Below are positions 1 through 64,000 of a stretch of DNA of 64,000 nucleotides, in pieces; the stretch's first letter is position 1, and every line of letters starts with the position of its first letter. This DNA comes from Acidocella sp. (GTDB lineage: Bacteria; Pseudomonadota; Alphaproteobacteria; Acetobacterales; Acetobacteraceae): positions 1-64,000 of the forward strand of contig DAIDEE010000016.1 in assembly GCA_027308685.1 (NCBI GenBank), written 5' to 3'. Made by a program: the position numbers and the translations under genes. The notes below the pieces were generated by a model. It was not told where the DNA came from, did no database searches, and worked only from the letters and a program-made list of their open reading frames with translations.

Positions 1-2802
1 GCGCGGACGACGGCGATGGCGGGATTTAACCATGTCATCGGGTTTGACATGGGCGGTACCTCGACCGATGTGGCGCTGTATGATGGGGCGTTTGAGCGCA
101 GCTTTGAGACCGAAATTGCCGGGGTGCGGCTGCGCGCGCCGATGCTGGCGATCAATACCGTGGCGGCGGGCGGGGGTTCGATATTGAGCTTCGATGGCGC
201 ACGGCTGCGGGTGGGGCCGCAAAGTGCCGGGGCCAACCCAGGACCGGCGTGTTATCGCAATGGCGGGCCACTGACGGTGACGGATGCCAATGTGATGGTG
301 GGGAAAATTCAGCCAGCGCATTTTCCGGCGATATTTGGGCCCAGCGGCGATGCGATGCTGGATGCTGAGATTGTGCGCACGAAGTTTGCCACACTGGCCG
401 CGAAGGTTGCAATGGCGACCGGGGTTTCGCGCAGCGCTTTGGAACTGGCGGAAGGGTTTATTGCGATTGCAGTGGCGAATATGGCGCACGCCATTCGGCA
501 GATTACCGTGCAGCGCGGGCGCAACCCGGCAGATTTTGTGCTGACCAGTTTTGGCGGCGCGGGCGGGCAACATGCGTGCCTGGTCGCTGATGAATTGGGA
601 ATGGAGCGGATATTTATTCATCCGCTGGCGGGGGTGCTTTCAGCCTATGGGATGGGGCTTGCGGATTTTTTAATGCTGCGCGAGCAGGCGGTGGAAATTG
701 CGTTGACCCCGGCTGCCATTGATGAATTGAAGATTGTGGCGGGCACGCTGGAAGCCAGCGCTGTGGCGGCGTTGCAGGCACAGGATGTTGACCGGACGCT
801 GATTCAAACGAAGCAGTTTGTGCATTTACGCTACAGCGGCACTGATGCGCCGCTGCCGGTGACGCTGGCGGATTATGCCGCGATGGTGGCCGAATTTGAG
901 GCGGCACACCGACGGCTATTTGGTTTTATTACAGCCGAAAAGACGATTATTGCCGAGACGGTAGCGGTTGAAGCGATGGCGCCGGGTGATGCCGTGGGGG
1001 AAGCAGCCCTTGGCGCCCGCACGGAAGGTGTTTGCGACCCGGTGGATGACGTGCAGATTTTTACCGCTGGCGCTGCGCACACGGCACCGGTGTTTGAACG
1101 TACCACGTTGCTGGCGGGCGATAAATTGACCGGCCCGGCGATGATCCGCGAAGCCAATGCCACCACCATCATCGAACCCGGCTGGCAAGCGGAAGTGACG
1201 GCGCAGAACCATGTGATTCTACGCCGCATCGCGCCGCGCGACAACGCCGTGGTGCAGGATATTTCTCGCGCGGACCCGGTATTGCTGGAGTTGTTCAATA
1301 ATTTATTCATGGCGATTGCCGAGCAATGCGGCAGCGTGCTGCGTAACACCGCGCAGAGTGTGAATATTAAAGAACGTCTGGATTTTTCCTGCGCACTTTT
1401 TGACGCCGCGGGCGGGCTGATCGCCAATGCGCCACATGTGCCGGTGCATCTGGGGGCGATGGGGGAGAGCGTGCGGGCGGTGATTCGCTCACGAGGCGGC
1501 TCGCTGAAGCCGGGTGATGCGGTGGCACTGAATAATCCGTTTGCCGGGGGTACGCATCTGCCGGATATCACCCTGATGACGCCGGTGTTCGATGAAGCGG
1601 GTAAGGTACTGCGGTTTTTTGTGGCCTGCCGCGGGCATCATGCGGATGTGGGTGGCCTGACACCGGGCTCGACGCCGCCATTTTCCAAGACATTGGAAGA
1701 TGAAGGCGTGGTGATTGATAATTTTTTACTGCTCTCAGATGGCGTGTTTCAGGAGAAAGCATTCAGAGATATTCTGGCCGGTGCGAAATATCCCGCCCGC
1801 AACCCTGGCCAGAATGTCGCCGATATGCAGGCGCAAATTGCCGCAAATGCAACAGGCGTGGCGGCGCTGAACGGCATTATTGCACGTTACGGCTGGGATG
1901 TTGTGCAGGCCTACATGAGGCATGTGAAGAATAATGCCGAAGCATCGATCCGGCGGGTTATCGGCAGACTGAGCGATGGTGCGTTTGATTATGAGATGGA
2001 TGATGGCACGAGGCTAAAGGTGAGTGTTAGCATCGATCCACAAGAACAATCAGCGGTGATTGATTTTACCGGCACAGGCACACCGACGGATGCAAATAAC
2101 TTCAATGCGCCACCGGCTGTGACAACTGCCGCAGTTTTATATGCGTTCCGCTGTTTGGTGGGAACTGATATTCCGTTGAATGAAGGCTGCCTGAAGCCCT
2201 TGAAGATTGTGATTCCAGCTGGGTGTTTTCTTGCGCCATCACCAGGTTCGGCGGTGGTGGCTGGCAATACTGAAGTGAGCCAGGCGGTGACTGTGGCGTT
2301 GTTGGGAGCCCTTGGCGCGTGCGCGGCATCGCAGGCCACCATGAATAATTTTTTGTTTGGCGACGCGAGACGGCAATATTATGAAACCATTTGCGGTGGT
2401 GCCGGTGCGGGGCCGGGCTTTGCCGGAACATCCGCCGTGCATACGCATATGACCAACACGCGGATGACCGACCCGGAAATTATGGAACTGCGCTATCCGG
2501 TAAGGGTTGAGGAATTTTCGATCCGACGCGGTTCTGGCGGACGTGGGAAATATTCAGGTGGCAACGGGGTGATCCGAAAATTACGTTTTTTAGAGCCGAT
2601 GGTGGCGACGATTGTTTCATCACGGCGGCGGCAAGGCCCGTTTGGTTTGGAAGGTGGGACTGATGGTGCCGTAGGGCGGCAATTTGTGGAGCGCTGCGAT
2701 GGTAGCGTTGAGCCGTTGGCGGGTTGCGCGCAGGTGGATTTGGCGGCAGGCGATGCGTTCATCATCGAGACCCCCGGCGGTGGCGGATACGGCGCGGCAT
2801 GA
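1..2802 (+). CDS. Hydantoinase/5-oxoprolinase fused HyuA-HyuB protein (5' end outside window)
   Basis: ATP-dependent cleavage of a cyclic amide (5-oxoproline or a hydantoin) is the family activity; the substrate here is not determined. The reading frame is open from base 1, and the first residues seen, around FDMGGTSTDVAL, are the internal phosphate-binding motif that sits a few hundred residues into HyuA-type proteins. The gene therefore starts upstream of the window, and the ATG at 16 is not its start. Roughly residues 1-400 of the visible part are the HyuA half (QRGRNP and GGAGGQHA motifs). A HyuB-type half follows, with FNNLFMAIAEQCG, ERLDFSCALFD, the ACRGHHADVGG motif and a glycine-rich end (ETPGGGGYG). 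The A and B parts are one polypeptide, as in full-length oxoprolinases of about 1,200 residues. The stop overlaps the start of the AsmA-like gene (ATGA), so the two are probably co-translated. Confidence 0.88.
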   Translation, partial: ARTTAMAGFNHVIGFDMGGTSTDVALYDGAFERSFETEIAGVRLRAPMLAINTVAAGGGSILSFDGARLRVGPQSAGANPGPACYRNGGPLTVTDANVMVGKIQPAHFPAIFGPSGDAMLDAEIVRTKFATLAAKVAMATGVSRSALELAEGFIAIAVANMAHAIRQITVQRGRNPADFVLTSFGGAGGQHACLVADELGMERIFIHPLAGVLSAYGMGLADFLMLREQAVEIALTPAAIDELKIVAGTLEASAVAALQAQDVDRTLIQTKQFVHLRYSGTDAPLPVTLADYAAMVAEFEAAHRRLFGFITAEKTIIAETVAVEAMAPGDAVGEAALGARTEGVCDPVDDVQIFTAGAAHTAPVFERTTLLAGDKLTGPAMIREANATTIIEPGWQAEVTAQNHVILRRIAPRDNAVVQDISRADPVLLELFNNLFMAIAEQCGSVLRNTAQSVNIKERLDFSCALFDAAGGLIANAPHVPVHLGAMGESVRAVIRSRGGSLKPGDAVALNNPFAGGTHLPDITLMTPVFDEAGKVLRFFVACRGHHADVGGLTPGSTPPFSKTLEDEGVVIDNFLLLSDGVFQEKAFRDILAGAKYPARNPGQNVADMQAQIAANATGVAALNGIIARYGWDVVQAYMRHVKNNAEASIRRVIGRLSDGAFDYEMDDGTRLKVSVSIDPQEQSAVIDFTGTGTPTDANNFNAPPAVTTAAVLYAFRCLVGTDIPLNEGCLKPLKIVIPAGCFLAPSPGSAVVAGNTEVSQAVTVALLGALGACAASQATMNNFLFGDARRQYYETICGGAGAGPGFAGTSAVHTHMTNTRMTDPEIMELRYPVRVEEFSIRRGSGGRGKYSGGNGVIRKLRFLEPMVATIVSSRRRQGPFGLEGGTDGAVGRQFVERCDGSVEPLAGCAQVDLAAGDAFIIETPGGGGYGAA

Positions 2803-5606
2803 CCCGCAAAACCGCCCTTTGGATTGCCGTGCCGGCCAGCATTCTGCTGTTGATCGCGAGCTTGATTTTGGCGCTTCCGAGCCTGGTGTCGTCACCACAA
2901 AACCGGGCGACGATTGAGGGGCTGGCGTCGTCGTTAACGGGCCGGAATGTTCATATCAGCGGTAATCTTTCATTAGCGCTGAAACCGGCGCCGCAGCTTA
3001 TCGCCGGTGACGTCACGATCACCGGCCCCGACGCAGAAGTCATCACAGCTAAATCGCTGACCTTGGACATTGCGCCGGGTGCTTTGCTGCACGGCCAACT
3101 CAGCGCCAGTAGTTTGATGCTGCAATCTCCCACCATCAATTTTCCATGGCCGCTGCCCAATGGTGCCGCGGCGATCGCGCCGCCGCCGTGGCTGGCGGCG
3201 TTGCATGCACAAATCCGTGACGGTCGGATCAGCATTGGCAATCTGATGTTCAGCCAGGTCTCGGCTGATATTTTTACCGGTGCGCAAGGCAGCCTCGCGG
3301 TTTCAGGAAGCGGGATGCTGCAGGGTCAACATGTCACGTTGAGCCTTAGTTTGGGGGCGCTGGATACGACCGGAACCGCGCCACTGACCATTGATGCGAA
3401 AACCGCCAATATGCAGGCGCATTTTTCGGGGATTTTCTCGAGTGAAAATTCCCTGGCGGGCAAAATTTCGCTGACAACTACAGGCACAGGCTGGCTTTCA
3501 GAGGACAGTCACCAGCCGATGGTGGCCACGAGCACGTTGCAAGCCGATCCGGCCGGCTTGCGGATGTCGGACCTTGTGGCAACGCAAGGGCCAGCAAAGC
3601 TCACCGGTGATGCAACTTTCAATTTTGGCAATCCGCAGCTTGATCTTCATCTCATAGGTCACCAACTCAATGTGCGGCTGGCATTCCCAGCGAGTGGCTT
3701 TTCGGCGTTACACGCGATCCCTGTTCATCTAAACCTGAATTTCGATCATTCGATCGTGGCGGGTGCAATGCTGCCAAATATTCAGGCGACCGCAGATATT
3801 GCACAATCGGGTATTTCGGTCAGCGCACTGAGCGCGACCTTACCGGGCAATGGCGTGCTTGGTTTTGCCGGTTCGATGGATCCTTCGGGGATTCTGCATG
3901 GTAAAACGACGTTGACCGCGGATAATTTTGTTGATGCCCTCAATGCTTTTGGGATCCAGGCGCCGCTGCCGAGCGGGTGGCAAACCAACCTGTCGGCAAA
4001 TGTTAGCGGCCCGCTTGACCAGCTTGATGTTGCTGATGTTACCGGAATACTTGGGCCCGCCACGCTGAGCGGGGCGGCACGGCTACGAAGTACGCCAGGG
4101 CATCTGGCAATCAACGGTGCGTGGCACCTCAGCACGTTAGATGTAACCCCGCTGGTGGCAGCGCTGAGCCAGTTCAAGCCTGCTGATAACATATCGGCTG
4201 ATATCGAGTTAACGGCAGACCACGCCAGTTTTGATAAAATTTTAATGACGCATTTTTTGATTGATGCCAGATTTTCAAATCAGCTTGTCGTTCGCAGACT
4301 CACAGCATCGCTTTACAATGGAATGGCGGCTGCCAGTTTCACGGTGGCTACAGGCGGACAGATTTCTTCGGCCCGCGCGTTACTGACAATGCCCTCGGCA
4401 CAGCCTCTCGCGGCACTGCTTCCGGCCGCGCTATCGCCGCCGGTTGCGGTGAGTAACACGCCCTTGGCGGCTCTTATTGAAGCCTCTGGCCCGGCCGACG
4501 CTTTGGCAACCAGCGGCACCCTTACCTTAGGACCGTTTAGCATCACGGCCTCGCCCGTTTTAGATTTGATCCATTGGGCGGTGAAAGGCCCGCTTACCCT
4601 GAGACATCCCAGCGCCATTGCGGCATTTAAGGCCTTCGGCTTACCCGCAAACCTGATCTGGCCAGGGGCTGGTTCGATTTCATTAAGAGCCAATATGGCA
4701 GTTTCCCAAACACATATGGGCCTGACAGATTTTGTGCTCTCCATGGGGGACCTGACGGCTGCCGGAAAATTTTCGATGACGCCGGATTATAAAATCGCCG
4801 CACAGATTGACGCCGATACTTTGGCGCTGCCGCCGCTACCAACTGATCTGTCCGCGCTGTGGGCTGGCGTTGCGGTGGCTGGTGGTAAAATCGATATTTC
4901 AGCGAACCGTGTTTTATATGCCGGCAACCAAATATTCGGGCCCAGTGCAGGGTCGATTACGATGCAGCCGAATGATGATGTGTTCACGATCTCACATGCG
5001 AGTGTCGGCAGCGGCAATATCAGCGGACGTATCTCAGCCACCACCGCTCCGGCAACACCGCCGAGCCTCTCAGCCTCGATGACTCTGAAGGCCCTTGATT
5101 TAACCGGTGTGCATCTGCCCGTTGCGTTTCCGCTTACGCTCCCGAGCGGTATCGCCGATGGGCAGATTAACCTTACCGCCTCGGGATTTTCACCGGCCAC
5201 CTGGGTAGCGACGTTGAATGGGACAGCAACGTCGCAGATCAAGGCGGGCGGTATCACCGGCTTTAATCTCGGCGGGCTTGGTTATGTGCTGCGTTTGCCA
5301 AACCGCGCCACCAGCTTGCATAACGCGTGCACAACCGGTGCGACCGCATTCGACGATTTATCGGTCAATGCCACAGTTGACCATGGGATTCTCAAAATTG
5401 GCAGCGCCAATTTGCAAGGCGGATCAGGTAGCGCTGCGGCAACAGGGACCATTGATCTCCCGGATCAGGCACTTGCCCTCAATCTTCACTTGTTCGCAAA
5501 TGTTGTATCGCCACCAGATATCGGGCTGGCGATTGTGGGCCCTTGGGGGAGTGCGCATAAGGTAGCTGATATCAGAGCCGGATTACGCTGGAAGTCAGCG
5601 CCTTAG
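2799..5606 (+). CDS. AsmA-like envelope protein
   Basis: A 935-residue protein of the AsmA/YhdP/TamB-like group, large periplasmic proteins linked to outer-membrane lipid homeostasis. The ATG at 2799 overlaps the stop of the preceding gene and gives a clean N-terminus: MTRK, then one membrane segment at about residues 5-25 (an Ala/Ile/Leu run). This is followed by an AsmA-type start (GRNVHISGNLSLALKPAPQL) and a long beta-rich repetitive body with many short Gly/Ser/Thr strands. The C-terminal AsmA-like part has the typical TSLHNACTTGATAFDDL and GSGSAAATGTIDLP segments. The frame is open upstream to 2724, but that extension is Arg-rich and overlaps the oxoprolinase frame, so it is not used. 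The link to the oxoprolinase looks transcriptional only. The exact function is unknown. Confidence 0.8.
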   Translation: MTRKTALWIAVPASILLLIASLILALPSLVSSPQNRATIEGLASSLTGRNVHISGNLSLALKPAPQLIAGDVTITGPDAEVITAKSLTLDIAPGALLHGQLSASSLMLQSPTINFPWPLPNGAAAIAPPPWLAALHAQIRDGRISIGNLMFSQVSADIFTGAQGSLAVSGSGMLQGQHVTLSLSLGALDTTGTAPLTIDAKTANMQAHFSGIFSSENSLAGKISLTTTGTGWLSEDSHQPMVATSTLQADPAGLRMSDLVATQGPAKLTGDATFNFGNPQLDLHLIGHQLNVRLAFPASGFSALHAIPVHLNLNFDHSIVAGAMLPNIQATADIAQSGISVSALSATLPGNGVLGFAGSMDPSGILHGKTTLTADNFVDALNAFGIQAPLPSGWQTNLSANVSGPLDQLDVADVTGILGPATLSGAARLRSTPGHLAINGAWHLSTLDVTPLVAALSQFKPADNISADIELTADHASFDKILMTHFLIDARFSNQLVVRRLTASLYNGMAAASFTVATGGQISSARALLTMPSAQPLAALLPAALSPPVAVSNTPLAALIEASGPADALATSGTLTLGPFSITASPVLDLIHWAVKGPLTLRHPSAIAAFKAFGLPANLIWPGAGSISLRANMAVSQTHMGLTDFVLSMGDLTAAGKFSMTPDYKIAAQIDADTLALPPLPTDLSALWAGVAVAGGKIDISANRVLYAGNQIFGPSAGSITMQPNDDVFTISHASVGSGNISGRISATTAPATPPSLSASMTLKALDLTGVHLPVAFPLTLPSGIADGQINLTASGFSPATWVATLNGTATSQIKAGGITGFNLGGLGYVLRLPNRATSLHNACTTGATAFDDLSVNATVDHGILKIGSANLQGGSGSAAATGTIDLPDQALALNLHLFANVVSPPDIGLAIVGPWGSAHKVADIRAGLRWKSAP

Positions 5607-5609
5607 GAT

Positions 5610-6452
5610 CTATGCCCTGAAATCGAGGCCGATATCCAGCACGCGCACCGTATGGGTGAGCCAACCAGCGGAGAGATAATCAACCCCGGTTTCAGCAATG
5701 GCGGGCGCTGTGGCTGGAGAAATCCGCCCTGAGGCTTCAGAGATGGCGCGGCCACCAATGAAAGCGACTGCTTCTCGCAAGCTGGGGAGGTCAAAATTAT
5801 CGAGCAGTACAACATCGACGCCTTCATCGAGGGCTTCGCCTAACTGCATCAGCGAATCCACTTCCAGTTCGATTTTCACCAGATGCCCGGCGGATTTTTT
5901 GGCCGCCCGTAAAACATTGCGGATGCCGCCGGCGATGGCGACGTGGTTATCCTTGATGAGAATCGCGTCATCGAGACCGAAACGATGATTGGCGCCGCCG
6001 CCGCAGCGCACGGCGTATTTTTGGGCAAAGCGCAGACCGGGCATGGTTTTGCGGGTGCAGGTGATGCGGGCTTTGGTATGAGCGATGGCATCGGCGATGC
6101 CGCGCGTGGCGGTAGCGATGCCGGAGAGGTGGCCTAGAAAATTTAACGCGACACGCTCAGCCGACAAAATACCGCGTGAAGGACCCTCGATGGTTGCGAT
6201 AACATCAGTTGGTTGCACACGGGTGCCATCGGCAAGCAGGGGGGTAAATTTGATCGCGGGGTCGATCAGGAAAAATGCGGTGCGGGCAAAATCCAGCCCG
6301 GCGACGACACCAGGCTCGCGTACCTCAAGCGCGCACATGGTGCGGCTGGATGCCGGGATGACGGCCTCGCTGGTGATGTCCCCTGCCCTGCCGATATCTT
6401 CCAGCAATCCGGCCCGCACGGCTGATTCCACGAGTAAATAAGGCAGGCTCAT
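5610..6452 (-). CDS. nadC: Nicotinate-nucleotide pyrophosphorylase (quinolinate phosphoribosyltransferase)
   Basis: Converts quinolinate and PRPP to nicotinate mononucleotide, the third step of de novo NAD synthesis. The 280-residue length is typical. Visible family signatures are LNFLGHLSGIAT in the N-terminal half, the substrate-binding TCTRKTMPGLR, and GGGANHRFGLDDAILIKDNH. These are followed by the barrel motifs IELEVDS and VVLLDNFD and a C-terminal EASGRISPA and DYLSAGWLTHT. The ATG overlaps the nadB stop (ATGA), so translation is probably coupled to nadB. It is the last gene of the nadA-nadB-nadC operon and stops three bases from the convergent AsmA-like gene. Confidence 0.95.
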   Translation of the reverse strand: MSLPYLLVESAVRAGLLEDIGRAGDITSEAVIPASSRTMCALEVREPGVVAGLDFARTAFFLIDPAIKFTPLLADGTRVQPTDVIATIEGPSRGILSAERVALNFLGHLSGIATATRGIADAIAHTKARITCTRKTMPGLRFAQKYAVRCGGGANHRFGLDDAILIKDNHVAIAGGIRNVLRAAKKSAGHLVKIELEVDSLMQLGEALDEGVDVVLLDNFDLPSLREAVAFIGGRAISEASGRISPATAPAIAETGVDYLSAGWLTHTVRVLDIGLDFRA

Positions 6453-7915
6453 GCAGCGATTTTCATGGCGGGGAGATCTCGGATATTGGTGATGAAAGAA
6501 TGCGCCAACACCGGATTGGTCACCGGGTAATCGGTGCGGAACTGCCCGCCCCGGCTCTCGATGCGGCGCAAGGCGGCTTGCGCCATCAGCAGGGCCAGCA
6601 GCGCGGCGTTGGAGGTTTGCGCGAGCGGGGTTAGTTGCGTGATGGCACGGGTGAGCCCCTCAGCGGAGCGCAAAATACCCAGGTTTTCGCTGCAAATATG
6701 ACGGATCTCGGCCAAACGATCCGTCGTTTGGCGTTGATGCGTGAGCAATGGCGTGTCGGCCAACACACGAGCATGGCGGGATGCGATGGCAGCGGCGGCA
6801 TCCCGGCCTGTGACCATGGCTTCGAGGAGCGAATTGCTGGCCAGACGGTTGGCGCCATGCAGCCCGGTCGCGGCGGCCTCACCGCAGACGAACAGACCGT
6901 GGACGCTGCTCTCGCTATGCGCATCCACCGCGATACCGCCCATGTGATAGTGCGCAGCGGGACGTACCGGAATCGGCTGGGTGGCGGGGTCGATGAAGTT
7001 TTCGCGGCAGACCGAAAAAATGCTAGGAAATTTATCCGCGGGTACATCGCGGGCATCGAGAAACACGGCCTCGCCCGCAGCATATTTTGCCGCAACGGCG
7101 CGAGCCACAATGTCGCGCGCGGCGAGGTCGCCGCCGTTCATGAAGGGCTTGCCGGACGTATCCACAAATACCGCACCTTCGCCGCGCAGAGCTTCGCTGA
7201 TCAGCGGCATCGGGTCCAGCCCACAGGCGAAAGCTGTTGGATGGAACTGCATAAATTCAATATCGCGCAAATCAGCCCCGGCCCTGGCGGCAAGTGCTAA
7301 GCCGACACCGGTGGCGGTGGGCGGGTTGGTGGTGTGGGCGAACAGCCCGCCGACACCGCCAGTGGCGATGATGACGCTGGACGTTGGCAGTAAACTTACA
7401 TGATCGCCAACGCGAAATTGCACGCCTTGCACGGCGTTATCTTTCACAAACACGTGCTCGGCCACCGCCTCTTCAATGACAGTGATGCTGGGGGTGGTGC
7501 GAACGGCGTTGATCAGCACCCGCATCACTTCAGCGCCGGTGGCGTCCTTGGCGTGCACGATGCGGCGGCGCGAATGCGCGGCTTCCAGCCCGAGGGCTAG
7601 ACTGCCATCCGGGTTACGGCCGAAATCTGCGCCATATTTCAGCAAAGTTTCAATCACCCATGGCCCGCCGGCAATGATGCGGGCGACAGTAACGGGATCG
7701 CACAATCCGGCACCGGCGGCGATGGTATCGGCAATATGCAAGTCGATACTGTCATCCAGCCCAACAACCGCGGCGATGCCGCCTTGCGCCCAGCCGCTAG
7801 CGGCATTGCCACCCAGGCTGCCACCACAGAGCAGCACGGTTTTTTGCGGGGCCAGACAAAGCGCTGCCATCAGCCCGGCAGCGCCGCCGCCAATAATCAC
7901 CGGCTGGTTGTTCAT
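6449..7915 (-). CDS. nadB: L-aspartate oxidase
   Basis: An FAD enzyme that oxidises L-aspartate to iminoaspartate, the substrate for NadA. The 488-residue protein has the N-terminal dinucleotide-binding motif ([13 protein letters not shown], residues about 7-19) and the conserved [11 protein letters not shown]. It also has [14 protein letters not shown], the active-site region [10 protein letters not shown], and a C-terminal FAD segment [16 protein letters not shown]. It is slightly shorter at the C-terminus than the enterobacterial enzyme (about 540). It overlaps nadA upstream and nadC downstream by four bases each, which indicates a tightly coupled operon. Confidence 0.95.
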
Positions 7916-8880
7916 GATACCGCCAGCATCCGCTCAACAGAAAGACGCGCAGGGGCGATCAAAGCGGGGTCGATGACCACTTCGGTCTGCATGGTTTCCA
8001 GACACTCGCGGATATTACTGAGCGTAATGCGTTTCATATGCGGGCAGAGATTGCAGGGGCGGATGAAGTCGGTGGCCGGGTGCATCGCTGCCACATTGTC
8101 GCTCATCGAACATTCGGTGATCAGCACCACGCGGGCGGGTTTCTCGCGGCCAACATAGTCACTCATCGCTGCGGTGGAGCCGGCAAAATCGGCCTGTGCC
8201 ACCACATCGGGTGGGCATTCGGGGTGCGCCAGCACGATCAAGCCAGGGTGGGCGGCACGCAGATTGATGATTTCCTGCGGGGTGAAACGTTCATGCACTT
8301 CGCAATGACCGGCCCAGGAAATGACTTTCACCTTGGTCTGGGCAGCAATGTTTTGTGCCAAATATTCATCGGGCAGCATGATGACCTCGGGCACACCCAA
8401 GCTCTCGACAATTTTTTTGGCGTTGCCGGAGGTGCAGCAAATGTCGGACGCGGCTTTGACGGCGGCGGAGGTGTTCACATAAGCCACCACTGGCACGCCA
8501 GGGTAGCGTTGCCGCAGCAGGGCGATGTCAGCCGGGGTGATGCTGTCAGCCAGAGAGCAACCCGCCCGCGTATCGGGGATCAGCACCGTTTTGCTGGGGT
8601 TCAGCAGTTTGGCGGTCTCGGCCATGAAATGCACGCCGGCCAGCACGATGACATCGGCATCCACCCGCATGGCCTCGCGGGCCAGGGCCAGGCTGTCGCC
8701 CACAATGTCGGCCACGCCGTGGAAAATCTCTGGAGTTTGGTAGTTATGCGCCAATATGACCGCGTTGCGTTCACGTTTGAGCTTTTGAATGGCCGCAATG
8801 TCAGGCGTGAACAATGCCCACTCAGCCGGAGGAATTACCCGTGCAACACGTCGGTAGAGGTCGGTCAGGTCTAGCGGCAT
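7912..8880 (-). CDS. nadA: Quinolinate synthase
   Basis: A 4Fe-4S enzyme that condenses iminoaspartate with dihydroxyacetone phosphate to quinolinate. In this 322-residue protein the three expected cluster cysteines are C108 (AGCSLAD), C193 (GHCEVHE) and C279 (NLCPHMK). The substrate-binding [14 protein letters not shown] and HPECP motifs are also present. The ATG at 8880 follows an AGGAG Shine-Dalgarno about six bases upstream. It is the first gene of nadABC and lies 117 bp downstream of nadQ in the same direction. The leader carries a promoter and two similar palindromes (see separate entries), so the operon is probably NAD-responsive through NadQ. Confidence 0.96.
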
Positions 8881-8889
8881 CGCTAACTC

Positions 8890-8910
8890 CTATGCTCATA
8901 ATGAGCATAA
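8890..8910 (-). promoter_or_regulatory. Probable NadQ operator 1, adjoining the nadA ribosome-binding site
   Basis: A near-perfect palindrome with arms TATGCTCAT and ATGAGCATA around a single central base. It lies between the predicted nadA transcription start and the nadA start codon and touches the AGGAG ribosome-binding site. The same 10+1+10 design recurs 62 bp upstream inside the promoter. Assignment to NadQ is inferred from the adjacent regulator gene; the palindrome itself is seen directly. Confidence 0.7.
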
Positions 8911-8950
8911 TTAGATTGTAAAAATAAGGGCGGGAGCCCTGTACCTCGTG

Positions 8951-8981
8951 ATTATACTTGGGATGAGCATAAGAATGTCAA
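8951..8981 (-). promoter_or_regulatory. nadABC promoter with embedded operator 2
   Basis: Read on the minus strand, a perfect -35 hexamer TTGACA (8976-8981) and a perfect -10 hexamer TATAAT (8951-8956) are separated by 19 bp, slightly longer than the 17-bp optimum. A second 10+1+10 site (8952-8972) fills the spacer and overlaps the -10. One half, ATGAGCATAA, is identical to operator 1; the other half (TTATACTTGG) is degenerate. The centres of the two sites are 62 bp apart, close to six helical turns. A repressor bound here would block polymerase. A short 5-bp hairpin (AGGGC/GCCCT, 8927-8940) lies in the leader between them. Confidence 0.75.
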
Positions 8982-8997
8982 GTTGAAATATGACAAT

Positions 8998-9930
8998 CTA
9001 ACTGCGGGCCAGAGGCGGCTTGGTGCCGGCATAGGCGCGTTCCTGCAGAATATCGGCTCGGAAGCGGAAGAGTTTAGCCGGCCTGCCACCCGTGGGTTCG
9101 GCCATTATCCCGGTTTCTTCCACCAGTTCCTGCTGCTCAACTAGCCGGCGGAAGTTTTGCTTATGTAACAGCCGCCCCGCGAGTGCCTCAACGCTGCGCT
9201 GCAAATCAAGCAGGGTGAACATCGGCGGCATCAGCTCAAACACCACGGGGCGGTAGGTGATTTTGGCGCGCAGGCGGGCGATGCCGGTGGCGAGGATGCG
9301 CCGATGGTCCTGCTGCATGGGCAGGCCGAGGCCGAGGCCGCTGGTGTCGCTGTGGCAGGCAATGCCATCGCGGGTGGCTTCGGCTACCAATCCTGCCTCG
9401 TACAGCAACTCGTAGCGCTGCAGCACCAGTTCCTCGTTCCAACGGCGACCATCGAGGCCAAAGGCGACGGCGACACGCAGGCTGCGAGCGCGGATTTCGG
9501 AAGGTTTTGGGGCGGCTTCGGCCCAGACATGCAAGGCCTGAATGATAGCGGACTCCCCAATTCCGTCATGGCGGCGGTCCTCCCAGGGGAAATAATCATA
9601 CCAGTTGCACCACGCGGCACCATCATCCTCGGCGTTGGGTTGCTCGCGGGTAAGGCCGAGATACGAAATGGAGATGGCGCGGCCATCGGTATGGGATACT
9701 GCGTTGCGGTCGTTATCGGCGAAGGTGTAGAGTTGTTCCACATAGCCCAGCGGGTGATGCGTCTGACGTTCCACCCAGGCGCGCACGCCGGCCTGCAATG
9801 AACGGTGCTCGGGCGATAGCGGGCCGGAGGGGAGTGAGGCGCCCCCGGCAATGGTTAATACCTGTGGCGTGGCGCCGGCAACGGCGACCAGGACGGCGAT
9901 CAGTTCAGCCGCGACTGAACTTGCCACCAT
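8998..9930 (-). CDS. nadQ: NadQ/NrtR-type transcriptional regulator of NAD biosynthesis
   Basis: A 310-residue protein with a Nudix-like N-terminal half and a winged-helix C-terminal half, as in NrtR and the alphaproteobacterial NadQ (COG4111-like) regulators. The conserved NrtR-like core YVEQLYTFADNDRNA and AISISYLGL is visible at about residues 60-95. The C-terminal DNA-binding region has FTLLDLQRSVEAL, then KQNFRRLVEQQ and GGRPAKLFRFR. A Nudix catalytic box (GX5EX7REUXEE) is not recognisable, so it is probably a ligand sensor and not a hydrolase. The start overlaps the stop of the MBL hydrolase gene (TAATG). It sits directly upstream of nadABC, and the paired palindromes in that gap are its likely targets. 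Confidence 0.82.
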   Translation of the reverse strand: MVASSVAAELIAVLVAVAGATPQVLTIAGGASLPSGPLSPEHRSLQAGVRAWVERQTHHPLGYVEQLYTFADNDRNAVSHTDGRAISISYLGLTREQPNAEDDGAAWCNWYDYFPWEDRRHDGIGESAIIQALHVWAEAAPKPSEIRARSLRVAVAFGLDGRRWNEELVLQRYELLYEAGLVAEATRDGIACHSDTSGLGLGLPMQQDHRRILATGIARLRAKITYRPVVFELMPPMFTLLDLQRSVEALAGRLLHKQNFRRLVEQQELVEETGIMAEPTGGRPAKLFRFRADILQERAYAGTKPPLARS

Positions 9931-10874
9931 TACGCAGCTACAGCAAAACGGCGCGCGCCATCGTGCAGGAACATCGCTACAATGGCGGGTTTGGTGGATT
10001 TCGCATCTTCGGGCGGCAGATCTTCGTTGATGACCGGTTCAGCGGACACATCATCATCGGGCTCCAACTGGACCACCCTGCCCTCGTGGGCAAGCTTCAG
10101 AAGATGCGCCAGAACATTGCGCTGGGCCGCGATTTTCAAGCGGTAATCGGTTTTGTGGTAGAGATGATCAGCCAGTTCCGCCACGCTTGATTGGCCGGCC
10201 TGCAGCGCTGCCAGAATGGTGGCCTCGCGCCTCTGACGATGCGATAGCAATTCCCGCACCAGGTCACGCGGCTGCCGCAACAGCGGGCCATGGCCTGACA
10301 AGTAAATCGCCTCGTGCCGTGCCAGTAATAATTCCAGAGATTTGTAATACGCCACCATGTCGCCATCAGGCGGCGAGACGATCGAGGACGACCAGGACAT
10401 GACGTGATCGCCACTGAATAATACCTCGCCAACGCCCGCAACCTGATAAGCAAAACTTAAATGGTCGGCGGCATGGCCCGGTGTGTGGAGGGCGGTGAGA
10501 CCGGCGACGGTGCTGGCATCATCGAGTTTCACGTCAGGCTCAAATTCGGCTTTGGCGGCGTGCCGGTAGCCGTAAACCACGGCGCCGGTGGCAGCCTGCA
10601 GCTTTGCCGTGGCGCCCAGATGGTCTGAGTGCGTATGGGTGAGCACCAGCCGCGTGATGGGCACGGCAGCGGCGGCTTTCAGGACATCCTGCACATGCTG
10701 GTCGTCATCCGGGCCGGGGTCGATAACGGTCAGGCCATCATCGCCGCTGATGAGATAGGTGTTGGTGCCAAAATACGTCATGACGCTGGGGTTGCGGGCG
10801 ACGACGCGGCGGATACCGGGCAAAACATCCAAAGCGATGCCGCGCGACGGTTCAGGTTCAGTTAAAAAAGCCAT
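9930..10874 (-). CDS. MBL-fold metallo-hydrolase with C-terminal winged-helix domain
   Basis: A 314-residue metallo-beta-lactamase-fold protein of the LACTB2/RNase-like group. Metal-binding residues are visible in THTHSDHLGA (about residues 100-109), in HTPGHAADHLSF and in FSGDHVM, and a further histidine lies in SGHGPLL. The C-terminal quarter (HRQRREATILAAL and then AAQRNVLAHLLKLAHEGRVV) matches the winged helix that follows this domain in the family. The substrate is unknown. Its stop codon overlaps the nadQ start, so the two are translationally coupled. Whether it takes part in NAD metabolism is an inference from position only. Confidence 0.85.
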   Translation of the reverse strand: MAFLTEPEPSRGIALDVLPGIRRVVARNPSVMTYFGTNTYLISGDDGLTVIDPGPDDDQHVQDVLKAAAAVPITRLVLTHTHSDHLGATAKLQAATGAVVYGYRHAAKAEFEPDVKLDDASTVAGLTALHTPGHAADHLSFAYQVAGVGEVLFSGDHVMSWSSSIVSPPDGDMVAYYKSLELLLARHEAIYLSGHGPLLRQPRDLVRELLSHRQRREATILAALQAGQSSVAELADHLYHKTDYRLKIAAQRNVLAHLLKLAHEGRVVQLEPDDDVSAEPVINEDLPPEDAKSTKPAIVAMFLHDGARRFAVAA

Positions 10875-10926
10875 AGTGGATTGTGGCGCGGTCAGCGGCC
10901 GGTTGTAAACCTTAGGACCCTACATC

Positions 10927-11085
10927 CTATTGGACGTGATAGAGCAGCGCCAAAACGGCGAACAGGCCGAGCACGCACATGCCGCCCAGCAGAGCCACGG
11001 CAAGGCTCGGCCCCTCACTGGCCTTGCGGCGGGGGGCTTGTCTCACGTTCTGTCTCGGCAACGCGTCGAAATCTCTTGTTTTCAT
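10927..11085 (-). CDS. Small single-pass membrane protein (52 aa)
   Basis: A short gene found by reading the minus strand directly. The ATG at 11083-11085 is preceded by an AGGA sequence about eight bases upstream. The product starts MKTRDFDALPRQN, continues with a basic stretch (RRK), and ends with one strongly hydrophobic segment at residues 27-49, then a short YHVQ tail. The predicted topology is an N-terminal basic cytoplasmic part and a C-terminal anchor. It lies 52 bp upstream of the MBL hydrolase in the same direction and could be the first gene of the MBL-nadQ-nadABC block. No family is recognised. The opposite strand also has an open frame, but without a comparable start signal. Confidence 0.6.
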   Translation of the reverse strand: MKTRDFDALPRQNVRQAPRRKASEGPSLAVALLGGMCVLGLFAVLALLYHVQ

Positions 11086-11266
11086 TGACTTTGTCCTGGA
11101 CCAACAAATTCAACCTTTTACGCCGCGCCTGATTTACATCTTTGAGCCGCGGCACCCTGGGAGCATGCGCTAAAATTCTCATCCTACGCAACAAAAACTA
11201 TGTGCAGCGGTTTGCAGGCCCTGTGACTTGCCGGAAGCCCACTGGCCCTCCTATGTCTGGTTGCAG

Positions 11267-12535
11267 ATGAATACGTCCCCGCCGCTCTCCGACCCTGACA
11301 TCGACCTGCGCCGCCAGTTGGCCCGACACCGGGCATTTGCAAGCGGCTTGCTGGTTTTGATGGCGGTGCTGGCGGTTGTAGGCTACGCGCTGCCCTTTAA
11401 CGTATGGTCCGGCCTGTTGCGGGACTCCGCTAAGGCCGGGTTTATCGGCGGCGTGGCTGACTGGTTTGCGGTGACCGCGTTGTTCCGGCACCCGTTGGGG
11501 CTGCCGATCCCGCACACGGCCATATTGCCTGCTCAAAAAGTCCGGCTGGGCGCTGCCCTGGGCCGGTTTGTGGCGAACCATGTGTTCACCGAAGCCGATG
11601 TAAGGAAATTTCTCGGCAATTTGGACAGCCCCGGCATTCTGCGCCGCTTTCTCGCGGATGCGGCCTCCACCGCGCCGATGGCCGAGGCGCTGGCCGGGAT
11701 GCTGCCAAAACTTCTGGCAAGTATCGAAGACGGCAAAGCCCGGCGCTTGCTGGCGCGGTTGCTGCCGCGGTTGATCGGCGGCCGGACCGCGGGAGCCATT
11801 TTGGCGCGGGCATTGGGGGGGCTGGTAGACGGCGGGCGGCACCAGGAAGTGTTCTCGTTTATTCTTCACCAGTTGAAGGATACTTTGCGGGCGCGTGAGG
11901 ATGTATTGCGCGAGGCGATTAAAGAACGGGTGCGTGAGCAGGGTGGCCGCCTGGTGGGTTGGGCCATTGGAGCCACGGTAGCGCGGCGAGTGATTAGCGG
12001 CGTGAACCTGGAGTTGGAGCGCATCAGCCCGGACAGCTCGGAGATGCGCGATGCGTTTGACGAATGGGCCCGCCGCGAGATCGATAAGTTGGAAACCGAC
12101 CCGGAACGCGCGGCCGAGTTGGGAGGGGCTGTAAAACATATTCTGGCGCATGACACCGTGAAAGCCTGGGCCTGGGATGTTTGGGCGCGGTTGCGGCGGG
12201 CGTTGGAGTTGGATGCCGCCAAGCCGCACGGACGCTCGGTGGCGGTGATTGAAGGGGCGCTGGCCAACCTTGGCGAGGTGCTGGGTCACGACGATGCCGC
12301 GAAAGCGCGGGTGAATGCGGCCGTGCAGACGCTGGCACTGAATATTTTGCCGGCGGCTCAGGCAGAACTGGCGGATTTTATTGGGCGCGTGATTGGCCAA
12401 TGGGATGCCGCGACGATTACCGACAAACTGGAACTTCGCGTGGGCAAAGATCTGCAATATATTCGGGTCAATGGAACGCTGGTGGGCTGTTTACTTGGCG
12501 CTATCATTTACGGAATTTTACTGGTGGTTAAATAA
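11267..12535 (+). CDS. DUF445 family membrane protein
   Basis: A 422-residue protein of the DUF445 (YjiN-like) family; molecular role unknown. Evidence is the N-terminal membrane segment (about residues 20-42: LLVLMAVLAVVGYALPF) followed by the family signature AGFIGGVADWFAVTALFRHPLGLPIPHTAI (quoted discontinuously from about residues 55-85). A long helical, Arg-rich middle region and a second hydrophobic segment at the C-terminus (GCLLGAIIYGILLVVK) follow. The ATG at 11267 is preferred over a TTG at 11228, because the extension adds no family-like sequence. The TAA overlaps the ATG of the next gene (TAATG). Confidence 0.85.
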   Translation: MNTSPPLSDPDIDLRRQLARHRAFASGLLVLMAVLAVVGYALPFNVWSGLLRDSAKAGFIGGVADWFAVTALFRHPLGLPIPHTAILPAQKVRLGAALGRFVANHVFTEADVRKFLGNLDSPGILRRFLADAASTAPMAEALAGMLPKLLASIEDGKARRLLARLLPRLIGGRTAGAILARALGGLVDGGRHQEVFSFILHQLKDTLRAREDVLREAIKERVREQGGRLVGWAIGATVARRVISGVNLELERISPDSSEMRDAFDEWARREIDKLETDPERAAELGGAVKHILAHDTVKAWAWDVWARLRRALELDAAKPHGRSVAVIEGALANLGEVLGHDDAAKARVNAAVQTLALNILPAAQAELADFIGRVIGQWDAATITDKLELRVGKDLQYIRVNGTLVGCLLGAIIYGILLVVK

Positions 12536-13506
12536 TGCATATTCATTTTCACGATACACTCGACCATGAAAAACTCCCGGTGCAGCCAGCGGAATGGGAG
12601 GCGGCAGCCAAGCGTGCCGGGGCCTTAGGCCAAGGCCATGTGGTAACTTTCAGCACCGATTTTGATTCGGTGCGTGATACTGTCGAGGTGATCATCGCGC
12701 CGCCCTACCGGCTGCAGCAGATTGATATGCATAGTGCGCCGAAGCTGAAGATTATCCAGTCCACCTACGCCGGGATGGATAGTTTGCATCCGTTCGACAT
12801 GATTCCAAAGACCGCCATATTGCTGAATAATCGCGGCGTACACGGCAAACGAGCCGGTGAATATTGCGCCATGGCGATTTTGATGCTGACCAACAAAATG
12901 CCAATGTTCGTCACGCAGCAACGCAACAAACACTGGCAACGTGCCATCGGCAGCCTCGCGAACCGCCAGCGTATCACCATTGTTGGGCTGGGCGCCATTG
13001 GCACCGGCGCTGCCGGGTGGGCGCGTAAATTGGGGATGCATATCACCGGCATCCGGCATGGCGATGCACCACACCCGGATTGCGATGAAACATTCTCGAT
13101 GAGCGAACTTGATAAGGTTTTGCCGACGACCGACATTTTGCTGTTGGCTTGCCCGCTGACACCGCTGACCGCTAATTTGCTCTCGCGCGAACGGATTGCG
13201 CTGCTGCCGAATGGGGCCGGGGTAATCAACGTGGGCCGCGGCAAATTGCTGGACCAGGAGGCGCTATGTGACGCGCTAGAGGCTGGGCATTTGGGTGGGG
13301 CCGTGCTGGATGTATTCACCGTGGAGCCGATACCCCCTGCCGACCGGATATGGACCACCAAAAACATGGTGATTACACCGCATATGTCAGCTGATGACCC
13401 GCTGGCTTACAATGCAGACACACTCGACATATTTTTTGACAACCTGGCAGCTTTTCTGGCCGGCAAAACGCCGCCAACTTTGGTGGACATGGCAAAGGGC
13501 TACTAG
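12535..13506 (+). CDS. D-2-hydroxyacid dehydrogenase, NAD(P)-dependent
   Basis: A 323-residue member of the D-isomer-specific 2-hydroxyacid dehydrogenase family, interconverting a 2-keto acid and a D-2-hydroxy acid. The nucleotide-binding motif GLGAIGTGAAG lies at about residues 145-155. The catalytic Arg is in NVGRGKLLDQ, the Glu in VFTVEPIP, and the catalytic His in ITPHMSADD. An N-terminal catalytic half (SAPKLKIIQSTYAGMDSL) precedes the Rossmann half. The substrate cannot be told from sequence; glyoxylate/hydroxypyruvate or phosphoglycerate-like acids are possible. The start overlaps the DUF445 stop. It is followed by a strong hairpin before the convergent sugar transferase gene. Confidence 0.88.
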   Translation: MHIHFHDTLDHEKLPVQPAEWEAAAKRAGALGQGHVVTFSTDFDSVRDTVEVIIAPPYRLQQIDMHSAPKLKIIQSTYAGMDSLHPFDMIPKTAILLNNRGVHGKRAGEYCAMAILMLTNKMPMFVTQQRNKHWQRAIGSLANRQRITIVGLGAIGTGAAGWARKLGMHITGIRHGDAPHPDCDETFSMSELDKVLPTTDILLLACPLTPLTANLLSRERIALLPNGAGVINVGRGKLLDQEALCDALEAGHLGGAVLDVFTVEPIPPADRIWTTKNMVITPHMSADDPLAYNADTLDIFFDNLAAFLAGKTPPTLVDMAKGY

Positions 13507-13567
13507 AGAGATTGACGCACACTGCGCGCCAACCGAGGGCGTGAGCCAGCCTCTTTTCGAATCATTC

Positions 13568-13611
13568 GAGCGTATGTGGCTTGGTGCGATTGCACCAAGC
13601 CACATACGCTC
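13568..13611. terminator. Perfect 20-bp inverted repeat between convergent genes
   Basis: Two perfectly complementary 20-base arms (13568-13587 and 13592-13611) flank a four-base GATT loop. The right arm ends at the first base of the stop triplet of the minus-strand sugar transferase. It lies 61 bp after the dehydrogenase stop on the other strand, so it can serve as a transcript-end hairpin in both directions. Neither side has a run of T residues, so a classical intrinsic terminator is not fully supported. A smaller palindrome (TCGAAT/ATTCGA, 13557-13569) abuts it. Confidence 0.55.
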
Positions 13612-15095
13612 TAGAAAACGTTTTTGCCGATAAAGCCTACGAAAATTGTTTTTGCTAAAATGATGAGATCGAACGTTATCGACCAGTTTTCGATATAATA
13701 AATATCGTGCTCAACCCGGCGTTCGATCTGTTCAAGGGTTGCCGCCGGGCCGCGCCAGCCATTGACCTGCGCCCAGCCTGTCATGCCTGGTTTTACCCAG
13801 TGCCGGCCAGAATATTCGTTGACAACATCGGCAAAATATTGACCGTTGACACGCTGACCCACCATATGAGGCCTCGGCCCTACCAGTGACATATCGCCAC
13901 GCAGCACGTTGATCAGTTGCGGCAGTTCATCAAGGCTGAGCTTACGCAGCCAGCCACCAACCTTGAATACACGTGCGTCGGCACGCTCTGTCGGGCACTG
14001 AGCAACATTTTGGCTACGGTGCATTGTTCGAAACTTGATGATATTAAAAATCTGTCCTTTGAAGCCGACCCGTGGTTGCAAAAACAATACCGGCCCGGGG
14101 TCGTAGATGGCAATCGCTGTCGCGCAAATCAATAAAACCGGTGCCAAAACAACGAGACCCACCAAGGCTATGATGCGATCGAACATGGTTTTGACAAAAA
14201 AACTAATCTCTGGAATTGGCCGGTCTGCCAGCGGAATCAAGTGAATTCCAGGTAGCTCATGACGGCTTAACCGGATGGGGGAAATGCGTTGCATCCCCAA
14301 CGCGCCGGGTAACACCCTTATTGTCAATGGCTCATGCTGTAACTGGCGTAGCAACGCCATCAGCCTGGCACTTTCAGCAATCGGCAGGGTCACCACGACA
14401 AGGTCAACCTGATGGGTTTTCGCATATAAAATAAGGTCGTCAACACCGCCGCACATGGGGACATTTCCGATAGACCCTAGCTTTGAGACAGCTTGATCAT
14501 CGAATACGGCGGCGAAATGGATTCCAGAAAAGCCCGTTGAAAGTCGCGCGATCAAAGCGGCGGATATTTCATTGTAGCCGATCAGCACGACCGAACTGGT
14601 GTAGTAACCTGCACGAACCAAATGGCGAATGCGCCGGTCGATAGATATACGGGTGATCAATAAATTTATAATGCCACCGATGTAAAACAGGCCAAACCAA
14701 AGCCTGGAGAACAGCGCCGGCTCGTGGGTCAGCGCCGCGGTTGTTGCCAGCATTAAAAAGATGAACGACCAACGTGGCACAATGCCCCGCAATGCGCGGA
14801 TTGGGTCAGACAGGGCCGGTAGGCTGTACACCTGGGCCTGAATGAAACTGACCTGGCACAGAAACGACGTCCCAACAAATACCAGAGCGTAGCGCAAGGG
14901 AACATACCCCCAGGAGCCACGGGCAATGAAATAGCTTACCAAAGCTGTCACGTTGATAATGAAAATGTCAGCGAATTGCGTGCCAAGACCCAATTTCCAG
15001 CTGGAGAGCAGCCGCGTCCGGTTCTGACACGGCGCTTCGCTCTCAACGGGAGGCGCGATATCTTTGTTGAACGATACCTTAGACAGTTCGACCAT
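13611..15095 (-). CDS. Undecaprenyl-phosphate sugar-1-phosphate transferase (WcaJ/CpsE type)
   Basis: Starts exopolysaccharide repeat-unit assembly by transferring a sugar-1-phosphate (often glucose-1-P) to undecaprenyl phosphate in the inner membrane. The N-terminal half has about four membrane segments, then a Rossmann-like region (VVLIGYNEISAALIARL, about residues 160-180). The C-terminal third is the bacterial sugar transferase domain: a reentrant hydrophobic segment (FDRIIALVGLVVLAPVLL), then PVLFLQPRVGFKG, IIKFRTMH, KLSLDELPQLINVLRGDMS and VGPRPH. The ATG at 15095 has an AGGA site seven bases upstream and is preferred to the GTG at 15143. It gives 494 residues. No other capsule genes lie beside it; two glycan-type membrane genes occur near 31-33 kb. 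Confidence 0.9.
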   Translation of the reverse strand: MVELSKVSFNKDIAPPVESEAPCQNRTRLLSSWKLGLGTQFADIFIINVTALVSYFIARGSWGYVPLRYALVFVGTSFLCQVSFIQAQVYSLPALSDPIRALRGIVPRWSFIFLMLATTAALTHEPALFSRLWFGLFYIGGIINLLITRISIDRRIRHLVRAGYYTSSVVLIGYNEISAALIARLSTGFSGIHFAAVFDDQAVSKLGSIGNVPMCGGVDDLILYAKTHQVDLVVVTLPIAESARLMALLRQLQHEPLTIRVLPGALGMQRISPIRLSRHELPGIHLIPLADRPIPEISFFVKTMFDRIIALVGLVVLAPVLLICATAIAIYDPGPVLFLQPRVGFKGQIFNIIKFRTMHRSQNVAQCPTERADARVFKVGGWLRKLSLDELPQLINVLRGDMSLVGPRPHMVGQRVNGQYFADVVNEYSGRHWVKPGMTGWAQVNGWRGPAATLEQIERRVEHDIYYIENWSITFDLIILAKTIFVGFIGKNVF

Positions 15096-15233
15096 AACCG
15101 CGTCCTGAGCCCAAAGATGGCCACGATGATGGCCTATCGCCACCCAAGTTATATATCTAAAGTTGTATTGTCTATCAAAATATTAACCTTAAATTAGTAT
15201 TATACGCAAACAACTGCGGCGAAAGGGAACAAT

Positions 15234-16499
15234 CTATGAGACTGGCACCGCTCGGAACATTTGCGAATCGGTAAAAATCGAGACGAGCCGGATTCCGCAT
15301 TTCTCGCCAGGTTGCATCACCACCTCACCCTCGCCAACGTGATATCCATTGGCGAAAATACGCAGTTTTTCCCCTACCAATTGATCAAGGACCAGTAACG
15401 CGCCGTAATGAAGGTCTGCATATTGTTGAAACGACACATTCGTACTGCCAAGCTCAACGGTCAGCTTCACCGAAACACGGTCTACGGGCGTGACATCGGC
15501 CCTGTTGATAAGCGAGCCAGATTGCGGCGCGACATTGCGCTCACTCGTGAAGCCGGGATTAAGACTTGACGCGACGCTATGCGGCCGGCGCAATTTGTCA
15601 TTTGCGTCAATTTTGCGCGGTGAACAACACATGAACCCATCATGCTGTCCGTAATCGGCAATGAACAGGTCAACACCGCCCGAGACTGCAATGGCTTCCG
15701 GTAAGATAAAACAGGGGAGTATCTGACCGCACTGTAGCGCACAAAATACACCCAACGGCACATCGCTACGAACAATCTCGAACCGTATCTCAAAAGGTAC
15801 CTTATTGACCAACTGCGATAACACCATCATCCAACGTCGACCTGCCGCTGACGAGCCGGTAATGCCTAGTTGCAAACCGACCTTATTCTCCAGGGGTTCA
15901 AAGCCAGCGTAAGGGGCAATGAAACGGATCGAGCCAATGCCGATGGGTGTTTCAAAAATTCCGGTCGTTGAAATCATCCAGTCCTGTTCTGCTGCGATGG
16001 TGAGCATACTGGTGGTGGTTTCATACTGCATCACCGCCCATTTCAGGGTCATGATATTCGCAAAAACTTCGGCGATGGCCGTGAAAGTTAATTCTACCAT
16101 CTGCTTGGCGATGCGCGTTTCCATGGCCGATAATTCGGTTCGGTAGAACATGTCTGAACTGGTGGCACCACACATGCCGTCGACGACGGCGCCGATCAGA
16201 TCGCCCTCAATGGCCACAATAACCCGGCCGTGCAACGGCGCCATTTCGGCAATGCCTGCAAGCATAATATCGGGTAATGCCGCCAAGGCAGCTTCATGGC
16301 TGATAACGCCGTTGATGCAACTAAGAAGCCGAACATTGCAGCGCATTTTTTGAAATAGCAAAAAGCCGATTTTGCGCATGATGATATCGGATTGCGCCTC
16401 CATCAAAGCCGAGCGGCGTTGTGGGGTTCGACCCGAGGCCAATAGGTCAAAGGGCGGAGAGTCGGTCATCGGGCCTAACATGTTCGCGTTGCCCTTCAT
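15234..16499 (-). CDS. fliM: FliM-type flagellar motor switch protein
   Basis: A FliM-family C-ring protein, the switch component that sets flagellar rotation direction. The central CheC-like FliM core is recognisable (PLHGRVIVAIEGDLIGAVVD, then RTELSAMETRIAKQMVELT). A C-terminal SPOA/FliN-like domain of about 75 residues follows (VKLTVELGSTNVSFQQ ... GEVVMQPGEKCGIRLV). At about 420 residues it is longer than usual (330-370). The extreme N-terminus shows no LSQDEIDALL-like peptide, the usual phospho-CheY docking site. The start is uncertain: ATG at 16499, 16481 and 16469 are all possible, with the best GAAGG upstream of 16481. It is divergent from the chemotaxis genes and far from any other flagellar gene in the window. 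Confidence 0.75.
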   Translation of the reverse strand: MKGNANMLGPMTDSPPFDLLASGRTPQRRSALMEAQSDIIMRKIGFLLFQKMRCNVRLLSCINGVISHEAALAALPDIMLAGIAEMAPLHGRVIVAIEGDLIGAVVDGMCGATSSDMFYRTELSAMETRIAKQMVELTFTAIAEVFANIMTLKWAVMQYETTTSMLTIAAEQDWMISTTGIFETPIGIGSIRFIAPYAGFEPLENKVGLQLGITGSSAAGRRWMMVLSQLVNKVPFEIRFEIVRSDVPLGVFCALQCGQILPCFILPEAIAVSGGVDLFIADYGQHDGFMCCSPRKIDANDKLRRPHSVASSLNPGFTSERNVAPQSGSLINRADVTPVDRVSVKLTVELGSTNVSFQQYADLHYGALLVLDQLVGEKLRIFANGYHVGEGEVVMQPGEKCGIRLVSIFTDSQMFRAVPVS

Positions 16500-16716
16500 G
16501 AGCGGTAATTTGAATAGTATTAGGCTTGTAAACATCCGATGGTTAATAAATAATTTTTATATTCGGCCAAAACCAAAATGAGTAAAATTTTTAGATATCG
16601 TTAACGTATATATTATATGAGTATCCTGAGTATGACTCGTCTTAATCAATCCTCATTTATTTACCCGTAAACGGTATCAATCGCCCGGACCCTCATGCCG
16701 AAGAGAAAACTTGCCC
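16500..16716. other. AT-rich divergent intergenic region, fliM-like / cheY
   Basis: About 217 bp between the divergent fliM-like and cheY genes. It is strongly AT-rich (for example GTATATATTATAT near 16606-16618) and includes a small GAGT/ACTC inverted repeat with a repeated GAGTAT near 16618-16640. It should hold promoters for both directions, but no convincing sigma-28, sigma-54 or sigma-70 promoter could be fixed. Confidence 0.4.
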
Positions 16717-17088
16717 ATGGCCACGATTTTAATTCTCGATGATTCTCCAACAATTATTATGAGTCTATCTCAAATTCTCATAAAAGCTGGATATGAGGTT
16801 GCGACGGCGGCGAATGGCAAAGAAGGTGTTGAGCAAATTCATAATGGCTTAAAGCCAACAGTCATTCTAACCGATCTGAATATGCCCGAGATGGATGGTA
16901 TTGCTTTCATCAAGGAGGCACGCAAAGCCGCCGCAACAAAATTCACTCCAATTATTGTATTAAGCGGCGACTCTGATGGCCGCAAACGCGATGATGCACG
17001 CTTAGCCGGTGCGTCGGGCTGGCTTACGAAGCCACCCCAAGCCAATCAATTACTCTATGTTGTAAAGCAACTTCTGCCGGTTGCCTGA
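16717..17088 (+). CDS. cheY: CheY-like single-domain response regulator
   Basis: A stand-alone receiver domain of 123 residues. The acidic pocket is in ILDDSP near the N-terminus. The phospho-acceptor Asp is in LTDLNMPEMDG (about residue 54), the conserved Thr/Ser switch position is IVLSGDSD, and the Lys is in WLTKPPQ. The ATG at 16717 follows a GAGA-rich stretch; an in-frame TTG at 16711 is less likely. It is transcribed alone, divergent from the fliM-like gene and 141 bp before the receptor gene. The main operon has its own cheY in the position of rhizobial cheY1, so this copy may be the motor-binding regulator. That role is an inference. Confidence 0.85.
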   Translation: MATILILDDSPTIIMSLSQILIKAGYEVATAANGKEGVEQIHNGLKPTVILTDLNMPEMDGIAFIKEARKAAATKFTPIIVLSGDSDGRKRDDARLAGASGWLTKPPQANQLLYVVKQLLPVA

Positions 17089-17229
17089 TAAACATCACGA
17101 ATTCGTCTTCGGCTGCACAACTCATACCGACATTATCGGCAACAGAAAAGATCTTATCTCAATCTTAACTTTTTGGCCGCTACCGTCGATGTCGAGTGCT
17201 CAATTAAATTTTGAATCAAGTGTGGTTTC

Positions 17230-19212
17230 ATGAAAAACATCTCAATTATCGGTAAATTTTTAACGTTGATGGCTGCGTTCGGTATTTTTGTGTTAGCGTC
17301 GACGTACTATTCAACATCGCAGATGTCCGCCATTCAAAAGGGTTATGTCGGAGTTGCCAAAAGTACGGCTGCTGCTGCTCTGTTGCTGACGTCTGCAAAT
17401 CGTGCATTTGTCGCGGGACGTGAGGACGTGACCCAGACGCTGATCGAGACGACAACGCCGGGCCACCTCGCAGCGACCGAATTATTAAAGGCCGATCACA
17501 CCGCATTCGATGAGTACATGGGCCGGGCCGCAAGCCTTGATCAAAAGCATAAAATAGATATTCTGGACCTTAAATTACGAATTGACAATATTTTTACCCA
17601 TGATTGTCAAACGGCAATCGCCATGGGTAACGCCGCGCAGTCGACCGATGAGACCTTAGCAGCTCAAACAGAATTTCTTAAGTCATGCTCATCGTCATTT
17701 CCGGCCGCTGTTAAAGCAATGATTACCGAGAGAAAAGTGCTACAGGCTCAGGCAGACCGCGATCTGGCCACTCTGGATGATAGTACCAGGCTCATTATCA
17801 CGATGACCTATATTTTTATCCTTAGCGGTCTAATAATTGTTCTGCTCGCTGGGACATGGGCACTTCGAAATTGGATTACAACCCCACTTAAAAATCTGGT
17901 GGCAACTATGAATCGCCTGTCGGCAGGTGACTACCAGGCAATAATCCGGGGCACGGAGCGGCGTGACGAGGTCGGTCTTATCGCACGGACGCTAGAATTT
18001 TTTAAAAAATCTGGATTAGACAAACGACGATTGGAGGAGGATGCGGAAGTACAACGCCAAGTGATCCAAACAGAAAATAAGCGCGCAGAAATTGAACGAA
18101 TTAACAATGCTGAAATGCTAAAAGCTGTCATAGATGCGCTCGCGATCGGACTCGCAAAATTATCGTCTGGTGAGTTGATCTATCGTCTAAAAAATTCGTT
18201 CAGTACTGAATATCAGAAACTTCATCAAGATTTTAATGTCGCTATGGAGACATTGCAAACCACGGTTCAATCCATCGCGATGAATATCAAGGCTGTACAC
18301 GCTGGAGCAGATGAGATTACCCGTGCTTCCGATGATCTCTCACGTCGGACAGAACAGCAAGCAGCCAGCCTTGAACAGACGGCTGCCGCTTTGAGTCAGA
18401 TAACCGGCACAGTCAGAAAATCTGCCGAAAACGCCGAGGCTGCTCGTACGGCTGTGGTATCGGCCAAGTCAGATGCGGAACGTTCAACTCATGTACTTGA
18501 GGAAACGGTTCTGGCGATGGGAGGGATTGAACAATCCTCAAAGAAGATTGGAAATATTATTGGCGTTATTGATGAAATTGCATTTCAAACAAATTTATTA
18601 GCCCTCAACGCAGGTGTTGAAGCAGCCCGCGCCGGCGATGCTGGACGTGGCTTTGCTGTAGTTGCAACAGAGGTTCGGGCTTTAGCTCAGCGCTCAGCCG
18701 ACGCAGCGCGAGAAATCAAAACTCTCATCTCTGACTCAAGTTTACAAGTATCAAAAGGTGTTCGACTAGTGGGTGAGACTGGTAAATCCTTGGCAAGAAT
18801 TGTCGAACAAATTGCCAAGCTCACAGGATTATTAAACGAAATGGCAGCCTCCACGCTAGAACAATCGTCAGGACTGAGCCAAGTGAATATTGCAATTACC
18901 CAAATGGACCAGGTCACACAACAAAACGCAGCCATGGTCGAGGAATCAACGGCAGCAAGTCATAACCTGGCAACCGAGGCCGAAGAATTAACACGACTCG
19001 TCAGTCAATTCCAAGTGGGCGTCTCGTCGCAGGCACATATCAAAGACTCGGCGTTGAAGCCCCCGCGCGATAATAAATTTGTGAAACCAGGATTCAATGC
19101 CAAAATCTCTCCAATAAACAATCAATTACCTCGTATTGATGCTGCACCTAAGACATTAAAAATAGCCAATACGACACTTGCTCCAGTTGGGGAGAATTGG
19201 GATGAGTTCTGA
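17230..19212 (+). CDS. Methyl-accepting chemotaxis protein
   Basis: A transmembrane chemoreceptor of 660 residues. It has TM1 at about residues 7-27, a periplasmic domain to about 187 and TM2 at about 190-213 (IITMTYIFILSGLIIVLLAG). A HAMP domain follows (PLKNLVATMNRLSAGDY), then a coiled-coil signalling hairpin with the highly conserved tip EIAFQTNLLALNAGVEAARAGDAGRG (quoted from about residues 455-480) and adaptation helices on both sides. The C-terminus ends in NWDEF, matching the xWxxF tether that recruits CheR and CheB. The ligand is unknown. The final bases overlap the start of the STAS gene, and the receptor leads the che operon. Base composition is lower in GC than the flanking metabolic genes. 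Confidence 0.95.
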   Translation: MKNISIIGKFLTLMAAFGIFVLASTYYSTSQMSAIQKGYVGVAKSTAAAALLLTSANRAFVAGREDVTQTLIETTTPGHLAATELLKADHTAFDEYMGRAASLDQKHKIDILDLKLRIDNIFTHDCQTAIAMGNAAQSTDETLAAQTEFLKSCSSSFPAAVKAMITERKVLQAQADRDLATLDDSTRLIITMTYIFILSGLIIVLLAGTWALRNWITTPLKNLVATMNRLSAGDYQAIIRGTERRDEVGLIARTLEFFKKSGLDKRRLEEDAEVQRQVIQTENKRAEIERINNAEMLKAVIDALAIGLAKLSSGELIYRLKNSFSTEYQKLHQDFNVAMETLQTTVQSIAMNIKAVHAGADEITRASDDLSRRTEQQAASLEQTAAALSQITGTVRKSAENAEAARTAVVSAKSDAERSTHVLEETVLAMGGIEQSSKKIGNIIGVIDEIAFQTNLLALNAGVEAARAGDAGRGFAVVATEVRALAQRSADAAREIKTLISDSSLQVSKGVRLVGETGKSLARIVEQIAKLTGLLNEMAASTLEQSSGLSQVNIAITQMDQVTQQNAAMVEESTAASHNLATEAEELTRLVSQFQVGVSSQAHIKDSALKPPRDNKFVKPGFNAKISPINNQLPRIDAAPKTLKIANTTLAPVGENWDEF

Positions 19213-19522
19213 TACGTCTCAAAACGAGCATAAGAGCGACGTTTCTGACAATGAATTGCCGGTGGCGTTTAATTCTCGAGTTGGCAGTGAGTTGATTGAT
19301 CTATTTTTAGCTCATCGTGGGTCTGACTTTCAGATTAGCGGTTCTAATGTTCGTAAATTTAGTGCGCAATATTTACAAATAATTTTGGCTGCTCAAGCAA
19401 CATGGAAAGCCGATGGTCATATTTTAAGTGTCTGGCCAATGTCTGATGAATTAACGGCCGGCCTCACGCTTTTAGGCGTTATGCCAGAGCTACTTTCTCA
19501 TAAAAAGGATTATACGGCATGA
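19202..19522 (+). CDS. STAS-domain chemotaxis accessory protein, CheS-like
   Basis: A 106-residue STAS-like protein. The pattern SELIDLFLAHRGSDFQISGSNVRKF, YLQIILAAQATWKADG and LTAGLTLLGV follows the alternating strand/helix pattern of anti-sigma antagonist-like domains (quoted in pieces). The ATG at 19202 lies inside the end of the receptor gene with a GGGAG site upstream; the stop overlaps the next cheY (ATGA). Its position between the first receptor and cheY-cheA matches CheS of the Sinorhizobium meliloti che operon, which binds CheA and speeds loss of CheY1 phosphate. The similarity is in domain type and position; function is inferred. Confidence 0.7.
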   Translation: MSSDTSQNEHKSDVSDNELPVAFNSRVGSELIDLFLAHRGSDFQISGSNVRKFSAQYLQIILAAQATWKADGHILSVWPMSDELTAGLTLLGVMPELLSHKKDYTA

Positions 19523-19884
19523 GCACAACGGTCCTTACAGTCGATGATTCTCGCACAATGCGTGATATGCTAAAGCATTCGCTCCTGAAAGCTGGTTTTA
19601 GGGTTTTGCAAGCAGAAGATGGGTTAGATGGTCTGGAGGTCTTAAAAACTGAGCAGCCTGACGTGATCGTTACGGATTTGAATATGCCAAGATTAGATGG
19701 TTTTGGGTTTATTGAGGCGATACGGCGTCATATCGACCATAAGACAATGCCGGTTTTAGTGCTCACAACTGAGGTCGACTCAGAAAAAAAGAGCCGGGCT
19801 AAAGCGGCTGGGGCGACAGGATGGATTGTAAAGCCGTTCGATCCCGTCAAGCTGGTGGATGCAATTCGTCGTGTCGCAGTCTGA
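19519..19884 (+). CDS. cheY: CheY-type response regulator (operon copy, CheY1 position)
   Basis: A 121-residue receiver domain with the acidic pair in VDDSRTMR, the phospho-acceptor Asp in VTDLNMPRLDGFG (about residue 53), the Thr in LVLTTEVD and the Lys in WIVKPFDP. The ATG overlaps the STAS stop by four bases. Placed between the CheS-like gene and cheA, it corresponds to CheY1 of the rhizobial operon, a phosphate sink there. That role is inferred from position. The separate cheY at 16717 would then be the motor regulator. Confidence 0.92.
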   Translation: MSTTVLTVDDSRTMRDMLKHSLLKAGFRVLQAEDGLDGLEVLKTEQPDVIVTDLNMPRLDGFGFIEAIRRHIDHKTMPVLVLTTEVDSEKKSRAKAAGATGWIVKPFDPVKLVDAIRRVAV

Positions 19885-19899
19885 ACTGGAGCACGATCG

Positions 19900-21996
19900 A
19901 TGGATTCGATGGCAACGATACGCAGGACATTTTTCCAAGAATGTGAGGAGCAGCTGGGCGAGCTTGAGACCGGGCTCATAAAAATGGAAAGTGGAACGCA
20001 ATCTGTTGATACTGTAAATGCGGTATTTCGTGCGGTGCACTCTATAAAAGGCGGCGCGGGAATTTTTGGGTTAGACGGCTTGGTGAAGTTTGCACACGCA
20101 TTTGAGACAACCCTTGATGACGTGCGTTGTGCGAGACTTTTGCCGACATCGACAGTAATGGCAACTTTATTGCGGGCCGCGGATGTTTTAGCTGACGTGG
20201 TGCGGGCTGCTCGTGAGGATTTGCCATTTGACGACAATAAAACAAACATACTAATTTCTGCCCTCTCTAAGTTGGACCAAAATGCGGTTATTCATGAAAC
20301 ATCTCCGCCAAGTGAGTCAATTACTGAACATTCTTCGACAGACACGGGATCGAAAAACTGGCTGATAAATTTTTATCCAAGACGGGAACTTTATGCAAAG
20401 GCCAATGAGACTGCCCTGCTATTTCGAGAATTAAACAGACTTGGTGTGGTTAATGTTACGATCGATACCAGCCGATTGCCCGAATTAAGTCAGATCGATG
20501 TAGATGGTGCTTATCTTAGTTGGACCATTAACTTGTTGTCAGATTGCACTGAGTCTGTCATTAGAGACGTTTTTGAATTTGTTGATGGTGACTGCGTTCT
20601 TGATATTGCTAATCCCACTGAAGCAATAGTGGTTGATGAGCCTCCGGAGTTTTATGGAGGTTTTGAATTCTTTGCGCCGATGGGAGTAGATGTTTCTGAT
20701 ACAGCGCAACCAGTCGAAAAAATTGAAGTCTCTGTAAAACCTGAAAACATTACCGGTAAAGTTGAAGCATCTGCCACATCGAGCATTCGCGTTGATCTGG
20801 AGCGGGTTGATCGTATGATTGATCTCGTGGGTGAGTTAGTTATCAATGAGGCTATGTTGAGCCAGCGTATTTTAGAGGCTGGTATCGTTCGGGCGTCGGG
20901 TGTTGCGGTTGCATTGGAAGAACTTGAGCATTTAACGAGGGAAATTCAGGATAGCGTGATGGCAATTCGGGCGCAGCCGGTGCGCTCAGTATTTCAACGC
21001 ATGCCGCGTTTGGTACGAGAAGTTGCCACTCAAACGGGAAAACTGGTGCGTTTGCTGACCGAGGGCGAAGGTACAGAGGTCGATAAAACTGTTATCGAAC
21101 GGATTGCTGATCCGCTGACACATATGATCCGCAATGCGATCGACCACGGGTTGGAATCACCCGAAATCCGACTTGCGGCGGGAAAGCCGGCTGAGGGCGT
21201 TGTACGACTAGCTGCTTTGCATCGGTCCGGACGAATTGTGGTCGAGGTGGCTGATGACGGAGCCGGCATCAACCGAAGCCGTGTTAAAGCCAAGGCTGAA
21301 GAGAATGGACTTATTAGTATTGATGCGGCTTTAACGGACGATGAGATCGATAATCTAATCTTCCTTCCGGGATTTTCCACGGCGAGTGCGGTAACCGATA
21401 TTTCTGGTCGTGGTGTGGGAATGGATGTGGTGCGTCGCTCTGTGCAGGCATTGGGCGGCCGTATTTCAATTTCATCCCGGCCAGGCAAAGGCTCGACTTT
21501 TACGATGAGCCTTCCACTAACCTTAGCTGTGCTTGATGGCATGGTAGTCAACGCGGCCACTCATTCGTTGATTGTACCTCTTGGAGCCATTTTAGAAACC
21601 TTGCAACCCAGAGCGCAGGATGTGCATCCTTTGGATAATAAAGTGCGGGTACTTTCATTGCGGGGCGGCTACGTACCGATGGTTGATGTTGCCATGGCCC
21701 TTGGGTATCGCAGCGAAGCCATTGAGCCCACTAAGTCGGTCGCATTGCTTGTTGAGTGCGAGGGCGGTTCCCAGGCCGTGCTGCTGTTCGATACCATTCA
21801 GGGTCAACGGCAGGTCGTCATCAAAAGCCTTGAAGCGAACTATCGAGCTGTACCCGGCATCGCGGCTGCAACTGTGATGGGTGATGGCAGGGTCGCCTTA
21901 ATTCTTGATGTAGATGCAATCGTCGCAGCCTCGCGCACAGATCAGTCCCGACCTGAGACGATACGAGCTGATATAACTCTGATGGAAGCGAGTTAA
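19900..21996 (+). CDS. cheA: Chemotaxis histidine kinase CheA
   Basis: A 698-residue kinase that passes phosphate to CheY and CheB. The N-terminal HPt domain carries the phosphorylated His at about residue 47 in AVHSIKGGAGIFGL. A variable P2-like region follows (about 130-290). The dimerisation domain is SIRVDLERVDRMIDLVGEL, and the kinase core has an N-box HMIRNAIDHGLE, a G1 box VEVADDGAGIN and a G2 box GRGVGMDVVR. A CheW-like P5 domain ends the protein (DGMVVNAATHSLIVPLGA). GGAG precedes the ATG, and the cheW start follows within four bases of the stop, so these are co-transcribed. Confidence 0.96.
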   Translation: MDSMATIRRTFFQECEEQLGELETGLIKMESGTQSVDTVNAVFRAVHSIKGGAGIFGLDGLVKFAHAFETTLDDVRCARLLPTSTVMATLLRAADVLADVVRAAREDLPFDDNKTNILISALSKLDQNAVIHETSPPSESITEHSSTDTGSKNWLINFYPRRELYAKANETALLFRELNRLGVVNVTIDTSRLPELSQIDVDGAYLSWTINLLSDCTESVIRDVFEFVDGDCVLDIANPTEAIVVDEPPEFYGGFEFFAPMGVDVSDTAQPVEKIEVSVKPENITGKVEASATSSIRVDLERVDRMIDLVGELVINEAMLSQRILEAGIVRASGVAVALEELEHLTREIQDSVMAIRAQPVRSVFQRMPRLVREVATQTGKLVRLLTEGEGTEVDKTVIERIADPLTHMIRNAIDHGLESPEIRLAAGKPAEGVVRLAALHRSGRIVVEVADDGAGINRSRVKAKAEENGLISIDAALTDDEIDNLIFLPGFSTASAVTDISGRGVGMDVVRRSVQALGGRISISSRPGKGSTFTMSLPLTLAVLDGMVVNAATHSLIVPLGAILETLQPRAQDVHPLDNKVRVLSLRGGYVPMVDVAMALGYRSEAIEPTKSVALLVECEGGSQAVLLFDTIQGQRQVVIKSLEANYRAVPGIAAATVMGDGRVALILDVDAIVAASRTDQSRPETIRADITLMEAS

Positions 21997-21999
21997 ACA

Positions 22000-22464
22000 A
22001 TGAGTCAATCATTCACTTCTGACGTTAAAGCACGCGAATTGATCGCCTTTCGGATCGGCGAGCAGGAGTTTTGCATCAATATAATGGCTGTCCGTGAAAT
22101 TCGTGGGTGGACGCTTGCAACGGCGTTACCGCATTCACCAGACTATTTGCGCGGTGTAATTAATCTGCGCGGTGCTGTGTTACCGATTATTGATTTGGCG
22201 GTAAGGCTCGGTTTGCCAAGTGCGGAGCCCACGGCGCGGAACGTTATCATTGTTGCACAGATTGAACAGCAACAGGTTGGACTTTTGGTTGATGCGGTTT
22301 CAGATATTTTGACTTTGAATGAGGAACATATTCAACCGACACCGGATGTCGCATCAGATCTTGTAAAAACATTTGTGCGGGGCTTGCTGCCGGTAGAAGG
22401 CCGAATGATCAGCCTTTTGGCGCTTGACCATGTGTTGCCAACTCATGCGCTTGAGGCTGCATAA
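22000..22464 (+). CDS. cheW: Chemotaxis coupling protein CheW
   Basis: A 154-residue scaffold that couples CheA to receptors. Motifs seen are [24 protein letters not shown] near residue 14-37, [21 protein letters not shown] in the middle, and [13 protein letters not shown] toward the end (each quoted in part). The arginine in LRG is the conserved receptor-contact region. It begins three bases after cheA and is followed five bases later by cheR. Length and domain are typical. Confidence 0.95.
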
Positions 22465-22469
22465 TTCAT

Positions 22470-23351
22470 ATGAATAACCAGGCGAATTTAATTAGCCAAG
22501 GTGAGTTCCCTCTGACGGCGAGAGATTTTTCTGAAATTGCGTCGATCATGCATCGTGAGGCTGGAATTGCACTGCCCGAGAACAAGATAAATCTGGTATA
22601 TTCGAGATTAGCCAAGCGACTGCGTGCGCTCGGTTTACGGACTTTCCATGAATATTGTAGTCTGGTTATGGATGCGAGTACCGAGCGTAGTAGAGTTGAG
22701 CGTGAAGCGATGATCGCGGCATTGACCACCAATGTAACGCGATTTTTCCGTGAACCACATCATTTTGAACACCTCAAAGTCAATATTTTGCCAAGACTAA
22801 TTCACCAGACAAAACTTGGCGCGCCGGTTCGGATATGGTCATCTGCTTGTTCAAGTGGGCAAGAGCCCTATTCCATTGCGTTGACCATATTGAGTTTGCT
22901 TCCCGACGCTGCAAATTACGATATCAAAATTCTTGCTACCGATATCGATACGAATATGATCGCTCTTGGTGAGGCTGGATGTTACGAAAAAACGATGTTG
23001 AACGATGTGCCTTCAGGGTTAGTCCAGCGCTGGTTCAGCCCAGTCTCGGATGGTTCAGGTGAGATGAAGGCGACACCAGATTTACGTAATCTGATACGGT
23101 TTCGTAAGCTTAATTTGATAGGTAATTGGCCGATGCGCGGAAAATTTCAAGCAATTTTTTGCCGAAATGTGGTTATTTATTTTGATAATGAAACTCAAAA
23201 TCGTATATGGACTCGGATGGTTCCGTTATTGGCGAGCGAAGCCGCCTTATATATCGGCCATTCGGAGCGCGTTGGTGGTCCGGCAGAGGCGCAACTGCGC
23301 AGCGATGGCGTGACGATTTACCGACACGCTGAGTTTGTCCGGGCTTTGTGA
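22470..23351 (+). CDS. cheR: Chemotaxis protein methyltransferase CheR
   Basis: Uses S-adenosylmethionine to methylate receptor glutamates. The 293-residue protein has the N-terminal helical domain ([30 protein letters not shown], quoted from about residue 20-50). It then has [15 protein letters not shown], the SAM-binding [28 protein letters not shown] and a late CRNVVIYFD motif. A matching xWxxF tether is present on the receptor in the same operon. The stop overlaps the cheB ATG (TGATG). Confidence 0.95.
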
Positions 23352-24382
23352 TGAGCATTCGTGTTTTGGTCGTTGATGACTCACCGACGATGCGACGGCT
23401 CATTAGTGCTAAGTTGCGGGCCGATCCATTGATTGAGGTGGTAGGAGAGGCTTCTGACCCCACCGAAGCGCGGCAGGCGATTAAATTGCTGTATCCTGAT
23501 GTCATTACACTCGATATCGAAATGCCCAACATGAATGGTTTGGAGTTTCTTGAAAAAATCATGCGCTTGCGGCCAACCCCGGTCATCATGGTTTCCACGC
23601 TGACCCAGAAAGGCGCAGACGTAAATTTACGGGCATTGGAACTCGGGGCTTTTGACTGTGTGGCTAAACCAACCAGAATCCATACCGATAGTTTTGAGTC
23701 TTTAGCCGAAAAAGTGAAGGCGGCATCGCGTGCCAATCGTTTACCGGGCATGAAAAAACTTACTAAACATACACCTATTGAAAGTTTTATTTCCGACGGC
23801 CGGGTGGTGGCCATCGGGTCATCAACTGGCGGCGTGGAAGCGCTGGTCGAAATCATTTCTCAATTCCCATCGAATTGTCCGCCAACCTTGATTAGCCAGC
23901 ACATGCCAGCAACTTTCACGAAAAGCTTTGCCGAACGGCTCAATAGGCTGTCTGCCGCGCATGTGGCGCAAGCGACGGAGGGCGCGAAGATTAAGCCTGG
24001 TTACATTTATTTGGCACCTGGAGATGCGCACCTGGAAGTAAAGGGGCATTCGCAGCCATATTGTCACTTGAACCATGGCGAGCGGGTAAATGGGCACCGG
24101 CCTTCGGTTGACGTGATGTTCAGCGCTGTCGCGCAACAATTTAAGGACAAGGCAGTCGGAATTATTCTCACCGGGATGGGGCGCGACGGCGCGGCGGGGT
24201 TATTGGAACTACGCCAGGCCGGAGGCGAAACCATTGGCCAAGATGAGGCAAGTTGTGTGGTTTATGGCATGCCCAAGGTGGCTTTTGAAATTGGAGCGGT
24301 GGCGCATCAATTTTCCCTGGACCGTATGGCGACACAAATTCTGCAACTTACCCAAACCGCTCGCCGGGAGAATGTGGGATGA
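23351..24382 (+). CDS. cheB: Chemotaxis glutamate methylesterase CheB
   Basis: A response regulator-methylesterase that removes receptor methyl groups and can deamidate glutamine. The receiver half has [10 protein letters not shown] and the phospho-acceptor Asp in [10 protein letters not shown]. The esterase half has the catalytic Ser in [10 protein letters not shown], His in [16 protein letters not shown] and Asp in [11 protein letters not shown]. The ATG at 23351 shares a base with the cheR stop; the GTG just before it is less likely. 343 residues, typical size. A 14-codon frame starts inside its stop and leads to cheD. Confidence 0.95.
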
Positions 24383-24423
24383 ATTTTATAGCTCGTAAAT
24401 TTCGTAACGACGGGAGCTTATAG
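24379..24423 (+). CDS. Mini reading frame linking cheB and cheD
   Basis: A 14-codon frame begins with an ATG overlapping the cheB stop (ATGA) and ends one base before the cheD ATG. The peptide begins MNFIARKF. It may merely couple cheB to cheD translation. Rhizobial operons have cheY2 at this place, but the peptide does not resemble a CheY start. It could be chance; no function is claimed. Confidence 0.25.
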
Positions 24424-24424
24424 G

Positions 24425-24988
24425 ATGGCGACCAACCTGCCGTTGCCTGACGAACGCTGCCTGAACATCGTACAAGGTGAGTATCAGGTCGATGGAGATC
24501 CGCGCACCAAGCTCACCACGATCCTCGGATCCTGCGTCGCCGCCTGCCTGTGGGACCCGCTGGCTGGACTCGGCGGAATGAACCATTTTTTATTACCGGG
24601 CGTTGATAGTCGGCAAGTTGAACCTAGTGGCGCGGCGGTGCGTCAGGGCGTACATGCGATGGAGTTGCTGGTAAATGGCCTGCTGCAAAAAGGCGCTGAC
24701 CGGCGCCGGCTGCAGGCAAAATTATTCGGAGGTGCCCGGATGATTAAAGGCCTCACTGATATCGGCGATCTGAACGCGGCTTTCGCTGAGAGGTTTCTTC
24801 GTGCCGAGGGTATTGCGATCGTGGGCGGCAGCCTGCGCGGCACTCAAGGGCGGCGTATTCAATTTTGGCCCGTTTCAGGCAGGGCGAGGCAGGTTCTCAT
24901 CGGTTTGGAGCAAACGATGCAACGGCCTGGACGTGATTTTGCTGTGGCTAAGCCACCAACGCCCTGTGGTTCACTTGAATTATTTTAA
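24425..24988 (+). CDS. cheD: Chemoreceptor glutamine deamidase CheD
   Basis: Deamidates receptor glutamines to glutamates, tuning receptor activity. The catalytic region is clear: TTILGSCVAACLWDPLAG has the nucleophilic Cys, and GGMNHFLLPG supplies the His. The conserved KLFGGARMIKG and AERFLRAEGI follow. 187 residues; the C-terminal tail after the core is somewhat longer than in short homologues. A GGGAG site precedes the ATG. It sits between cheB and the cheT-like gene, as in the S. meliloti operon without cheY2. Confidence 0.93.
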   Translation: MATNLPLPDERCLNIVQGEYQVDGDPRTKLTTILGSCVAACLWDPLAGLGGMNHFLLPGVDSRQVEPSGAAVRQGVHAMELLVNGLLQKGADRRRLQAKLFGGARMIKGLTDIGDLNAAFAERFLRAEGIAIVGGSLRGTQGRRIQFWPVSGRARQVLIGLEQTMQRPGRDFAVAKPPTPCGSLELF

Positions 24989-25004
24989 CAAAGGCTAAAG
25001 ATCC

Positions 25005-25376
25005 ATGAAACCATTGGCGTCCCCATTGAGCATTGTTGAGACGCCGCTAATCACGCTGCTCAGCGCTGTCAGTGACGAACTTTCCGAGCTTGGTCAGTTC
25101 ACCGAGCAACTACAATCCACACTCAGCCCGTCGTTGATGCGGCTGGCTGACGACCCGCAGTGCCATCGCAATGTGCAGATGCTTGACTTGCTCTCACAGC
25201 GCTTGAATGTTTTGGCGGTATTTTTTCTCTCGCTCGGTCACGCTGTGCCGCCGGGATGGTTGATCAATTCTCGTGCGGCCCTGAGTGCCGTAACATTGTC
25301 TGAGCTGGCCTGGCGCTTGCAAGGCCACCAAAATCCGCAAGAGCATCATCCCGCCGGCGATTTAGAGACATTTTAG
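25005..25376 (+). CDS. CheT-like terminal che-operon protein with DxxxQ motif
   Basis: A 123-residue mostly helical protein with no close family recognisable by eye. It contains D61-L-L-S-Q65, a DxxxQ motif followed by amphipathic helix residues (RLNVLAVFF). CheT, the last gene of the S. meliloti che operon, is reported to carry a DxxxQ phosphatase motif on a helix, to speed loss of CheY1 phosphate and to bind CheR. The same operon end position and motif support a CheT-like role. Overall sequence identity was not tested. A terminator follows directly. Confidence 0.6.
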   Translation: MKPLASPLSIVETPLITLLSAVSDELSELGQFTEQLQSTLSPSLMRLADDPQCHRNVQMLDLLSQRLNVLAVFFLSLGHAVPPGWLINSRAALSAVTLSELAWRLQGHQNPQEHHPAGDLETF

Positions 25377-25406
25377 GGCGCGGCCAACCATTAAACCTGG
25401 CAAAAT

Positions 25407-25441
25407 AAAACCCCTGCCCGCATAAACGGACAGGGGTTTTT
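25407..25441 (+). terminator. Intrinsic terminator of the che operon
   Basis: Stem arms AAAACCCCTG (25407-25416) and CAGGGGTTTT (25431-25440) enclose a 14-base loop and end in a run of five T bases on the plus strand. It lies 31 bp after the cheT-like stop. The symmetric A/T ends could also stop minus-strand transcription. Confidence 0.85.
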
Positions 25442-25455
25442 GTTCAATGGCGCGA

Positions 25456-25489
25456 AAATCCGCTGCATCTCGAAAGACGCAGCGGATTT
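25456..25489 (-). terminator. Intrinsic terminator of amtB
   Basis: An 11-bp perfect stem (AAATCCGCTGC, 25456-25466, with its complement at 25479-25489), extended by an inner TCT/AGA. On the minus strand it falls just after the amtB stop and is followed by TTTT. The two opposing terminators separate the che operon from amtB. Confidence 0.75.
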
Positions 25490-25497
25490 ATCAGAGA

Positions 25498-26859
25498 TTA
25501 ATCACCCATCACAGGAATTTTCTGACCATCGGAGTAAATCGCGTAGGCTTCTTCACCATGCACCGCGTCGTCACCAATGAGCAGTGTTTCATCATCAAAG
25601 CGCAGGCTGACAAACAGGCCGATCAGCTTGAGCAGGATAAAGGTGCCGATCACGTTGAACACGATGATGAAGGCGGCACCGTAGATCTGCAGCACAACCT
25701 GGTGGAAGTTACCATACCACCAGCCTTGAACGCTGAAGGCGTCCTTGTTGGTGCCATACCACTCGATCATGCTGGGGTCCGCAAGGATACCGGTACCGAT
25801 ACCGCCGACCAACGCGGCAACACCATGGGTATGGATAACGCCGAGCACGTCATCGACCTTACGGAACAATGCAGTCTTGCCGAGCCAATTCCAGGTCATC
25901 CAAGGCAGCAACGCGGCGCAAACACCCAGGATGATGGCCCCGGTTCCGTTCACGTAACCAGCCGCCGGAGTAATGGCGACGAGACCGGTGATCATGCCGT
26001 TAACAGCACCAAGAATGGAAGGACGGCCGTATGCGAGAACGTCACACACAACCCAGGTCAGTAGCGCCGCAGCGGTGGCGGTGTGGGTGTTCAGCACACC
26101 GACGCCAGCGTCAGCGTTTGCAGTGAACGGGTCACCACCGTTGAAGCCGGACCAGCCGAGCCAGAGCAAGCCAGCGCCAGCCAAGGTAATCAGGAGCGAG
26201 TTCGGGTGGAAGCTCTCACGGTCACGCGGCAAACGCGGGCCGATGACAGCGGCAGCCGTAAAGCCGGAGAATGCAGAGGCCAAATGAATGACGTAACCAC
26301 CGGAATAGTCGACCACGCCCAACGAACCCAGCCAACCGCCACCCCACAATGAGTAGGCGCCGACAGAATAGATGAAGGTTGTCCACAGCGGCACGAAAAT
26401 GACCCAGGCTTTGAAGCTCATGCGACCCAGAATGGCGCCCGCCAGAATGATCGGCGTGATGGCCGCGAACACAAATTGGAAATACACCATCGTGGCCTGG
26501 CCATAGCCAAGGGCTGGCATAGCGGCGGCGGCTGAGGGAATGATCGCCTCTTTTTCCATGTTATACGCTGAGGTTGTCGGATCAGGATGCCCGATGAACG
26601 CGCCAAGGCCACCCGGAACCTGGAACCAAGGCTTACCAAATGACATGTTATAGGCCCAAAGGACCCAGACGATCAGCACTGCCGAGAATGCGTAAAACAC
26701 CATGAAAGCGGAGTTAACCGCCCATTTTTTCTTGACCGCACCGCCGTAAAGCAGAGCGAGGCCTGGAATGCTCATAATGCCCACAAAGGTCGCAGCGGTC
26801 AGCTGCCAGGCATTGTCGCCTGTATCGAGCCAATTGCCCGGTAATGCTTGAACTATCAT
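25498..26859 (-). CDS. amtB: Ammonium transporter
   Basis: An inner-membrane ammonium channel of the Amt/MEP/Rh family, 453 residues. Signatures include an early segment with FVGIMSIPGLALLYGG and then IVWVLWAYNMSFGK. Further on are FVPLWTTFIYS, YSGGYVIHLASAFSGF (pore His region), GWSGFNGGDPFTAN and VIHTHGVAALVGGIGTGI (second pore His). About eleven hydrophobic segments are evident. The ATG at 26859 has GGAG eight bases upstream and is preferred to an upstream in-frame TTG. No glnK lies beside it, which is uncommon. A sigma-54-type promoter is seen upstream. Confidence 0.95.
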   Translation of the reverse strand: MIVQALPGNWLDTGDNAWQLTAATFVGIMSIPGLALLYGGAVKKKWAVNSAFMVFYAFSAVLIVWVLWAYNMSFGKPWFQVPGGLGAFIGHPDPTTSAYNMEKEAIIPSAAAAMPALGYGQATMVYFQFVFAAITPIILAGAILGRMSFKAWVIFVPLWTTFIYSVGAYSLWGGGWLGSLGVVDYSGGYVIHLASAFSGFTAAAVIGPRLPRDRESFHPNSLLITLAGAGLLWLGWSGFNGGDPFTANADAGVGVLNTHTATAAALLTWVVCDVLAYGRPSILGAVNGMITGLVAITPAAGYVNGTGAIILGVCAALLPWMTWNWLGKTALFRKVDDVLGVIHTHGVAALVGGIGTGILADPSMIEWYGTNKDAFSVQGWWYGNFHQVVLQIYGAAFIIVFNVIGTFILLKLIGLFVSLRFDDETLLIGDDAVHGEEAYAIYSDGQKIPVMGD

Positions 26860-26940
26860 ACTATCGTCTCCACTGTTCCCAGCCGTGTGTTGCACAAAGA
26901 CGCAAGCGCGCTTTTCGGACGCTTTGCCTCAACGGTTTGT

Positions 26941-26959
26941 CTTGCACCTTTTATGCCAA
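26941..26959 (-). promoter_or_regulatory. Candidate sigma-54 promoter for amtB
   Basis: On the minus strand, TTGGCA is followed by a TGCAA with exactly 12 bp between the first G of the -24 GG and the G of the -12 GC, as required for sigma-54. It lies about 80 bp upstream of the amtB ATG. Nitrogen-starvation control through NtrC is the usual partner; no clear NtrC palindrome was found upstream. Confidence 0.6.
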
Positions 26960-26966
26960 ATCCATG

Positions 26967-26996
26967 AAAACCCCCGGCAAGCGAGTCGCCGGGGTT
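26967..26996 (-). terminator. Terminator-like hairpin upstream of the amtB promoter
   Basis: Arms AACCCCGGC / GCCGGGGGTT with one bulged base, read on the minus strand and followed by TTTT. It lies immediately upstream of the sigma-54-like site. It may stop antisense or read-through transcription into amtB. No minus-strand gene is visible between it and the next gene. Nothing else was recognised in 26997-27195. Confidence 0.5.
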
Positions 26997-27213
26997 AACC
27001 AGAAGTCATCTAGACGACCATGCTCATTTGACGGGCGGAAAAATGCTTAGAATTTAGGCAAACAGGAATTGGGGGAATTCATTACAAAACAAGCCCGTAA
27101 GCGCGTTTCTTTGAAGTATCTATTTATTCTCAAAGAGAAACGAGGCTTTTGCCCTCCCCGATATCTCTTGCGCTTATGCCAACTCCTGCCAGATTATGCC
27201 CATGGAAAAAATT

Positions 27214-28401
27214 ATGGACTACGATGTTGCAATCATCGGTGCTGGCCCGGTCGGCGGGGCACTGGCTTGTGCTCTTGCAACCGGCGGCAAGCAAGTGGCG
27301 CTGATCGATAAAGCCGCTTTGCCCCCGATGGAACATCCGCATTTTGATGGCCGGGCCTACGCGATCGCTGCCGGCTGCAAGCGGCTGCTCGATGAGACCG
27401 GGTTGTGGGATGCCCTGCCATTCACCCCCTGCCCAATTTTGAATATCAAGGTCACAGACGGTAAGCCAGGGCGCCCCCCCTCGCCGTTGAGCCTGCAATT
27501 TGACCATACGCAGGTTGGCGACGAGCCATTTGGCTGGATTATCGAAGCGCGGGCTTTGAGGATCGCGATCAATGAAAAACTGCACAGCAACCCCAACATA
27601 ACGCTGTTTGCACCAGATGAAGCGAATGTCACGCGCAGTGCAGAGGGTGTAACAATCACCCTTAAAAATGGCACAAGCTTCAACGCCCAACTGGTAGTTG
27701 CCGCTGATGGCCGCAACAGCCAAATCCGGGCGCAGGCCGGTATCCCGGTGACGCGCCTGCCGTATCATCAATCCGGCGTGGTGTGTGCCATTGCGCACGA
27801 AAAGCCGCACAATGGTGTGGCGCTTGAGCATTTTCTGCCAGGCGGACCCTTTGCACAGTTGCCGATGAGCGCTTCGGCAGAACATCCACACATGTCCGCC
27901 ATCGTATTCACCGACAAAACCGATATTGCCAACCGCCTGCACATATTAGACGCTGACCGTTTTACCAAGGAAGTCGCGCGCCGGTTGGGGCCGCAACTTG
28001 GCCGCATTCAACTAATTGGCAAACGCTGGACCTACCCGCTCTCGGCCATGTATGCGGCCCGCTACACCGCCACCCGGCTGGTTTTAGTGGGCGACGCCGC
28101 ACATGGTGTGCACCCGATTGCAGGCCAGGGGCTTAACCTTGGGCTGCGCGATGTTCAGGCATTGGCCGATATTCTCACAGACCCCGCCGTTACAGACCTA
28201 GGTGACACAGGCTTACTGGCTGCTTATCAGGCCGCTCGCCGGCCGGCCAACATGACCATGCTGGCCGCGACTGACCTGCTGGACCGCTTATTCTCAACCA
28301 ACAACCCCGCAATTCGGCTGGCACGCGACCTGGGTCTGGCCGCTGTTGAACGGATGCCGCGGCTAAAAGCCCGATTCATGCGGGCGGCGATGGGGAATTA
28401 G
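27214..28401 (+). CDS. UbiH/UbiF-family FAD-dependent monooxygenase
   Basis: A flavoprotein hydroxylase of about 395 residues, probably acting on the ubiquinone ring precursor. It has the N-terminal FAD motif IIGAGPVGGALACAL, the family Asp-Gly motif in VVAADGRNSQIR, and the second FAD motif VGDAAHGVHPIAGQGLNLGL near residue 285-305. These match UbiH/UbiF/UbiL-type proteins; which ring carbon is hydroxylated cannot be decided here. The start is uncertain among ATG codons at 27196, 27202 and 27214; the last gives the most family-like N-terminus. Convergent with gpt, five bases apart. Confidence 0.87.
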   Translation: MDYDVAIIGAGPVGGALACALATGGKQVALIDKAALPPMEHPHFDGRAYAIAAGCKRLLDETGLWDALPFTPCPILNIKVTDGKPGRPPSPLSLQFDHTQVGDEPFGWIIEARALRIAINEKLHSNPNITLFAPDEANVTRSAEGVTITLKNGTSFNAQLVVAADGRNSQIRAQAGIPVTRLPYHQSGVVCAIAHEKPHNGVALEHFLPGGPFAQLPMSASAEHPHMSAIVFTDKTDIANRLHILDADRFTKEVARRLGPQLGRIQLIGKRWTYPLSAMYAARYTATRLVLVGDAAHGVHPIAGQGLNLGLRDVQALADILTDPAVTDLGDTGLLAAYQAARRPANMTMLAATDLLDRLFSTNNPAIRLARDLGLAAVERMPRLKARFMRAAMGN

Positions 28402-28406
28402 GCCCG

Positions 28407-28880
28407 CTACTTCACCGTACGGGCCAGAGGTGCGATAAATTGCGGCTCGGTATCCCAGGGAAATAATATCCAGGTATCCTGGCTGACTTCGGTGATAAAT
28501 GTGTCAACCACCGGTTTGCCCGCCGGCTTGGCGTAAACTGTGGCAAAATGCGCCTTGGGCAGTAAGCTGCGCACCAGCTTCGCGGTGGTGCCGGTATCAA
28601 CCAGATCATCGATGATTAAAAAGCCAGTGCCATCACCGGCAGCGGCGGGATATTTAGTGACTTGCGCCTTGCCTAAGCTCTCATCGTCATAGGTGGCGAT
28701 CGAGACGCTCTCAACCAAGCGGCATTCCAACTCACGGGCGATGATGGCGGCGGGGATCAGCCCGCCGCGGGTAATGGCGACGATGCCGGCCCAGGGGCCT
28801 TTTTCGTGCAGGCGCCAGGCCAACGCCTTCGCGTCGCGGTGCAGTTGATCCCAGGTCACGATGTAATAATGTTGAGCCAT
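28407..28880 (-). CDS. gpt: Xanthine(-guanine) phosphoribosyltransferase
   Basis: A purine-salvage enzyme making XMP or GMP from the base and PRPP. The 157-residue protein has the PRPP-binding motif [17 protein letters not shown] at about residues 86-102. The N-terminal [17 protein letters not shown] and [16 protein letters not shown] are characteristic of bacterial Gpt (XGPRT), as is the C-terminal WILFPWDTE. The ATG directly follows the nadK stop (TAAATG), so it is co-translated with nadK. Confidence 0.93.
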
Positions 28881-29642
28881 TTAAACCGTAAATTGTTCTG
28901 TGATGATGCGCTCGGATAGGGCGCGGTCGGGGTCGAATAATACTGTGGCGCTAATACTGCGGTCTTCACTGACCGCCACTGAAACCACGTTGCGAACTTC
29001 GGTAAAATCCGCCACTGCCGCCACCGGGCGTTTGCCGGGCTCCAGAATTTCAAACAACACCTCCACCGTTGAAGGCAATAACGCACCACGCCAGCGGCGT
29101 GGCCGAAATGCCGAAATAGGTGTCAGCGGCAGCAAATTGGCCGAAAGCGGAATGATGGGGCCGTGTGCTGAGAGGTTATACGCGGTTGAGCCGGCAGGCG
29201 TTGAGATCAGCACGCCGTCGCAGATCAATTCCGCCAAACGCTCGCGCTGATCCACCGTGATGCGGATTTTCGCCGCCTGGCGGAGTTGCCGTAGCAAGCT
29301 CACTTCATTCAACGCCAGCGCCTCCTCGACCACACCCGAGGCGGTGATGGCGTGCATCCGCAGCGGGTGCAGAATGCTGGCCTGAGCGCGCGCCAGCCGG
29401 TCCCATAAGTTCGCTTCAGAAAATTCATTCATCAGGAAGCCGACCGAACCGCAATTCATGCCGTACACCTGCTTGTTGGTGCCCAGTACCCGATGCAGAC
29501 ACTCCAGCATCAACCCGTCGCCACCCAGGGCGACAATAATATCAGAGGTTTCGGGCGTGGTGTCGCCATAGACATTGGTGAGCCGATGGCGGGCGGCGAT
29601 GGCGATTTCAGTTTGCGCGGCGACGAAGGCAACCGTTGTCAC
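28881..29642 (-). CDS. nadK: NAD kinase
   Basis: Phosphorylates NAD to NADP with ATP or polyphosphate. The diagnostic motifs are the GGDG loop ([14 protein letters not shown]), [14 protein letters not shown], and [21 protein letters not shown] with the later [10 protein letters not shown]. The likely start is a GTG at 29642 whose last two bases fall in the preceding nitrilase-family stop (GTGA overlap), giving [10 protein letters not shown] and 253 residues. An ATG-initiated longer frame runs back into the nitrilase gene and is rejected. With nadABC at 6-9 kb, the window holds much of the route to NADP, in separate operons. Confidence 0.93.
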
Positions 29643-30475
29643 GCTAATTTCCGATGCTGCATCATCGGCATGTCGGTTCGCACGCGCTCCATAAACCCTT
29701 TGTCGATGCTGGCGGTGGCCCAGCCCAGACCGTCGGAGGCTTTCGCAATGATATGTCCCCACGGGTCGGCAATGAGCGAATGGCCGAAGGTGTAGCGCGC
29801 CTCACCGGTGGCCTCATGGTGCGCCCCGGTGCAAGCGGGAGCGGCAATCCAACACTGGGTTTCAATCGCACGGGCCCGCAGCAAAACCTCCCAATGGTCC
29901 TTGCCGGTTTGCAAGGTAAAGGCGGCGGGAAGCAAGATCAATTCAGCGCCTTGTCGGCGCAGCGCCAAAAATATTTCGGCAAACCGCAAATCGTAACAAA
30001 TGGCCAGACCAACTTTAAACCCGCCGATGTTCACCAGCACGATTTTGTCGCCCGCGCCGTACGTGGCGCTTTCCTGGTAACCCTGGCCATCAGGGGTAGT
30101 GATGTCGAACAAATGGATTTTACGATAACGGGCAAGTTCGGTCCCGTCGGGCCCAAAGACCACCGTTGTGTTATACAGCCGCTCGCCGTCAAGTTCGCCT
30201 AGTGAACCACCATGCAGGGTGATTTTATGAGACAGCGCCATCTGGCGCAGGCTTTCATACGCCTCACCACCCTCACCACCTGCCCCAGCAACTGGCAGCA
30301 CCTCGGCGGCGGCGAATTTCTCGGCGCGTGTACCGCCCAGGCAGGTCCAAATTTCGGGCAATGCGACGAGGTCCGGCCGGTCGGCGGCTACGGCGCGCGC
30401 GATCAGCGCGCGAGCCTGCGCTATATTGGCAGCTTTGTCGGCGCCGGGCGACATTTGAACAACACTAATCCGCAT
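29639..30475 (-). CDS. Carbon-nitrogen hydrolase (Nit family)
   Basis: A 278-residue nitrilase-superfamily amidase, closest in pattern to the Nit1/NitA deaminated-glutathione amidases and omega-amidases. The catalytic triad is visible: Glu in VALPEIWT, Lys in YRKIHLFD and Cys in [12 protein letters not shown]. The start MRISVVQM is at 30475; an upstream in-frame extension to 30535 is not family-like. It overlaps nadK (GTGA) and leads the nit-nadK-gpt operon. A metabolite-repair role is plausible from the family but not shown here. Confidence 0.88.
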
Positions 30476-30556
30476 GATGACAACCCAAGATGTTGATATC
30501 AGACTAATGGTAAGGCGAAACGCCCTAGCGGCCAAGGGCTGCCGCCACCGGCGGCT

Positions 30557-31510
30557 TCATGTGCCCTCCGGGCCGCTATATATTTTACGGATGATGTAAG
30601 CGGGTCGCTGTTTCGTCTCGACATAAATCCGGCCGATATATTCGCCAAGCAGGCCAATACTTATAAGTTGAATACTGCCAAAAAATAGCACCGCCACAAG
30701 CAATGAGGCGTAGCCGGGAACATCAATGCCAAAAAATACGGTACGAAGAACGATATAAAAGCCATAGGCAAAAGTGGCTATGGCGCTGATACCTCCCAGG
30801 TATGTCCAGACCTTTAATGGCGCCGTACTGAAACTGGTAAAGCCTTCAAGTGCAAAATTCCATAATGCAAAGCCCGAGAATTTCGTGGCCCCTGAAGCCC
30901 GCTCGGCCCGCGCGTAGTCGATGGTCACGGTGCGAAACCCAACCCAGGCGAACAAGCCTTTCATGAACCGCTGGCGCTCCGGAAGCCGCTTGAGCGCATT
31001 GACAACAGCGCGGTCCATCAGCCTGAAATCTCCAACATTCTCGGGGATTTTTATCTTCGAGAGACGATTATGCAATCGGTAAAACAAGGTGGCTGTTTGG
31101 CGTTTCATCAGGCTGTCGTGCGAGCGATCAACCCGGCGTGCCTGCACAACTTCCGCGCCGGCTTGCCAGGCTTCGATCATAACGCTGATCAAGCTGGGAG
31201 GGTCCTGCAAATCAGCGTCGAGCGGGATCACCGCATCCCCCCGCGCTGCATCCAACCCGGCTGTTAAAGCCGCCTCCTTCCCGAAATTACGAGACAATTC
31301 GACGATTTTCATGCGCGGATCGTGGGCGGCCAAGGCCAGTAAGGCAGCTAACGTGCCATCGGCACTACCATCATCAACGCAAAGTATTTCCCAGTTGATA
31401 CCAGCAACCGATCGAAGGCTTGCGTCGAGCACGGTATAAAAAGTTGCAATCCCGGCTTCCTCATTGAAGCATGGAACAACGATGGAAACCAATGGCATCA
31501 CTTGCAACAT
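30557..31510 (-). CDS. GT2 glycosyltransferase, polyprenyl-phosphate sugar synthase (GtrB/DPM type)
   Basis: A family-2 transferase predicted to move a sugar onto a polyprenyl phosphate carrier. It has the N-terminal SIVVPCFNEEAGI, CVDDGSADGT, LSRNFGKEAALTAGLD and the metal-binding DADLQDPP. A QRFMKGLFAWVGFR motif and two C-terminal membrane helices (about 235-260 and 270-295) follow, as in GtrB-like enzymes. 317 residues from 31510; the ATG at 31498 (MPLVSIVV) is equally possible and more family-like. It lies five bases after the GT-C-like membrane gene and probably supplies it with lipid-linked sugar. Confidence 0.88.
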   Translation of the reverse strand: MLQVMPLVSIVVPCFNEEAGIATFYTVLDASLRSVAGINWEILCVDDGSADGTLAALLALAAHDPRMKIVELSRNFGKEAALTAGLDAARGDAVIPLDADLQDPPSLISVMIEAWQAGAEVVQARRVDRSHDSLMKRQTATLFYRLHNRLSKIKIPENVGDFRLMDRAVVNALKRLPERQRFMKGLFAWVGFRTVTIDYARAERASGATKFSGFALWNFALEGFTSFSTAPLKVWTYLGGISAIATFAYGFYIVLRTVFFGIDVPGYASLLVAVLFFGSIQLISIGLLGEYIGRIYVETKQRPAYIIRKIYSGPEGT

Positions 31511-31515
31511 ATCCT

Positions 31516-33177
31516 TCAGGTTTTTGGTGGCACAGTGACGATGGTCACATCATCGATTTTTTTCGTAGGCCAATTCAGTTTGGTAAGGCCCACCGCAACA
31601 TCAGGAGGTGTTCCCGGTGCTACAACTATATATTGCGTTCTCGTCTGCCAGCAATATGATTTTAGTGCGTCCAGGTGATCGGTATGCATACCCAACAAAT
31701 AAAAATCCTGTACTGCCTGATCAGGCTGCATGGGCCCCGGTGCGAAGCCCAGATATCCGCCAGTTTGATGAAACGCAAAATCACTCTCTGCCTGCCAGTA
31801 GGAGGACGGCCCGTTAATTCCCGACGGGATAATGAGAATTTGGGCATCCGGCCCTAGCGCCGCGATGACACGGCCAGGTTTAAAAAAATTTACTTCCGGA
31901 ATATCAATCCATGAATGATAGCTTGGCAGCAGGGCAAGGCACGCCAGTAGCCCCATGAAAATTATCCAACTTTGTCTGCCTGTACGTAGGCTCCGGGCTA
32001 TCCACATGGCGGCAATCAGCGCAACCGTTAGCGATACGAACAGCGAAAACCGACACGGTAGGGCCGATGACAACAACGGCAGTTTCATGATCAGTGCCCA
32101 GGGTAGGCCGAGTGTTGTGTAAACACCGCCGACCCAAAGCTGCGGCCCAAAGCTGAATAATATAAAACTTGTCAGCGTTACAAACAAAAAGCGCGGTAGG
32201 CCGATGGCCATGTTTTTTCTGAAAAACAAATAGAGGATGATCAATAGCGGTAAACCGATATAGCCATCCTGCTCCTGAAAATCCTCGAAATAATGTTTAG
32301 ATAGCCATGGAAACCAGGAGCCTCCGATGAGGTTGATGTGACCGGGCATAAATATATTTAAAAAGTCAATCGTAAAATAATACGGCCAGGCGTCGGGTAG
32401 ATGCACATAAGACAGGTGGCTCAGCATCGAGACCAGAAATGGCGATACTAAAATGGTTACCAAAGGAGCTGCTGTCAGGGCATCAATAAACAGACGCCGC
32501 AATTTTGCGCGTTGCTCAGCCAGATACAGCATGGCGAATAACCAAGCGACGCCACCAAATATGAATATCAGAGCAAAAATCTCGATCGAGATAAAAAACT
32601 GCGCTGCTAAAATAAGCCCCGCGAGCAATGCTACCTGCCAGCGTTTTAATTCATCACGCAGACGCATAATAATAACAAGTAGCAAGGCCGGGATAAACGC
32701 GGTGAAATTCAAATTCAGCGCGGCGGTTTCCTGCGCCATTTCATAGGTAGAAAAGCCGAAGAGATAACCGCCGAACAATGCGGCCAGCGGGCTTTGGGTA
32801 GTTTTCAGACATAAAAAATAGGCCATCCAGGCGGACAGTATCGGCGCACAAATGATAAAGACATTATAGGTGAAAACTGGGCCGAATAGCAGCGTTAACG
32901 GGCTGCCCAGGATCGCCAGCAGGGGGATCGAGGTGATCCAACCCAGATAAACGCCCAGAGGCTCCCAAAGTAAATCTGTGTGGAGCAAATTCTGGTGATG
33001 CGCGATCGCCCACGGCCACCAGGCGAAATCCCAGATGAAAATGAAAGGGTCTGAGCCTGAGCCAGAAATTTTAGTGAAAAGTGACTCACCATGGTCGATG
33101 TAGATAATAGCACACGCGGCATAGATCAGCAGCGCCGCGATATGCCAAAGCCAGCGCCGATCAGACACTGGGATCAT
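31516..33177 (-). CDS. Multi-pass membrane protein, GT-C glycosyltransferase-like
   Basis: A 553-residue protein with about ten to twelve hydrophobic segments and a C-terminal soluble part. The N-terminus has ISGSGSDPFIFIWDFAWWPWAI, in which an acidic residue follows the first membrane segment, as in many GT-C transferases that use polyprenyl-phosphate sugars. No exact family could be named. Its start overlaps the end of era by 17 bp. The polyprenyl-sugar synthase-like gene follows. The pair resembles envelope-glycan modification cassettes; the acceptor is unknown. Confidence 0.65.
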   Translation of the reverse strand: MIPVSDRRWLWHIAALLIYAACAIIYIDHGESLFTKISGSGSDPFIFIWDFAWWPWAIAHHQNLLHTDLLWEPLGVYLGWITSIPLLAILGSPLTLLFGPVFTYNVFIICAPILSAWMAYFLCLKTTQSPLAALFGGYLFGFSTYEMAQETAALNLNFTAFIPALLLVIIMRLRDELKRWQVALLAGLILAAQFFISIEIFALIFIFGGVAWLFAMLYLAEQRAKLRRLFIDALTAAPLVTILVSPFLVSMLSHLSYVHLPDAWPYYFTIDFLNIFMPGHINLIGGSWFPWLSKHYFEDFQEQDGYIGLPLLIILYLFFRKNMAIGLPRFLFVTLTSFILFSFGPQLWVGGVYTTLGLPWALIMKLPLLSSALPCRFSLFVSLTVALIAAMWIARSLRTGRQSWIIFMGLLACLALLPSYHSWIDIPEVNFFKPGRVIAALGPDAQILIIPSGINGPSSYWQAESDFAFHQTGGYLGFAPGPMQPDQAVQDFYLLGMHTDHLDALKSYCWQTRTQYIVVAPGTPPDVAVGLTKLNWPTKKIDDVTIVTVPPKT

Positions 33178-34063
33178 TCAACCCCGTAGCCCGGATGCGC
33201 GCCGCTTCCTCATCCCAGCCGGGGCGCTCCTTCACACGCAAAAATAAATGGGTTTTGCGCTCCAGCAGCGCGCTCAACTCCCGTCGGGCACGCGCGCCGA
33301 TATCACGAATCCGCGCACCACCGGCACCAATCAAAATTGCTTTATGCCCTGCCCGCGCCACATAAATAACCGCTTCGATCCGCGCCGAGCCATCTTTTTG
33401 CTCAACAAAACTCTCCGTCTCAACGGTGGTACCGTAAGGCACCTCATCGCGGGTCTGCAAAAATATCTGCTCGCGTACAATTTCGGCAGCCAGCAGGCGG
33501 TCCGGCAAATCTGTCAGATCATCTTCCGGGTACAAATACGGACCTAGCGGAACCGTCGCGGCGCAAAAATCCAGCAATGCCTCGATACCATCGCCGTTGG
33601 CAGCACTCACCATGAACACCTGCTCGAAATTTGTCAGCTTTGCCAAAGCCTCTGCCAACGGCAGCAGGTTTGGCCGCTCGACGAGATCAGTTTTGTTCAA
33701 CACCAGGCTGATGCGCCGCCCCGTGGACCCCAGGCGTTCAGCAATATCCTGCACCGCTTTGGTCATGCCGGACTTGGAATCCACAATCAGCAGCGCGTGA
33801 TCCGCCTCATCCGCACCACCCCAGGCCGCCGCCACCATGGCGCGGTCCAGCCGGCGTTTGGGGGAAAAAATGCCCGGCGTGTCCACCAGCAACACCTGCG
33901 CGGTGCCGCGCATGAGGATGCCCAGCACCCGGGCCCGCGTGGTTTGCGCCTTCGGCGTCACGATCGAGAGTTTCGCGCCGGTCAAACGGTTCAGAAGCGT
34001 GGATTTGCCGGCGTTGGGTGCGCCGATGATGGCGATAAACCCACAGCGCGTGATCTCGTTCAT
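33161..34063 (-). CDS. era: GTPase Era
   Basis: An essential GTPase for 16S rRNA maturation and 30S assembly. The 300-residue protein has G1 GAPNAGKS (about 14-21), G3 LLVDTPG, G4 LVLNKTDL and SAANGDGIE. A C-terminal KH domain has the RNA-binding loop VIYVARAGHKAILIGAGGARI (quoted in part). The ATG overlaps the rnc stop (ATGA). The order lepB-rnc-era is widely conserved. Confidence 0.97.
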   Translation of the reverse strand: MNEITRCGFIAIIGAPNAGKSTLLNRLTGAKLSIVTPKAQTTRARVLGILMRGTAQVLLVDTPGIFSPKRRLDRAMVAAAWGGADEADHALLIVDSKSGMTKAVQDIAERLGSTGRRISLVLNKTDLVERPNLLPLAEALAKLTNFEQVFMVSAANGDGIEALLDFCAATVPLGPYLYPEDDLTDLPDRLLAAEIVREQIFLQTRDEVPYGTTVETESFVEQKDGSARIEAVIYVARAGHKAILIGAGGARIRDIGARARRELSALLERKTHLFLRVKERPGWDEEAARIRATGLNDPSV

Positions 34064-34749
34064 GGTGGTAAAATTCCTAATAAGGCCGTGGCAGCTTCCT
34101 GCTCGGCCGCACGTTTTGAGCCCGCCGCACCGGTGGCGCTGGCGTCTCCCACCATCACCCTGATGATAAAACTAGGGGCGTGAGATGGGCCGGTTTGTTC
34201 GAGAACTTCGTAGGCGGGCAGCGCCAAAGCGCGCTTGAGCGCCCATTCCTGCAGAGCGGTTTTGGGGTCTTTTGGCGGCAGAAATTGCTTGTCCACCACA
34301 TCGGCCATCACCCGGCGGACGAAGTCCCGCGCGACCCCCAGACCCCCATCGAGATAAAGTGCCCCGATTAAGGCTTCCAGCGCATCGGCCAGCACGGTTG
34401 AGCGTTCGCGCACCCCGCGTTTGGATTCGCCGGGCGCCACCGCGAGCAACGCGGCGAGGCCGTGGGTTTCTGCGATCACCGTGAGCGCAGGGCGCGATAC
34501 CAAAGCGGCTAAACGTGGGCCTAAAGCGCCTTCACGCTCCTGTGGAAAACGCTCGATCAGCCATTCCGCGACAATGAGCCCCAATACCCGGTCGCCGATG
34601 AACTCCAGACGCTCGTTCGAACCATGGCCCTTAGCGCCCGCCGCCGAGCGGTGGGTGAGCGCTTCAGTGAGTAATTTCGGTTGGGCAAACTTATGCCCCA
34701 ACAAAATCTCCGCCACATCGTCGCCAGATTTTGCTGGTGCGCGCTTCAT
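34060..34749 (-). CDS. rnc: Ribonuclease III
   Basis: A double-strand-specific endonuclease for rRNA and mRNA processing. The 229-residue protein has the catalytic signature ERLEFIGDRVLGLIVAEWL (about residues 46-64). A second acidic site lies in ALEALIGALYLDGG, and a C-terminal dsRNA-binding domain has KTALQEWALKRAL and KRAAEQEAATALL. The ATG at 34749 overlaps the lepB stop (ATGA) and is preferred over an upstream in-frame start inside lepB. Confidence 0.95.
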   Translation of the reverse strand: MKRAPAKSGDDVAEILLGHKFAQPKLLTEALTHRSAAGAKGHGSNERLEFIGDRVLGLIVAEWLIERFPQEREGALGPRLAALVSRPALTVIAETHGLAALLAVAPGESKRGVRERSTVLADALEALIGALYLDGGLGVARDFVRRVMADVVDKQFLPPKDPKTALQEWALKRALALPAYEVLEQTGPSHAPSFIIRVMVGDASATGAAGSKRAAEQEAATALLGILPP

Positions 34750-35486
34750 GAAATCGTATGAAACAGCCGGTCCCAACGGATCTCAAACGGCCAATCCCAG
34801 AATTCATACCAGGGGTTTTGTAAATCGATCGAGAAGAAAATAACCGTGGCTGGCCCGAGCGCATTTTCAATCGGAACATAGCCCACGTCGTCCAGCACGC
34901 GGGAATCCAGGCTGTTGTCGCGGCTGTCACCCATCATGAACATATCGCCGGGGGGTACGGTATAAACCTGCGTATTATTGAAAAAACCTTGGTCAGTGGC
35001 TTTCAGAATTGAATGGACCTTGCCGCCCGGCAAGGTCTCAGTGTAACGGCGCATCACCACCGGGCCACCGCCGCTGGTATCGGTGTAGTCACCATCGTCG
35101 GTGCGGGGCACTTCCTGACCGTTGATATAAAGCTGCCCTTGCGTCACCTGAATGGTGTCACCGGGTAAACCAATCACCCGCTTGACGTAATCAACCGAGG
35201 TATCGCGCGGCAGGCGGAACACCACCACGTCGCCACGCTTGGGGCTCCAATGGGGAATTCGCCCTGAAAACAGCGGCGGGGAAAAAGGCAAGGAAAAATG
35301 CGAATACCCATAGGCAAATTTTTCCACAAACACGTAGTCACCCACCAGTAATGTGGGCACCATGCTGCCCGAGGGGATGAAAAACGGCTCAAACAGGAAG
35401 GTTCTGATCACCACGGCGATCAGGCCCGCATATATGATGGTTTTTACATTATCGACCAAGGTCGAATGTTGCTGCGGACGTTTCAC
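34746..35486 (-). CDS. lepB: Signal peptidase I
   Basis: Cleaves Sec and Tat signal peptides at the outer face of the inner membrane. It has one N-terminal membrane segment (IYAGLIAVVIRTFLF), the catalytic Ser in FIPSGSMVPTLLVGDY and the catalytic Lys in SVDYVKRVIGLPGD. The late box MFMMGDSRDNSLDSR is also present. 246 residues from a GTG at 35486 with AAGG upstream. First gene of lepB-rnc-era; divergent from dacA. Confidence 0.94.
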   Translation of the reverse strand: MKRPQQHSTLVDNVKTIIYAGLIAVVIRTFLFEPFFIPSGSMVPTLLVGDYVFVEKFAYGYSHFSLPFSPPLFSGRIPHWSPKRGDVVVFRLPRDTSVDYVKRVIGLPGDTIQVTQGQLYINGQEVPRTDDGDYTDTSGGGPVVMRRYTETLPGGKVHSILKATDQGFFNNTQVYTVPPGDMFMMGDSRDNSLDSRVLDDVGYVPIENALGPATVIFFSIDLQNPWYEFWDWPFEIRWDRLFHTIS

Positions 35487-35631
35487 CAGGTTGGCCTTGT
35501 TAATAATAATTGTTCATGAGTCACGGGCGCCTGCCCGTCGGGCAGTCAACGGCATCAAGCCCGGTGCTTGCGGCTTGTCAAGAAATGGGTGCACAGAGGG
35601 CCCGGATTTGCTTTCTAGCCGAGGACTAACC

Positions 35632-36921
35632 ATGCCGATGAACACAAGCATCAAACGCACTTTGCTGGCCACCATCGCCATTGGCGCTACCATCGCCGCC
35701 CCTTTTTCAGCCCAAGCCGCTAAAATGCACGCCAAACCCCATGCCGCCGTTAGCGCAACCAAGGGTGCCGGGGGGGCTGACCCCGAAAAAGCGACAGCCA
35801 CGCCGATGCCGACCGGGCCGGTGCCGGTGCCGGATTCGCCGACCGCTGACAAAAACACCCCCGCCCCGCCAACCCTGCCGGACATGACCTCATACGTCCT
35901 GATGGACGCCACGACCGGCGCCATTCTGGCCGAAGCGGCGCCAAATTTGCAGGTAGCCCCGGCCAGCCTGACCAAGCTGATGACCGCCCACATCACCTAC
36001 CAGGCCCTGCATCACGGCAGCCTGAAACTGGACCAGACCGTGCCGGTCAGCCCCGCCGCCTGGCACGCCGGTGGATCTCGGATGTTTATCGACACGACCT
36101 CAGTTGTGACCGTGGACCAGTTGTTGCACGGGCTGATTATTGATTCGGGCAACGATGCAGCAACCGCGCTGGCCGAGCAGATTGCCGGCAGCCAGGGCAC
36201 TTTTGTGCAGATGATGACCAAGGACGCGGCTGATTTAGGGCTGACCAACACGGTCTATACCAACCCCACCGGCCTGCCCGACCCGGCGATGCATACCACA
36301 GCCATGGATGTCGCCAAACTCAGCCGCATTATTTTGCAGGATGAACCGGAATTTCTCGATATCTCAAAGCAGCAAAGCTACAGTTTCAATAACATCACCC
36401 AGGCGAGCTGGAACCCGGTTTTGGCGCATGATCCCACCGTGGATGGCATGAAAACCGGCCTGACCGATGAATCCGGCCACTGCATCGACGCTACCGCCGT
36501 TCGTGGCGGTCGCCGGTTGATCGCAGTGGTGATGGGCGGACCAACCTGGCACGACAGCACAGCCGCGATTGAATCAATCCTCAATTACGGTGAGAAATTC
36601 TTCACCGACGTAACCCTCGCCAGTCCCGGAACCCAGATTGATACCCTGCAAAGCGCCGCATTGGATGCCGGGCAGGTGGCGGTGGGTGTTGCCCAGGCCA
36701 GTGTTATCACCCTGCCGACGGATGCTGCCGGGCATGTCCAGCACGCGGTGACCTACACGACCGATGTCAGCAACGGCGTGACCAAGGGTGAGGTGCTCGG
36801 AACCATCAATTACACGCTGGATGGCAAAACCATCGCCACCCTGCCTGCCGTTGCGCTGGCCGATGCCCCGGCCGCCAGCTGGTCCACCAAACTTTCCCGC
36901 GCTATCAAAAAAATGCTGTGA
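35632..36921 (+). CDS. dacA: D-alanyl-D-alanine carboxypeptidase (penicillin-binding protein 5/6 type)
   Basis: Trims the terminal D-Ala of peptidoglycan pentapeptides in the periplasm. 429 residues. It has a signal peptide (about 1-26, ending in SAQAA) and a Pro/Ala-rich linker. The SxxK motif is ASLTKLMTAH (Ser at about 112), the SGN motif is in IIDSGNDAATALAE, and KTG is in DGMKTGLTDESG. A C-terminal beta domain and a basic amphipathic tail (LSRAIKKML) follow, as in PBP5. The ATG at 35632 has GAGG seven bases upstream; the frame is open further back across lepB but that part is not coding-like. Confidence 0.92.
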   Translation: MPMNTSIKRTLLATIAIGATIAAPFSAQAAKMHAKPHAAVSATKGAGGADPEKATATPMPTGPVPVPDSPTADKNTPAPPTLPDMTSYVLMDATTGAILAEAAPNLQVAPASLTKLMTAHITYQALHHGSLKLDQTVPVSPAAWHAGGSRMFIDTTSVVTVDQLLHGLIIDSGNDAATALAEQIAGSQGTFVQMMTKDAADLGLTNTVYTNPTGLPDPAMHTTAMDVAKLSRIILQDEPEFLDISKQQSYSFNNITQASWNPVLAHDPTVDGMKTGLTDESGHCIDATAVRGGRRLIAVVMGGPTWHDSTAAIESILNYGEKFFTDVTLASPGTQIDTLQSAALDAGQVAVGVAQASVITLPTDAAGHVQHAVTYTTDVSNGVTKGEVLGTINYTLDGKTIATLPAVALADAPAASWSTKLSRAIKKML

Positions 36922-36930
36922 GCCAATAAC

Positions 36931-37197
36931 ATGACCGAAAACACGCCAGAAAACGCCGAAACACCGCCGGATCACCTCTCGATCGACCCCAAAAGCCCTT
37001 TTTTCAACGAGGCCATTCTGGAACGTGGCATCGGCATCCGGTTCAACGGGGTCGAAAAAACCAACGTTGAGGAATATAACGTCATGGAAGGCTGGGTTCG
37101 GGTCAGTCTTGGTAAATCGGTTGACAGAAAGGGCAACCCGATGACCATGAAGCTGAAGGGGGTGGTTGAACCTTACTTTCGCGATACCGCCGGTTAG
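36931..37197 (+). CDS. DUF3297 family protein
   Basis: An 88-residue soluble protein of the DUF3297 family, common in proteobacteria, function unknown. The characteristic core is HLSIDPKSPFFNEAILERGIGIRFNG followed by VEEYNVMEGWVRVSLGK (quoted in part) and a C-terminal VVEPYFRD. It begins nine bases after dacA and converges with the LOG-type gene, overlapping it by four bases at the stops. Confidence 0.85.
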   Translation: MTENTPENAETPPDHLSIDPKSPFFNEAILERGIGIRFNGVEKTNVEEYNVMEGWVRVSLGKSVDRKGNPMTMKLKGVVEPYFRDTAG

Positions 37198-37760
37198 CTC
37201 TGGAAATATTCGCTGCGAAGCTGGTTCAGCCGCGCCAAGGTTGCCGCGACGCTGGGCTGCATCTCGAACATCTCCAGCACATTAGGCCGCGCGAAGCCGC
37301 GTTCCACCGCTTGTGTGATCATTGCAAGGAAGGGTTGCGCCCAGCCGAGCACGTCGCACAGGATAATTGGCTTATTGTGCCGCCCGAGCTGTTTCCAGGT
37401 GAGTATCTCAAAAGTTTCATCATAGGTACCAAGCCCACCCGGCAGCACCACGAAAGCATCACCCAAGGCGAACAGGCGGCGTTTGCGGGTGTGCATCGAA
37501 TCAGTGACGATCAGCTCAGACAGGCCATGGAATTCAACTTCACGCTGCCGCAGAAAATCCGGGATAATGCCCGTTACATGGGCGCCCGCCGCCAGCGCAG
37601 CACTGGCAGTGATCCCCATAAGACCAACATTACCGCCACCAAACACCAAGTTCATGCCATGTCTAGCTAGCCCTTCGCCCAATTCTTTGGCATTGGCAGC
37701 GTACAAGGGGTCGACACCAGCGGAAGACCCGCAGAAAACAGTGACAGAATAACTACTCAT
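37194..37760 (-). CDS. LOG family protein (TIGR00730, nucleotide phosphoribohydrolase type)
   Basis: A Rossmann-fold LOG-type enzyme; family members release the base from cytokinin riboside monophosphates or AMP. The nucleotide motif PGGLGTYDETFEI is visible near the middle, with FGGGNVGLMG and TRKRRLF before it. The N-terminus VTVFCGSSAGVD is typical. The start is uncertain: ATG 37760 (MSSYSV) gives 188 residues, while ATG 37775 would add five. Longer in-frame starts overlap the divergent LysM gene. Confidence 0.85.
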   Translation of the reverse strand: MSSYSVTVFCGSSAGVDPLYAANAKELGEGLARHGMNLVFGGGNVGLMGITASAALAAGAHVTGIIPDFLRQREVEFHGLSELIVTDSMHTRKRRLFALGDAFVVLPGGLGTYDETFEILTWKQLGRHNKPIILCDVLGWAQPFLAMITQAVERGFARPNVLEMFEMQPSVAATLARLNQLRSEYFQS

Positions 37761-37846
37761 GACAACTTCATTCATCGGTTCGCTTTCGCAGTTCGCCGCT
37801 TCGTGGCAGGCTGACGTTAATGTGGCAAGCAAGGTTGGGATTCGAC

Positions 37847-38770
37847 ATGGCTCAGGACGCGCGTTCTAAAACAGGTATCGTCATCCTTATATTGGTGGCG
37901 CTGGGTGCCGTGGGTGGCCTGTATTACCTTGGCTCGAAACCTACCCTGCAACCAACCGCCAAAGCTCCTCCCCCAGCCCCCGCAGCGGTGGCGGCAGCAC
38001 CTGCCCCGGTGGCTCCGGAATTTGACGTGGTACGCGTGGATTCTTCGGGGAATACCGTGATCGCCGGACGGGCAGAGCCTGGCGCCGAGGTGACTGTGAA
38101 AAGTGGCGATAATGTTATCGGGACCGCCACTGCCGATGCGCACGGGGCGTTCGCCTTCGTGCTGCAAAGCCCGCTCGCCCCAGGGCCTCAGCAGTTATCA
38201 CTCTCTGAAAAACTGCCGAACGGCCAGATTGTTCCCGGCACTGTCAGCGCCTCGGTGGATGTGGCCAATGGTCCCAATGGTCAGACACTCACCGTGCTCT
38301 CCGGCCCAAGCGGCTCGAAAGTGGTCTCTGGTCAGGGGCCGCAGGCAGGCACACTGGGGATCGGCACAGTGGATTATGACGCCGAGGGCCATGCCATATT
38401 CTCGGGCACTGCCCCGGCGGGCGATCAGGTTGCGTTGTCGCTGGATGGTGTGCCGCTTGGCTACGCCACCACCGGGGCCGACGGCACATGGCATATATCG
38501 GCGCAAGTTCCGGCGACCAGCGGAACGCTTACAGTGGTGGACAAAAACGTCATTGTCAGAGCACCGTTCGCGCTGGAAACCCTGGCCAATGCCGTAGCCA
38601 ATGGACATATCGTCATCGCGCCGGGAGACAATTTATGGGTGATTGCCCGCCATGTTTATGGCCATGGCAACATGTACACCCTCATTTACAAAGCGAATTC
38701 GCAGCAAATCCGGGACCCGAACCTGATCTATCCGGGCCAGGCATTCGCGCTTCCGCAGCCAAAAGGTTAA
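37847..38770 (+). CDS. Membrane-anchored LysM-domain protein
   Basis: About 307 residues. An N-terminal signal-anchor (residues about 10-29) is followed by a Pro/Ala linker and two or three Ig-like beta domains (SSGNTVIAGRAEPGAEVTV; AIFSGTAPAGDQVALSLDG). A C-terminal LysM domain follows (IVIAPGDNLWVIARHVYG ... YPGQAFALP), which binds peptidoglycan N-acetylglucosamine. It is likely an envelope-tethering or peptidoglycan-associated protein. The ATG at 37847 is preferred to an upstream in-frame start. psd starts nine bases downstream. Confidence 0.85.
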   Translation: MAQDARSKTGIVILILVALGAVGGLYYLGSKPTLQPTAKAPPPAPAAVAAAPAPVAPEFDVVRVDSSGNTVIAGRAEPGAEVTVKSGDNVIGTATADAHGAFAFVLQSPLAPGPQQLSLSEKLPNGQIVPGTVSASVDVANGPNGQTLTVLSGPSGSKVVSGQGPQAGTLGIGTVDYDAEGHAIFSGTAPAGDQVALSLDGVPLGYATTGADGTWHISAQVPATSGTLTVVDKNVIVRAPFALETLANAVANGHIVIAPGDNLWVIARHVYGHGNMYTLIYKANSQQIRDPNLIYPGQAFALPQPKG

Positions 38771-38779
38771 TGAGTAACT

Positions 38780-39457
38780 ATGGATATTTTTGAGAGCATC
38801 AAATCAGCCTTCGCGCCGCCGCATAAAGCCGGGTACCCGTTTATCGCGGGTGGCATTGCGGTGGCATGTCTAGGGCTGCTTTTTTGGCATCCGCTGGCTT
38901 GGGCAGGGCTGATTTTTGCGCTGTTCTGCCTGTATTTTTTCCGCGACCCGGAACGCGTGGCGCCACCGCGCGGCAACGTATTTTTGGCCCCGGCGGACGG
39001 GCTGGTGGTGAGCATTGAACAAGCTGTGCCGCCGGTTGAGCTTGGGCTCGGTGAAATTTTGCGCCCCCGCGTGGCGATTTTTCTCTCGGTGCTGGATGTT
39101 CATGTGAACCGTGCCCCGATCGCCGGAACCGTCACGCGCATTGCCTATCGCGCCGGCAAGTTCCTCAACGCAGCTGAGGACAAAGCCTCCGACGACAACG
39201 AACGCAACGCCCTGGCGATGAAGCTGCCGTCTGGCCATGAGATTGCGGTAGTGCAGATCGCCGGGCTGATCGCGCGGCGGATTTTGTGCGACGTGAAGGA
39301 AGGCCAGAGCCTGGCTGCGGGTGAGCGGTTCGGGATCATTCGCTTTGGCAGCCGCACCGATTTGTATTTGCCCGAAGGCACCGTGCCGTTGGTGGCAGTG
39401 GGCCAGCGGATGATCGGCGGCGAAACCGTCATCGCTGAGTTGCCCCCGGCCGCATGA
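38780..39457 (+). CDS. psd: Phosphatidylserine decarboxylase proenzyme (short type)
   Basis: Makes phosphatidylethanolamine from phosphatidylserine. 225 residues, the short (psd-A-like) form. A hydrophobic N-terminal region (about 17-52) is followed by FFRDPER and APADGLVV, then FLSVLDVHVNRAPIAG and a C-terminal FGSR in RFGSRTDLYLP. FGSR is the position of self-cleavage that yields the pyruvoyl prosthetic group on the Ser. It is followed 10 bp later by pssA, which makes its substrate. Confidence 0.94.
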   Translation: MDIFESIKSAFAPPHKAGYPFIAGGIAVACLGLLFWHPLAWAGLIFALFCLYFFRDPERVAPPRGNVFLAPADGLVVSIEQAVPPVELGLGEILRPRVAIFLSVLDVHVNRAPIAGTVTRIAYRAGKFLNAAEDKASDDNERNALAMKLPSGHEIAVVQIAGLIARRILCDVKEGQSLAAGERFGIIRFGSRTDLYLPEGTVPLVAVGQRMIGGETVIAELPPAA

Positions 39458-39467
39458 GACTGGCTCC

Positions 39468-40307
39468 ATGAGCAACACCATGCGCCGCCGCCCACCTCGC
39501 CGCCCCCGCCTCACCGGCCAGAGCTTCAACCGGATGCTGCCCAACCTGATGACCCTGATGGGGTTATGTATCGGGCTATCATCGGTGCGGCTGGCGATGG
39601 ATGGCAAGTTTGGCAGTGCGGTGATCGCGATTGCGGTGTCAGGGGTCATTGATGGGCTGGATGGCCGGCTGGCGCGGTTGCTCAAAGCCACGTCGCGCTT
39701 CGGCGCTGAATTCGACAGCCTGGCGGATTTTCTGTGCTTTGGCGTGGCCCCCGGGTTCGTGCTTTACATGTGGTCGTTGCAGGATTGGGGGGCGATCGGG
39801 TTTTTGCCGACCCTGATGTATGTCTCGGCCATGGCGCTGCGGCTGGCGCGCTTTAACGCGGCATTGGAAACCGCACCGCCGGCGGCCTTTGCCTATAATT
39901 TCTTCACCGGCGTCCCGGCGCCGGCGGGGGCGATATTGGCGTTGTTTCCGCTCTTTGTCGGGCTGGAGGCGGATAAAGCCCATTGGATATGGCTACGCGA
40001 TGCCGTTGCATTTCCGCTGTTTTCCGGCGGCATTCTGGTGGCGGTGGCGCTGCTGTGTGTTTCCACCCTGCCGGTGTGGAGCTTCAAAAACTTCAAGGTA
40101 CCCACCGCCAGCGTGCTGCCGTTATTGCTGGGGGTGGTGATTTTCGTCGCCGTTTTGATCGCCGACCCCTACGCGGCGGGCGCGTTGGTGGGCATTATGT
40201 ACGTAGCGATGCTGCCGTTCAGCCGCCGAAGTTACAAAAAGCTGGCGGCTGAGGCGGAAGAACGGCGGCACCATGAGGATACAACACGCACGGAACAGGC
40301 CCTATAA
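39468..40307 (+). CDS. pssA: CDP-diacylglycerol-serine O-phosphatidyltransferase
   Basis: Integral membrane enzyme making phosphatidylserine from CDP-diacylglycerol and serine. It has the CDP-alcohol phosphotransferase motif DG..AR...G...D...D in DGLDGRLARLLKATSRFGAEFDSLAD (quoted across about residues 64-89). About seven hydrophobic segments are evident, and a basic, acidic-rich tail ends the protein. 279 residues. The psd-pssA pair is typical for phosphatidylethanolamine synthesis. Its stop overlaps the convergent CobW-like mini gene by a few bases. Confidence 0.94.
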   Translation: MSNTMRRRPPRRPRLTGQSFNRMLPNLMTLMGLCIGLSSVRLAMDGKFGSAVIAIAVSGVIDGLDGRLARLLKATSRFGAEFDSLADFLCFGVAPGFVLYMWSLQDWGAIGFLPTLMYVSAMALRLARFNAALETAPPAAFAYNFFTGVPAPAGAILALFPLFVGLEADKAHWIWLRDAVAFPLFSGGILVAVALLCVSTLPVWSFKNFKVPTASVLPLLLGVVIFVAVLIADPYAAGALVGIMYVAMLPFSRRSYKKLAAEAEERRHHEDTTRTEQAL

Positions 40308-40634
40308 ACGGTAGCGGGCAGCGCTCAGCACGTCGTTCACCACAGCATCCCGCACCACGGCTTCACCTTCCGGTGAGGCCAGCACCACCACGCGCTTGAA
40401 AAACGGCGCTTTGCCAGTAGCGCGGGCACGGAACATGGCGGTCAGGGCGTCGGCCACCGGGCTGCGCGGCGTGCAGCAAGTGCAGCCAATGATATGCCCT
40501 GGCTTACCTCGTGCGAAGGTGATTGCGTAGTTGCCTGATGGGGGTTCATGGCCAGCTTCCGCCAAAATAGCATCGGTGGCACGCGGCGAACCACCCATCA
40601 CAATCTCAATACGCATATCTGTCGAACTGGTCAT
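40302..40634 (-). CDS. Short CobW/G3E-like protein lacking an intact P-loop
   Basis: A 110-residue protein. The sequence IIGCTCCTPRSPVADALTAM followed by FKRVVVLASPEG matches the CxCC metal site and following strand of G3E (CobW/YjiA/ZNG1) GTPases, and it stops at the ARYRL position where that fold normally continues. The N-terminus IEIVMGGSPRATDAIL aligns where the Walker A GxxxxGKT would lie, but the Lys and Thr are missing. It could be a stand-alone metal-binding protein derived from a G3E protein, or a remnant. It is divergent from cobalamin-dependent metH, with only 38 bp between starts. The start at 40634 is probable; 40616 is possible. Confidence 0.55.
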   Translation of the reverse strand: MTSSTDMRIEIVMGGSPRATDAILAEAGHEPPSGNYAITFARGKPGHIIGCTCCTPRSPVADALTAMFRARATGKAPFFKRVVVLASPEGEAVVRDAVVNDVLSAARYRL

Positions 40635-40672
40635 TCTCTGGACATAGGGCGTTTCCGGTGTATCTGACAGGC

Positions 40673-43600
40673 ATGACCAAGCCACATCTTCTTGAAGCTC
40701 TGCAACACCATGTTCTGTTATGTGACGGCGGCATGGGCTCGCGCGTCCAGGCACTCACGCTCGATGTTGAGAAAGACTATTGGGATAAGGAAAACTGCAC
40801 GGAAGTGCTGAATCTTTCCCGCCCTGATCTCGTGCGTGACATCCACCGCGGCTATTTCGCCGCCGGGTCAGACATGGTGCAGACCAACAGCTTTGGCGGC
40901 TCGCCGATCACTTTGGCGGAGTTCGACCTCCAGGACCGCCATTTCGAGATCAATAAAATCGCCGGGGAACTGGCCCGCGAAGCGGCTGAGAGTTTCACCG
41001 ATGGGCGGGTTCGCTATGTGGTGGGCTCCATCGGGCCGGGCACCAAGCTGCCGAGCCTGGGGAATATTGCCTATGACCCGCTGGAATTTGCGCTGTATCA
41101 ACAGTCGCAAGGCCTCATCGCGGGCGGCGTGGATGCGATTCTCATTGAGACCTGTCAGGACACCTTGCAGATTAAAGCGGCGGTGAACGGCGCGAAGCGG
41201 GCGCGGCTTGAGGCGAAGTCGGATATTCCGATTTTCGTGCAGGTGACCGTTGAAACTACCGGCACCTTGCTGGTAGGGCCGGATATTGCCGCCGCCTCAA
41301 CCGTCATCCACGCACTCGATGTGCCGATGATCGGGCTGAACTGCGCCACCGGACCGCAGGAAATGGCTGAGCATGTGCGCTACCTGTCCCAAAATTGGCC
41401 CGGCCTGATTTCGGTGCAGCCGAACGCTGGACTGCCGGAGCTGGTGGACGGCAAAACCCACTACCCGCTGGCCGGGCCGGAAATGGCAAGCTGGGTGGAA
41501 CGCTTCGTGGTGGAAGATGGGGTCAACCTGATTGGCGGCTGTTGCGGGACCTCCATCCCGCATATCGAGGCGCTGGATGCGATGCTGAAACGCTTGGGCC
41601 AACCCCGCCCGGAGCCAGTGTTGCGCAAGCCCCTCTGGGTGCCATCGGTCGCCAGCCTGTATGGCGCGACGCCGCTGCGGCAGGAAAACAGCTATTTCTC
41701 CATCGGCGAGCGCTGCAACGCCAATGGCTCGAAAAAATGGCGCGAGTTGCAGGAGGCCGGCGATTGGGATGGCTGTGTGGCGGTGGGCCGCGAACAGGTG
41801 GCGGAATTTTCCAATGCGCTGGATATTTGCACCGCCTTTGTAGGCCGCAATGAAGTGGCCGAGATGAACGAGGTGATTACTCGCTTCACCTCATCGGTGA
41901 ATGCGCCTTTGGTGATCGATTCCACCGAAACCAACGTCATCGAGGCGGCGCTGAAACTGCATGGCGGCAAGCCGATTATTAACTCGATCAATTTCGAAGA
42001 TGGTGAACACGCGGCCACCGAACGTTTGATTCTGGCGAAGAAATTTGGCGCCGCGGTGATAGCGCTCACCATTGATGAAGTGGGCATGGCGAAGGAGCCT
42101 GCCGACAAGCTGCGCATCGCCCGCCGACTGGTGGAGTTTGCCTGCCATAAGCACGGCCTGGCGCAATCAGATTTATTGATCGACCCGCTGACCTTCACCA
42201 TTGCCACCGGCAATGAGGATGATCGTAAATTGGGGCAATGGACGTTGGAGGGCATCAAGGCCATCCACGATGAATTTCCCGATATTCAAATTATTCTTGG
42301 TTTGTCCAACATCTCCTTCGGGTTAAACCCCGCTGCCCGCGCCGTGCTGAACTCGGTGTTCCTGGATTTGGCGGTGAAGGCCGGCATGACCGGGGCGATT
42401 GTGCATGTCTCGAAAATCCGGCCCTTGCATTTGATTGCGGCTGAGGAAGTAAAAGTGTGCGAGGATTTGATCTTTGACCGCCGCACCGAAGATTACGATC
42501 CGCTGCAAAAGCTGCTGGAAATCTTCGCCGACCGTAAACTGGCCGATGCGACCAAGAAAAAACGCTCGGAGACGGTTGAAGGCCGGTTGAAGGACCGGAT
42601 TGTGGATGGCGACCGTAAAGGTTTGTCGGATGAGTTGGACGAGGCGCTGAAAACCCTCAAGCCGCTTGAGATCATCAACAACGTGCTGCTGGACGGCATG
42701 AAAGTGGTAGGCGAGTTGTTTGGCGCGGGCAAAATGCAATTACCGTTTGTACTGCAATCGGCTGAGACGATGAAAGCTGCCGTGGCGTATCTGGAGCCGA
42801 TGATGGAGCGCGTGGCCGGTGAGGAGCGCGGGATTATCGTGCTCGCCACCGTGAAGGGCGATGTGCATGATATCGGCAAAAACCTCGTCGATATCATCCT
42901 GACCAATAACGGCTATAAGGTGGTCAATCTCGGCATCAAGGTGCCGTTGGCGGATATGGTGGTGGCGGCCAAGGAACACCGGGCGCACGCCATTGGCATG
43001 TCCGGCCTGCTGGTAAAATCCACCGTGGTGATGCGCGAGAACCTCGAGGAAATGTCCCGCCAGGGGCTGACGATTCCGGTGATGCTGGGCGGTGCCGCGC
43101 TGACGCGCAACTATGTGGAAGATAATTGCGTAGCGGCCTATGCCTCGGGCCGCGTGGCCTATGCGCGCGATGCGTTCGATGGGCTGCATCTGATGGACAA
43201 GGTCACCGGGAATGCGTTCGATGATTATCTGGCCGTCATCCAGTCAAAGCGCAAAGGAAAATCCAAAAACACCAAGCGCCAGCTTGGCACCGCTGATGTG
43301 GCGGCCTTCCAGCCGGTGGATGTGAAGGCAGTCCAGGCGCGCCGCCGGCGTTTGACACAATCAGAACCAGCCATCACGCCGCCGTTCTGGGGCGCTAAAA
43401 TATTAGAGGCCCCCACCAAGGCCATCGTGCCATTCATCAATGAGCGTTCGTTGTTTCAGTTTCAGTGGGGCTTTCGCAAGCAGGGCAAGTCGCTGGATGA
43501 TTTCCTGGGTTGGGCGCGGCAGGAATTGCGCCCGGTGATGAAACGGATGCTGGATTTATGTGAGGCCGACAAAATCCTCAAACCGCAGGCCGCCTATGGC

Positions 43601-44158
43601 TATTGGAAGGCCGCCGGTCAGGGCAATGATTTAATTCTGTTCGCCGAAGATGGCGCGACCGAAGTGGCCCGCTTTGCCCTGCCTCGCCAACCGAAGGATG
43701 ACGGCGAATGCATCGCCGATTTCTTCCGCGATGTGAATGATGAGCAGCGCGACGTGATCGGGCTGCAAGTGGTCACGGTTGGTCAGCGAGCCTCGGAAGT
43801 GGCGCGGGAATGGTTCGAGGAAAACCGCTATCAGGATTATTTGTATCTGCACGGCATTTCAGTGGAAATGGCGGAAGCCTTGGCCGAATACACCCATAAG
43901 CGCATTCGTGCCGAGTTGGGCTTTGCCGCTGAGGATGACCGCGACATGGAGAAAATGCTCGGCCAGTCCTATCGCGGCTCGCGCTATTCGTTTGGCTACC
44001 CAGCCTGCCCGAACATCGAGGACCAGGAGCAGTTGCTGAAATTACTGGGGGCGGAGCGGATTGAGGTGTCGCTTTCGGATGAATATCAGTTGCACCCCGA
44101 GCAATCGACCAGCGCGATTGTGGTGCTGAACCGGCACGCAAAGTATTTTTCTGTTTAA
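40673..44158 (+). CDS. metH: Cobalamin-dependent methionine synthase
   Basis: Transfers a methyl group from methyltetrahydrofolate to homocysteine through cobalamin. 1,161 residues with all modules. The homocysteine domain has zinc cysteines in LNCATG (about 224) and GGCCGTS (about 289). A pterin-binding barrel follows (SYFSIGERCNANGSKKW), then the cap helices. The B12 domain has DVHDIGKN near residue 730 (the lower-ligand His), and the C-terminal AdoMet reactivation domain has RAELGFA and YRGSRYSFGYPACP (this last in part). The ATG at 40673 is preferred; the frame opens 15 bp earlier. No cobalamin riboswitch fits in the 38-bp upstream gap. Confidence 0.97.
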   Translation: MTKPHLLEALQHHVLLCDGGMGSRVQALTLDVEKDYWDKENCTEVLNLSRPDLVRDIHRGYFAAGSDMVQTNSFGGSPITLAEFDLQDRHFEINKIAGELAREAAESFTDGRVRYVVGSIGPGTKLPSLGNIAYDPLEFALYQQSQGLIAGGVDAILIETCQDTLQIKAAVNGAKRARLEAKSDIPIFVQVTVETTGTLLVGPDIAAASTVIHALDVPMIGLNCATGPQEMAEHVRYLSQNWPGLISVQPNAGLPELVDGKTHYPLAGPEMASWVERFVVEDGVNLIGGCCGTSIPHIEALDAMLKRLGQPRPEPVLRKPLWVPSVASLYGATPLRQENSYFSIGERCNANGSKKWRELQEAGDWDGCVAVGREQVAEFSNALDICTAFVGRNEVAEMNEVITRFTSSVNAPLVIDSTETNVIEAALKLHGGKPIINSINFEDGEHAATERLILAKKFGAAVIALTIDEVGMAKEPADKLRIARRLVEFACHKHGLAQSDLLIDPLTFTIATGNEDDRKLGQWTLEGIKAIHDEFPDIQIILGLSNISFGLNPAARAVLNSVFLDLAVKAGMTGAIVHVSKIRPLHLIAAEEVKVCEDLIFDRRTEDYDPLQKLLEIFADRKLADATKKKRSETVEGRLKDRIVDGDRKGLSDELDEALKTLKPLEIINNVLLDGMKVVGELFGAGKMQLPFVLQSAETMKAAVAYLEPMMERVAGEERGIIVLATVKGDVHDIGKNLVDIILTNNGYKVVNLGIKVPLADMVVAAKEHRAHAIGMSGLLVKSTVVMRENLEEMSRQGLTIPVMLGGAALTRNYVEDNCVAAYASGRVAYARDAFDGLHLMDKVTGNAFDDYLAVIQSKRKGKSKNTKRQLGTADVAAFQPVDVKAVQARRRRLTQSEPAITPPFWGAKILEAPTKAIVPFINERSLFQFQWGFRKQGKSLDDFLGWARQELRPVMKRMLDLCEADKILKPQAAYGYWKAAGQGNDLILFAEDGATEVARFALPRQPKDDGECIADFFRDVNDEQRDVIGLQVVTVGQRASEVAREWFEENRYQDYLYLHGISVEMAEALAEYTHKRIRAELGFAAEDDRDMEKMLGQSYRGSRYSFGYPACPNIEDQEQLLKLLGAERIEVSLSDEYQLHPEQSTSAIVVLNRHAKYFSV

Positions 44159-44299
44159 CCTGAGTTGGTTAGCTAGAATTTGCCTAAAAATTAATCGGTT
44201 GCGCCGTGATATATTGTTGCGGCGCAAAAATTTCTTGGCCTTTGCGTATTATCTATGCAACAATTCTCCGTCTTTCACACGAACGAAGGAGCCAAACCG

Positions 44300-44746
44300 A
44301 TGCTCGATAAGCCTGTCGTTAACGAGTTCTCGCATGTCAAACCTACCGACACGCCCTGGCGGACCGATGGTTTGCGGGATTTTTTCCTCTACCGCGACCT
44401 GGGCATCAAAGATGCCACCGGCGGCCGTGTGATCGCCCATCTGGTGAAGGCCAATCCTGATTGCCCGCCTGAAGCCGGCACCGGCTGGCATCAGCATATC
44501 GCGGAATTTCAGATTGTGATTATGAACAAAGGCTGGGCGCGTTTCATGTATGAAGGCACCGAGCATCTGGTTTCCGCCGGTGATTGTGTGCACCAGCGGC
44601 CCGGCATTACGCATTATCTGTTCGATTATTCGCCGGATATGGAATATCTCGAAATTGTTTCGCCGGCTGATTTCGGTACCGTGGACGTTGAGAGCCCCGG
44701 TGTTGATATTCCGACACCGACACCCTGGGTAAAAGCCGCAGAGTAA
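44300..44746 (+). CDS. Cupin-domain protein
   Basis: A 148-residue single-cupin protein. The first cupin motif is visible as TGWHQHIAEFQIVIMNKGWARF, with two His and the Glu-like positions, and the second as VSAGDCVHQRPGITHYLFDY (each quoted in part). Metal binding is likely; the substrate is unknown. The ATG at 44300 has a strong GAAGGAG site; an ATG at 44255 lacks one. It lies 140 bp after metH and is followed by a dispersed-repeat hairpin. Confidence 0.8.
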   Translation: MLDKPVVNEFSHVKPTDTPWRTDGLRDFFLYRDLGIKDATGGRVIAHLVKANPDCPPEAGTGWHQHIAEFQIVIMNKGWARFMYEGTEHLVSAGDCVHQRPGITHYLFDYSPDMEYLEIVSPADFGTVDVESPGVDIPTPTPWVKAAE

Positions 44747-44762
44747 CTGGCACGGGCTGTTA

Positions 44763-44790
44763 CGTCATTCCCGTGTTGGCGGGAATGACG
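44763..44790. repeat. Dispersed palindromic repeat (ATTCCCG type)
   Basis: A perfect 11-bp stem, CGTCATTCCCG / CGGGAATGACG, around a six-base loop. It lies between the convergent cupin and GST genes and matches the well-known GTCATTCCCG...CGGGAATGAC element scattered through many proteobacterial genomes. It may act as a bidirectional transcript-end hairpin. No second copy was noticed in this window. Confidence 0.7.
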
Positions 44791-44804
44791 GAGCTTTGAG
44801 CTAT

Positions 44805-45461
44805 CTAAAAATCCAAATCCAGTTCGATAATTTCCTGTGGTTCGTCGTGAGACTCGGCCACCCATTCCTTCATCGGCGCCCAACGCATGATGGTATCACC
44901 ATAGGCTTTCGAGAGATCATCAACCACGACATCGTAGCTGAGGAACCGCGTCACCACCGGCGCGTACATGGCATCCGCGATGGTAGGCTTTTTGCCGAAC
45001 AGGTACGGGCCTTTCCAGGTGGTCAGGCAATCTCGCCAGATGCTGGTGATCCGGTCGATATCAGCCTGCGCCGAGGACCAAACGGTGAAGCCTGGCTTAT
45101 GAAAACGCAAATTCATCGGCAGCGAGGACCGCAAAGCCGCAAACCCCGAGTGCATTTCACCCGAAATCGAGCGGCAGCGGGCACGGGCCACCTTCTCCGC
45201 CGGCAGCATGGCGGCTTCCGGGAACAATTCGTTAAGGTACTCGGCGATTGCCAACGTGTCCCATACCGTCACATCACCATGAACCAGGCAGGGCACCAAA
45301 ATAGACGAGGTGCGCATCAACAGCTCCTCCTTCGCCCGCGCGTCATCAGCGGCTACTCTTTCTTCAACGAAATCAATGCCCGAGAGCCGAGCCAGCAAGA
45401 AACCGCGCAGCGACCAGGAGGAGTAATTTTTGCTGCTGATAAGCAGCGTTGCCTCAGTCAT
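44805..45461 (-). CDS. Glutathione S-transferase family protein
   Basis: A 218-residue GST-like protein. The N-terminal thioredoxin-like half has LLISSKNYSSWSLRGFLLARL with the typical Ser-containing SSWSLR turn. The substrate-site region is SSILVPCLVHGDVTVWDTLAIAEYL, including the D-[ST]-AIxEYL motif. The C-terminal helical half has YLFGKKPTIADAMYAPVVTRF. It is most similar in pattern to uncharacterised GST-like proteins of proteobacteria. The start at 45461 gives a complete GST; an upstream open extension has no recognisable domain. Target unknown. Confidence 0.88.
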   Translation of the reverse strand: MTEATLLISSKNYSSWSLRGFLLARLSGIDFVEERVAADDARAKEELLMRTSSILVPCLVHGDVTVWDTLAIAEYLNELFPEAAMLPAEKVARARCRSISGEMHSGFAALRSSLPMNLRFHKPGFTVWSSAQADIDRITSIWRDCLTTWKGPYLFGKKPTIADAMYAPVVTRFLSYDVVVDDLSKAYGDTIMRWAPMKEWVAESHDEPQEIIELDLDF

Positions 45462-45596
45462 ACGGTTTTGCCCTTTCTTTTTAGTGAAAACCAATCCATG
45501 TTTATTTGAGCGTCGAGAGCAAAGCAATGCAATGGTTATTTTAGCGATGACGACATTAGCCCTGAAAACGCCGCAGACTGCGGTTAGGATTTGCGT

Positions 45597-46814
45597 ATGA
45601 TCTACCAGATGTACCAGGCCCAGGCGGATATTATGGACCCGCTGCGCATGATGGCGCGGACCACCAGCCGGCTGATGAAGACCGTGACCCCGCAGGAGCC
45701 GTTTGGCTTGGCGATGCGGCATGTGAACGCCGCGTTTGAAGTGTTCGGCTATTCCGGCACCACCCATAAACGGCCCGCCTACGGCATCAAACAGGTGCAG
45801 GTAGGCAATGCCATGGTGGATGTTACGGACGAGGTGGTTTTTGAGACCCCGTTCGCGAGCCTGGTGCATTTCAAAAAAGATTCCGACCGCAAGCAACCCA
45901 AAGTTTTACTTTGCGCCCCAATGTCCGGCCATTTTGCCACGCTGCTGCGCCATACCGTTGAGGTGCTACTGCAGGACCACGATGTTTACATCACTGACTG
46001 GCATAATGCGCGTGATATTCCGGTTGAGGCCGGGGTGTTCGGGTTTGATGAATATGTTGAACATATCATGAAATTCCTCGAACAACTGGGCCCGCGCTGC
46101 CATGTGGTTGGGGTGTGCCAGCCGACGGTGGCGGTGCTGGCGGCGGTGGCGGTGATGGCTGAAAATAACAATCCCGCGACTCCGCGCAGCATGACACTGA
46201 TGGCCGGCCCGATTGATACCAGGCGCAACCCGACCAGGGTGAATATACTTGCAAAGACCAAGGATATTTCATGGTTCGAGAAAAAAATGATCGGCGTGGT
46301 GCCATGGCGCTATCGTGGCGCCGGGCGGCGGGTGTACCCCGGTTTCGTGCAGCTTTCGGCGTTTGTCTCGATGAATCTCGACAAGCATATGTCGGCGCAT
46401 TTCAAACAGTACCGCTCGCTAGCCGCGCAGGACGCCGACGCCGCCGATACGCACCGCGCCTTTTACGATGAATATCTGGCGGTGATGGATTTGCCGGCAG
46501 AATTTTACCTCGAAACCGTGCAGCGCATTTTCATGGACCATGAATTGCCAAGAGGCGCGTTGAAGTACCGCGGCAAGCCAGTGCGGCCGGAGATGATTAA
46601 AAAAACCTTCCTGTTCACCGTGGAAGGGGAGCGTGACGATATTTGTGGGCTGGGGCAAACCGCCTCAGCGCTGGATTTATGCACCGGCATCCGCCCGCTG
46701 CTGAAGCGCCACCATGTGCAAATTGGCGTTGGCCATTACGGCGTATTCTCAGGCAAACGCTGGGCAACTGAGATTTACCCCCGCGTGCGGGAGGTTATTG
46801 AGTTTAGCGTTTAG
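45597..46814 (+). CDS. phaZ: Intracellular poly(3-hydroxybutyrate) depolymerase
   Basis: Mobilises stored PHB granules in the cytoplasm. About 405 residues, with the family N-terminus MIYQMYQAQADIMDPLRMM (in part). The alpha/beta-hydrolase nucleophile elbow reads GVCQPTV, so the nucleophile is Cys174 and not a serine. This is the pattern known for intracellular PhaZ of Ralstonia type. Later conserved regions are GPIDTRRNPT, and YRGKPVRPEMIKKTFLFTVEGERDDI with the acid (quoted in part), and the C-terminal HYGVFSGKRW containing the catalytic His. The ATG at 45597 is chosen over a TTG six bases earlier. Confidence 0.92.
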   Translation: MIYQMYQAQADIMDPLRMMARTTSRLMKTVTPQEPFGLAMRHVNAAFEVFGYSGTTHKRPAYGIKQVQVGNAMVDVTDEVVFETPFASLVHFKKDSDRKQPKVLLCAPMSGHFATLLRHTVEVLLQDHDVYITDWHNARDIPVEAGVFGFDEYVEHIMKFLEQLGPRCHVVGVCQPTVAVLAAVAVMAENNNPATPRSMTLMAGPIDTRRNPTRVNILAKTKDISWFEKKMIGVVPWRYRGAGRRVYPGFVQLSAFVSMNLDKHMSAHFKQYRSLAAQDADAADTHRAFYDEYLAVMDLPAEFYLETVQRIFMDHELPRGALKYRGKPVRPEMIKKTFLFTVEGERDDICGLGQTASALDLCTGIRPLLKRHHVQIGVGHYGVFSGKRWATEIYPRVREVIEFSV

Positions 46815-46817
46815 GTG

Positions 46818-48199
46818 TCATTCGGCAGCAGATTGGCGACGAGCAAACGCCACTGCAGCCAGGACACAAATTATTGGCACCGCAGGAATAAGGTATCTCG
46901 GCTCTAAATGCACGGGCATATAGAGGCCCGTTAGACCAACCGGCACACACCACAGTGCCCGTAAATCCCATGATGGTATTTTATTTTTACTAAGAAACCA
47001 CGGGCTTATTAAACCATAAACTGCAATTATGGTTCCAAATAATCTCATGATTACGTCATTGAACATCCAGGGTAAAGCGCCAAAATCACCATGCATAAGA
47101 TTACGCCACAAAATATTTAACCGATAAAAAGTAGGTCTTGTCCAGTTTGAATACACCATCAAGGTAGAAATAGTATCCGTTGGTTGAAACGGCATGGCAA
47201 GATATTGATAACTAAAATCCTGCAAAGTCGTAATCAGCATGGCTCCTGGAAAACGCATCCAAGTTTTAAAATAGCGTTGAGTTGCTTGCTTTGCTATTTC
47301 AGGCGCAGTCAATCCATAAGTCTTGAAAAGTGTTGTCTGCAAATCGTAAATTTTGTCGTATCCTCCGATACCAACGGTTTGATTTGCAACTTTGTCAAAT
47401 GCATCATCAGTACTATATACTGGTAGATGGTCCTTAAGTAGTGGAAGAACAGCCTGCACCATAACTATCTGAGCACTCGTCGTTAAAACCGGCCCTGCAC
47501 CTCGAGACATATTCCAGCTAATTTGTGCTGTTGCGACCATCCAGCAAGGTAAAACCAACAGAGCAATACATAGGGGTCTGCGTTTCGCAAGAAGTGCTAG
47601 CGGCACGTAGGCAAACACTAAAAAATAGTTGCTTCTCGAAAGCTGGTTGCGAAAGCAATCAAAATTCCTGCTATTAGCGCACCGCGCCAAGAGGGACTCA
47701 AAATCAGACTACAAGCTGCAGCAGCAATAGCGGCGCTGTAAAGAGAGTCAGTGAGGACACAAATATTAGCCACTACAGCAAAACCAAGGGCAGGTAAAAA
47801 ACTCGCCAGCAACGCCAATCTGGGGGTCGCATACAATTTTAATGCCGTTAGATACGTCAGGATAACAAGCACTGACTGCACCAAAATTTGCAGGAGCACC
47901 AGTAGTAATCGCCAATAATGAGGTTGAATGGATTGAAGCATTGCCAGTAAGGCTGGAAACCCGCCTATTCTATAAAGGCTTATTGGCGATGCTGAGGACT
48001 GTAATAAAGCAGAGCCTGACGGAACCGCAAACGTACGTATTTCTTCAGCAAAGCTGATGTAACCGGGCGAATCAGGGGTCTCAATGATGCCAAAAACAGC
48101 TAATGCTAGCAAAGATGGAACGGCAGCAGCGGCCGCTAATCCAAAAAGCCCCCAACGATTGAGTTTTAATTGACTTAATCGCGAAAGACTAACCTTCAA
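46818..48199 (-). pseudogene. Frameshifted multi-pass membrane glycosyltransferase-like gene
   Basis: Two overlapping minus-strand frames read as one protein of about 460 residues if one base is added in a run of six A (plus strand 47620-47625). The first half (start at 48199) has a membrane helix, then ETPDSPGYISFAEEIRTF, and more hydrophobic segments. It ends at FREATIF with a stop in the A-run. The second half continues LVFAYVPLALL and more helices, ending in HLEPRYLIPAVPIICVLAAV. The D-S-P-GY element after the first helix and the late EPRY resemble GT39/GT-C type transferases. Base composition is clearly lower in GC than the flanks. This is either a real single-base loss or a sequencing error in the homopolymer. 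Confidence 0.7.
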
Positions 48200-48278
48200 G
48201 TAAGTATTACCTTTGAACTATGAGATTTGATATTGTTAACAAAAAGGTTGGCATATACCAACATAACGATCAAAACAT

Positions 48279-48773
48279 TTACGTACCAACATTTGATTCT
48301 AAGTTTGCCGGTACGCTTAGGCTCACCGGCGGGCCATACACGGCCCTTGCTCGCTTCAAAAACGCGTTCACCATCAGCCGCACCGCCTCGGTGAACACCG
48401 CGCCGATGGCCTTTTGCAAAACAAAATTACGGAACTCGAAATCCACGTAAAAATCCACTACACAGCCTTGCGCGTCCGGGGTGAATTTCCATTCGTTGTG
48501 CAAATATTTGAAAGGGCCATTTTCGTATTTTACATGAATGGCGCAGTACCCAGTGACATCAGGTGGGGTTAGCGTCACGCGGCTGGTAAAGCTCTCGCGG
48601 AATGGGCCGAAGCCAATGGTCAGGTCTGCCACCAGTTCATCAGCGATCTTACTGCGGATGCGCGCGCCCACACACCAGGGCAAAAAACTTGGATATTTGG
48701 CAACATCGGCGACCAACGCGAATAGCTGCGCCGGCGAGTATGGCACCAGCTTGCGCTCAGTGTAGCTTGTCAT
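48279..48773 (-). CDS. COQ10/RatA-like START-domain protein
   Basis: A 164-residue polyketide-cyclase/START-fold protein. The N-terminal YSPAQLFALVADVAKYPSFLPWCVGARI and the middle RESFTSRVTLTPP are typical of the COQ10/RatA group. That group is thought to bind ubiquinone or related hydrophobic ligands; a ribosome-toxin role is only claimed for the E. coli member. The last 15 residues after VYG look non-conserved, and the gene ends at the border of the low-GC patch, so the tail may have been remodelled. It directly follows lipA (start three bases after the lipA stop region). Confidence 0.85.
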   Translation of the reverse strand: MTSYTERKLVPYSPAQLFALVADVAKYPSFLPWCVGARIRSKIADELVADLTIGFGPFRESFTSRVTLTPPDVTGYCAIHVKYENGPFKYLHNEWKFTPDAQGCVVDFYVDFEFRNFVLQKAIGAVFTEAVRLMVNAFLKRARAVYGPPVSLSVPANLESNVGT

Positions 48774-48775
48774 GC

Positions 48776-49726
48776 TCAGGCAGCCAGTTTTTTGGCACGA
48801 GCCTCACGCAGCGCCGCAAAATCGGCATCGGCGTGGTAGGAGCTGCGGGTCAGCGGGGTGGCGGAAACCTGCAAAAAGCCCTTGGCGCGGGCGATGGCGG
48901 CGTATTCCGCAAATTCCTCGGGTGTCACAAACCGCTCCACCGCCGCGTGCTTTACCGTGGGCTGTAGATATTGGCCGAGCGTGAGAAAATCCACATCGGC
49001 AATCCGCAGATCATCCATCACCTGGCCGATTTCGGGCTTGGCCTCGCCTAAGCCCACCATCAGGCCGGATTTCGTGAAAATCGAAGCATCCAGCGTTTTC
49101 ACGGTATCGAGCAGCCGCAGCGACTGGAAATAGCGGGCACCCGGGCGGATGGTGGGGTATAGGCGGGGTACGGTTTCCAGATTGTGGTTGAACACATCCG
49201 GCTTGGCCGCCACCACAATTTCGATAGCACCGGGTTTGCGCAGAAAATCCGGGGTTAAAATCTCGATGGTGGTGGCAGGTGCTGCGTTGCGGATGGCGGC
49301 AATCACGGCAGCAAAATGTGCAGCCCCGCCGTCGGGCAAATCATCGCGGTCCACCGAGGTGATCACCACATGGCGAAGCCCCAGGGTAGCCACCGCATCA
49401 GCAACGCGGGCGGGTTCGGTGGCATCCAGCGCGTGGGGAACCCCGGTGGCGACATTGCAGAAGCTACAGGCGCGGGTGCAAATTTCGCCCATAATCATCA
49501 TGGTGGCGTGGCGTTGCGACCAGCATTCGCCGATATTCGGGCAGGCGGCTTCCTCGCACACCGTTACCAGCCCGTTCGCCCGCATCAGCGCGTGGGTTTC
49601 ATGATAAACCGGGCTGGTCGGCGCTTTCACGCGAATCCAGGCGGGTTTGCGGCTGATCGGGTTATCCACCCGATGCTGCTTCTCCGGGTGGCGGACGCGG
49701 TGATCGATCTCGATACGGGTGCTCAT
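48776..49726 (-). CDS. lipA: Lipoyl synthase
   Basis: A radical-SAM enzyme that inserts two sulfur atoms into protein-bound octanoate. Both iron-sulfur clusters are visible: the auxiliary-cluster motif [13 protein letters not shown] and the radical-SAM [27 protein letters not shown] and MVGLGEA follow. The start MSTRIEIDH at 49726 gives 316 residues; the open frame upstream lies in the lpd end. It sits in the pyruvate dehydrogenase operon, whose E2 and E1-beta lipoyl domains it serves. Confidence 0.95.
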
Positions 49727-49730
49727 GGCC

Positions 49731-51131
49731 CTAGAAATGTATAACCCTGCCATAGGCGTCAAGCACCGACTCGTGCATGGCTTCACTGATGGTGGGGTGC
49801 GGGAACACGGTGTGCATCAATTCCGCCTCGGTGGTCTCCAAAGTGCGGGCGATCACGTAGCCCTGGATCATCTCGGTGACTTCGGCGCCGATCATGTGAG
49901 CGCCCAGCAACTCGCCGGTTTTGGCGTCGAACACGGTCTTCACGAAGCCCTCTGGCTCGCCCATGGCAATGGCCTTGCCGTTGCCGATGAAGGGGAAGCG
50001 GCCCACTTTCACCTCATGCCCGGCGGCCTTGGCCTTGGCTTCGGTTAGCCCCACTGAGGCCACCTGCGGGCGGCAATAAGTGCAACCGGGGATGTTGCCG
50101 GTTTCCATCGGGTGCGGGTGCAGCCCGGCGATGTGCTCAACGCACACCACGCCCTCATGGCTGGCCTTATGCGCCAGCCAAGGCGGGCCAGCGAGATCGC
50201 CGATGGCATACACGCCCGGCTCGCCGGTGGCCCCGTAGCCATCCACCACCACATGGGTGCGCTCCACCTTCGCCTTGGTGCCTTCAAGCCCGAGATTTTC
50301 GACATTGCCGACGATGCCGACGGCCGAGATCACCCGGTCCACGGTGATTTTTTGCTCCTTGCCGCCGGCTTCCACCGTTACCTCGACGCTGTTGGCAGCT
50401 TTTTTGATGCCCTTGACCGTGGCCGAGGTGATGATTTTCATCCCCTGCTTCACAAACGCCTTGGCGGCGAAAGCGGAGACCTCCTCATCTTCCACCGGCA
50501 GCACCCGGTCCAGCATCTCCACCACGGTCACCTGGGCACCCATATTCTGGTAGAAACTGGCAAATTCGATGCCGATGGCACCAGAGCCCATCACCAGCAA
50601 GGATTTCGGCATTTCAGTGGGCACCATCGCCTCGAAATAGCTCCAGATCAACTTACCATCGACCTCAATGCCGGGGATTTGGCGGGGCCGTGCGCCGGTG
50701 GCCAGGATGATGTTTTTGGCGCTCAGGGTGGCGATTTTTTTACTGTCCTTGGTCACTTCAAGCGTGCCTTTGCCGGCCAGCTTACCATAGCCGTCGATCA
50801 CCGTGACTTTGTTCTTCTTCAACAAATGCGTGACACCGGAAGAGAGTTGCTTGGCAATGCCGCGTGAGCGCTCGACGATTTTCTCGACATCGAAGCTGAA
50901 ATTGCCGCCCGAAAAACCGAACTCATCGAGATGATGCAACAGATGGTTGATTTCGGATGATCGCAACAGCGCCTTGGTGGGGATGCAACCCCAATTGAGG
51001 CAAATGCCCCCAAGGTGCTTGCCCTCAACCAGCGCCACCTTCATGTTCAACTGCGCGGCCCGAATGGCCGCCACATAACCGCCTGGCCCGCCGCCAACCA
51101 CGATCAAATCAAAATTTTGTTCATCTGCCAT
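49731..51131 (-). CDS. lpd: Dihydrolipoyl dehydrogenase (E3)
   Basis: An FAD flavoprotein that reoxidises dihydrolipoamide with NAD. 466 residues. It has an N-terminal FAD motif [18 protein letters not shown], the redox-active disulfide in [16 protein letters not shown], the NAD-binding [29 protein letters not shown] and the C-terminal [15 protein letters not shown] with the catalytic His-Glu pair (each in part). The ATG at 51131 has AAGGA eight bases upstream. It is part of the pdh operon, between the GNAT gene and lipA. Confidence 0.95.
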
Positions 51132-51133
51132 GT

Positions 51134-51613
51134 TCAAATTCCTTTTTCCGCGAGGGCATGCAGCGCATCACCGCTCAAGCGATATTTGGTCCATTCGGCC
51201 ATCGAGGCCGCACCGATTGATTCGTAAAACCGGATAGCAGGCCGATTCCAATTGAGAACCGACCATTCCATTCTGTGATAGCCGCGTGCGACAGTAAGTG
51301 CCGCCAGATACTGAAAGATCATGTGCCCAGCCCCAAGCCCGCGGGCCGATTCATTCACAAACACATCCTCAATATGCAGGGTGGGCTTACCAGTCCAGGT
51401 ATTGAAACTCTCCGAGAAAATCGCAAAGCCGATCTCGCCTTCTGGGGTATCTACGATAATCGCCTGCGCCCGAGGCACCGCACCAAACAAGGCTTCGTGC
51501 AGATCCTCGAGCGTCATTTTCACCATATGCGGCTCCCGCTCAAACGTTGCCAGCTGCACGATGAAATCGTGAATTGCCGGCACGTCCGCAGGGGTTATGG
51601 CGCGTAAGATCAC
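51134..51613 (-). CDS. GNAT family N-acetyltransferase
   Basis: A 159-residue acetyl-CoA-dependent acyltransferase. The acetyl-CoA pyrophosphate loop is visible as [16 protein letters not shown] (about residues 88-103), followed by [19 protein letters not shown], the typical C-terminal motif (both in part). The pattern resembles diamine/thialysine N-acetyltransferases, but substrate is not assigned. It starts with GTG at 51613 overlapping the pdhC stop (GTGA) and ends two bases before lpd, so it is a true member of the pdh operon. This is an unusual passenger. Confidence 0.88.
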
Positions 51614-52887
51614 AGCATCAGGCTCAGCGGGTCTTCAATGATGGCTTTCAAAGTCGAGAGGAATTCCGCACCCAGGGCGCCATCCACCACCCGGTGATCG
51701 CACGAGAGCGTGACCGTCATCATGGTGGCAATCACGATGGTGTCGTTCTTTACCACGGCGCGCTTTTCACCCGCACCCACCGCCAGAATTCCAGCTTGCG
51801 GCGGGTTGATGATGGCAGAAAATTCCGGGATGCCAAACATGCCGAGGTTGGAGATGGAGAAACCGCCACCTTGGAATTCCTCTGGTTTCAACTTGCCGGT
51901 TTTGGCACGAGCGCCAAGGTCTTTCATGGTGTTGCTGATGGCCGCTAAACCAAGTTGATCGGCCTTGCGGACAATTGGCGTGATCAACCCATCGGGGATG
52001 GAGACAGCGATGGAAATATCGACATCATCATACTGAATGATCGCCTCGTCGGTGTACGACGCATTCACCTGTGGATGCCGGCGCAGCGCCACGCCGCAGG
52101 CCTTGATGATAAGGTCGTTAACTGAAAGTTTGAAGGCGCTGGCACCATCCTTCGGTGACTTCGCATTCAGGTCAGCCCGCAGTTTCAGCAGCGCATCGAT
52201 CTCGATGTTGCTGGTGAGATAAAAATGCGGAACGTTTTGTTTGGATTCCGTCAGGCGCTTGGCGATAACCTTGCGCATTGTGGAGTTCTGCAACTTCTTG
52301 TGCGGGGCTGTGATAATTGGTGCAGGTGCAGCAGGTTTCGGCGCGGGTGCCGCAACCGGCGCAGCAGCGGTAACAGCTGGAGCAGCGGCCGGTGCATGGG
52401 CTGCACCGCCTGCAATGTCAGCCTTCACAATCCGGCCGTTCGGGCCGGAGCCTTTGATGGTGGTGATATCTATACCAGCCTGCTTGGCCATGCGGCGTGC
52501 CAGCGGCGAAGCAAATACGCGCTCACCATGGTCCACCGCCATATGCTGTGCGGGGGCCCAAGCCGCAGGTGCCGCAGCAACCGGGGCCGCAGGGGTTACT
52601 GCTACAGCCGCCGCCGCGGGCGCAGATGCGTCGGTTTTCTCGCCCTTGGTGGCGGTCAGAATGGCGATTACCGCATTCACCGCCACGCCTTCAGTACCCT
52701 CAGGCACGACGATCTTCGCAACGAAGCCTTCATCCACCGCCTCAACTTCCATCGTCGCCTTGTCGGTTTCGATTTCAGCCAGCAGGTCGCCGGATTTCAC
52801 TTCATCGCCTTCTTTTTTCAGCCAGCGCGACAGTTTGCCTTCCGTCATCGTAGGCGAAAGTGCCGGCATCAAAATATTGGTTGCCAT
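51610..52887 (-). CDS. pdhC: Pyruvate dehydrogenase E2, dihydrolipoamide acetyltransferase
   Basis: The core of the pyruvate dehydrogenase complex, moving acetyl groups from lipoamide to CoA. About 425 residues. It has one N-terminal lipoyl domain (lipoyl-Lys in [15 protein letters not shown]), an Ala/Pro linker, and a peripheral-subunit-binding domain ([17 protein letters not shown] ... [13 protein letters not shown]). A second Ala/Pro linker leads to the catalytic domain ending in [14 protein letters not shown] with the active-site His and Asp. The ATG at 52887 follows GGAG. Confidence 0.95.
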
Positions 52888-52903
52888 GTTTATGCTCCTT
52901 GCC

Positions 52904-54250
52904 TCAGATAATTTTTTTGACCGCGTCCACAACCCAATTCGGCTGTGGCAGCGCCAGTTTTTCGAGATTCGCCGCATACGGCATCGGCACATCCAGTCCC
53001 GCCACCCGCACCGGCGGTGCGTCCAGCCAGTCGAAGCAATGCTCGGTGACGGTCATGCAAATCTCGGAGCCGATACCGGCGAACGGCCAGCCCTCTTCCA
53101 CGCTCACCACGCGGTTGGTTTTTTTCACCGATTCCACAATGGTCGCCACATCCAAAGGCCGGATGGTGCGCAGATTGATCACCTCGGCGCTAATCCCCTG
53201 CCCGGCCAAAATCTCGGCGGCTTTCAGGGCCACATCCACCATGATGGAGAATGCCACGATCGTCACATCCGAACCAACCCGCTCAATCTTCGCCTTGCCG
53301 ATGGGCAGGATGAAATCATCGGAAACCGGACAATCGAAGGTCTGGCCATAAAGAATTTCATTCTCGAGAAAAATAACCGGGTTCGGGTCACGGATGGCCG
53401 CGCGCATCAAGCCCTTGGCATCCGCGGCAGACCACGGGGCCACCACCTTCAAACCGGGGCAATGGGCGTACCAGGAGGCAAAGCACTGGCTATGCTGGGC
53501 ACCGACGCGTGATGCCGCACCATTGGGGCCGCGGAACACGATCGGGCAGCCCATCTGGCCACCTGACATATATAAGGTTTTGGCAGCGGAATTGATGATC
53601 TGGTCAATCGCCTGCATGGCGAAGTTGAAGGTCATGAATTCAACAATCGGCTTCAGCCCGTTCATCGCCGCACCCACGGCCATGCCGGTAAAGCCATGTT
53701 CAGTGATCGGCGTATCGATCACGCGGCGGGGGCCAAATTCATCGAGCATCCCCTGACTGATTTTATAAGCGCCCTGGTACTGCGCCACTTCTTCACCCAT
53801 CAGGAACACATCGGGGTCAGCGCGCATCTCCAGGCTCATGCCGGCACGCAAGGCCTCGCGTACAGTGGTGGGTTTGGTCTCCCCCCAGGATGGCTCAGCA
53901 ATTTCATGATGCTCGGCTTTTACGGCCGGCGCCGGTGCGGCGGCTTTTGGTGCAGCGATGGGAGCTTCAACCTTCGGTGCCGCTGCGGGTGCGGCTTTGG
54001 CCGTTTCGCCTTCAACGCCCAATGTGGCGATCACGGCATTCACCGGCACACCTTCAGTGCCTTCTTCCACCAGAATGCTGAGGATTTTTCCCTCATCAAC
54101 GGCTTCAACCTCCATCGTCGCTTTATCGGTCTCAATCTCGGCAATCACATCGCCGGATTTCACATCATCGCCAACTTTCTTCAGCCATTTGGAAAGCTTG
54201 CCTTCCGTCATGGTGGGCGAAAGTGCTGGCATCAAAATTTCGGTTGCCAT
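52904..54250 (-). CDS. pdhB: Pyruvate dehydrogenase E1 beta with N-terminal lipoyl domain
   Basis: 448 residues. Residues about 1-80 form a lipoyl domain almost identical in design to that of E2 ([15 protein letters not shown]). An Ala/Pro/Lys linker follows, then a standard E1-beta: [50 protein letters not shown] and [19 protein letters not shown] (in parts). Lipoylated E1-beta is known from alphaproteobacteria. Overlaps none; the ATG lies two bases after the pdhA stop, so it is co-translated. The E1 lipoyl arm adds a second swinging arm per complex. Confidence 0.95.
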
Positions 54251-54252
54251 AA

Positions 54253-55269
54253 TTATACGCCCTCCACCAAAACGTCAGTCCAAATTTCCGCCTCGTCCGG
54301 CTCCGGCGAGGTCTGGGCAAAATCTGCCGCCTCCTGCACGCGGGCCTTGATGTCGTCATCGAGTTTCTTCAAATCAGCCTCGCTCACGCCCTGGTCTTCC
54401 AGCATCTTCTTCGCCGCATCCAAGCAGTCATGCTCGGCACGCATCCGCTGCACTTCCTCGCGGGTGCGGTACTTGGCGGGGTCGGACATCGAGTGGCCGC
54501 GGTAGCGGTAGGTTTTCATTTCCAGCAAAAACGGCCCATGGCCGGCGCGGCAATGCGCTACGGCAATCTCGCCGGCGGCCTTCACCGCCATCACATCCAT
54601 GCCATCCACCGACAGGCTGGCCATGCCCCACGGCGAACCATTCAGGGACAAATCGCGCGAGGCAGTGGCGCGTTCAACGCTGGTGCCCATCGAATAACGA
54701 TTGTTCTCGATGATGAAAATCACCGGCAACTTCATCAGGTTGGCCAGGTTGAAGCTCTCATACACCTGGCCCTGGTTGGCAGCACCGTCGCCGAAATAGG
54801 TCAGCGAAACCCGGTCGTTGCCGCGATACCAGTTGGAAAACCCAAGCCCGGTGCCCAGCGAGACCTGCGCCCCTACAATGCCATGGCCGCCAAAGAAATT
54901 TTTCTCGCGGCTGAACATATGCATGGAACCGCCTTTGCCATGCGAATACCCGCCCGAGCGCCCGGTAAGCTCAGCCATCACGCCTTTAGGGTCCATTCCG
55001 CACGCCAGCATGTGCCCATGGTCGCGGTACGAGGTAATCACCTCATCACCATCGCTGGTGGCGTGCTTCATGCCGACCACCACGGCTTCCTGGCCGATAT
55101 ACAAATGGCAGAACCCGGCGATCAAACCCATGCCGTACAACTGCCCGGCCTTCTCCTCAAAACGCCGGATCAGCAGCATCGTGCTGTAGGCGTCGAGAAG
55201 TTCGTCCTTCCCCATCGCGGGTTCTGGCTTTCTGGTCCTTTTGGTGGATTTATCCTGGGTCACAGCCAT
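54253..55269 (-). CDS. pdhA: Pyruvate dehydrogenase E1 alpha
   Basis: The thiamine diphosphate-dependent pyruvate decarboxylase subunit, 338 residues. Thiamine diphosphate motif: [20 protein letters not shown] ... IFIIENN (in parts). Other landmarks are [32 protein letters not shown] and GGSMHMFS. The phosphorylation-loop-like region [19 protein letters not shown] is also typical (in part). The ATG at 55269 has AGGAAG eight bases upstream. First gene of the operon pdhA-pdhB-pdhC-GNAT-lpd-lipA-COQ10-like. The 232 bp upstream hold no recognised feature. Confidence 0.96.
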
Positions 55270-55501
55270 GCGGTATCTTCCTCTCGGTGAAGTTTTCTGG
55301 CCTTTGCTAGACGGTCTTGCGGCTCATCTGCAAGCATGACGTTTAAGAAAACCCACATGTCGCACTGCAACAAAATGAATTAACCATAAATCAGTTAATT
55401 TAGTTTTGTGCCGCCGATTACATTTTACGCCGCGCAACAATATGTCGCGGACAGCGCACCCACCGTAACCAACCTACTCCGGTGCTTTGAAATTCGCCCG
55501 T

Positions 55502-55834
55502 TTATTTTTGTATGACAGGTGGTGTCATCGCCGGTAGTTGCACAACGATATCGGCCGGCGACGCCAAATATAGTTCCTGGCGTGCCTGCTCTTCGAGTTC
55601 ATCACGCACAATCGATTTATCACTGAGGTCGGCGACCTGGGTTTCCCATTGGGTGAGCGACGCATCGGTCGATTGATACGACGCATTGGCCTTTTCAAGC
55701 GCCGCTTGCTCAACCGCCTGCGCCTCTAACCCACGGGAGCCATGCAAGGCATTCCAACCAAAATACCAGGTAATCGCCAGAAAGATGGCGGGCGGTAGCA
55801 GTGCCTGTAACCGCAATTTAAGAGTTCTCAGCAA
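55502..55834 (-). CDS. ftsB: Septum formation initiator family protein (FtsB/DivIC-like)
   Basis: A 110-residue bitopic divisome protein linking FtsL and FtsQ. One membrane segment (residues about 12-30) is followed by a coiled coil (EQAALEKANASYQ ... VADLSDKSIVRDELEEQARQELYLASPADIVV, in parts), the typical DivIC pattern. It starts with TTG at 55834, with AAGGA six bases upstream; a stop lies just above, so no longer form exists. It lies upstream of the pdh operon in the same direction. Confidence 0.8.
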   Translation of the reverse strand: MLRTLKLRLQALLPPAIFLAITWYFGWNALHGSRGLEAQAVEQAALEKANASYQSTDASLTQWETQVADLSDKSIVRDELEEQARQELYLASPADIVVQLPAMTPPVIQK

Positions 55835-55997
55835 AATACGTCCTTAACCCCAGGCGGAAAACACCAATCGGCGCTGAGTCTGTAGCAACCGGCACGGGTT
55901 TCGCAAGCAATTTGCAGGGTTATCATCATGATTTTAATGAATTGTTATCAAAAATGACCGCACGCGGCCGTTTTACCTTTTTATTCATTCCCCACTA

Positions 55998-56014
55998 GCC
56001 GCGCGAATCGCGGC
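55998..56014 (-). terminator. Weak GC hairpin downstream of hemF
   Basis: A 6-bp stem GCCGCG/CGCGGC with a five-base loop, about 70 bp beyond the hemF stop on the minus strand, without a T-run. Nothing else was recognised in 55835-56081. Confidence 0.3.
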
Positions 56015-56081
56015 GGACCATACGCCGACGCGTCGCGACGCGCTGCCGGTCATTGCCCTGGGCTTGAAGGACGCTCAACCA

Positions 56082-56945
56082 CTAGGGCCATTTTACCTCT
56101 GGCGGCAGCGACATCAGGATCGCCTCAGTGTTCCCGCCCGTTTTAAGGCCAAACGTGGTGCCGCGGTCATATAACAGGTTGAATTCGACATAGCGGCCAC
56201 GGCGGATCAATTGCGCCTCGCGCTCCTCGGGGGACCAGACTTCTGCCATCCGGCGCCGCACGATGGCCGGATAAGCCGCCAAAAACGCCTCCCCTACATC
56301 ACGAGTGAATTTGAAGTCGGCTTCAACATGGCCGGTGTCCAGGTAATCATAAAAAATACCGCCCGCACCGCGTGGTTCGTTGCGATGCGGCAGAAAAAAA
56401 TATTCGTCGCACCATTTTTTGAATTTTTCATAGTAAGTTGGGTCGTTTTTGTCGCAGGCCGCTTGATACGCCGCATGAAAAAACGCTGCATCCTCAGCCG
56501 CTTGCGGGGTGCCCGGTTGCAGCGGGGTTAAATCCCCCCCACCGCCAAACCAGCCTTTGCCAGTCACGATCATCCTGGTGTTCATATGAACGGCCGGCAC
56601 TCTGGGGCTGCGCATATGGGCAACCAGGCTGATCCCCGCGGCCCAGAACTGGCCATTTTCGGTCGCACCGCGCATCTGTTTGGCAAAGTCCGGCGAAAAC
56701 TTGCCGGCCACGGTGGATATATTTACGCCCACCTTCTCAAACACCTGACCACGCATCACGCTCATCAGCCCACCGCCGCCTTCCGGGCGCTCCCAAGGGG
56801 TGCGAACGAACCTGCCGGGGTTTGGCCCAGCGTCGTCCTCGATAGCTTCAAAAGCCCCACATATCCGATCACGCAGTTCGGCAAACCAGGCTGAGGCGGC
56901 AGGTTTCAGGAGTTCATGGGGAGGGGGTTCAGTTATTTCTTTCAT
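56082..56945 (-). CDS. hemF: Oxygen-dependent coproporphyrinogen III oxidase
   Basis: Converts coproporphyrinogen III to protoporphyrinogen IX in haem synthesis using oxygen. 287 residues from the ATG at 56945 (MKEITEPPP). Family signatures are [39 protein letters not shown] and [27 protein letters not shown] (in parts). The C-terminal [30 protein letters not shown] is also present (in parts). A much longer open frame upstream crosses the divergent petA promoter region and is not family-like. Aerobic haem supply beside the cytochrome genes is sensible. Confidence 0.95.
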
Positions 56946-57076
56946 CCGGTGTTTCTTAACCTCGAAACGCGCCGTCATCCACACTTGAAATTTTCCGGCG
57001 TTCCGGTCATGCGTTATTCGGGTTCGCCTTGGGGCGTATCTGGGGCGCACTTGGGGTCTGCAGGGTAGGAATAAAT

Positions 57077-57637
57077 ATGGCAAATGCGGCGGTACATGCG
57101 GTTGATGACGAGGTGGAAGCCCCGGCAAAGCGCGATTTTTTGAAAATCCTCACCGTTTCGGCTGGTGCCGTGGCATTGGGGGCTACAGCTTGGCCGTTTA
57201 TTAACGCGCTGAACCCCACCGCCGCCGAGCTTGCGGTGTCGAACCCCATTATTGATGTTGGCGCGATTGCACCGAACACCGCAATGCGCATCGTGTGGCT
57301 CGGTCAACCGATTTACATCCGAAAACTCACCCCCCAGCAAATTGCTGACAATGAGTATATTGTGCCCGATACTCTGCCCGACCCCGCCAGCTACACGGAC
57401 CGAGTGAAGCCAGGCTATGAGAGTTTTGTGGTGGTGGTGGGCCTGAATACGGGCATCTCCTGCGAGTTGCTGGGCAACAGCCCGACCGACCCACGCGGCC
57501 CGTTCGATGGCTGGAGCTGCCCGTGCGATGGCAGCGTGTACGACCCGTTGGGGCGTGTGCGCGGTGGCCCGGCCCGCAAAAATCTAGCGATTCCGCGCTT
57601 TACCTTTCTCAGCGATACGCAAATTCAGTTCGGCTAA
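57077..57637 (+). CDS. petA: Rieske subunit homologue of bc1 complex, iron-sulfur ligands lost
   Basis: 186 residues with the architecture of a bc1 Rieske subunit: a Tat-like anchor ([19 protein letters not shown], with KR in place of RR), a hinge, and a C-terminal Rieske domain ending [10 protein letters not shown]. The cluster motifs are degenerate. The first, normally CTHLGC, reads C129-E-L-L-G-N134. The second, normally CPCHGS, reads C148-P-C-D151-G-S153. Both histidine ligands (to Leu131 and Asp151) and one disulfide cysteine (to Asn134) are absent; both ligand cysteines remain. A normal 2Fe-2S Rieske cluster is therefore unlikely. The rest, including [16 protein letters not shown], is well conserved. 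The ATG at 57077 has AGGA seven bases upstream. First gene of petABC; divergent from hemF. Confidence 0.88.
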
Positions 57638-57652
57638 GCAGGAACCTTGAAC

Positions 57653-58774
57653 ATGTCTGACCAAACCAAACCCTGGCTGGAATCCCGGCTTCCCCTGGCT
57701 GCTTCGTTTCGGGCTCATGTGAGCGAGCGACAGCTTGCCCACAACCGGCCATACCTTGCGGCCCTTGGCACGCTGATTGTCGGGACGCTCATATTCCTGG
57801 CGCTCTCGGGTTTTGTGCTGTCACTTTATTATGTTGCCGTGGAGGGTGACGCCTATAATTCAATCCAGGTAATCATGCGCGGCGTGAATGATGGATGGTT
57901 GATCCGTGGCTTCCATGCCACCGGCACCACAATGCTATTTGGCCTGGTTTATCTGTCTATATTCCGCGCCCTGATAACCGGCGCGTACCGGGTGCCCGGT
58001 GAGCTTGTTTGGATGCTGAAACTGATTTTTCTGCTCATGATCTTGTTAATTGGTTACTTGGGCTATGCCCTTGAGGATGGCGCCGTCAGCTATTGGAGCC
58101 TGCATCAGGTTACTTTGGCCGGCGCTCAGCTCTCGAGCTTTCCAGGCAACATCTCAAACTGGTTCTTCGGCGGGCCGGCTGGTCAGGGTACCCTGGCAAG
58201 ACTGGCTGTCATGCATGGTTTACTCGCGTTCATGGCCTTTGGCGTGCTGGCTTTGCATTACTACGCCAAGCAAGCCATTGCGGTGGCACCCAAACGGACC
58301 GTGAGCCTCCACCCCTACTATACCAGCCACCATTTTGTCGCTGCAGCAGTTTTTGTGCTGTTGTTCGCCGTGTTGGTGTTTTATGCCCCGCATCTGGGTG
58401 AAAACCCTCTGAATGCCGTTGCTGCTAATCCGCTGGTGGTGCCCACTGTTGTAACGCCGCCTTGGTACCTGCTGCCTGTGTCTGCTTTCTCAACGATGTT
58501 CCCGGGCGCCAAAGGCGGTATTATCGGTGTGATCGCTGCCTTTGCCGTGTTGTTTGCAGTTCCTTGGTTGGACCGTTCGCCGAAAGATGCCTCGCCGGGT
58601 TTGTTTTATAAATTCCTCGTGGTTGTTTTGGGACTCGATGTGTTCGCCCTTGGATGCACGACGGCTGACGGCCCTTCGCTGATTAATTCCATCCTGACCA
58701 CCGTTTTCATCGGGTGGTATTTCCTGCACTTTTTGGTGCTCACCCCACTCGCTACTGCGAGGGAGTCAAAATAA
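57653..58774 (+). CDS. petB: Cytochrome b subunit homologue of bc1 complex, Qo and haem-bH motifs altered
   Basis: 373 residues with eight to nine membrane segments, gaplessly alignable to bacterial cytochrome b through helix B (RGFHATGTTMLFGLVYLSIF). Haem-bL ligands are present (His88, His188). The haem-bH pair is broken: His202 is present, but the helix-B ligand is Ser102. The Qo-site PEWY reads PPWY (269-272), losing the proton-accepting Glu, and the PWGQ region reads EDGA (141-144). Conserved segments such as GGPAGQGTLARL, VPWLDRSP and HPYYT remain. The protein is also shorter than typical (about 430). The ATG at 57653 has AGGA upstream. The stop overlaps petC (TAATG). Confidence 0.88.
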   Translation: MSDQTKPWLESRLPLAASFRAHVSERQLAHNRPYLAALGTLIVGTLIFLALSGFVLSLYYVAVEGDAYNSIQVIMRGVNDGWLIRGFHATGTTMLFGLVYLSIFRALITGAYRVPGELVWMLKLIFLLMILLIGYLGYALEDGAVSYWSLHQVTLAGAQLSSFPGNISNWFFGGPAGQGTLARLAVMHGLLAFMAFGVLALHYYAKQAIAVAPKRTVSLHPYYTSHHFVAAAVFVLLFAVLVFYAPHLGENPLNAVAANPLVVPTVVTPPWYLLPVSAFSTMFPGAKGGIIGVIAAFAVLFAVPWLDRSPKDASPGLFYKFLVVVLGLDVFALGCTTADGPSLINSILTTVFIGWYFLHFLVLTPLATARESK

Positions 58775-59499
58775 TGAAATTTGGCATCTCCGCCGCCGCC
58801 TTGCTGGCGGCTACCCTCGCCTTTGGTTCAACCGCACAGGCCGAGGACACCCTCAGCCCGCTGCACTGGCAGTCACAAGGAACCTTCGGCTCCTACGATA
58901 AAGCCGCCGTGCAGCGTGGTTTCCTCGTTTATCAGACCGTTTGCGCCAGTTGCCATTCAGCGAACGCGCTACATTACCGAGACCTGACTGCCCTGGGCTT
59001 GACCACCGCGCAGGTTGCCAGCATCGCCGCCGGCATCAAATTGGCGACTGGGCCAGCCACATTGGATGACCATTTCAAAAACCCCTACCCCAACCCGCAG
59101 GCTGCCGCGGCGGCCTTCAACGGCGCGATTCCCCCTGACCTCTCAAACATCGTTGCCGCCCGGCCAAAGGGCACAGAATATATTTATAATCTGCTGACCG
59201 GATACCAGGCAGCCTCTGCTGACATCACGCTCATGGCAAATCATTATTACAATGCTGCCTACCCGGGTAACCAGATTGCGATGCCGCCGCCCTTGAAGGA
59301 TGATGCGGTCACCTATGCCGATGGCACCAAGGCAACAACCGCGCAGGAAGCCTCAGACGTCGCCGCCTTCCTGACCTGGGCTTCCGACCCAAACCTGGAT
59401 GCCCGCAAGCAAATTGGCCTGCGGGCGGTGATTTTTCTGATTTTCATGACGCTGCTGGCGATTGCGACCAAACGCAAAATATGGCGCGGCGCGGCTTAA
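58774..59499 (+). CDS. petC: Cytochrome c1
   Basis: 241 residues. It has a signal peptide (cleavage near AQAED, about 23) and the haem c site C57-A-S-C60-H61. HWQSQGTFGSYDKAAVQRGFLVYQTVC and IPPDLSNIVAARPKGTEYIYNLLTGY are typical (in parts). The axial Met170 lies in QIAMPPPL, and a C-terminal anchor (AVIFLIFMTLLAIATKRKIW) ends the protein. All haem-binding and anchoring features are intact, in contrast to the two preceding subunits. The ATG shares bases with the petB stop (TAATG). Confidence 0.94.
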   Translation: MKFGISAAALLAATLAFGSTAQAEDTLSPLHWQSQGTFGSYDKAAVQRGFLVYQTVCASCHSANALHYRDLTALGLTTAQVASIAAGIKLATGPATLDDHFKNPYPNPQAAAAAFNGAIPPDLSNIVAARPKGTEYIYNLLTGYQAASADITLMANHYYNAAYPGNQIAMPPPLKDDAVTYADGTKATTAQEASDVAAFLTWASDPNLDARKQIGLRAVIFLIFMTLLAIATKRKIWRGAA

Positions 59500-59505
59500 C
59501 GACAG

Positions 59506-60387
59506 ATGACTGAAAGCATCACACCTGTCATCGGCATCATCGGTGGCTCCGGGCTCTATGATATCGAAGGCCTGACCGACACACATTGGGAAAACATTGA
59601 GTCGCCCTGGGGCGCGCCTTCCGACAAACTGCTGATCGGCCAGTTCCATGGCACCAAGGTAGTGTTTTTACCGCGCCATGGGCGCGGCCACCGGCTCTCA
59701 CCCTCGGAGCTGAATTATCGCGCCAATATCGACGTTTTGAAGCGCGTTGGGGTCACTGACATTTTGTCGCTCTCGGCGGTTGGTTCCCTGAAAGCTGAAT
59801 TGCCGCCTGGGCATTTTGTTATCGTTGATCAATTTATCGACCGCAGCTTCGCGCGGGAAAAGACATTTTTCGGCAGCGGCTGTGTTGCCCATGTCTCGAT
59901 GGCGCACCCGGTTTGCCCGCGGCTTGGAGATGCGCTGGAAGCCTCCGCCCGCGAACTTGGACTGCCAGTGACGCGCGGTGGCACCTACCTGGTGATGGAA
60001 GGACCACAATTCTCGACTCTGGCGGAGAGCAATCTGTACCGCTCCTGGGATTGCTCTGTGATCGGCATGACCAATATGCCAGAAGCTAAACTGGCCCGTG
60101 AAGCCGAGATTTGTTATGCGACTGTCGCCATGGTGACAGACTTCGATTGCTGGCACGAGGACCATGATGCCGTAACCGTGGATGCTGTGGTAAAGGTTTT
60201 GTTGGGTAATGCAGATAAAGCCCGCAACCTGGTTAAAGCCGTGCTCCCTAAAATCGGCGCCGAACGCGGCCTTTGCCCGGCCGGTTGCGACCGCGCCTTG
60301 GAATACGCACTGATTACCGCGCCCGACGCACGTGACCCTATGGCTTTGGCAAAGTTAAGCGCTGTGGCAGGGCGCGTTCTGAGCTGA
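59506..60387 (+). CDS. mtnP: S-methyl-5'-thioadenosine phosphorylase
   Basis: Splits methylthioadenosine to adenine and 5-methylthioribose-1-phosphate for methionine salvage. 293 residues, type-2 purine nucleoside phosphorylase fold. It has IGIIGGSGLYDIEGL at the N-terminus, then LPRHGRGHRLSPSELNYRANI and LSAVGSLKAELPPGHFVIVDQFIDR. The active-site region is YLVMEGPQFSTLAESNLYRSWDCSVIGMTNMPEAKLAREAEICYA (in parts). It starts six bases after petC, so it is co-transcribed with petABC, but it is functionally unrelated. Confidence 0.94.
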   Translation: MTESITPVIGIIGGSGLYDIEGLTDTHWENIESPWGAPSDKLLIGQFHGTKVVFLPRHGRGHRLSPSELNYRANIDVLKRVGVTDILSLSAVGSLKAELPPGHFVIVDQFIDRSFAREKTFFGSGCVAHVSMAHPVCPRLGDALEASARELGLPVTRGGTYLVMEGPQFSTLAESNLYRSWDCSVIGMTNMPEAKLAREAEICYATVAMVTDFDCWHEDHDAVTVDAVVKVLLGNADKARNLVKAVLPKIGAERGLCPAGCDRALEYALITAPDARDPMALAKLSAVAGRVLS

Positions 60388-60576
60388 GGTCAGCGGGCCG
60401 GCTGGCCTGATGGAACCAGAGCCTGGGTAGCTGTTACCTGCTAACTATAAATTATACATTCAGTCAACAACCAAAACTTGTGTCTCTCAGATAAACGCTG
60501 GCTGGTGCATCTCAGCCATGAAATCGCCGTTTTGTAATCCTACATGGAGACTCGGTCCGAAAATTTTGGAGACGAC

Positions 60577-60978
60577 ATGGAAAAGAAAACAGCGGGATTG
60601 TTGGGCGCGTTAGCCGGATTAGCAACAATAGGCTCAGCGCAGGCGGCTACGAACTATGAACCAAACGCGGCAGACGCCCTGCGTGTGTCTTCATATGCTG
60701 AGCTTCTGACGCCCATTCCCAACGCGGTGGCGTTGTTAAAAGCCAGCGATGCTCTGCTTCTCAGGCAAGCTAACGAGCGCAAAGCCGCAGGGGTTCAACT
60801 GGCGCAGGACTATTACAACCAGCAAAATGACCACCATCATCACCATCACCACCATCACCACCAGGAGTACGTGCCGCCACCACCGCCGTATTATCCTCCC
60901 CATCATCACCACCATCATCATCACCAGCAGGGCGCTGTGATTGTGGTTCCAGGTTTAGGTGTCTTCCAGACAAACTGA
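60577..60978 (+). CDS. Exported histidine-rich protein
   Basis: A 133-residue protein with a signal peptide (MEKKTAGLLGALAGLATIGSAQA) and a helical region. The C-terminal half has two His runs: about ten residues (preceded by ND) and eight residues, separated by QEYVPPPPPYYPP. The DNA is a low-complexity CAY repeat at about 60830-60927. Such His runs usually bind Ni, Zn, Cu or Co. A periplasmic metal-buffering or metal-supply role is an inference. No known family. The ATG at 60577 has GGAG six bases upstream; the ATG at 60544 is less likely. Confidence 0.8.
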   Translation: MEKKTAGLLGALAGLATIGSAQAATNYEPNAADALRVSSYAELLTPIPNAVALLKASDALLLRQANERKAAGVQLAQDYYNQQNDHHHHHHHHHHQEYVPPPPPYYPPHHHHHHHHQQGAVIVVPGLGVFQTN

Positions 60979-60991
60979 GCCTTAACTAAAT

Positions 60992-61723
60992 TTAGTCGTC
61001 TTTGAGCCTGTCCTTGGCGCGTGCTGCGCCCAGGATGTGGCGATATGTGCCATCAAATATGGTATTGGTGGATGACCGCCAGGTCGTGTCCTTGGCCAGA
61101 ACATCGCGACTGGCGTGGATCCGGCGGCTTTGCAGTTCACGCTCGGCCGCTTCGGCCTCATCCATCGGCACCAGTTCAAATTGATTATCGGTTGGTACAA
61201 ACGACATCTGCATAAAGGCCTCACCCGGCCGAAAAACATGGCTGCGGCCCTCGGGGGGCGCCTTGAAGACAACAAATGAAATCATCGGCCACCAACTGGT
61301 GCGGATTAAAGCAGGCACCGCAAGCGGCACGTCGTCAGCGGTGCTGGTGTAAAACCGTGGATGTGGTCCGGTCAAAACCGCCATATCATGCGCGACCTTT
61401 AAGTCGACTAGCAATTGATAGGTGTAATAATTTTCTCCAAATGTTCGAAACGGCGGCCACTGAATGCCGGTTTGTGGATTGGGACCAAAATCACCATCGA
61501 AAATTAGCTTACCATCGCGTTTCGAGACACTGAATTCGTTGTCATACGGAAAAAACAATTCAATTCCAGATTGTGCTCCTTCAATAAATGGCAAGCAATG
61601 CCAGGCATGTTCATGCGAACCGTCTTTGCGAGGTTCTTTCTCACCGGCCCAGCCCGGAACCTCAACCTTGATACGGCGTGGCGACAAACGTGGCTCAAAG
61701 AAGCGGTACTTAACGGTTTGCAT
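60992..61723 (-). CDS. Conserved-looking protein of unknown function (243 aa)
   Basis: A soluble, aromatic-rich protein of 243 residues (MQTVKYRFFEPRLSPRRIKVEVPGW in part), with EHAWHCLPFIEGAQSGIELFFPYDNEF, GIQWPPFRTFGENYYTYQ and IRTSWWPMISFVVFK. The middle resembles, by eye only, the DUF6065-type pattern of a PhyH-like fold; this is weak. The C-terminus is charged (RELQSRRIHASRD). No signal peptide or membrane segment. It converges with the His-rich gene, 13 bp apart. Function not assigned. Confidence 0.6.
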   Translation of the reverse strand: MQTVKYRFFEPRLSPRRIKVEVPGWAGEKEPRKDGSHEHAWHCLPFIEGAQSGIELFFPYDNEFSVSKRDGKLIFDGDFGPNPQTGIQWPPFRTFGENYYTYQLLVDLKVAHDMAVLTGPHPRFYTSTADDVPLAVPALIRTSWWPMISFVVFKAPPEGRSHVFRPGEAFMQMSFVPTDNQFELVPMDEAEAAERELQSRRIHASRDVLAKDTTWRSSTNTIFDGTYRHILGAARAKDRLKDD

Positions 61724-61822
61724 AAAAATCCCCAGCGAAAAGCCTTTTACATATTGCGATACGCCGGAGAATTATAAAGCATTTTTTTGACGTGGGGGCT
61801 AACGAGCCAAACGGCAACTCAC

Positions 61823-63343
61823 TCAAGTATAATCGACAGCCATCGTTTCATCGCCGGCACGGTCAGACGCCATCGCATTTAACGGCAGGCTTAGTAGTGC
61901 AGCCACGCCGGCGTTAACAACCACAGTGGCCAGGGCAATATAGCTTGGTACCGTGATGCCAAACACATGGAACGCCCAAATCGCCCCCGCAAAATGATTC
62001 AATGTCACCAGCCAGGTAGCACTCACGATCCCAACTGCCCAACCAACCAGCAAGGCCCAACCATTGAAGAAACGGGTGAACAACGAAAAAACGATGGCGG
62101 GAAAGGTTTGGATAATCCACATACCACCCAGCAATTGCAGTTGTACCGCGTAGGTGCTGGGGATTACCATAATAAACACCAGCGCCCCGACCACCATAAA
62201 AATCGAAAATAATTTCGCCACCCGCGTGTCGGTCTGCGAACGGCTGGATGTTCCGAATTGCGAATAAATATCCCGGGTAAAAATATTCGCTGATGCAATC
62301 GCCATAATGGCGGCCGGTACCAAGGCGCCGATCGCTATCGCCGCAAACGCCACGCCGGCAAACCAGGCGGGGAATGAATTCAACACCAGGGCTGGAACCG
62401 CAAAGCTCGGGCCATATTGCTTAAACCCGGCGGCAAACTGCGGCATACTGCTTACCCCCGAGGCTACCGCCATAAAACCCATCAGCGCCAACAGTCCGAG
62501 CAGGAAAGAGTAGGCCGGCAGGAACACCGCGTTACGGCGGATCACCCGCGGGCCTGAGGCACTTAGAATGGCCGTTGTGCTGTGCGGATATAAAAACAAT
62601 GCCATGGCAGACCCCAACGCCAGGGTTGCATAGCCAGTATAAGCCCCCGTGCTGCCCGCTGGCGGCGCTGCCAACAGCAATTTGGCTGGCGAAATTTTGG
62701 CAAATATGGCGCTAAAGCCGCCAAGTTCCGAGGGTATGACGATAACGGCTGCGATCACGGTTATATAAATCAATAAGTCTTTCACAATCGCGATCATCGC
62801 CGGGGCGCGCAGGCCAGAGGTGTAGGTGAATGCTGCCAAAACACCGAAAGCGATAATCAGGGGCAAATGACCAGGAATACCCAAGGCCCCAATCACGGTC
62901 TGCATACCGATGAGCTGCAATGCAATATATGGCATGGTGGCGAAAATACCGGTTACACCGATGGCAAGGCCCAGGTACTTGTTGCCATAGCGCCCACGCA
63001 CAAACTCCGGCCCGGTGATGTAGCCGTGTTTATGCGCCACTTTCCATAGTTTAGGAAACACGATGTAGAGGATAGGATAGCAAACGACCGTGTATGGTAC
63101 TGCAAAAAAACCAATGGCGCCAGCGCCGAACATCAAAGCCGGGATGGCGATGAACGTGTATGCCGTATAGATATCGCCCCCGATCAGGAACCAGGAGATC
63201 AGTGTCCCGAAGCGGCGGCCTCCCAGACCCCACTCCTCGATGTGGCTCATATCACCGGCTTTCCAGCGCGCGGCGCTAAAGCCGAGTAAAATAACAAACG
63301 CGATGAGCGCCAGAAAAATAACTGTTGCGGTCGGATAAGTCAT
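61823..63343 (-). CDS. Sodium:solute symporter, MctP-like monocarboxylate permease
   Basis: A 506-residue SSS-family transporter with about thirteen membrane segments. It has ALIAFVILLGFSAARWKAGD, then EEWGLGGRRFGTLISWFLIGGDIYTAYTFIAIPALMFGAGAIGFF (in parts), the hallmark N-terminus of MctP/acetate-type permeases. VARLFSIF-like and GWALLVGWAVG segments follow. MctP of Rhizobium moves lactate, pyruvate and alanine; these are the likely substrates. The start overlaps the DUF3311 stop (ATGA). Confidence 0.9.
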   Translation of the reverse strand: MTYPTATVIFLALIAFVILLGFSAARWKAGDMSHIEEWGLGGRRFGTLISWFLIGGDIYTAYTFIAIPALMFGAGAIGFFAVPYTVVCYPILYIVFPKLWKVAHKHGYITGPEFVRGRYGNKYLGLAIGVTGIFATMPYIALQLIGMQTVIGALGIPGHLPLIIAFGVLAAFTYTSGLRAPAMIAIVKDLLIYITVIAAVIVIPSELGGFSAIFAKISPAKLLLAAPPAGSTGAYTGYATLALGSAMALFLYPHSTTAILSASGPRVIRRNAVFLPAYSFLLGLLALMGFMAVASGVSSMPQFAAGFKQYGPSFAVPALVLNSFPAWFAGVAFAAIAIGALVPAAIMAIASANIFTRDIYSQFGTSSRSQTDTRVAKLFSIFMVVGALVFIMVIPSTYAVQLQLLGGMWIIQTFPAIVFSLFTRFFNGWALLVGWAVGIVSATWLVTLNHFAGAIWAFHVFGITVPSYIALATVVVNAGVAALLSLPLNAMASDRAGDETMAVDYT

Positions 63344-63525
63344 TTTGCGCCTGCCTTTTTATCTTCGACGAGAAACACGATAGAAGTCAGGACAGCCGAA
63401 ACCAGGATGACCGCCATCTGGTACCAGTAAAAAAATGGAAAACCGAACAAGGTCGGGCTTGCCTGATTAAAAAACGGCACCGGCAACGCCAGCAAAAAAA
63501 TGACGACTAACAGCCATCTGATCAT
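63340..63525 (-). CDS. DUF3311 small membrane partner of the symporter
   Basis: A 61-residue protein with two membrane segments (MIRWLLVVIFLLALPVPFF; then FFYWYQMAVILVSAVLTSIVFLV, in parts) and a basic tail. DUF3311 genes commonly precede MctP-type symporters and likely form a two-gene transporter. The ATG at 63525 has GGGGGGA six bases upstream. The stop overlaps the symporter start. Confidence 0.85.
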   Translation of the reverse strand: MIRWLLVVIFLLALPVPFFNQASPTLFGFPFFYWYQMAVILVSAVLTSIVFLVEDKKAGAK

Positions 63526-63622
63526 GTTTTTTCCCCCCAAGGTTCGTTTTATGGCTTTATGTTACCATTAAAATCGAAAAACTTAAATTTTTAAAACGTT
63601 GCAATCCACAGCGGATAAATGA

Positions 63623-64000
63623 TCAAGCCACCAACTGCAAGCGCGGAACCGGCTTTTTAATCGCCGCCAACAAGGCCCGCACTTCGGTTCGCGCTGCCAC
63701 ATGCGAGAGCCCCATGGCGATCCCGATATTGGCTTCACGAACATCCATCAGGGTCAGCCCTTGCAGATAAAGCTCGCGAAAAATCACCCGCTCGCCAAAA
63801 CCTTTTAGCGTGCGAAACCCAATCCGCTTGGCCAGCGCATCAAGGGTTTCACCCACATCGCGCTTGTTGCGGGCCTCGGAGCCAGCGAGCCGGTTACGCA
63901 TGACAATCCAGTCGATTTTACCGCGGTCGATGCCGAAGCGGCTCTTGCGAGCTTCCCACACCATCTCGGAATAAATGCTGGGCTTTACGATGTCATGGTT
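63623..64000 (-). CDS. mipZ: MipZ-like ParA-family division-site ATPase (C-terminal part; 5' end outside window)
   Basis: The frame is open to the right edge, so the N-terminal P-loop lies beyond the window. Visible is VKPSIYSEMVWEARKSRF ... DWIVMRNRLAGSEARNKRDVGETLDALAKRIGFR ... GFGERVIFRELYLQGLTLMD (in parts). This is the pattern of MipZ, the alphaproteobacterial ATPase that positions FtsZ via ParB-bound gradients. The conserved RNRL and KR residues are present. Not a complete protein here. Confidence 0.85.
   Translation of the reverse strand, partial: NHDIVKPSIYSEMVWEARKSRFGIDRGKIDWIVMRNRLAGSEARNKRDVGETLDALAKRIGFRTLKGFGERVIFRELYLQGLTLMDVREANIGIAMGLSHVAARTEVRALLAAIKKPVPRLQLVA

Follow-up and report, generated by a model that had tools for sequence, protein, structure and literature searches.

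The closest described system is the "deranged bc1" that Degli Esposti et al. 2023 (PMC10715153) reported in Acidocella and Acidiphilium, in which the Rieske protein is without three or four of its cluster ligands and keeps its disulfide Cys pair, the haem bH ligands of cytochrome b are lost, and cytochrome c1 is intact. According to that work, the Rieske gene is absent from Acidiphilium, and bH loss and Rieske ligand loss are always associated; its authors proposed that the complex serves complex I structurally and that iron-oxidising cytochromes provide a bypass. With regard to the Qo glutamate, the E295V single mutant of Rhodobacter capsulatus remains functional, and there are organisms that naturally have no protonable residue at this position (PMC10583091).

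Here we describe a bc1 operon in a 64,000-nucleotide stretch of DNA from Acidocella sp. (the window), together with its counterparts in both genera. The core finding, a deranged bc1, is already known, its main points having been published in PMC10715153.

The pet operon of the window

The operon lies on the plus strand and consists of petA (57077..57637), petB (57653..58774) and petC (58774..59499). It is preceded by the divergent neighbour hemF (56082..56945, minus strand, start inferred), our locus marker in both genera, and petC is followed by a gene for an mtaP-type nucleoside phosphorylase (59506..60387, plus strand). This hemF-pet-mtaP neighbourhood is common to Acidocella and Acidiphilium. 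Beyond it, positions 60544-60978 of the window encode a small protein, apparently secreted, that contains two long runs of His and weakly matches a zinc-uptake family, below the cut-off. An Rfam search of the window gave no RNA match.

The petB ORF is uninterrupted across 373 aa, and its product is a cytochrome b by Pfam (PF00033, 5.1e-29; PF00032, 2.2e-14), and it matches solved bc1 cytochromes b along its whole length. The predicted model has the eight-helix fold that, together with the Pfam matches, characterises the family, and it superimposes on solved bc1 cytochromes b with TM-scores of 0.85-0.89; since the models of cytochrome b and Rieske were built from the family's own alignments, they show the fold, not cofactors.

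Residues were assigned by aligning the protein with 15 intact cytochromes b from Alphaproteobacteria, to which its helix B aligns free of gaps. This places Ser102 (57956..57958) at the position of the first haem bH His, as the original prediction had held. The same alignment confirmed its reading of both Qo-site motifs, with PPWY (269-272; 58457..58468) replacing PEWY and EDGA (141-144; 58073..58084) replacing PWGQ with only the Gly kept, and the presence of the haem bL ligands His88 (57914..57916) and His188 (58214..58216) and of His202 (58256..58258) at the second bH position. The protein thus has a bis-His pair for bL and none for bH. Additionally, Qi residues are changed, with His replaced by Gln207 and the Lys-Asp pair by His226-His227 (58328..58333). 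All of these codons are on the plus strand.

The Rieske protein encoded by petA is similarly affected. In a gap-free alignment, three of its four cluster ligands are replaced (Cys by Asn139, His by Gly141 and His by Asp166; residues numbered in the ORF counted from 57029), while Cys163, the fourth ligand, is retained together with the Cys144/Cys165 disulfide pair. Damage in both redox subunits, another element of the original prediction, is thus borne out. The model nevertheless still has the Rieske fold, matching the bovine soluble fragment 1rie with a TM-score of 0.95 (by target) and an rmsd of 1.4 Å, and NCBIfam still calls the ligand-less protein a true equivalog. In practice, this call means that automatic metabolic models will assign to these bacteria a bc1 enzyme that they lack. 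In the petC product, cytochrome c1, CASCH and the Met ligand are both present.

A second, intact bc1 in the same genome was considered and ruled out. The whole window genome has a single cytochrome b and a single proteobacterial Rieske, the latter being the ligand-less product of the window petA, and there is therefore no intact spare complex. Each of 24 further genomes of the window's genus likewise has one cytochrome b. The close relatives of the Rieske protein from named genomes are Acidocella.

A functional Q-cycle enzyme has the Rieske ligands (two Cys, two His) and the catalytic residues of Qo and Qi; this locus has neither set. From its residues, a Q-cycle is predicted to be impossible, for want of a bH pair and of Rieske cluster ligands and with an altered Qi site. 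The claim that classical turnover is impossible therefore stands on these grounds, but not on that of an indispensable Qo glutamate: loss of this residue by itself would not exclude a Q-cycle, given that E295V is functional in R. capsulatus (PMC10583091).

For terminal oxidases, the window genome has a single aa3 cytochrome c oxidase, in which both CoxA and CoxB score above cut-off, and a pair of bd quinol oxidases. The bd oxidases provide an outlet for quinol, so that cytochrome c must receive its electrons by another route. Two loci of the same genome encode candidates. One, on contig C66 of about 87 kb (L195, 949-1890), specifies a dihaem cytochrome c of the SoxA/TsdA type, which might supply cytochrome c with electrons. 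The other, on contig C38 (L196, 53-1812), specifies a 447-aa mono-haem protein that resembles, by eye, outer-membrane Cyc2 and adjoins a 130-aa cytochrome c; it has no Pfam or NCBIfam match, and the pair is likewise a candidate reductant.

Site variation and selection in the two genera

Among roughly 60 cytochrome b loci sampled across the order, the deranged form was found only in Acidocella and in genus g43. We identify the latter as Acidiphilium, since a plasmid of one g43 genome is 100% identical to a plasmid of A. multivorum AIU301. Acidocella and Acidiphilium together form one clade in each of three trees, those of cytochrome b, c1 and Rieske. Outside these two genera, a cytochrome b of genus g46 (L114, genome G122) has PAWY for PEWY, with haem ligands and Rieske intact, and in genus g29 many genomes (e.g. 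G124, G135, G080, G054) have a second cytochrome b gene; those second copies that were fetched retain all four haem His and PEWY.

We compared 46 cytochromes b, 35 from Acidocella and 11 from Acidiphilium. The deranged state is present in all 35 Acidocella sequences, isolates among them, and an orthologue in which PEWY or the bH pair is intact, a finding that would have told against the original prediction, was looked for and not found among these 35. In all 46 sequences, Pro replaces the PEWY Glu and is followed by an invariant Trp-Tyr (46/46), and a Thr to Ser52 change is fixed in both genera, as is Glu to Pro. Likewise, none of the 46 retains the Qi Asp (D252 in R. capsulatus). No sequence has both bH His together. 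The second of them, His202 in the window, is His in 10/35 Acidocella and 0/11 Acidiphilium; the first is occupied in Acidocella by many different residues, and never by His alongside the second. Since the bH site varies freely across Acidocella, the retained His202 is best read, from this comparison, as inherited by descent and as no sign of function. The bL pair, in contrast, is retained in 45/46 sequences (His88 in 46/46, His188 in 45/46).

Ligand losses were mapped on a tree made without cytochrome b. The two bH His were lost 12 and 5 times if His was never regained, and under plain parsimony they changed at least 6 and at least 3 times. The corresponding figures for the two bL His are 0 and 1 losses.

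The original prediction had suggested dN/dS across orthologues as a check, and had taken relaxation of constraint over the entire gene as a sign against it. By pairwise counting, the dN/dS of cytochrome b in close pairs is about 0.06-0.46, and so below 1, but constraint is strongly relaxed. The ratio exceeds that of hemF (mostly 0.04-0.15) in most pairs, and cytochrome b dN is raised. Similarity is also lower for cytochrome b than for c1 in 550/561 Acidocella pairs, as against 0/105 pairs of intact alphaproteobacterial sequences, which indicates that the relaxation is specific to cytochrome b. Positions invariant in the outgroup are kept at 27/109 (about 25%) in cytochrome b and at 22/30 in c1; with so few kept, the two retained bL His are, taken alone, weak evidence of selection for haem. 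These comparisons point to a cytochrome b that is strongly relaxed yet still under purifying selection, and to c1 and Rieske proteins that are less affected. They also rule out a pseudogene or a sequencing or assembly error, the state being common to 35 Acidocella species, with open ORFs and dN/dS below 1.

Intermediates in Acidiphilium

The Acidiphilium operons bear on the order in which these features were lost. In Acidiphilium G189 (L152), the Rieske ORF (833-1469) has all four cluster ligands, although the potential-raising hydrogen-bond positions are changed (Ser to Ala, Tyr to Phe). The cytochrome b beside it is without the PEWY Glu and without both bH ligands, which argues that the damage to Qo, bH and Qi preceded the loss of Rieske ligands. 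If ligands were never regained, the common ancestor would have combined a ligand-competent Rieske with a cytochrome b that had already lost the PEWY Glu.

Four other Acidiphilium have a full-length Rieske head from which the ligands are gone. In the remaining 6/11 (L153, L154, L155, L158, L160, L162), the Rieske protein is reduced to its N-terminal transmembrane anchor, in an ORF of roughly 45-80 aa with its stop just before petB. In the closest anchor pair, L155/L160, 14 synonymous and 4 non-synonymous changes were counted (P = 3e-5 against neutrality); for L153/L154 the synonymous excess is not significant (P = 0.06). The anchor-only L158 and the full-length L156 are sisters (bootstrap 100), so that the head was lost at least twice; we count at least two deletions and not three, since the position of G189 within Acidiphilium has a bootstrap of about 50. 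A TIGR01416 search found no Rieske in Acidiphilium G108 and G187. However, our own profile, together with inspection of upstream frames, placed an anchor or a full-length form before petB in 11/11 operons, and we therefore rejected the view that the Rieske gene is missing from Acidiphilium.

Further losses go beyond the Rieske gene. The Met region of c1 is also deleted in three Acidiphilium (G191, G193, G187), in which the bL pair stays. In Acidiphilium G198 (L187, about 5435-7322; genome 99% complete), petABC is cleanly gone and hemF abuts mtaP. The replacement of Glu by Pro in both genera, the intact ligands in G189, the several separate bH losses and the loss of the operon in G198 together indicate sequential decay, and the proposal of a coordinated shift in what the complex as a whole does is not supported as worded.

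Possible reasons for retention, and known systems

We consider it rather probable that the operon encodes a Q-cycle-dead bc1, held by weak selection as a c1/bL membrane scaffold and decaying stepwise. The three pet proteins would still assemble into a membrane complex, and the useful remainder would be a scaffold that keeps c1, perhaps with haem bL, close to the aa3 oxidase and the cytochrome c pool. The bd oxidases (elsewhere bo3) would have taken over the oxidation of quinol, and cytochrome c would be reduced by other enzymes. Decay would have proceeded from the Qo, bH and Qi sites to the Rieske cluster, the Rieske head, the c1 Met loop and lastly the whole operon, the membrane scaffold and one haem site having lasted longest. 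Such a graded series, ending in complete loss, would also be expected of a remnant that has no function and is slowly vanishing, its ORFs surviving because the decay is recent. The freely varying bH ligand sites and the raised dN of cytochrome b agree with this idea, but we regard it as unlikely, since dN/dS is well below 1, open frames persist across 35 Acidocella species, with cytochromes b that share 51% identity on average, the c1 and Rieske folds are conserved, and Rieske anchors persist after the head has been lost. The retained bL pair and invariant PWY, on the other hand, count against a scaffold and could reflect a residual or new electron-transfer role. A possibility to which we give distinctly less weight than to the decaying scaffold is that selection in both genera actively preserves a minimal b-c1 assembly, with bL and c1 as its only haems, for a task outside the Q-cycle, for example with c1 docked as electron entry to the aa3 oxidase; the Rieske protein, in six Acidiphilium a lone transmembrane anchor of roughly 45-80 aa, would then serve purely as a structural subunit that holds the assembly together. 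It is quite improbable that the complex is a changed yet active redox device in which bL and c1 carry electrons, be it to the aa3 oxidase from some donor in the periplasm, in quinol sensing or in superoxide formation at bL. No carrier between bL and c1 is known that could stand in for the Rieske cluster, and some Acidiphilium have lost the c1 Met region while the bL pair stays, even though the near-universal bL pair (45/46), the intact c1 haem and Met in Acidocella, the two replacements fixed in both genera (Pro for Glu, Ser52 for Thr), and a kept aa3 oxidase that is predicted to be functional are all compatible with such a device.

The dead complex might instead be retained because complex I needs complex III for its stability in a supercomplex, as put forward by Degli Esposti et al. 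2023 (PMC10715153), who cite a precedent in Paracoccus. Complex I is indeed present in 17/17 Acidocella and 11/11 Acidiphilium tested that have the deranged operon. However, G198 has complex I and haem-copper oxidases without cytochrome b and c1, and in 12 further family members, too, complex I occurs with neither cytochrome b nor c1. Dependence of complex I is therefore at most lineage-specific; as a general reason for retention it is unsupported by this co-occurrence test, and we consider it an improbable explanation.

The two genera preserve surviving intermediates of a central respiratory enzyme that evolution has dismantled stepwise, and they separate the requirements for the complex to exist in the membrane from those for turnover. 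Missing from PMC10715153, as far as its main text shows, are the Rieske anchors without a head, the intermediate with intact ligands and the empty hemF-mtaP site. That main text also lacks the Glu to Pro change of both genera and the very word PEWY, and a literature search on PEWY with PPWY found nothing.

The window operon shares with the published deranged bc1 (PMC10715153) its genus, the missing bH and Rieske ligands, the kept disulfide Cys and the intact c1. The rule that bH loss goes with Rieske ligand loss is true for the window but false for Acidiphilium G189 (L152), and Acidiphilium, there reported to be without the Rieske gene, here has it as an anchor or in full length in 11/11 operons. 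With the canonical alphaproteobacterial bc1 (Rhodobacter capsulatus/sphaeroides) the window shares the fold, the operon order, the bL ligands, c1 and the Tat-anchored Rieske fold; it differs in having no bH pair, PEWY Glu, PWGQ, Qi Lys-Asp or Rieske ligands. Comparable lesions, made or found singly, are known from Qo and Qi mutants of R. capsulatus and from b6f without a bH ligand. These keep the Rieske cluster and their activity, whereas the window operon combines all of the lesions, and does so naturally.
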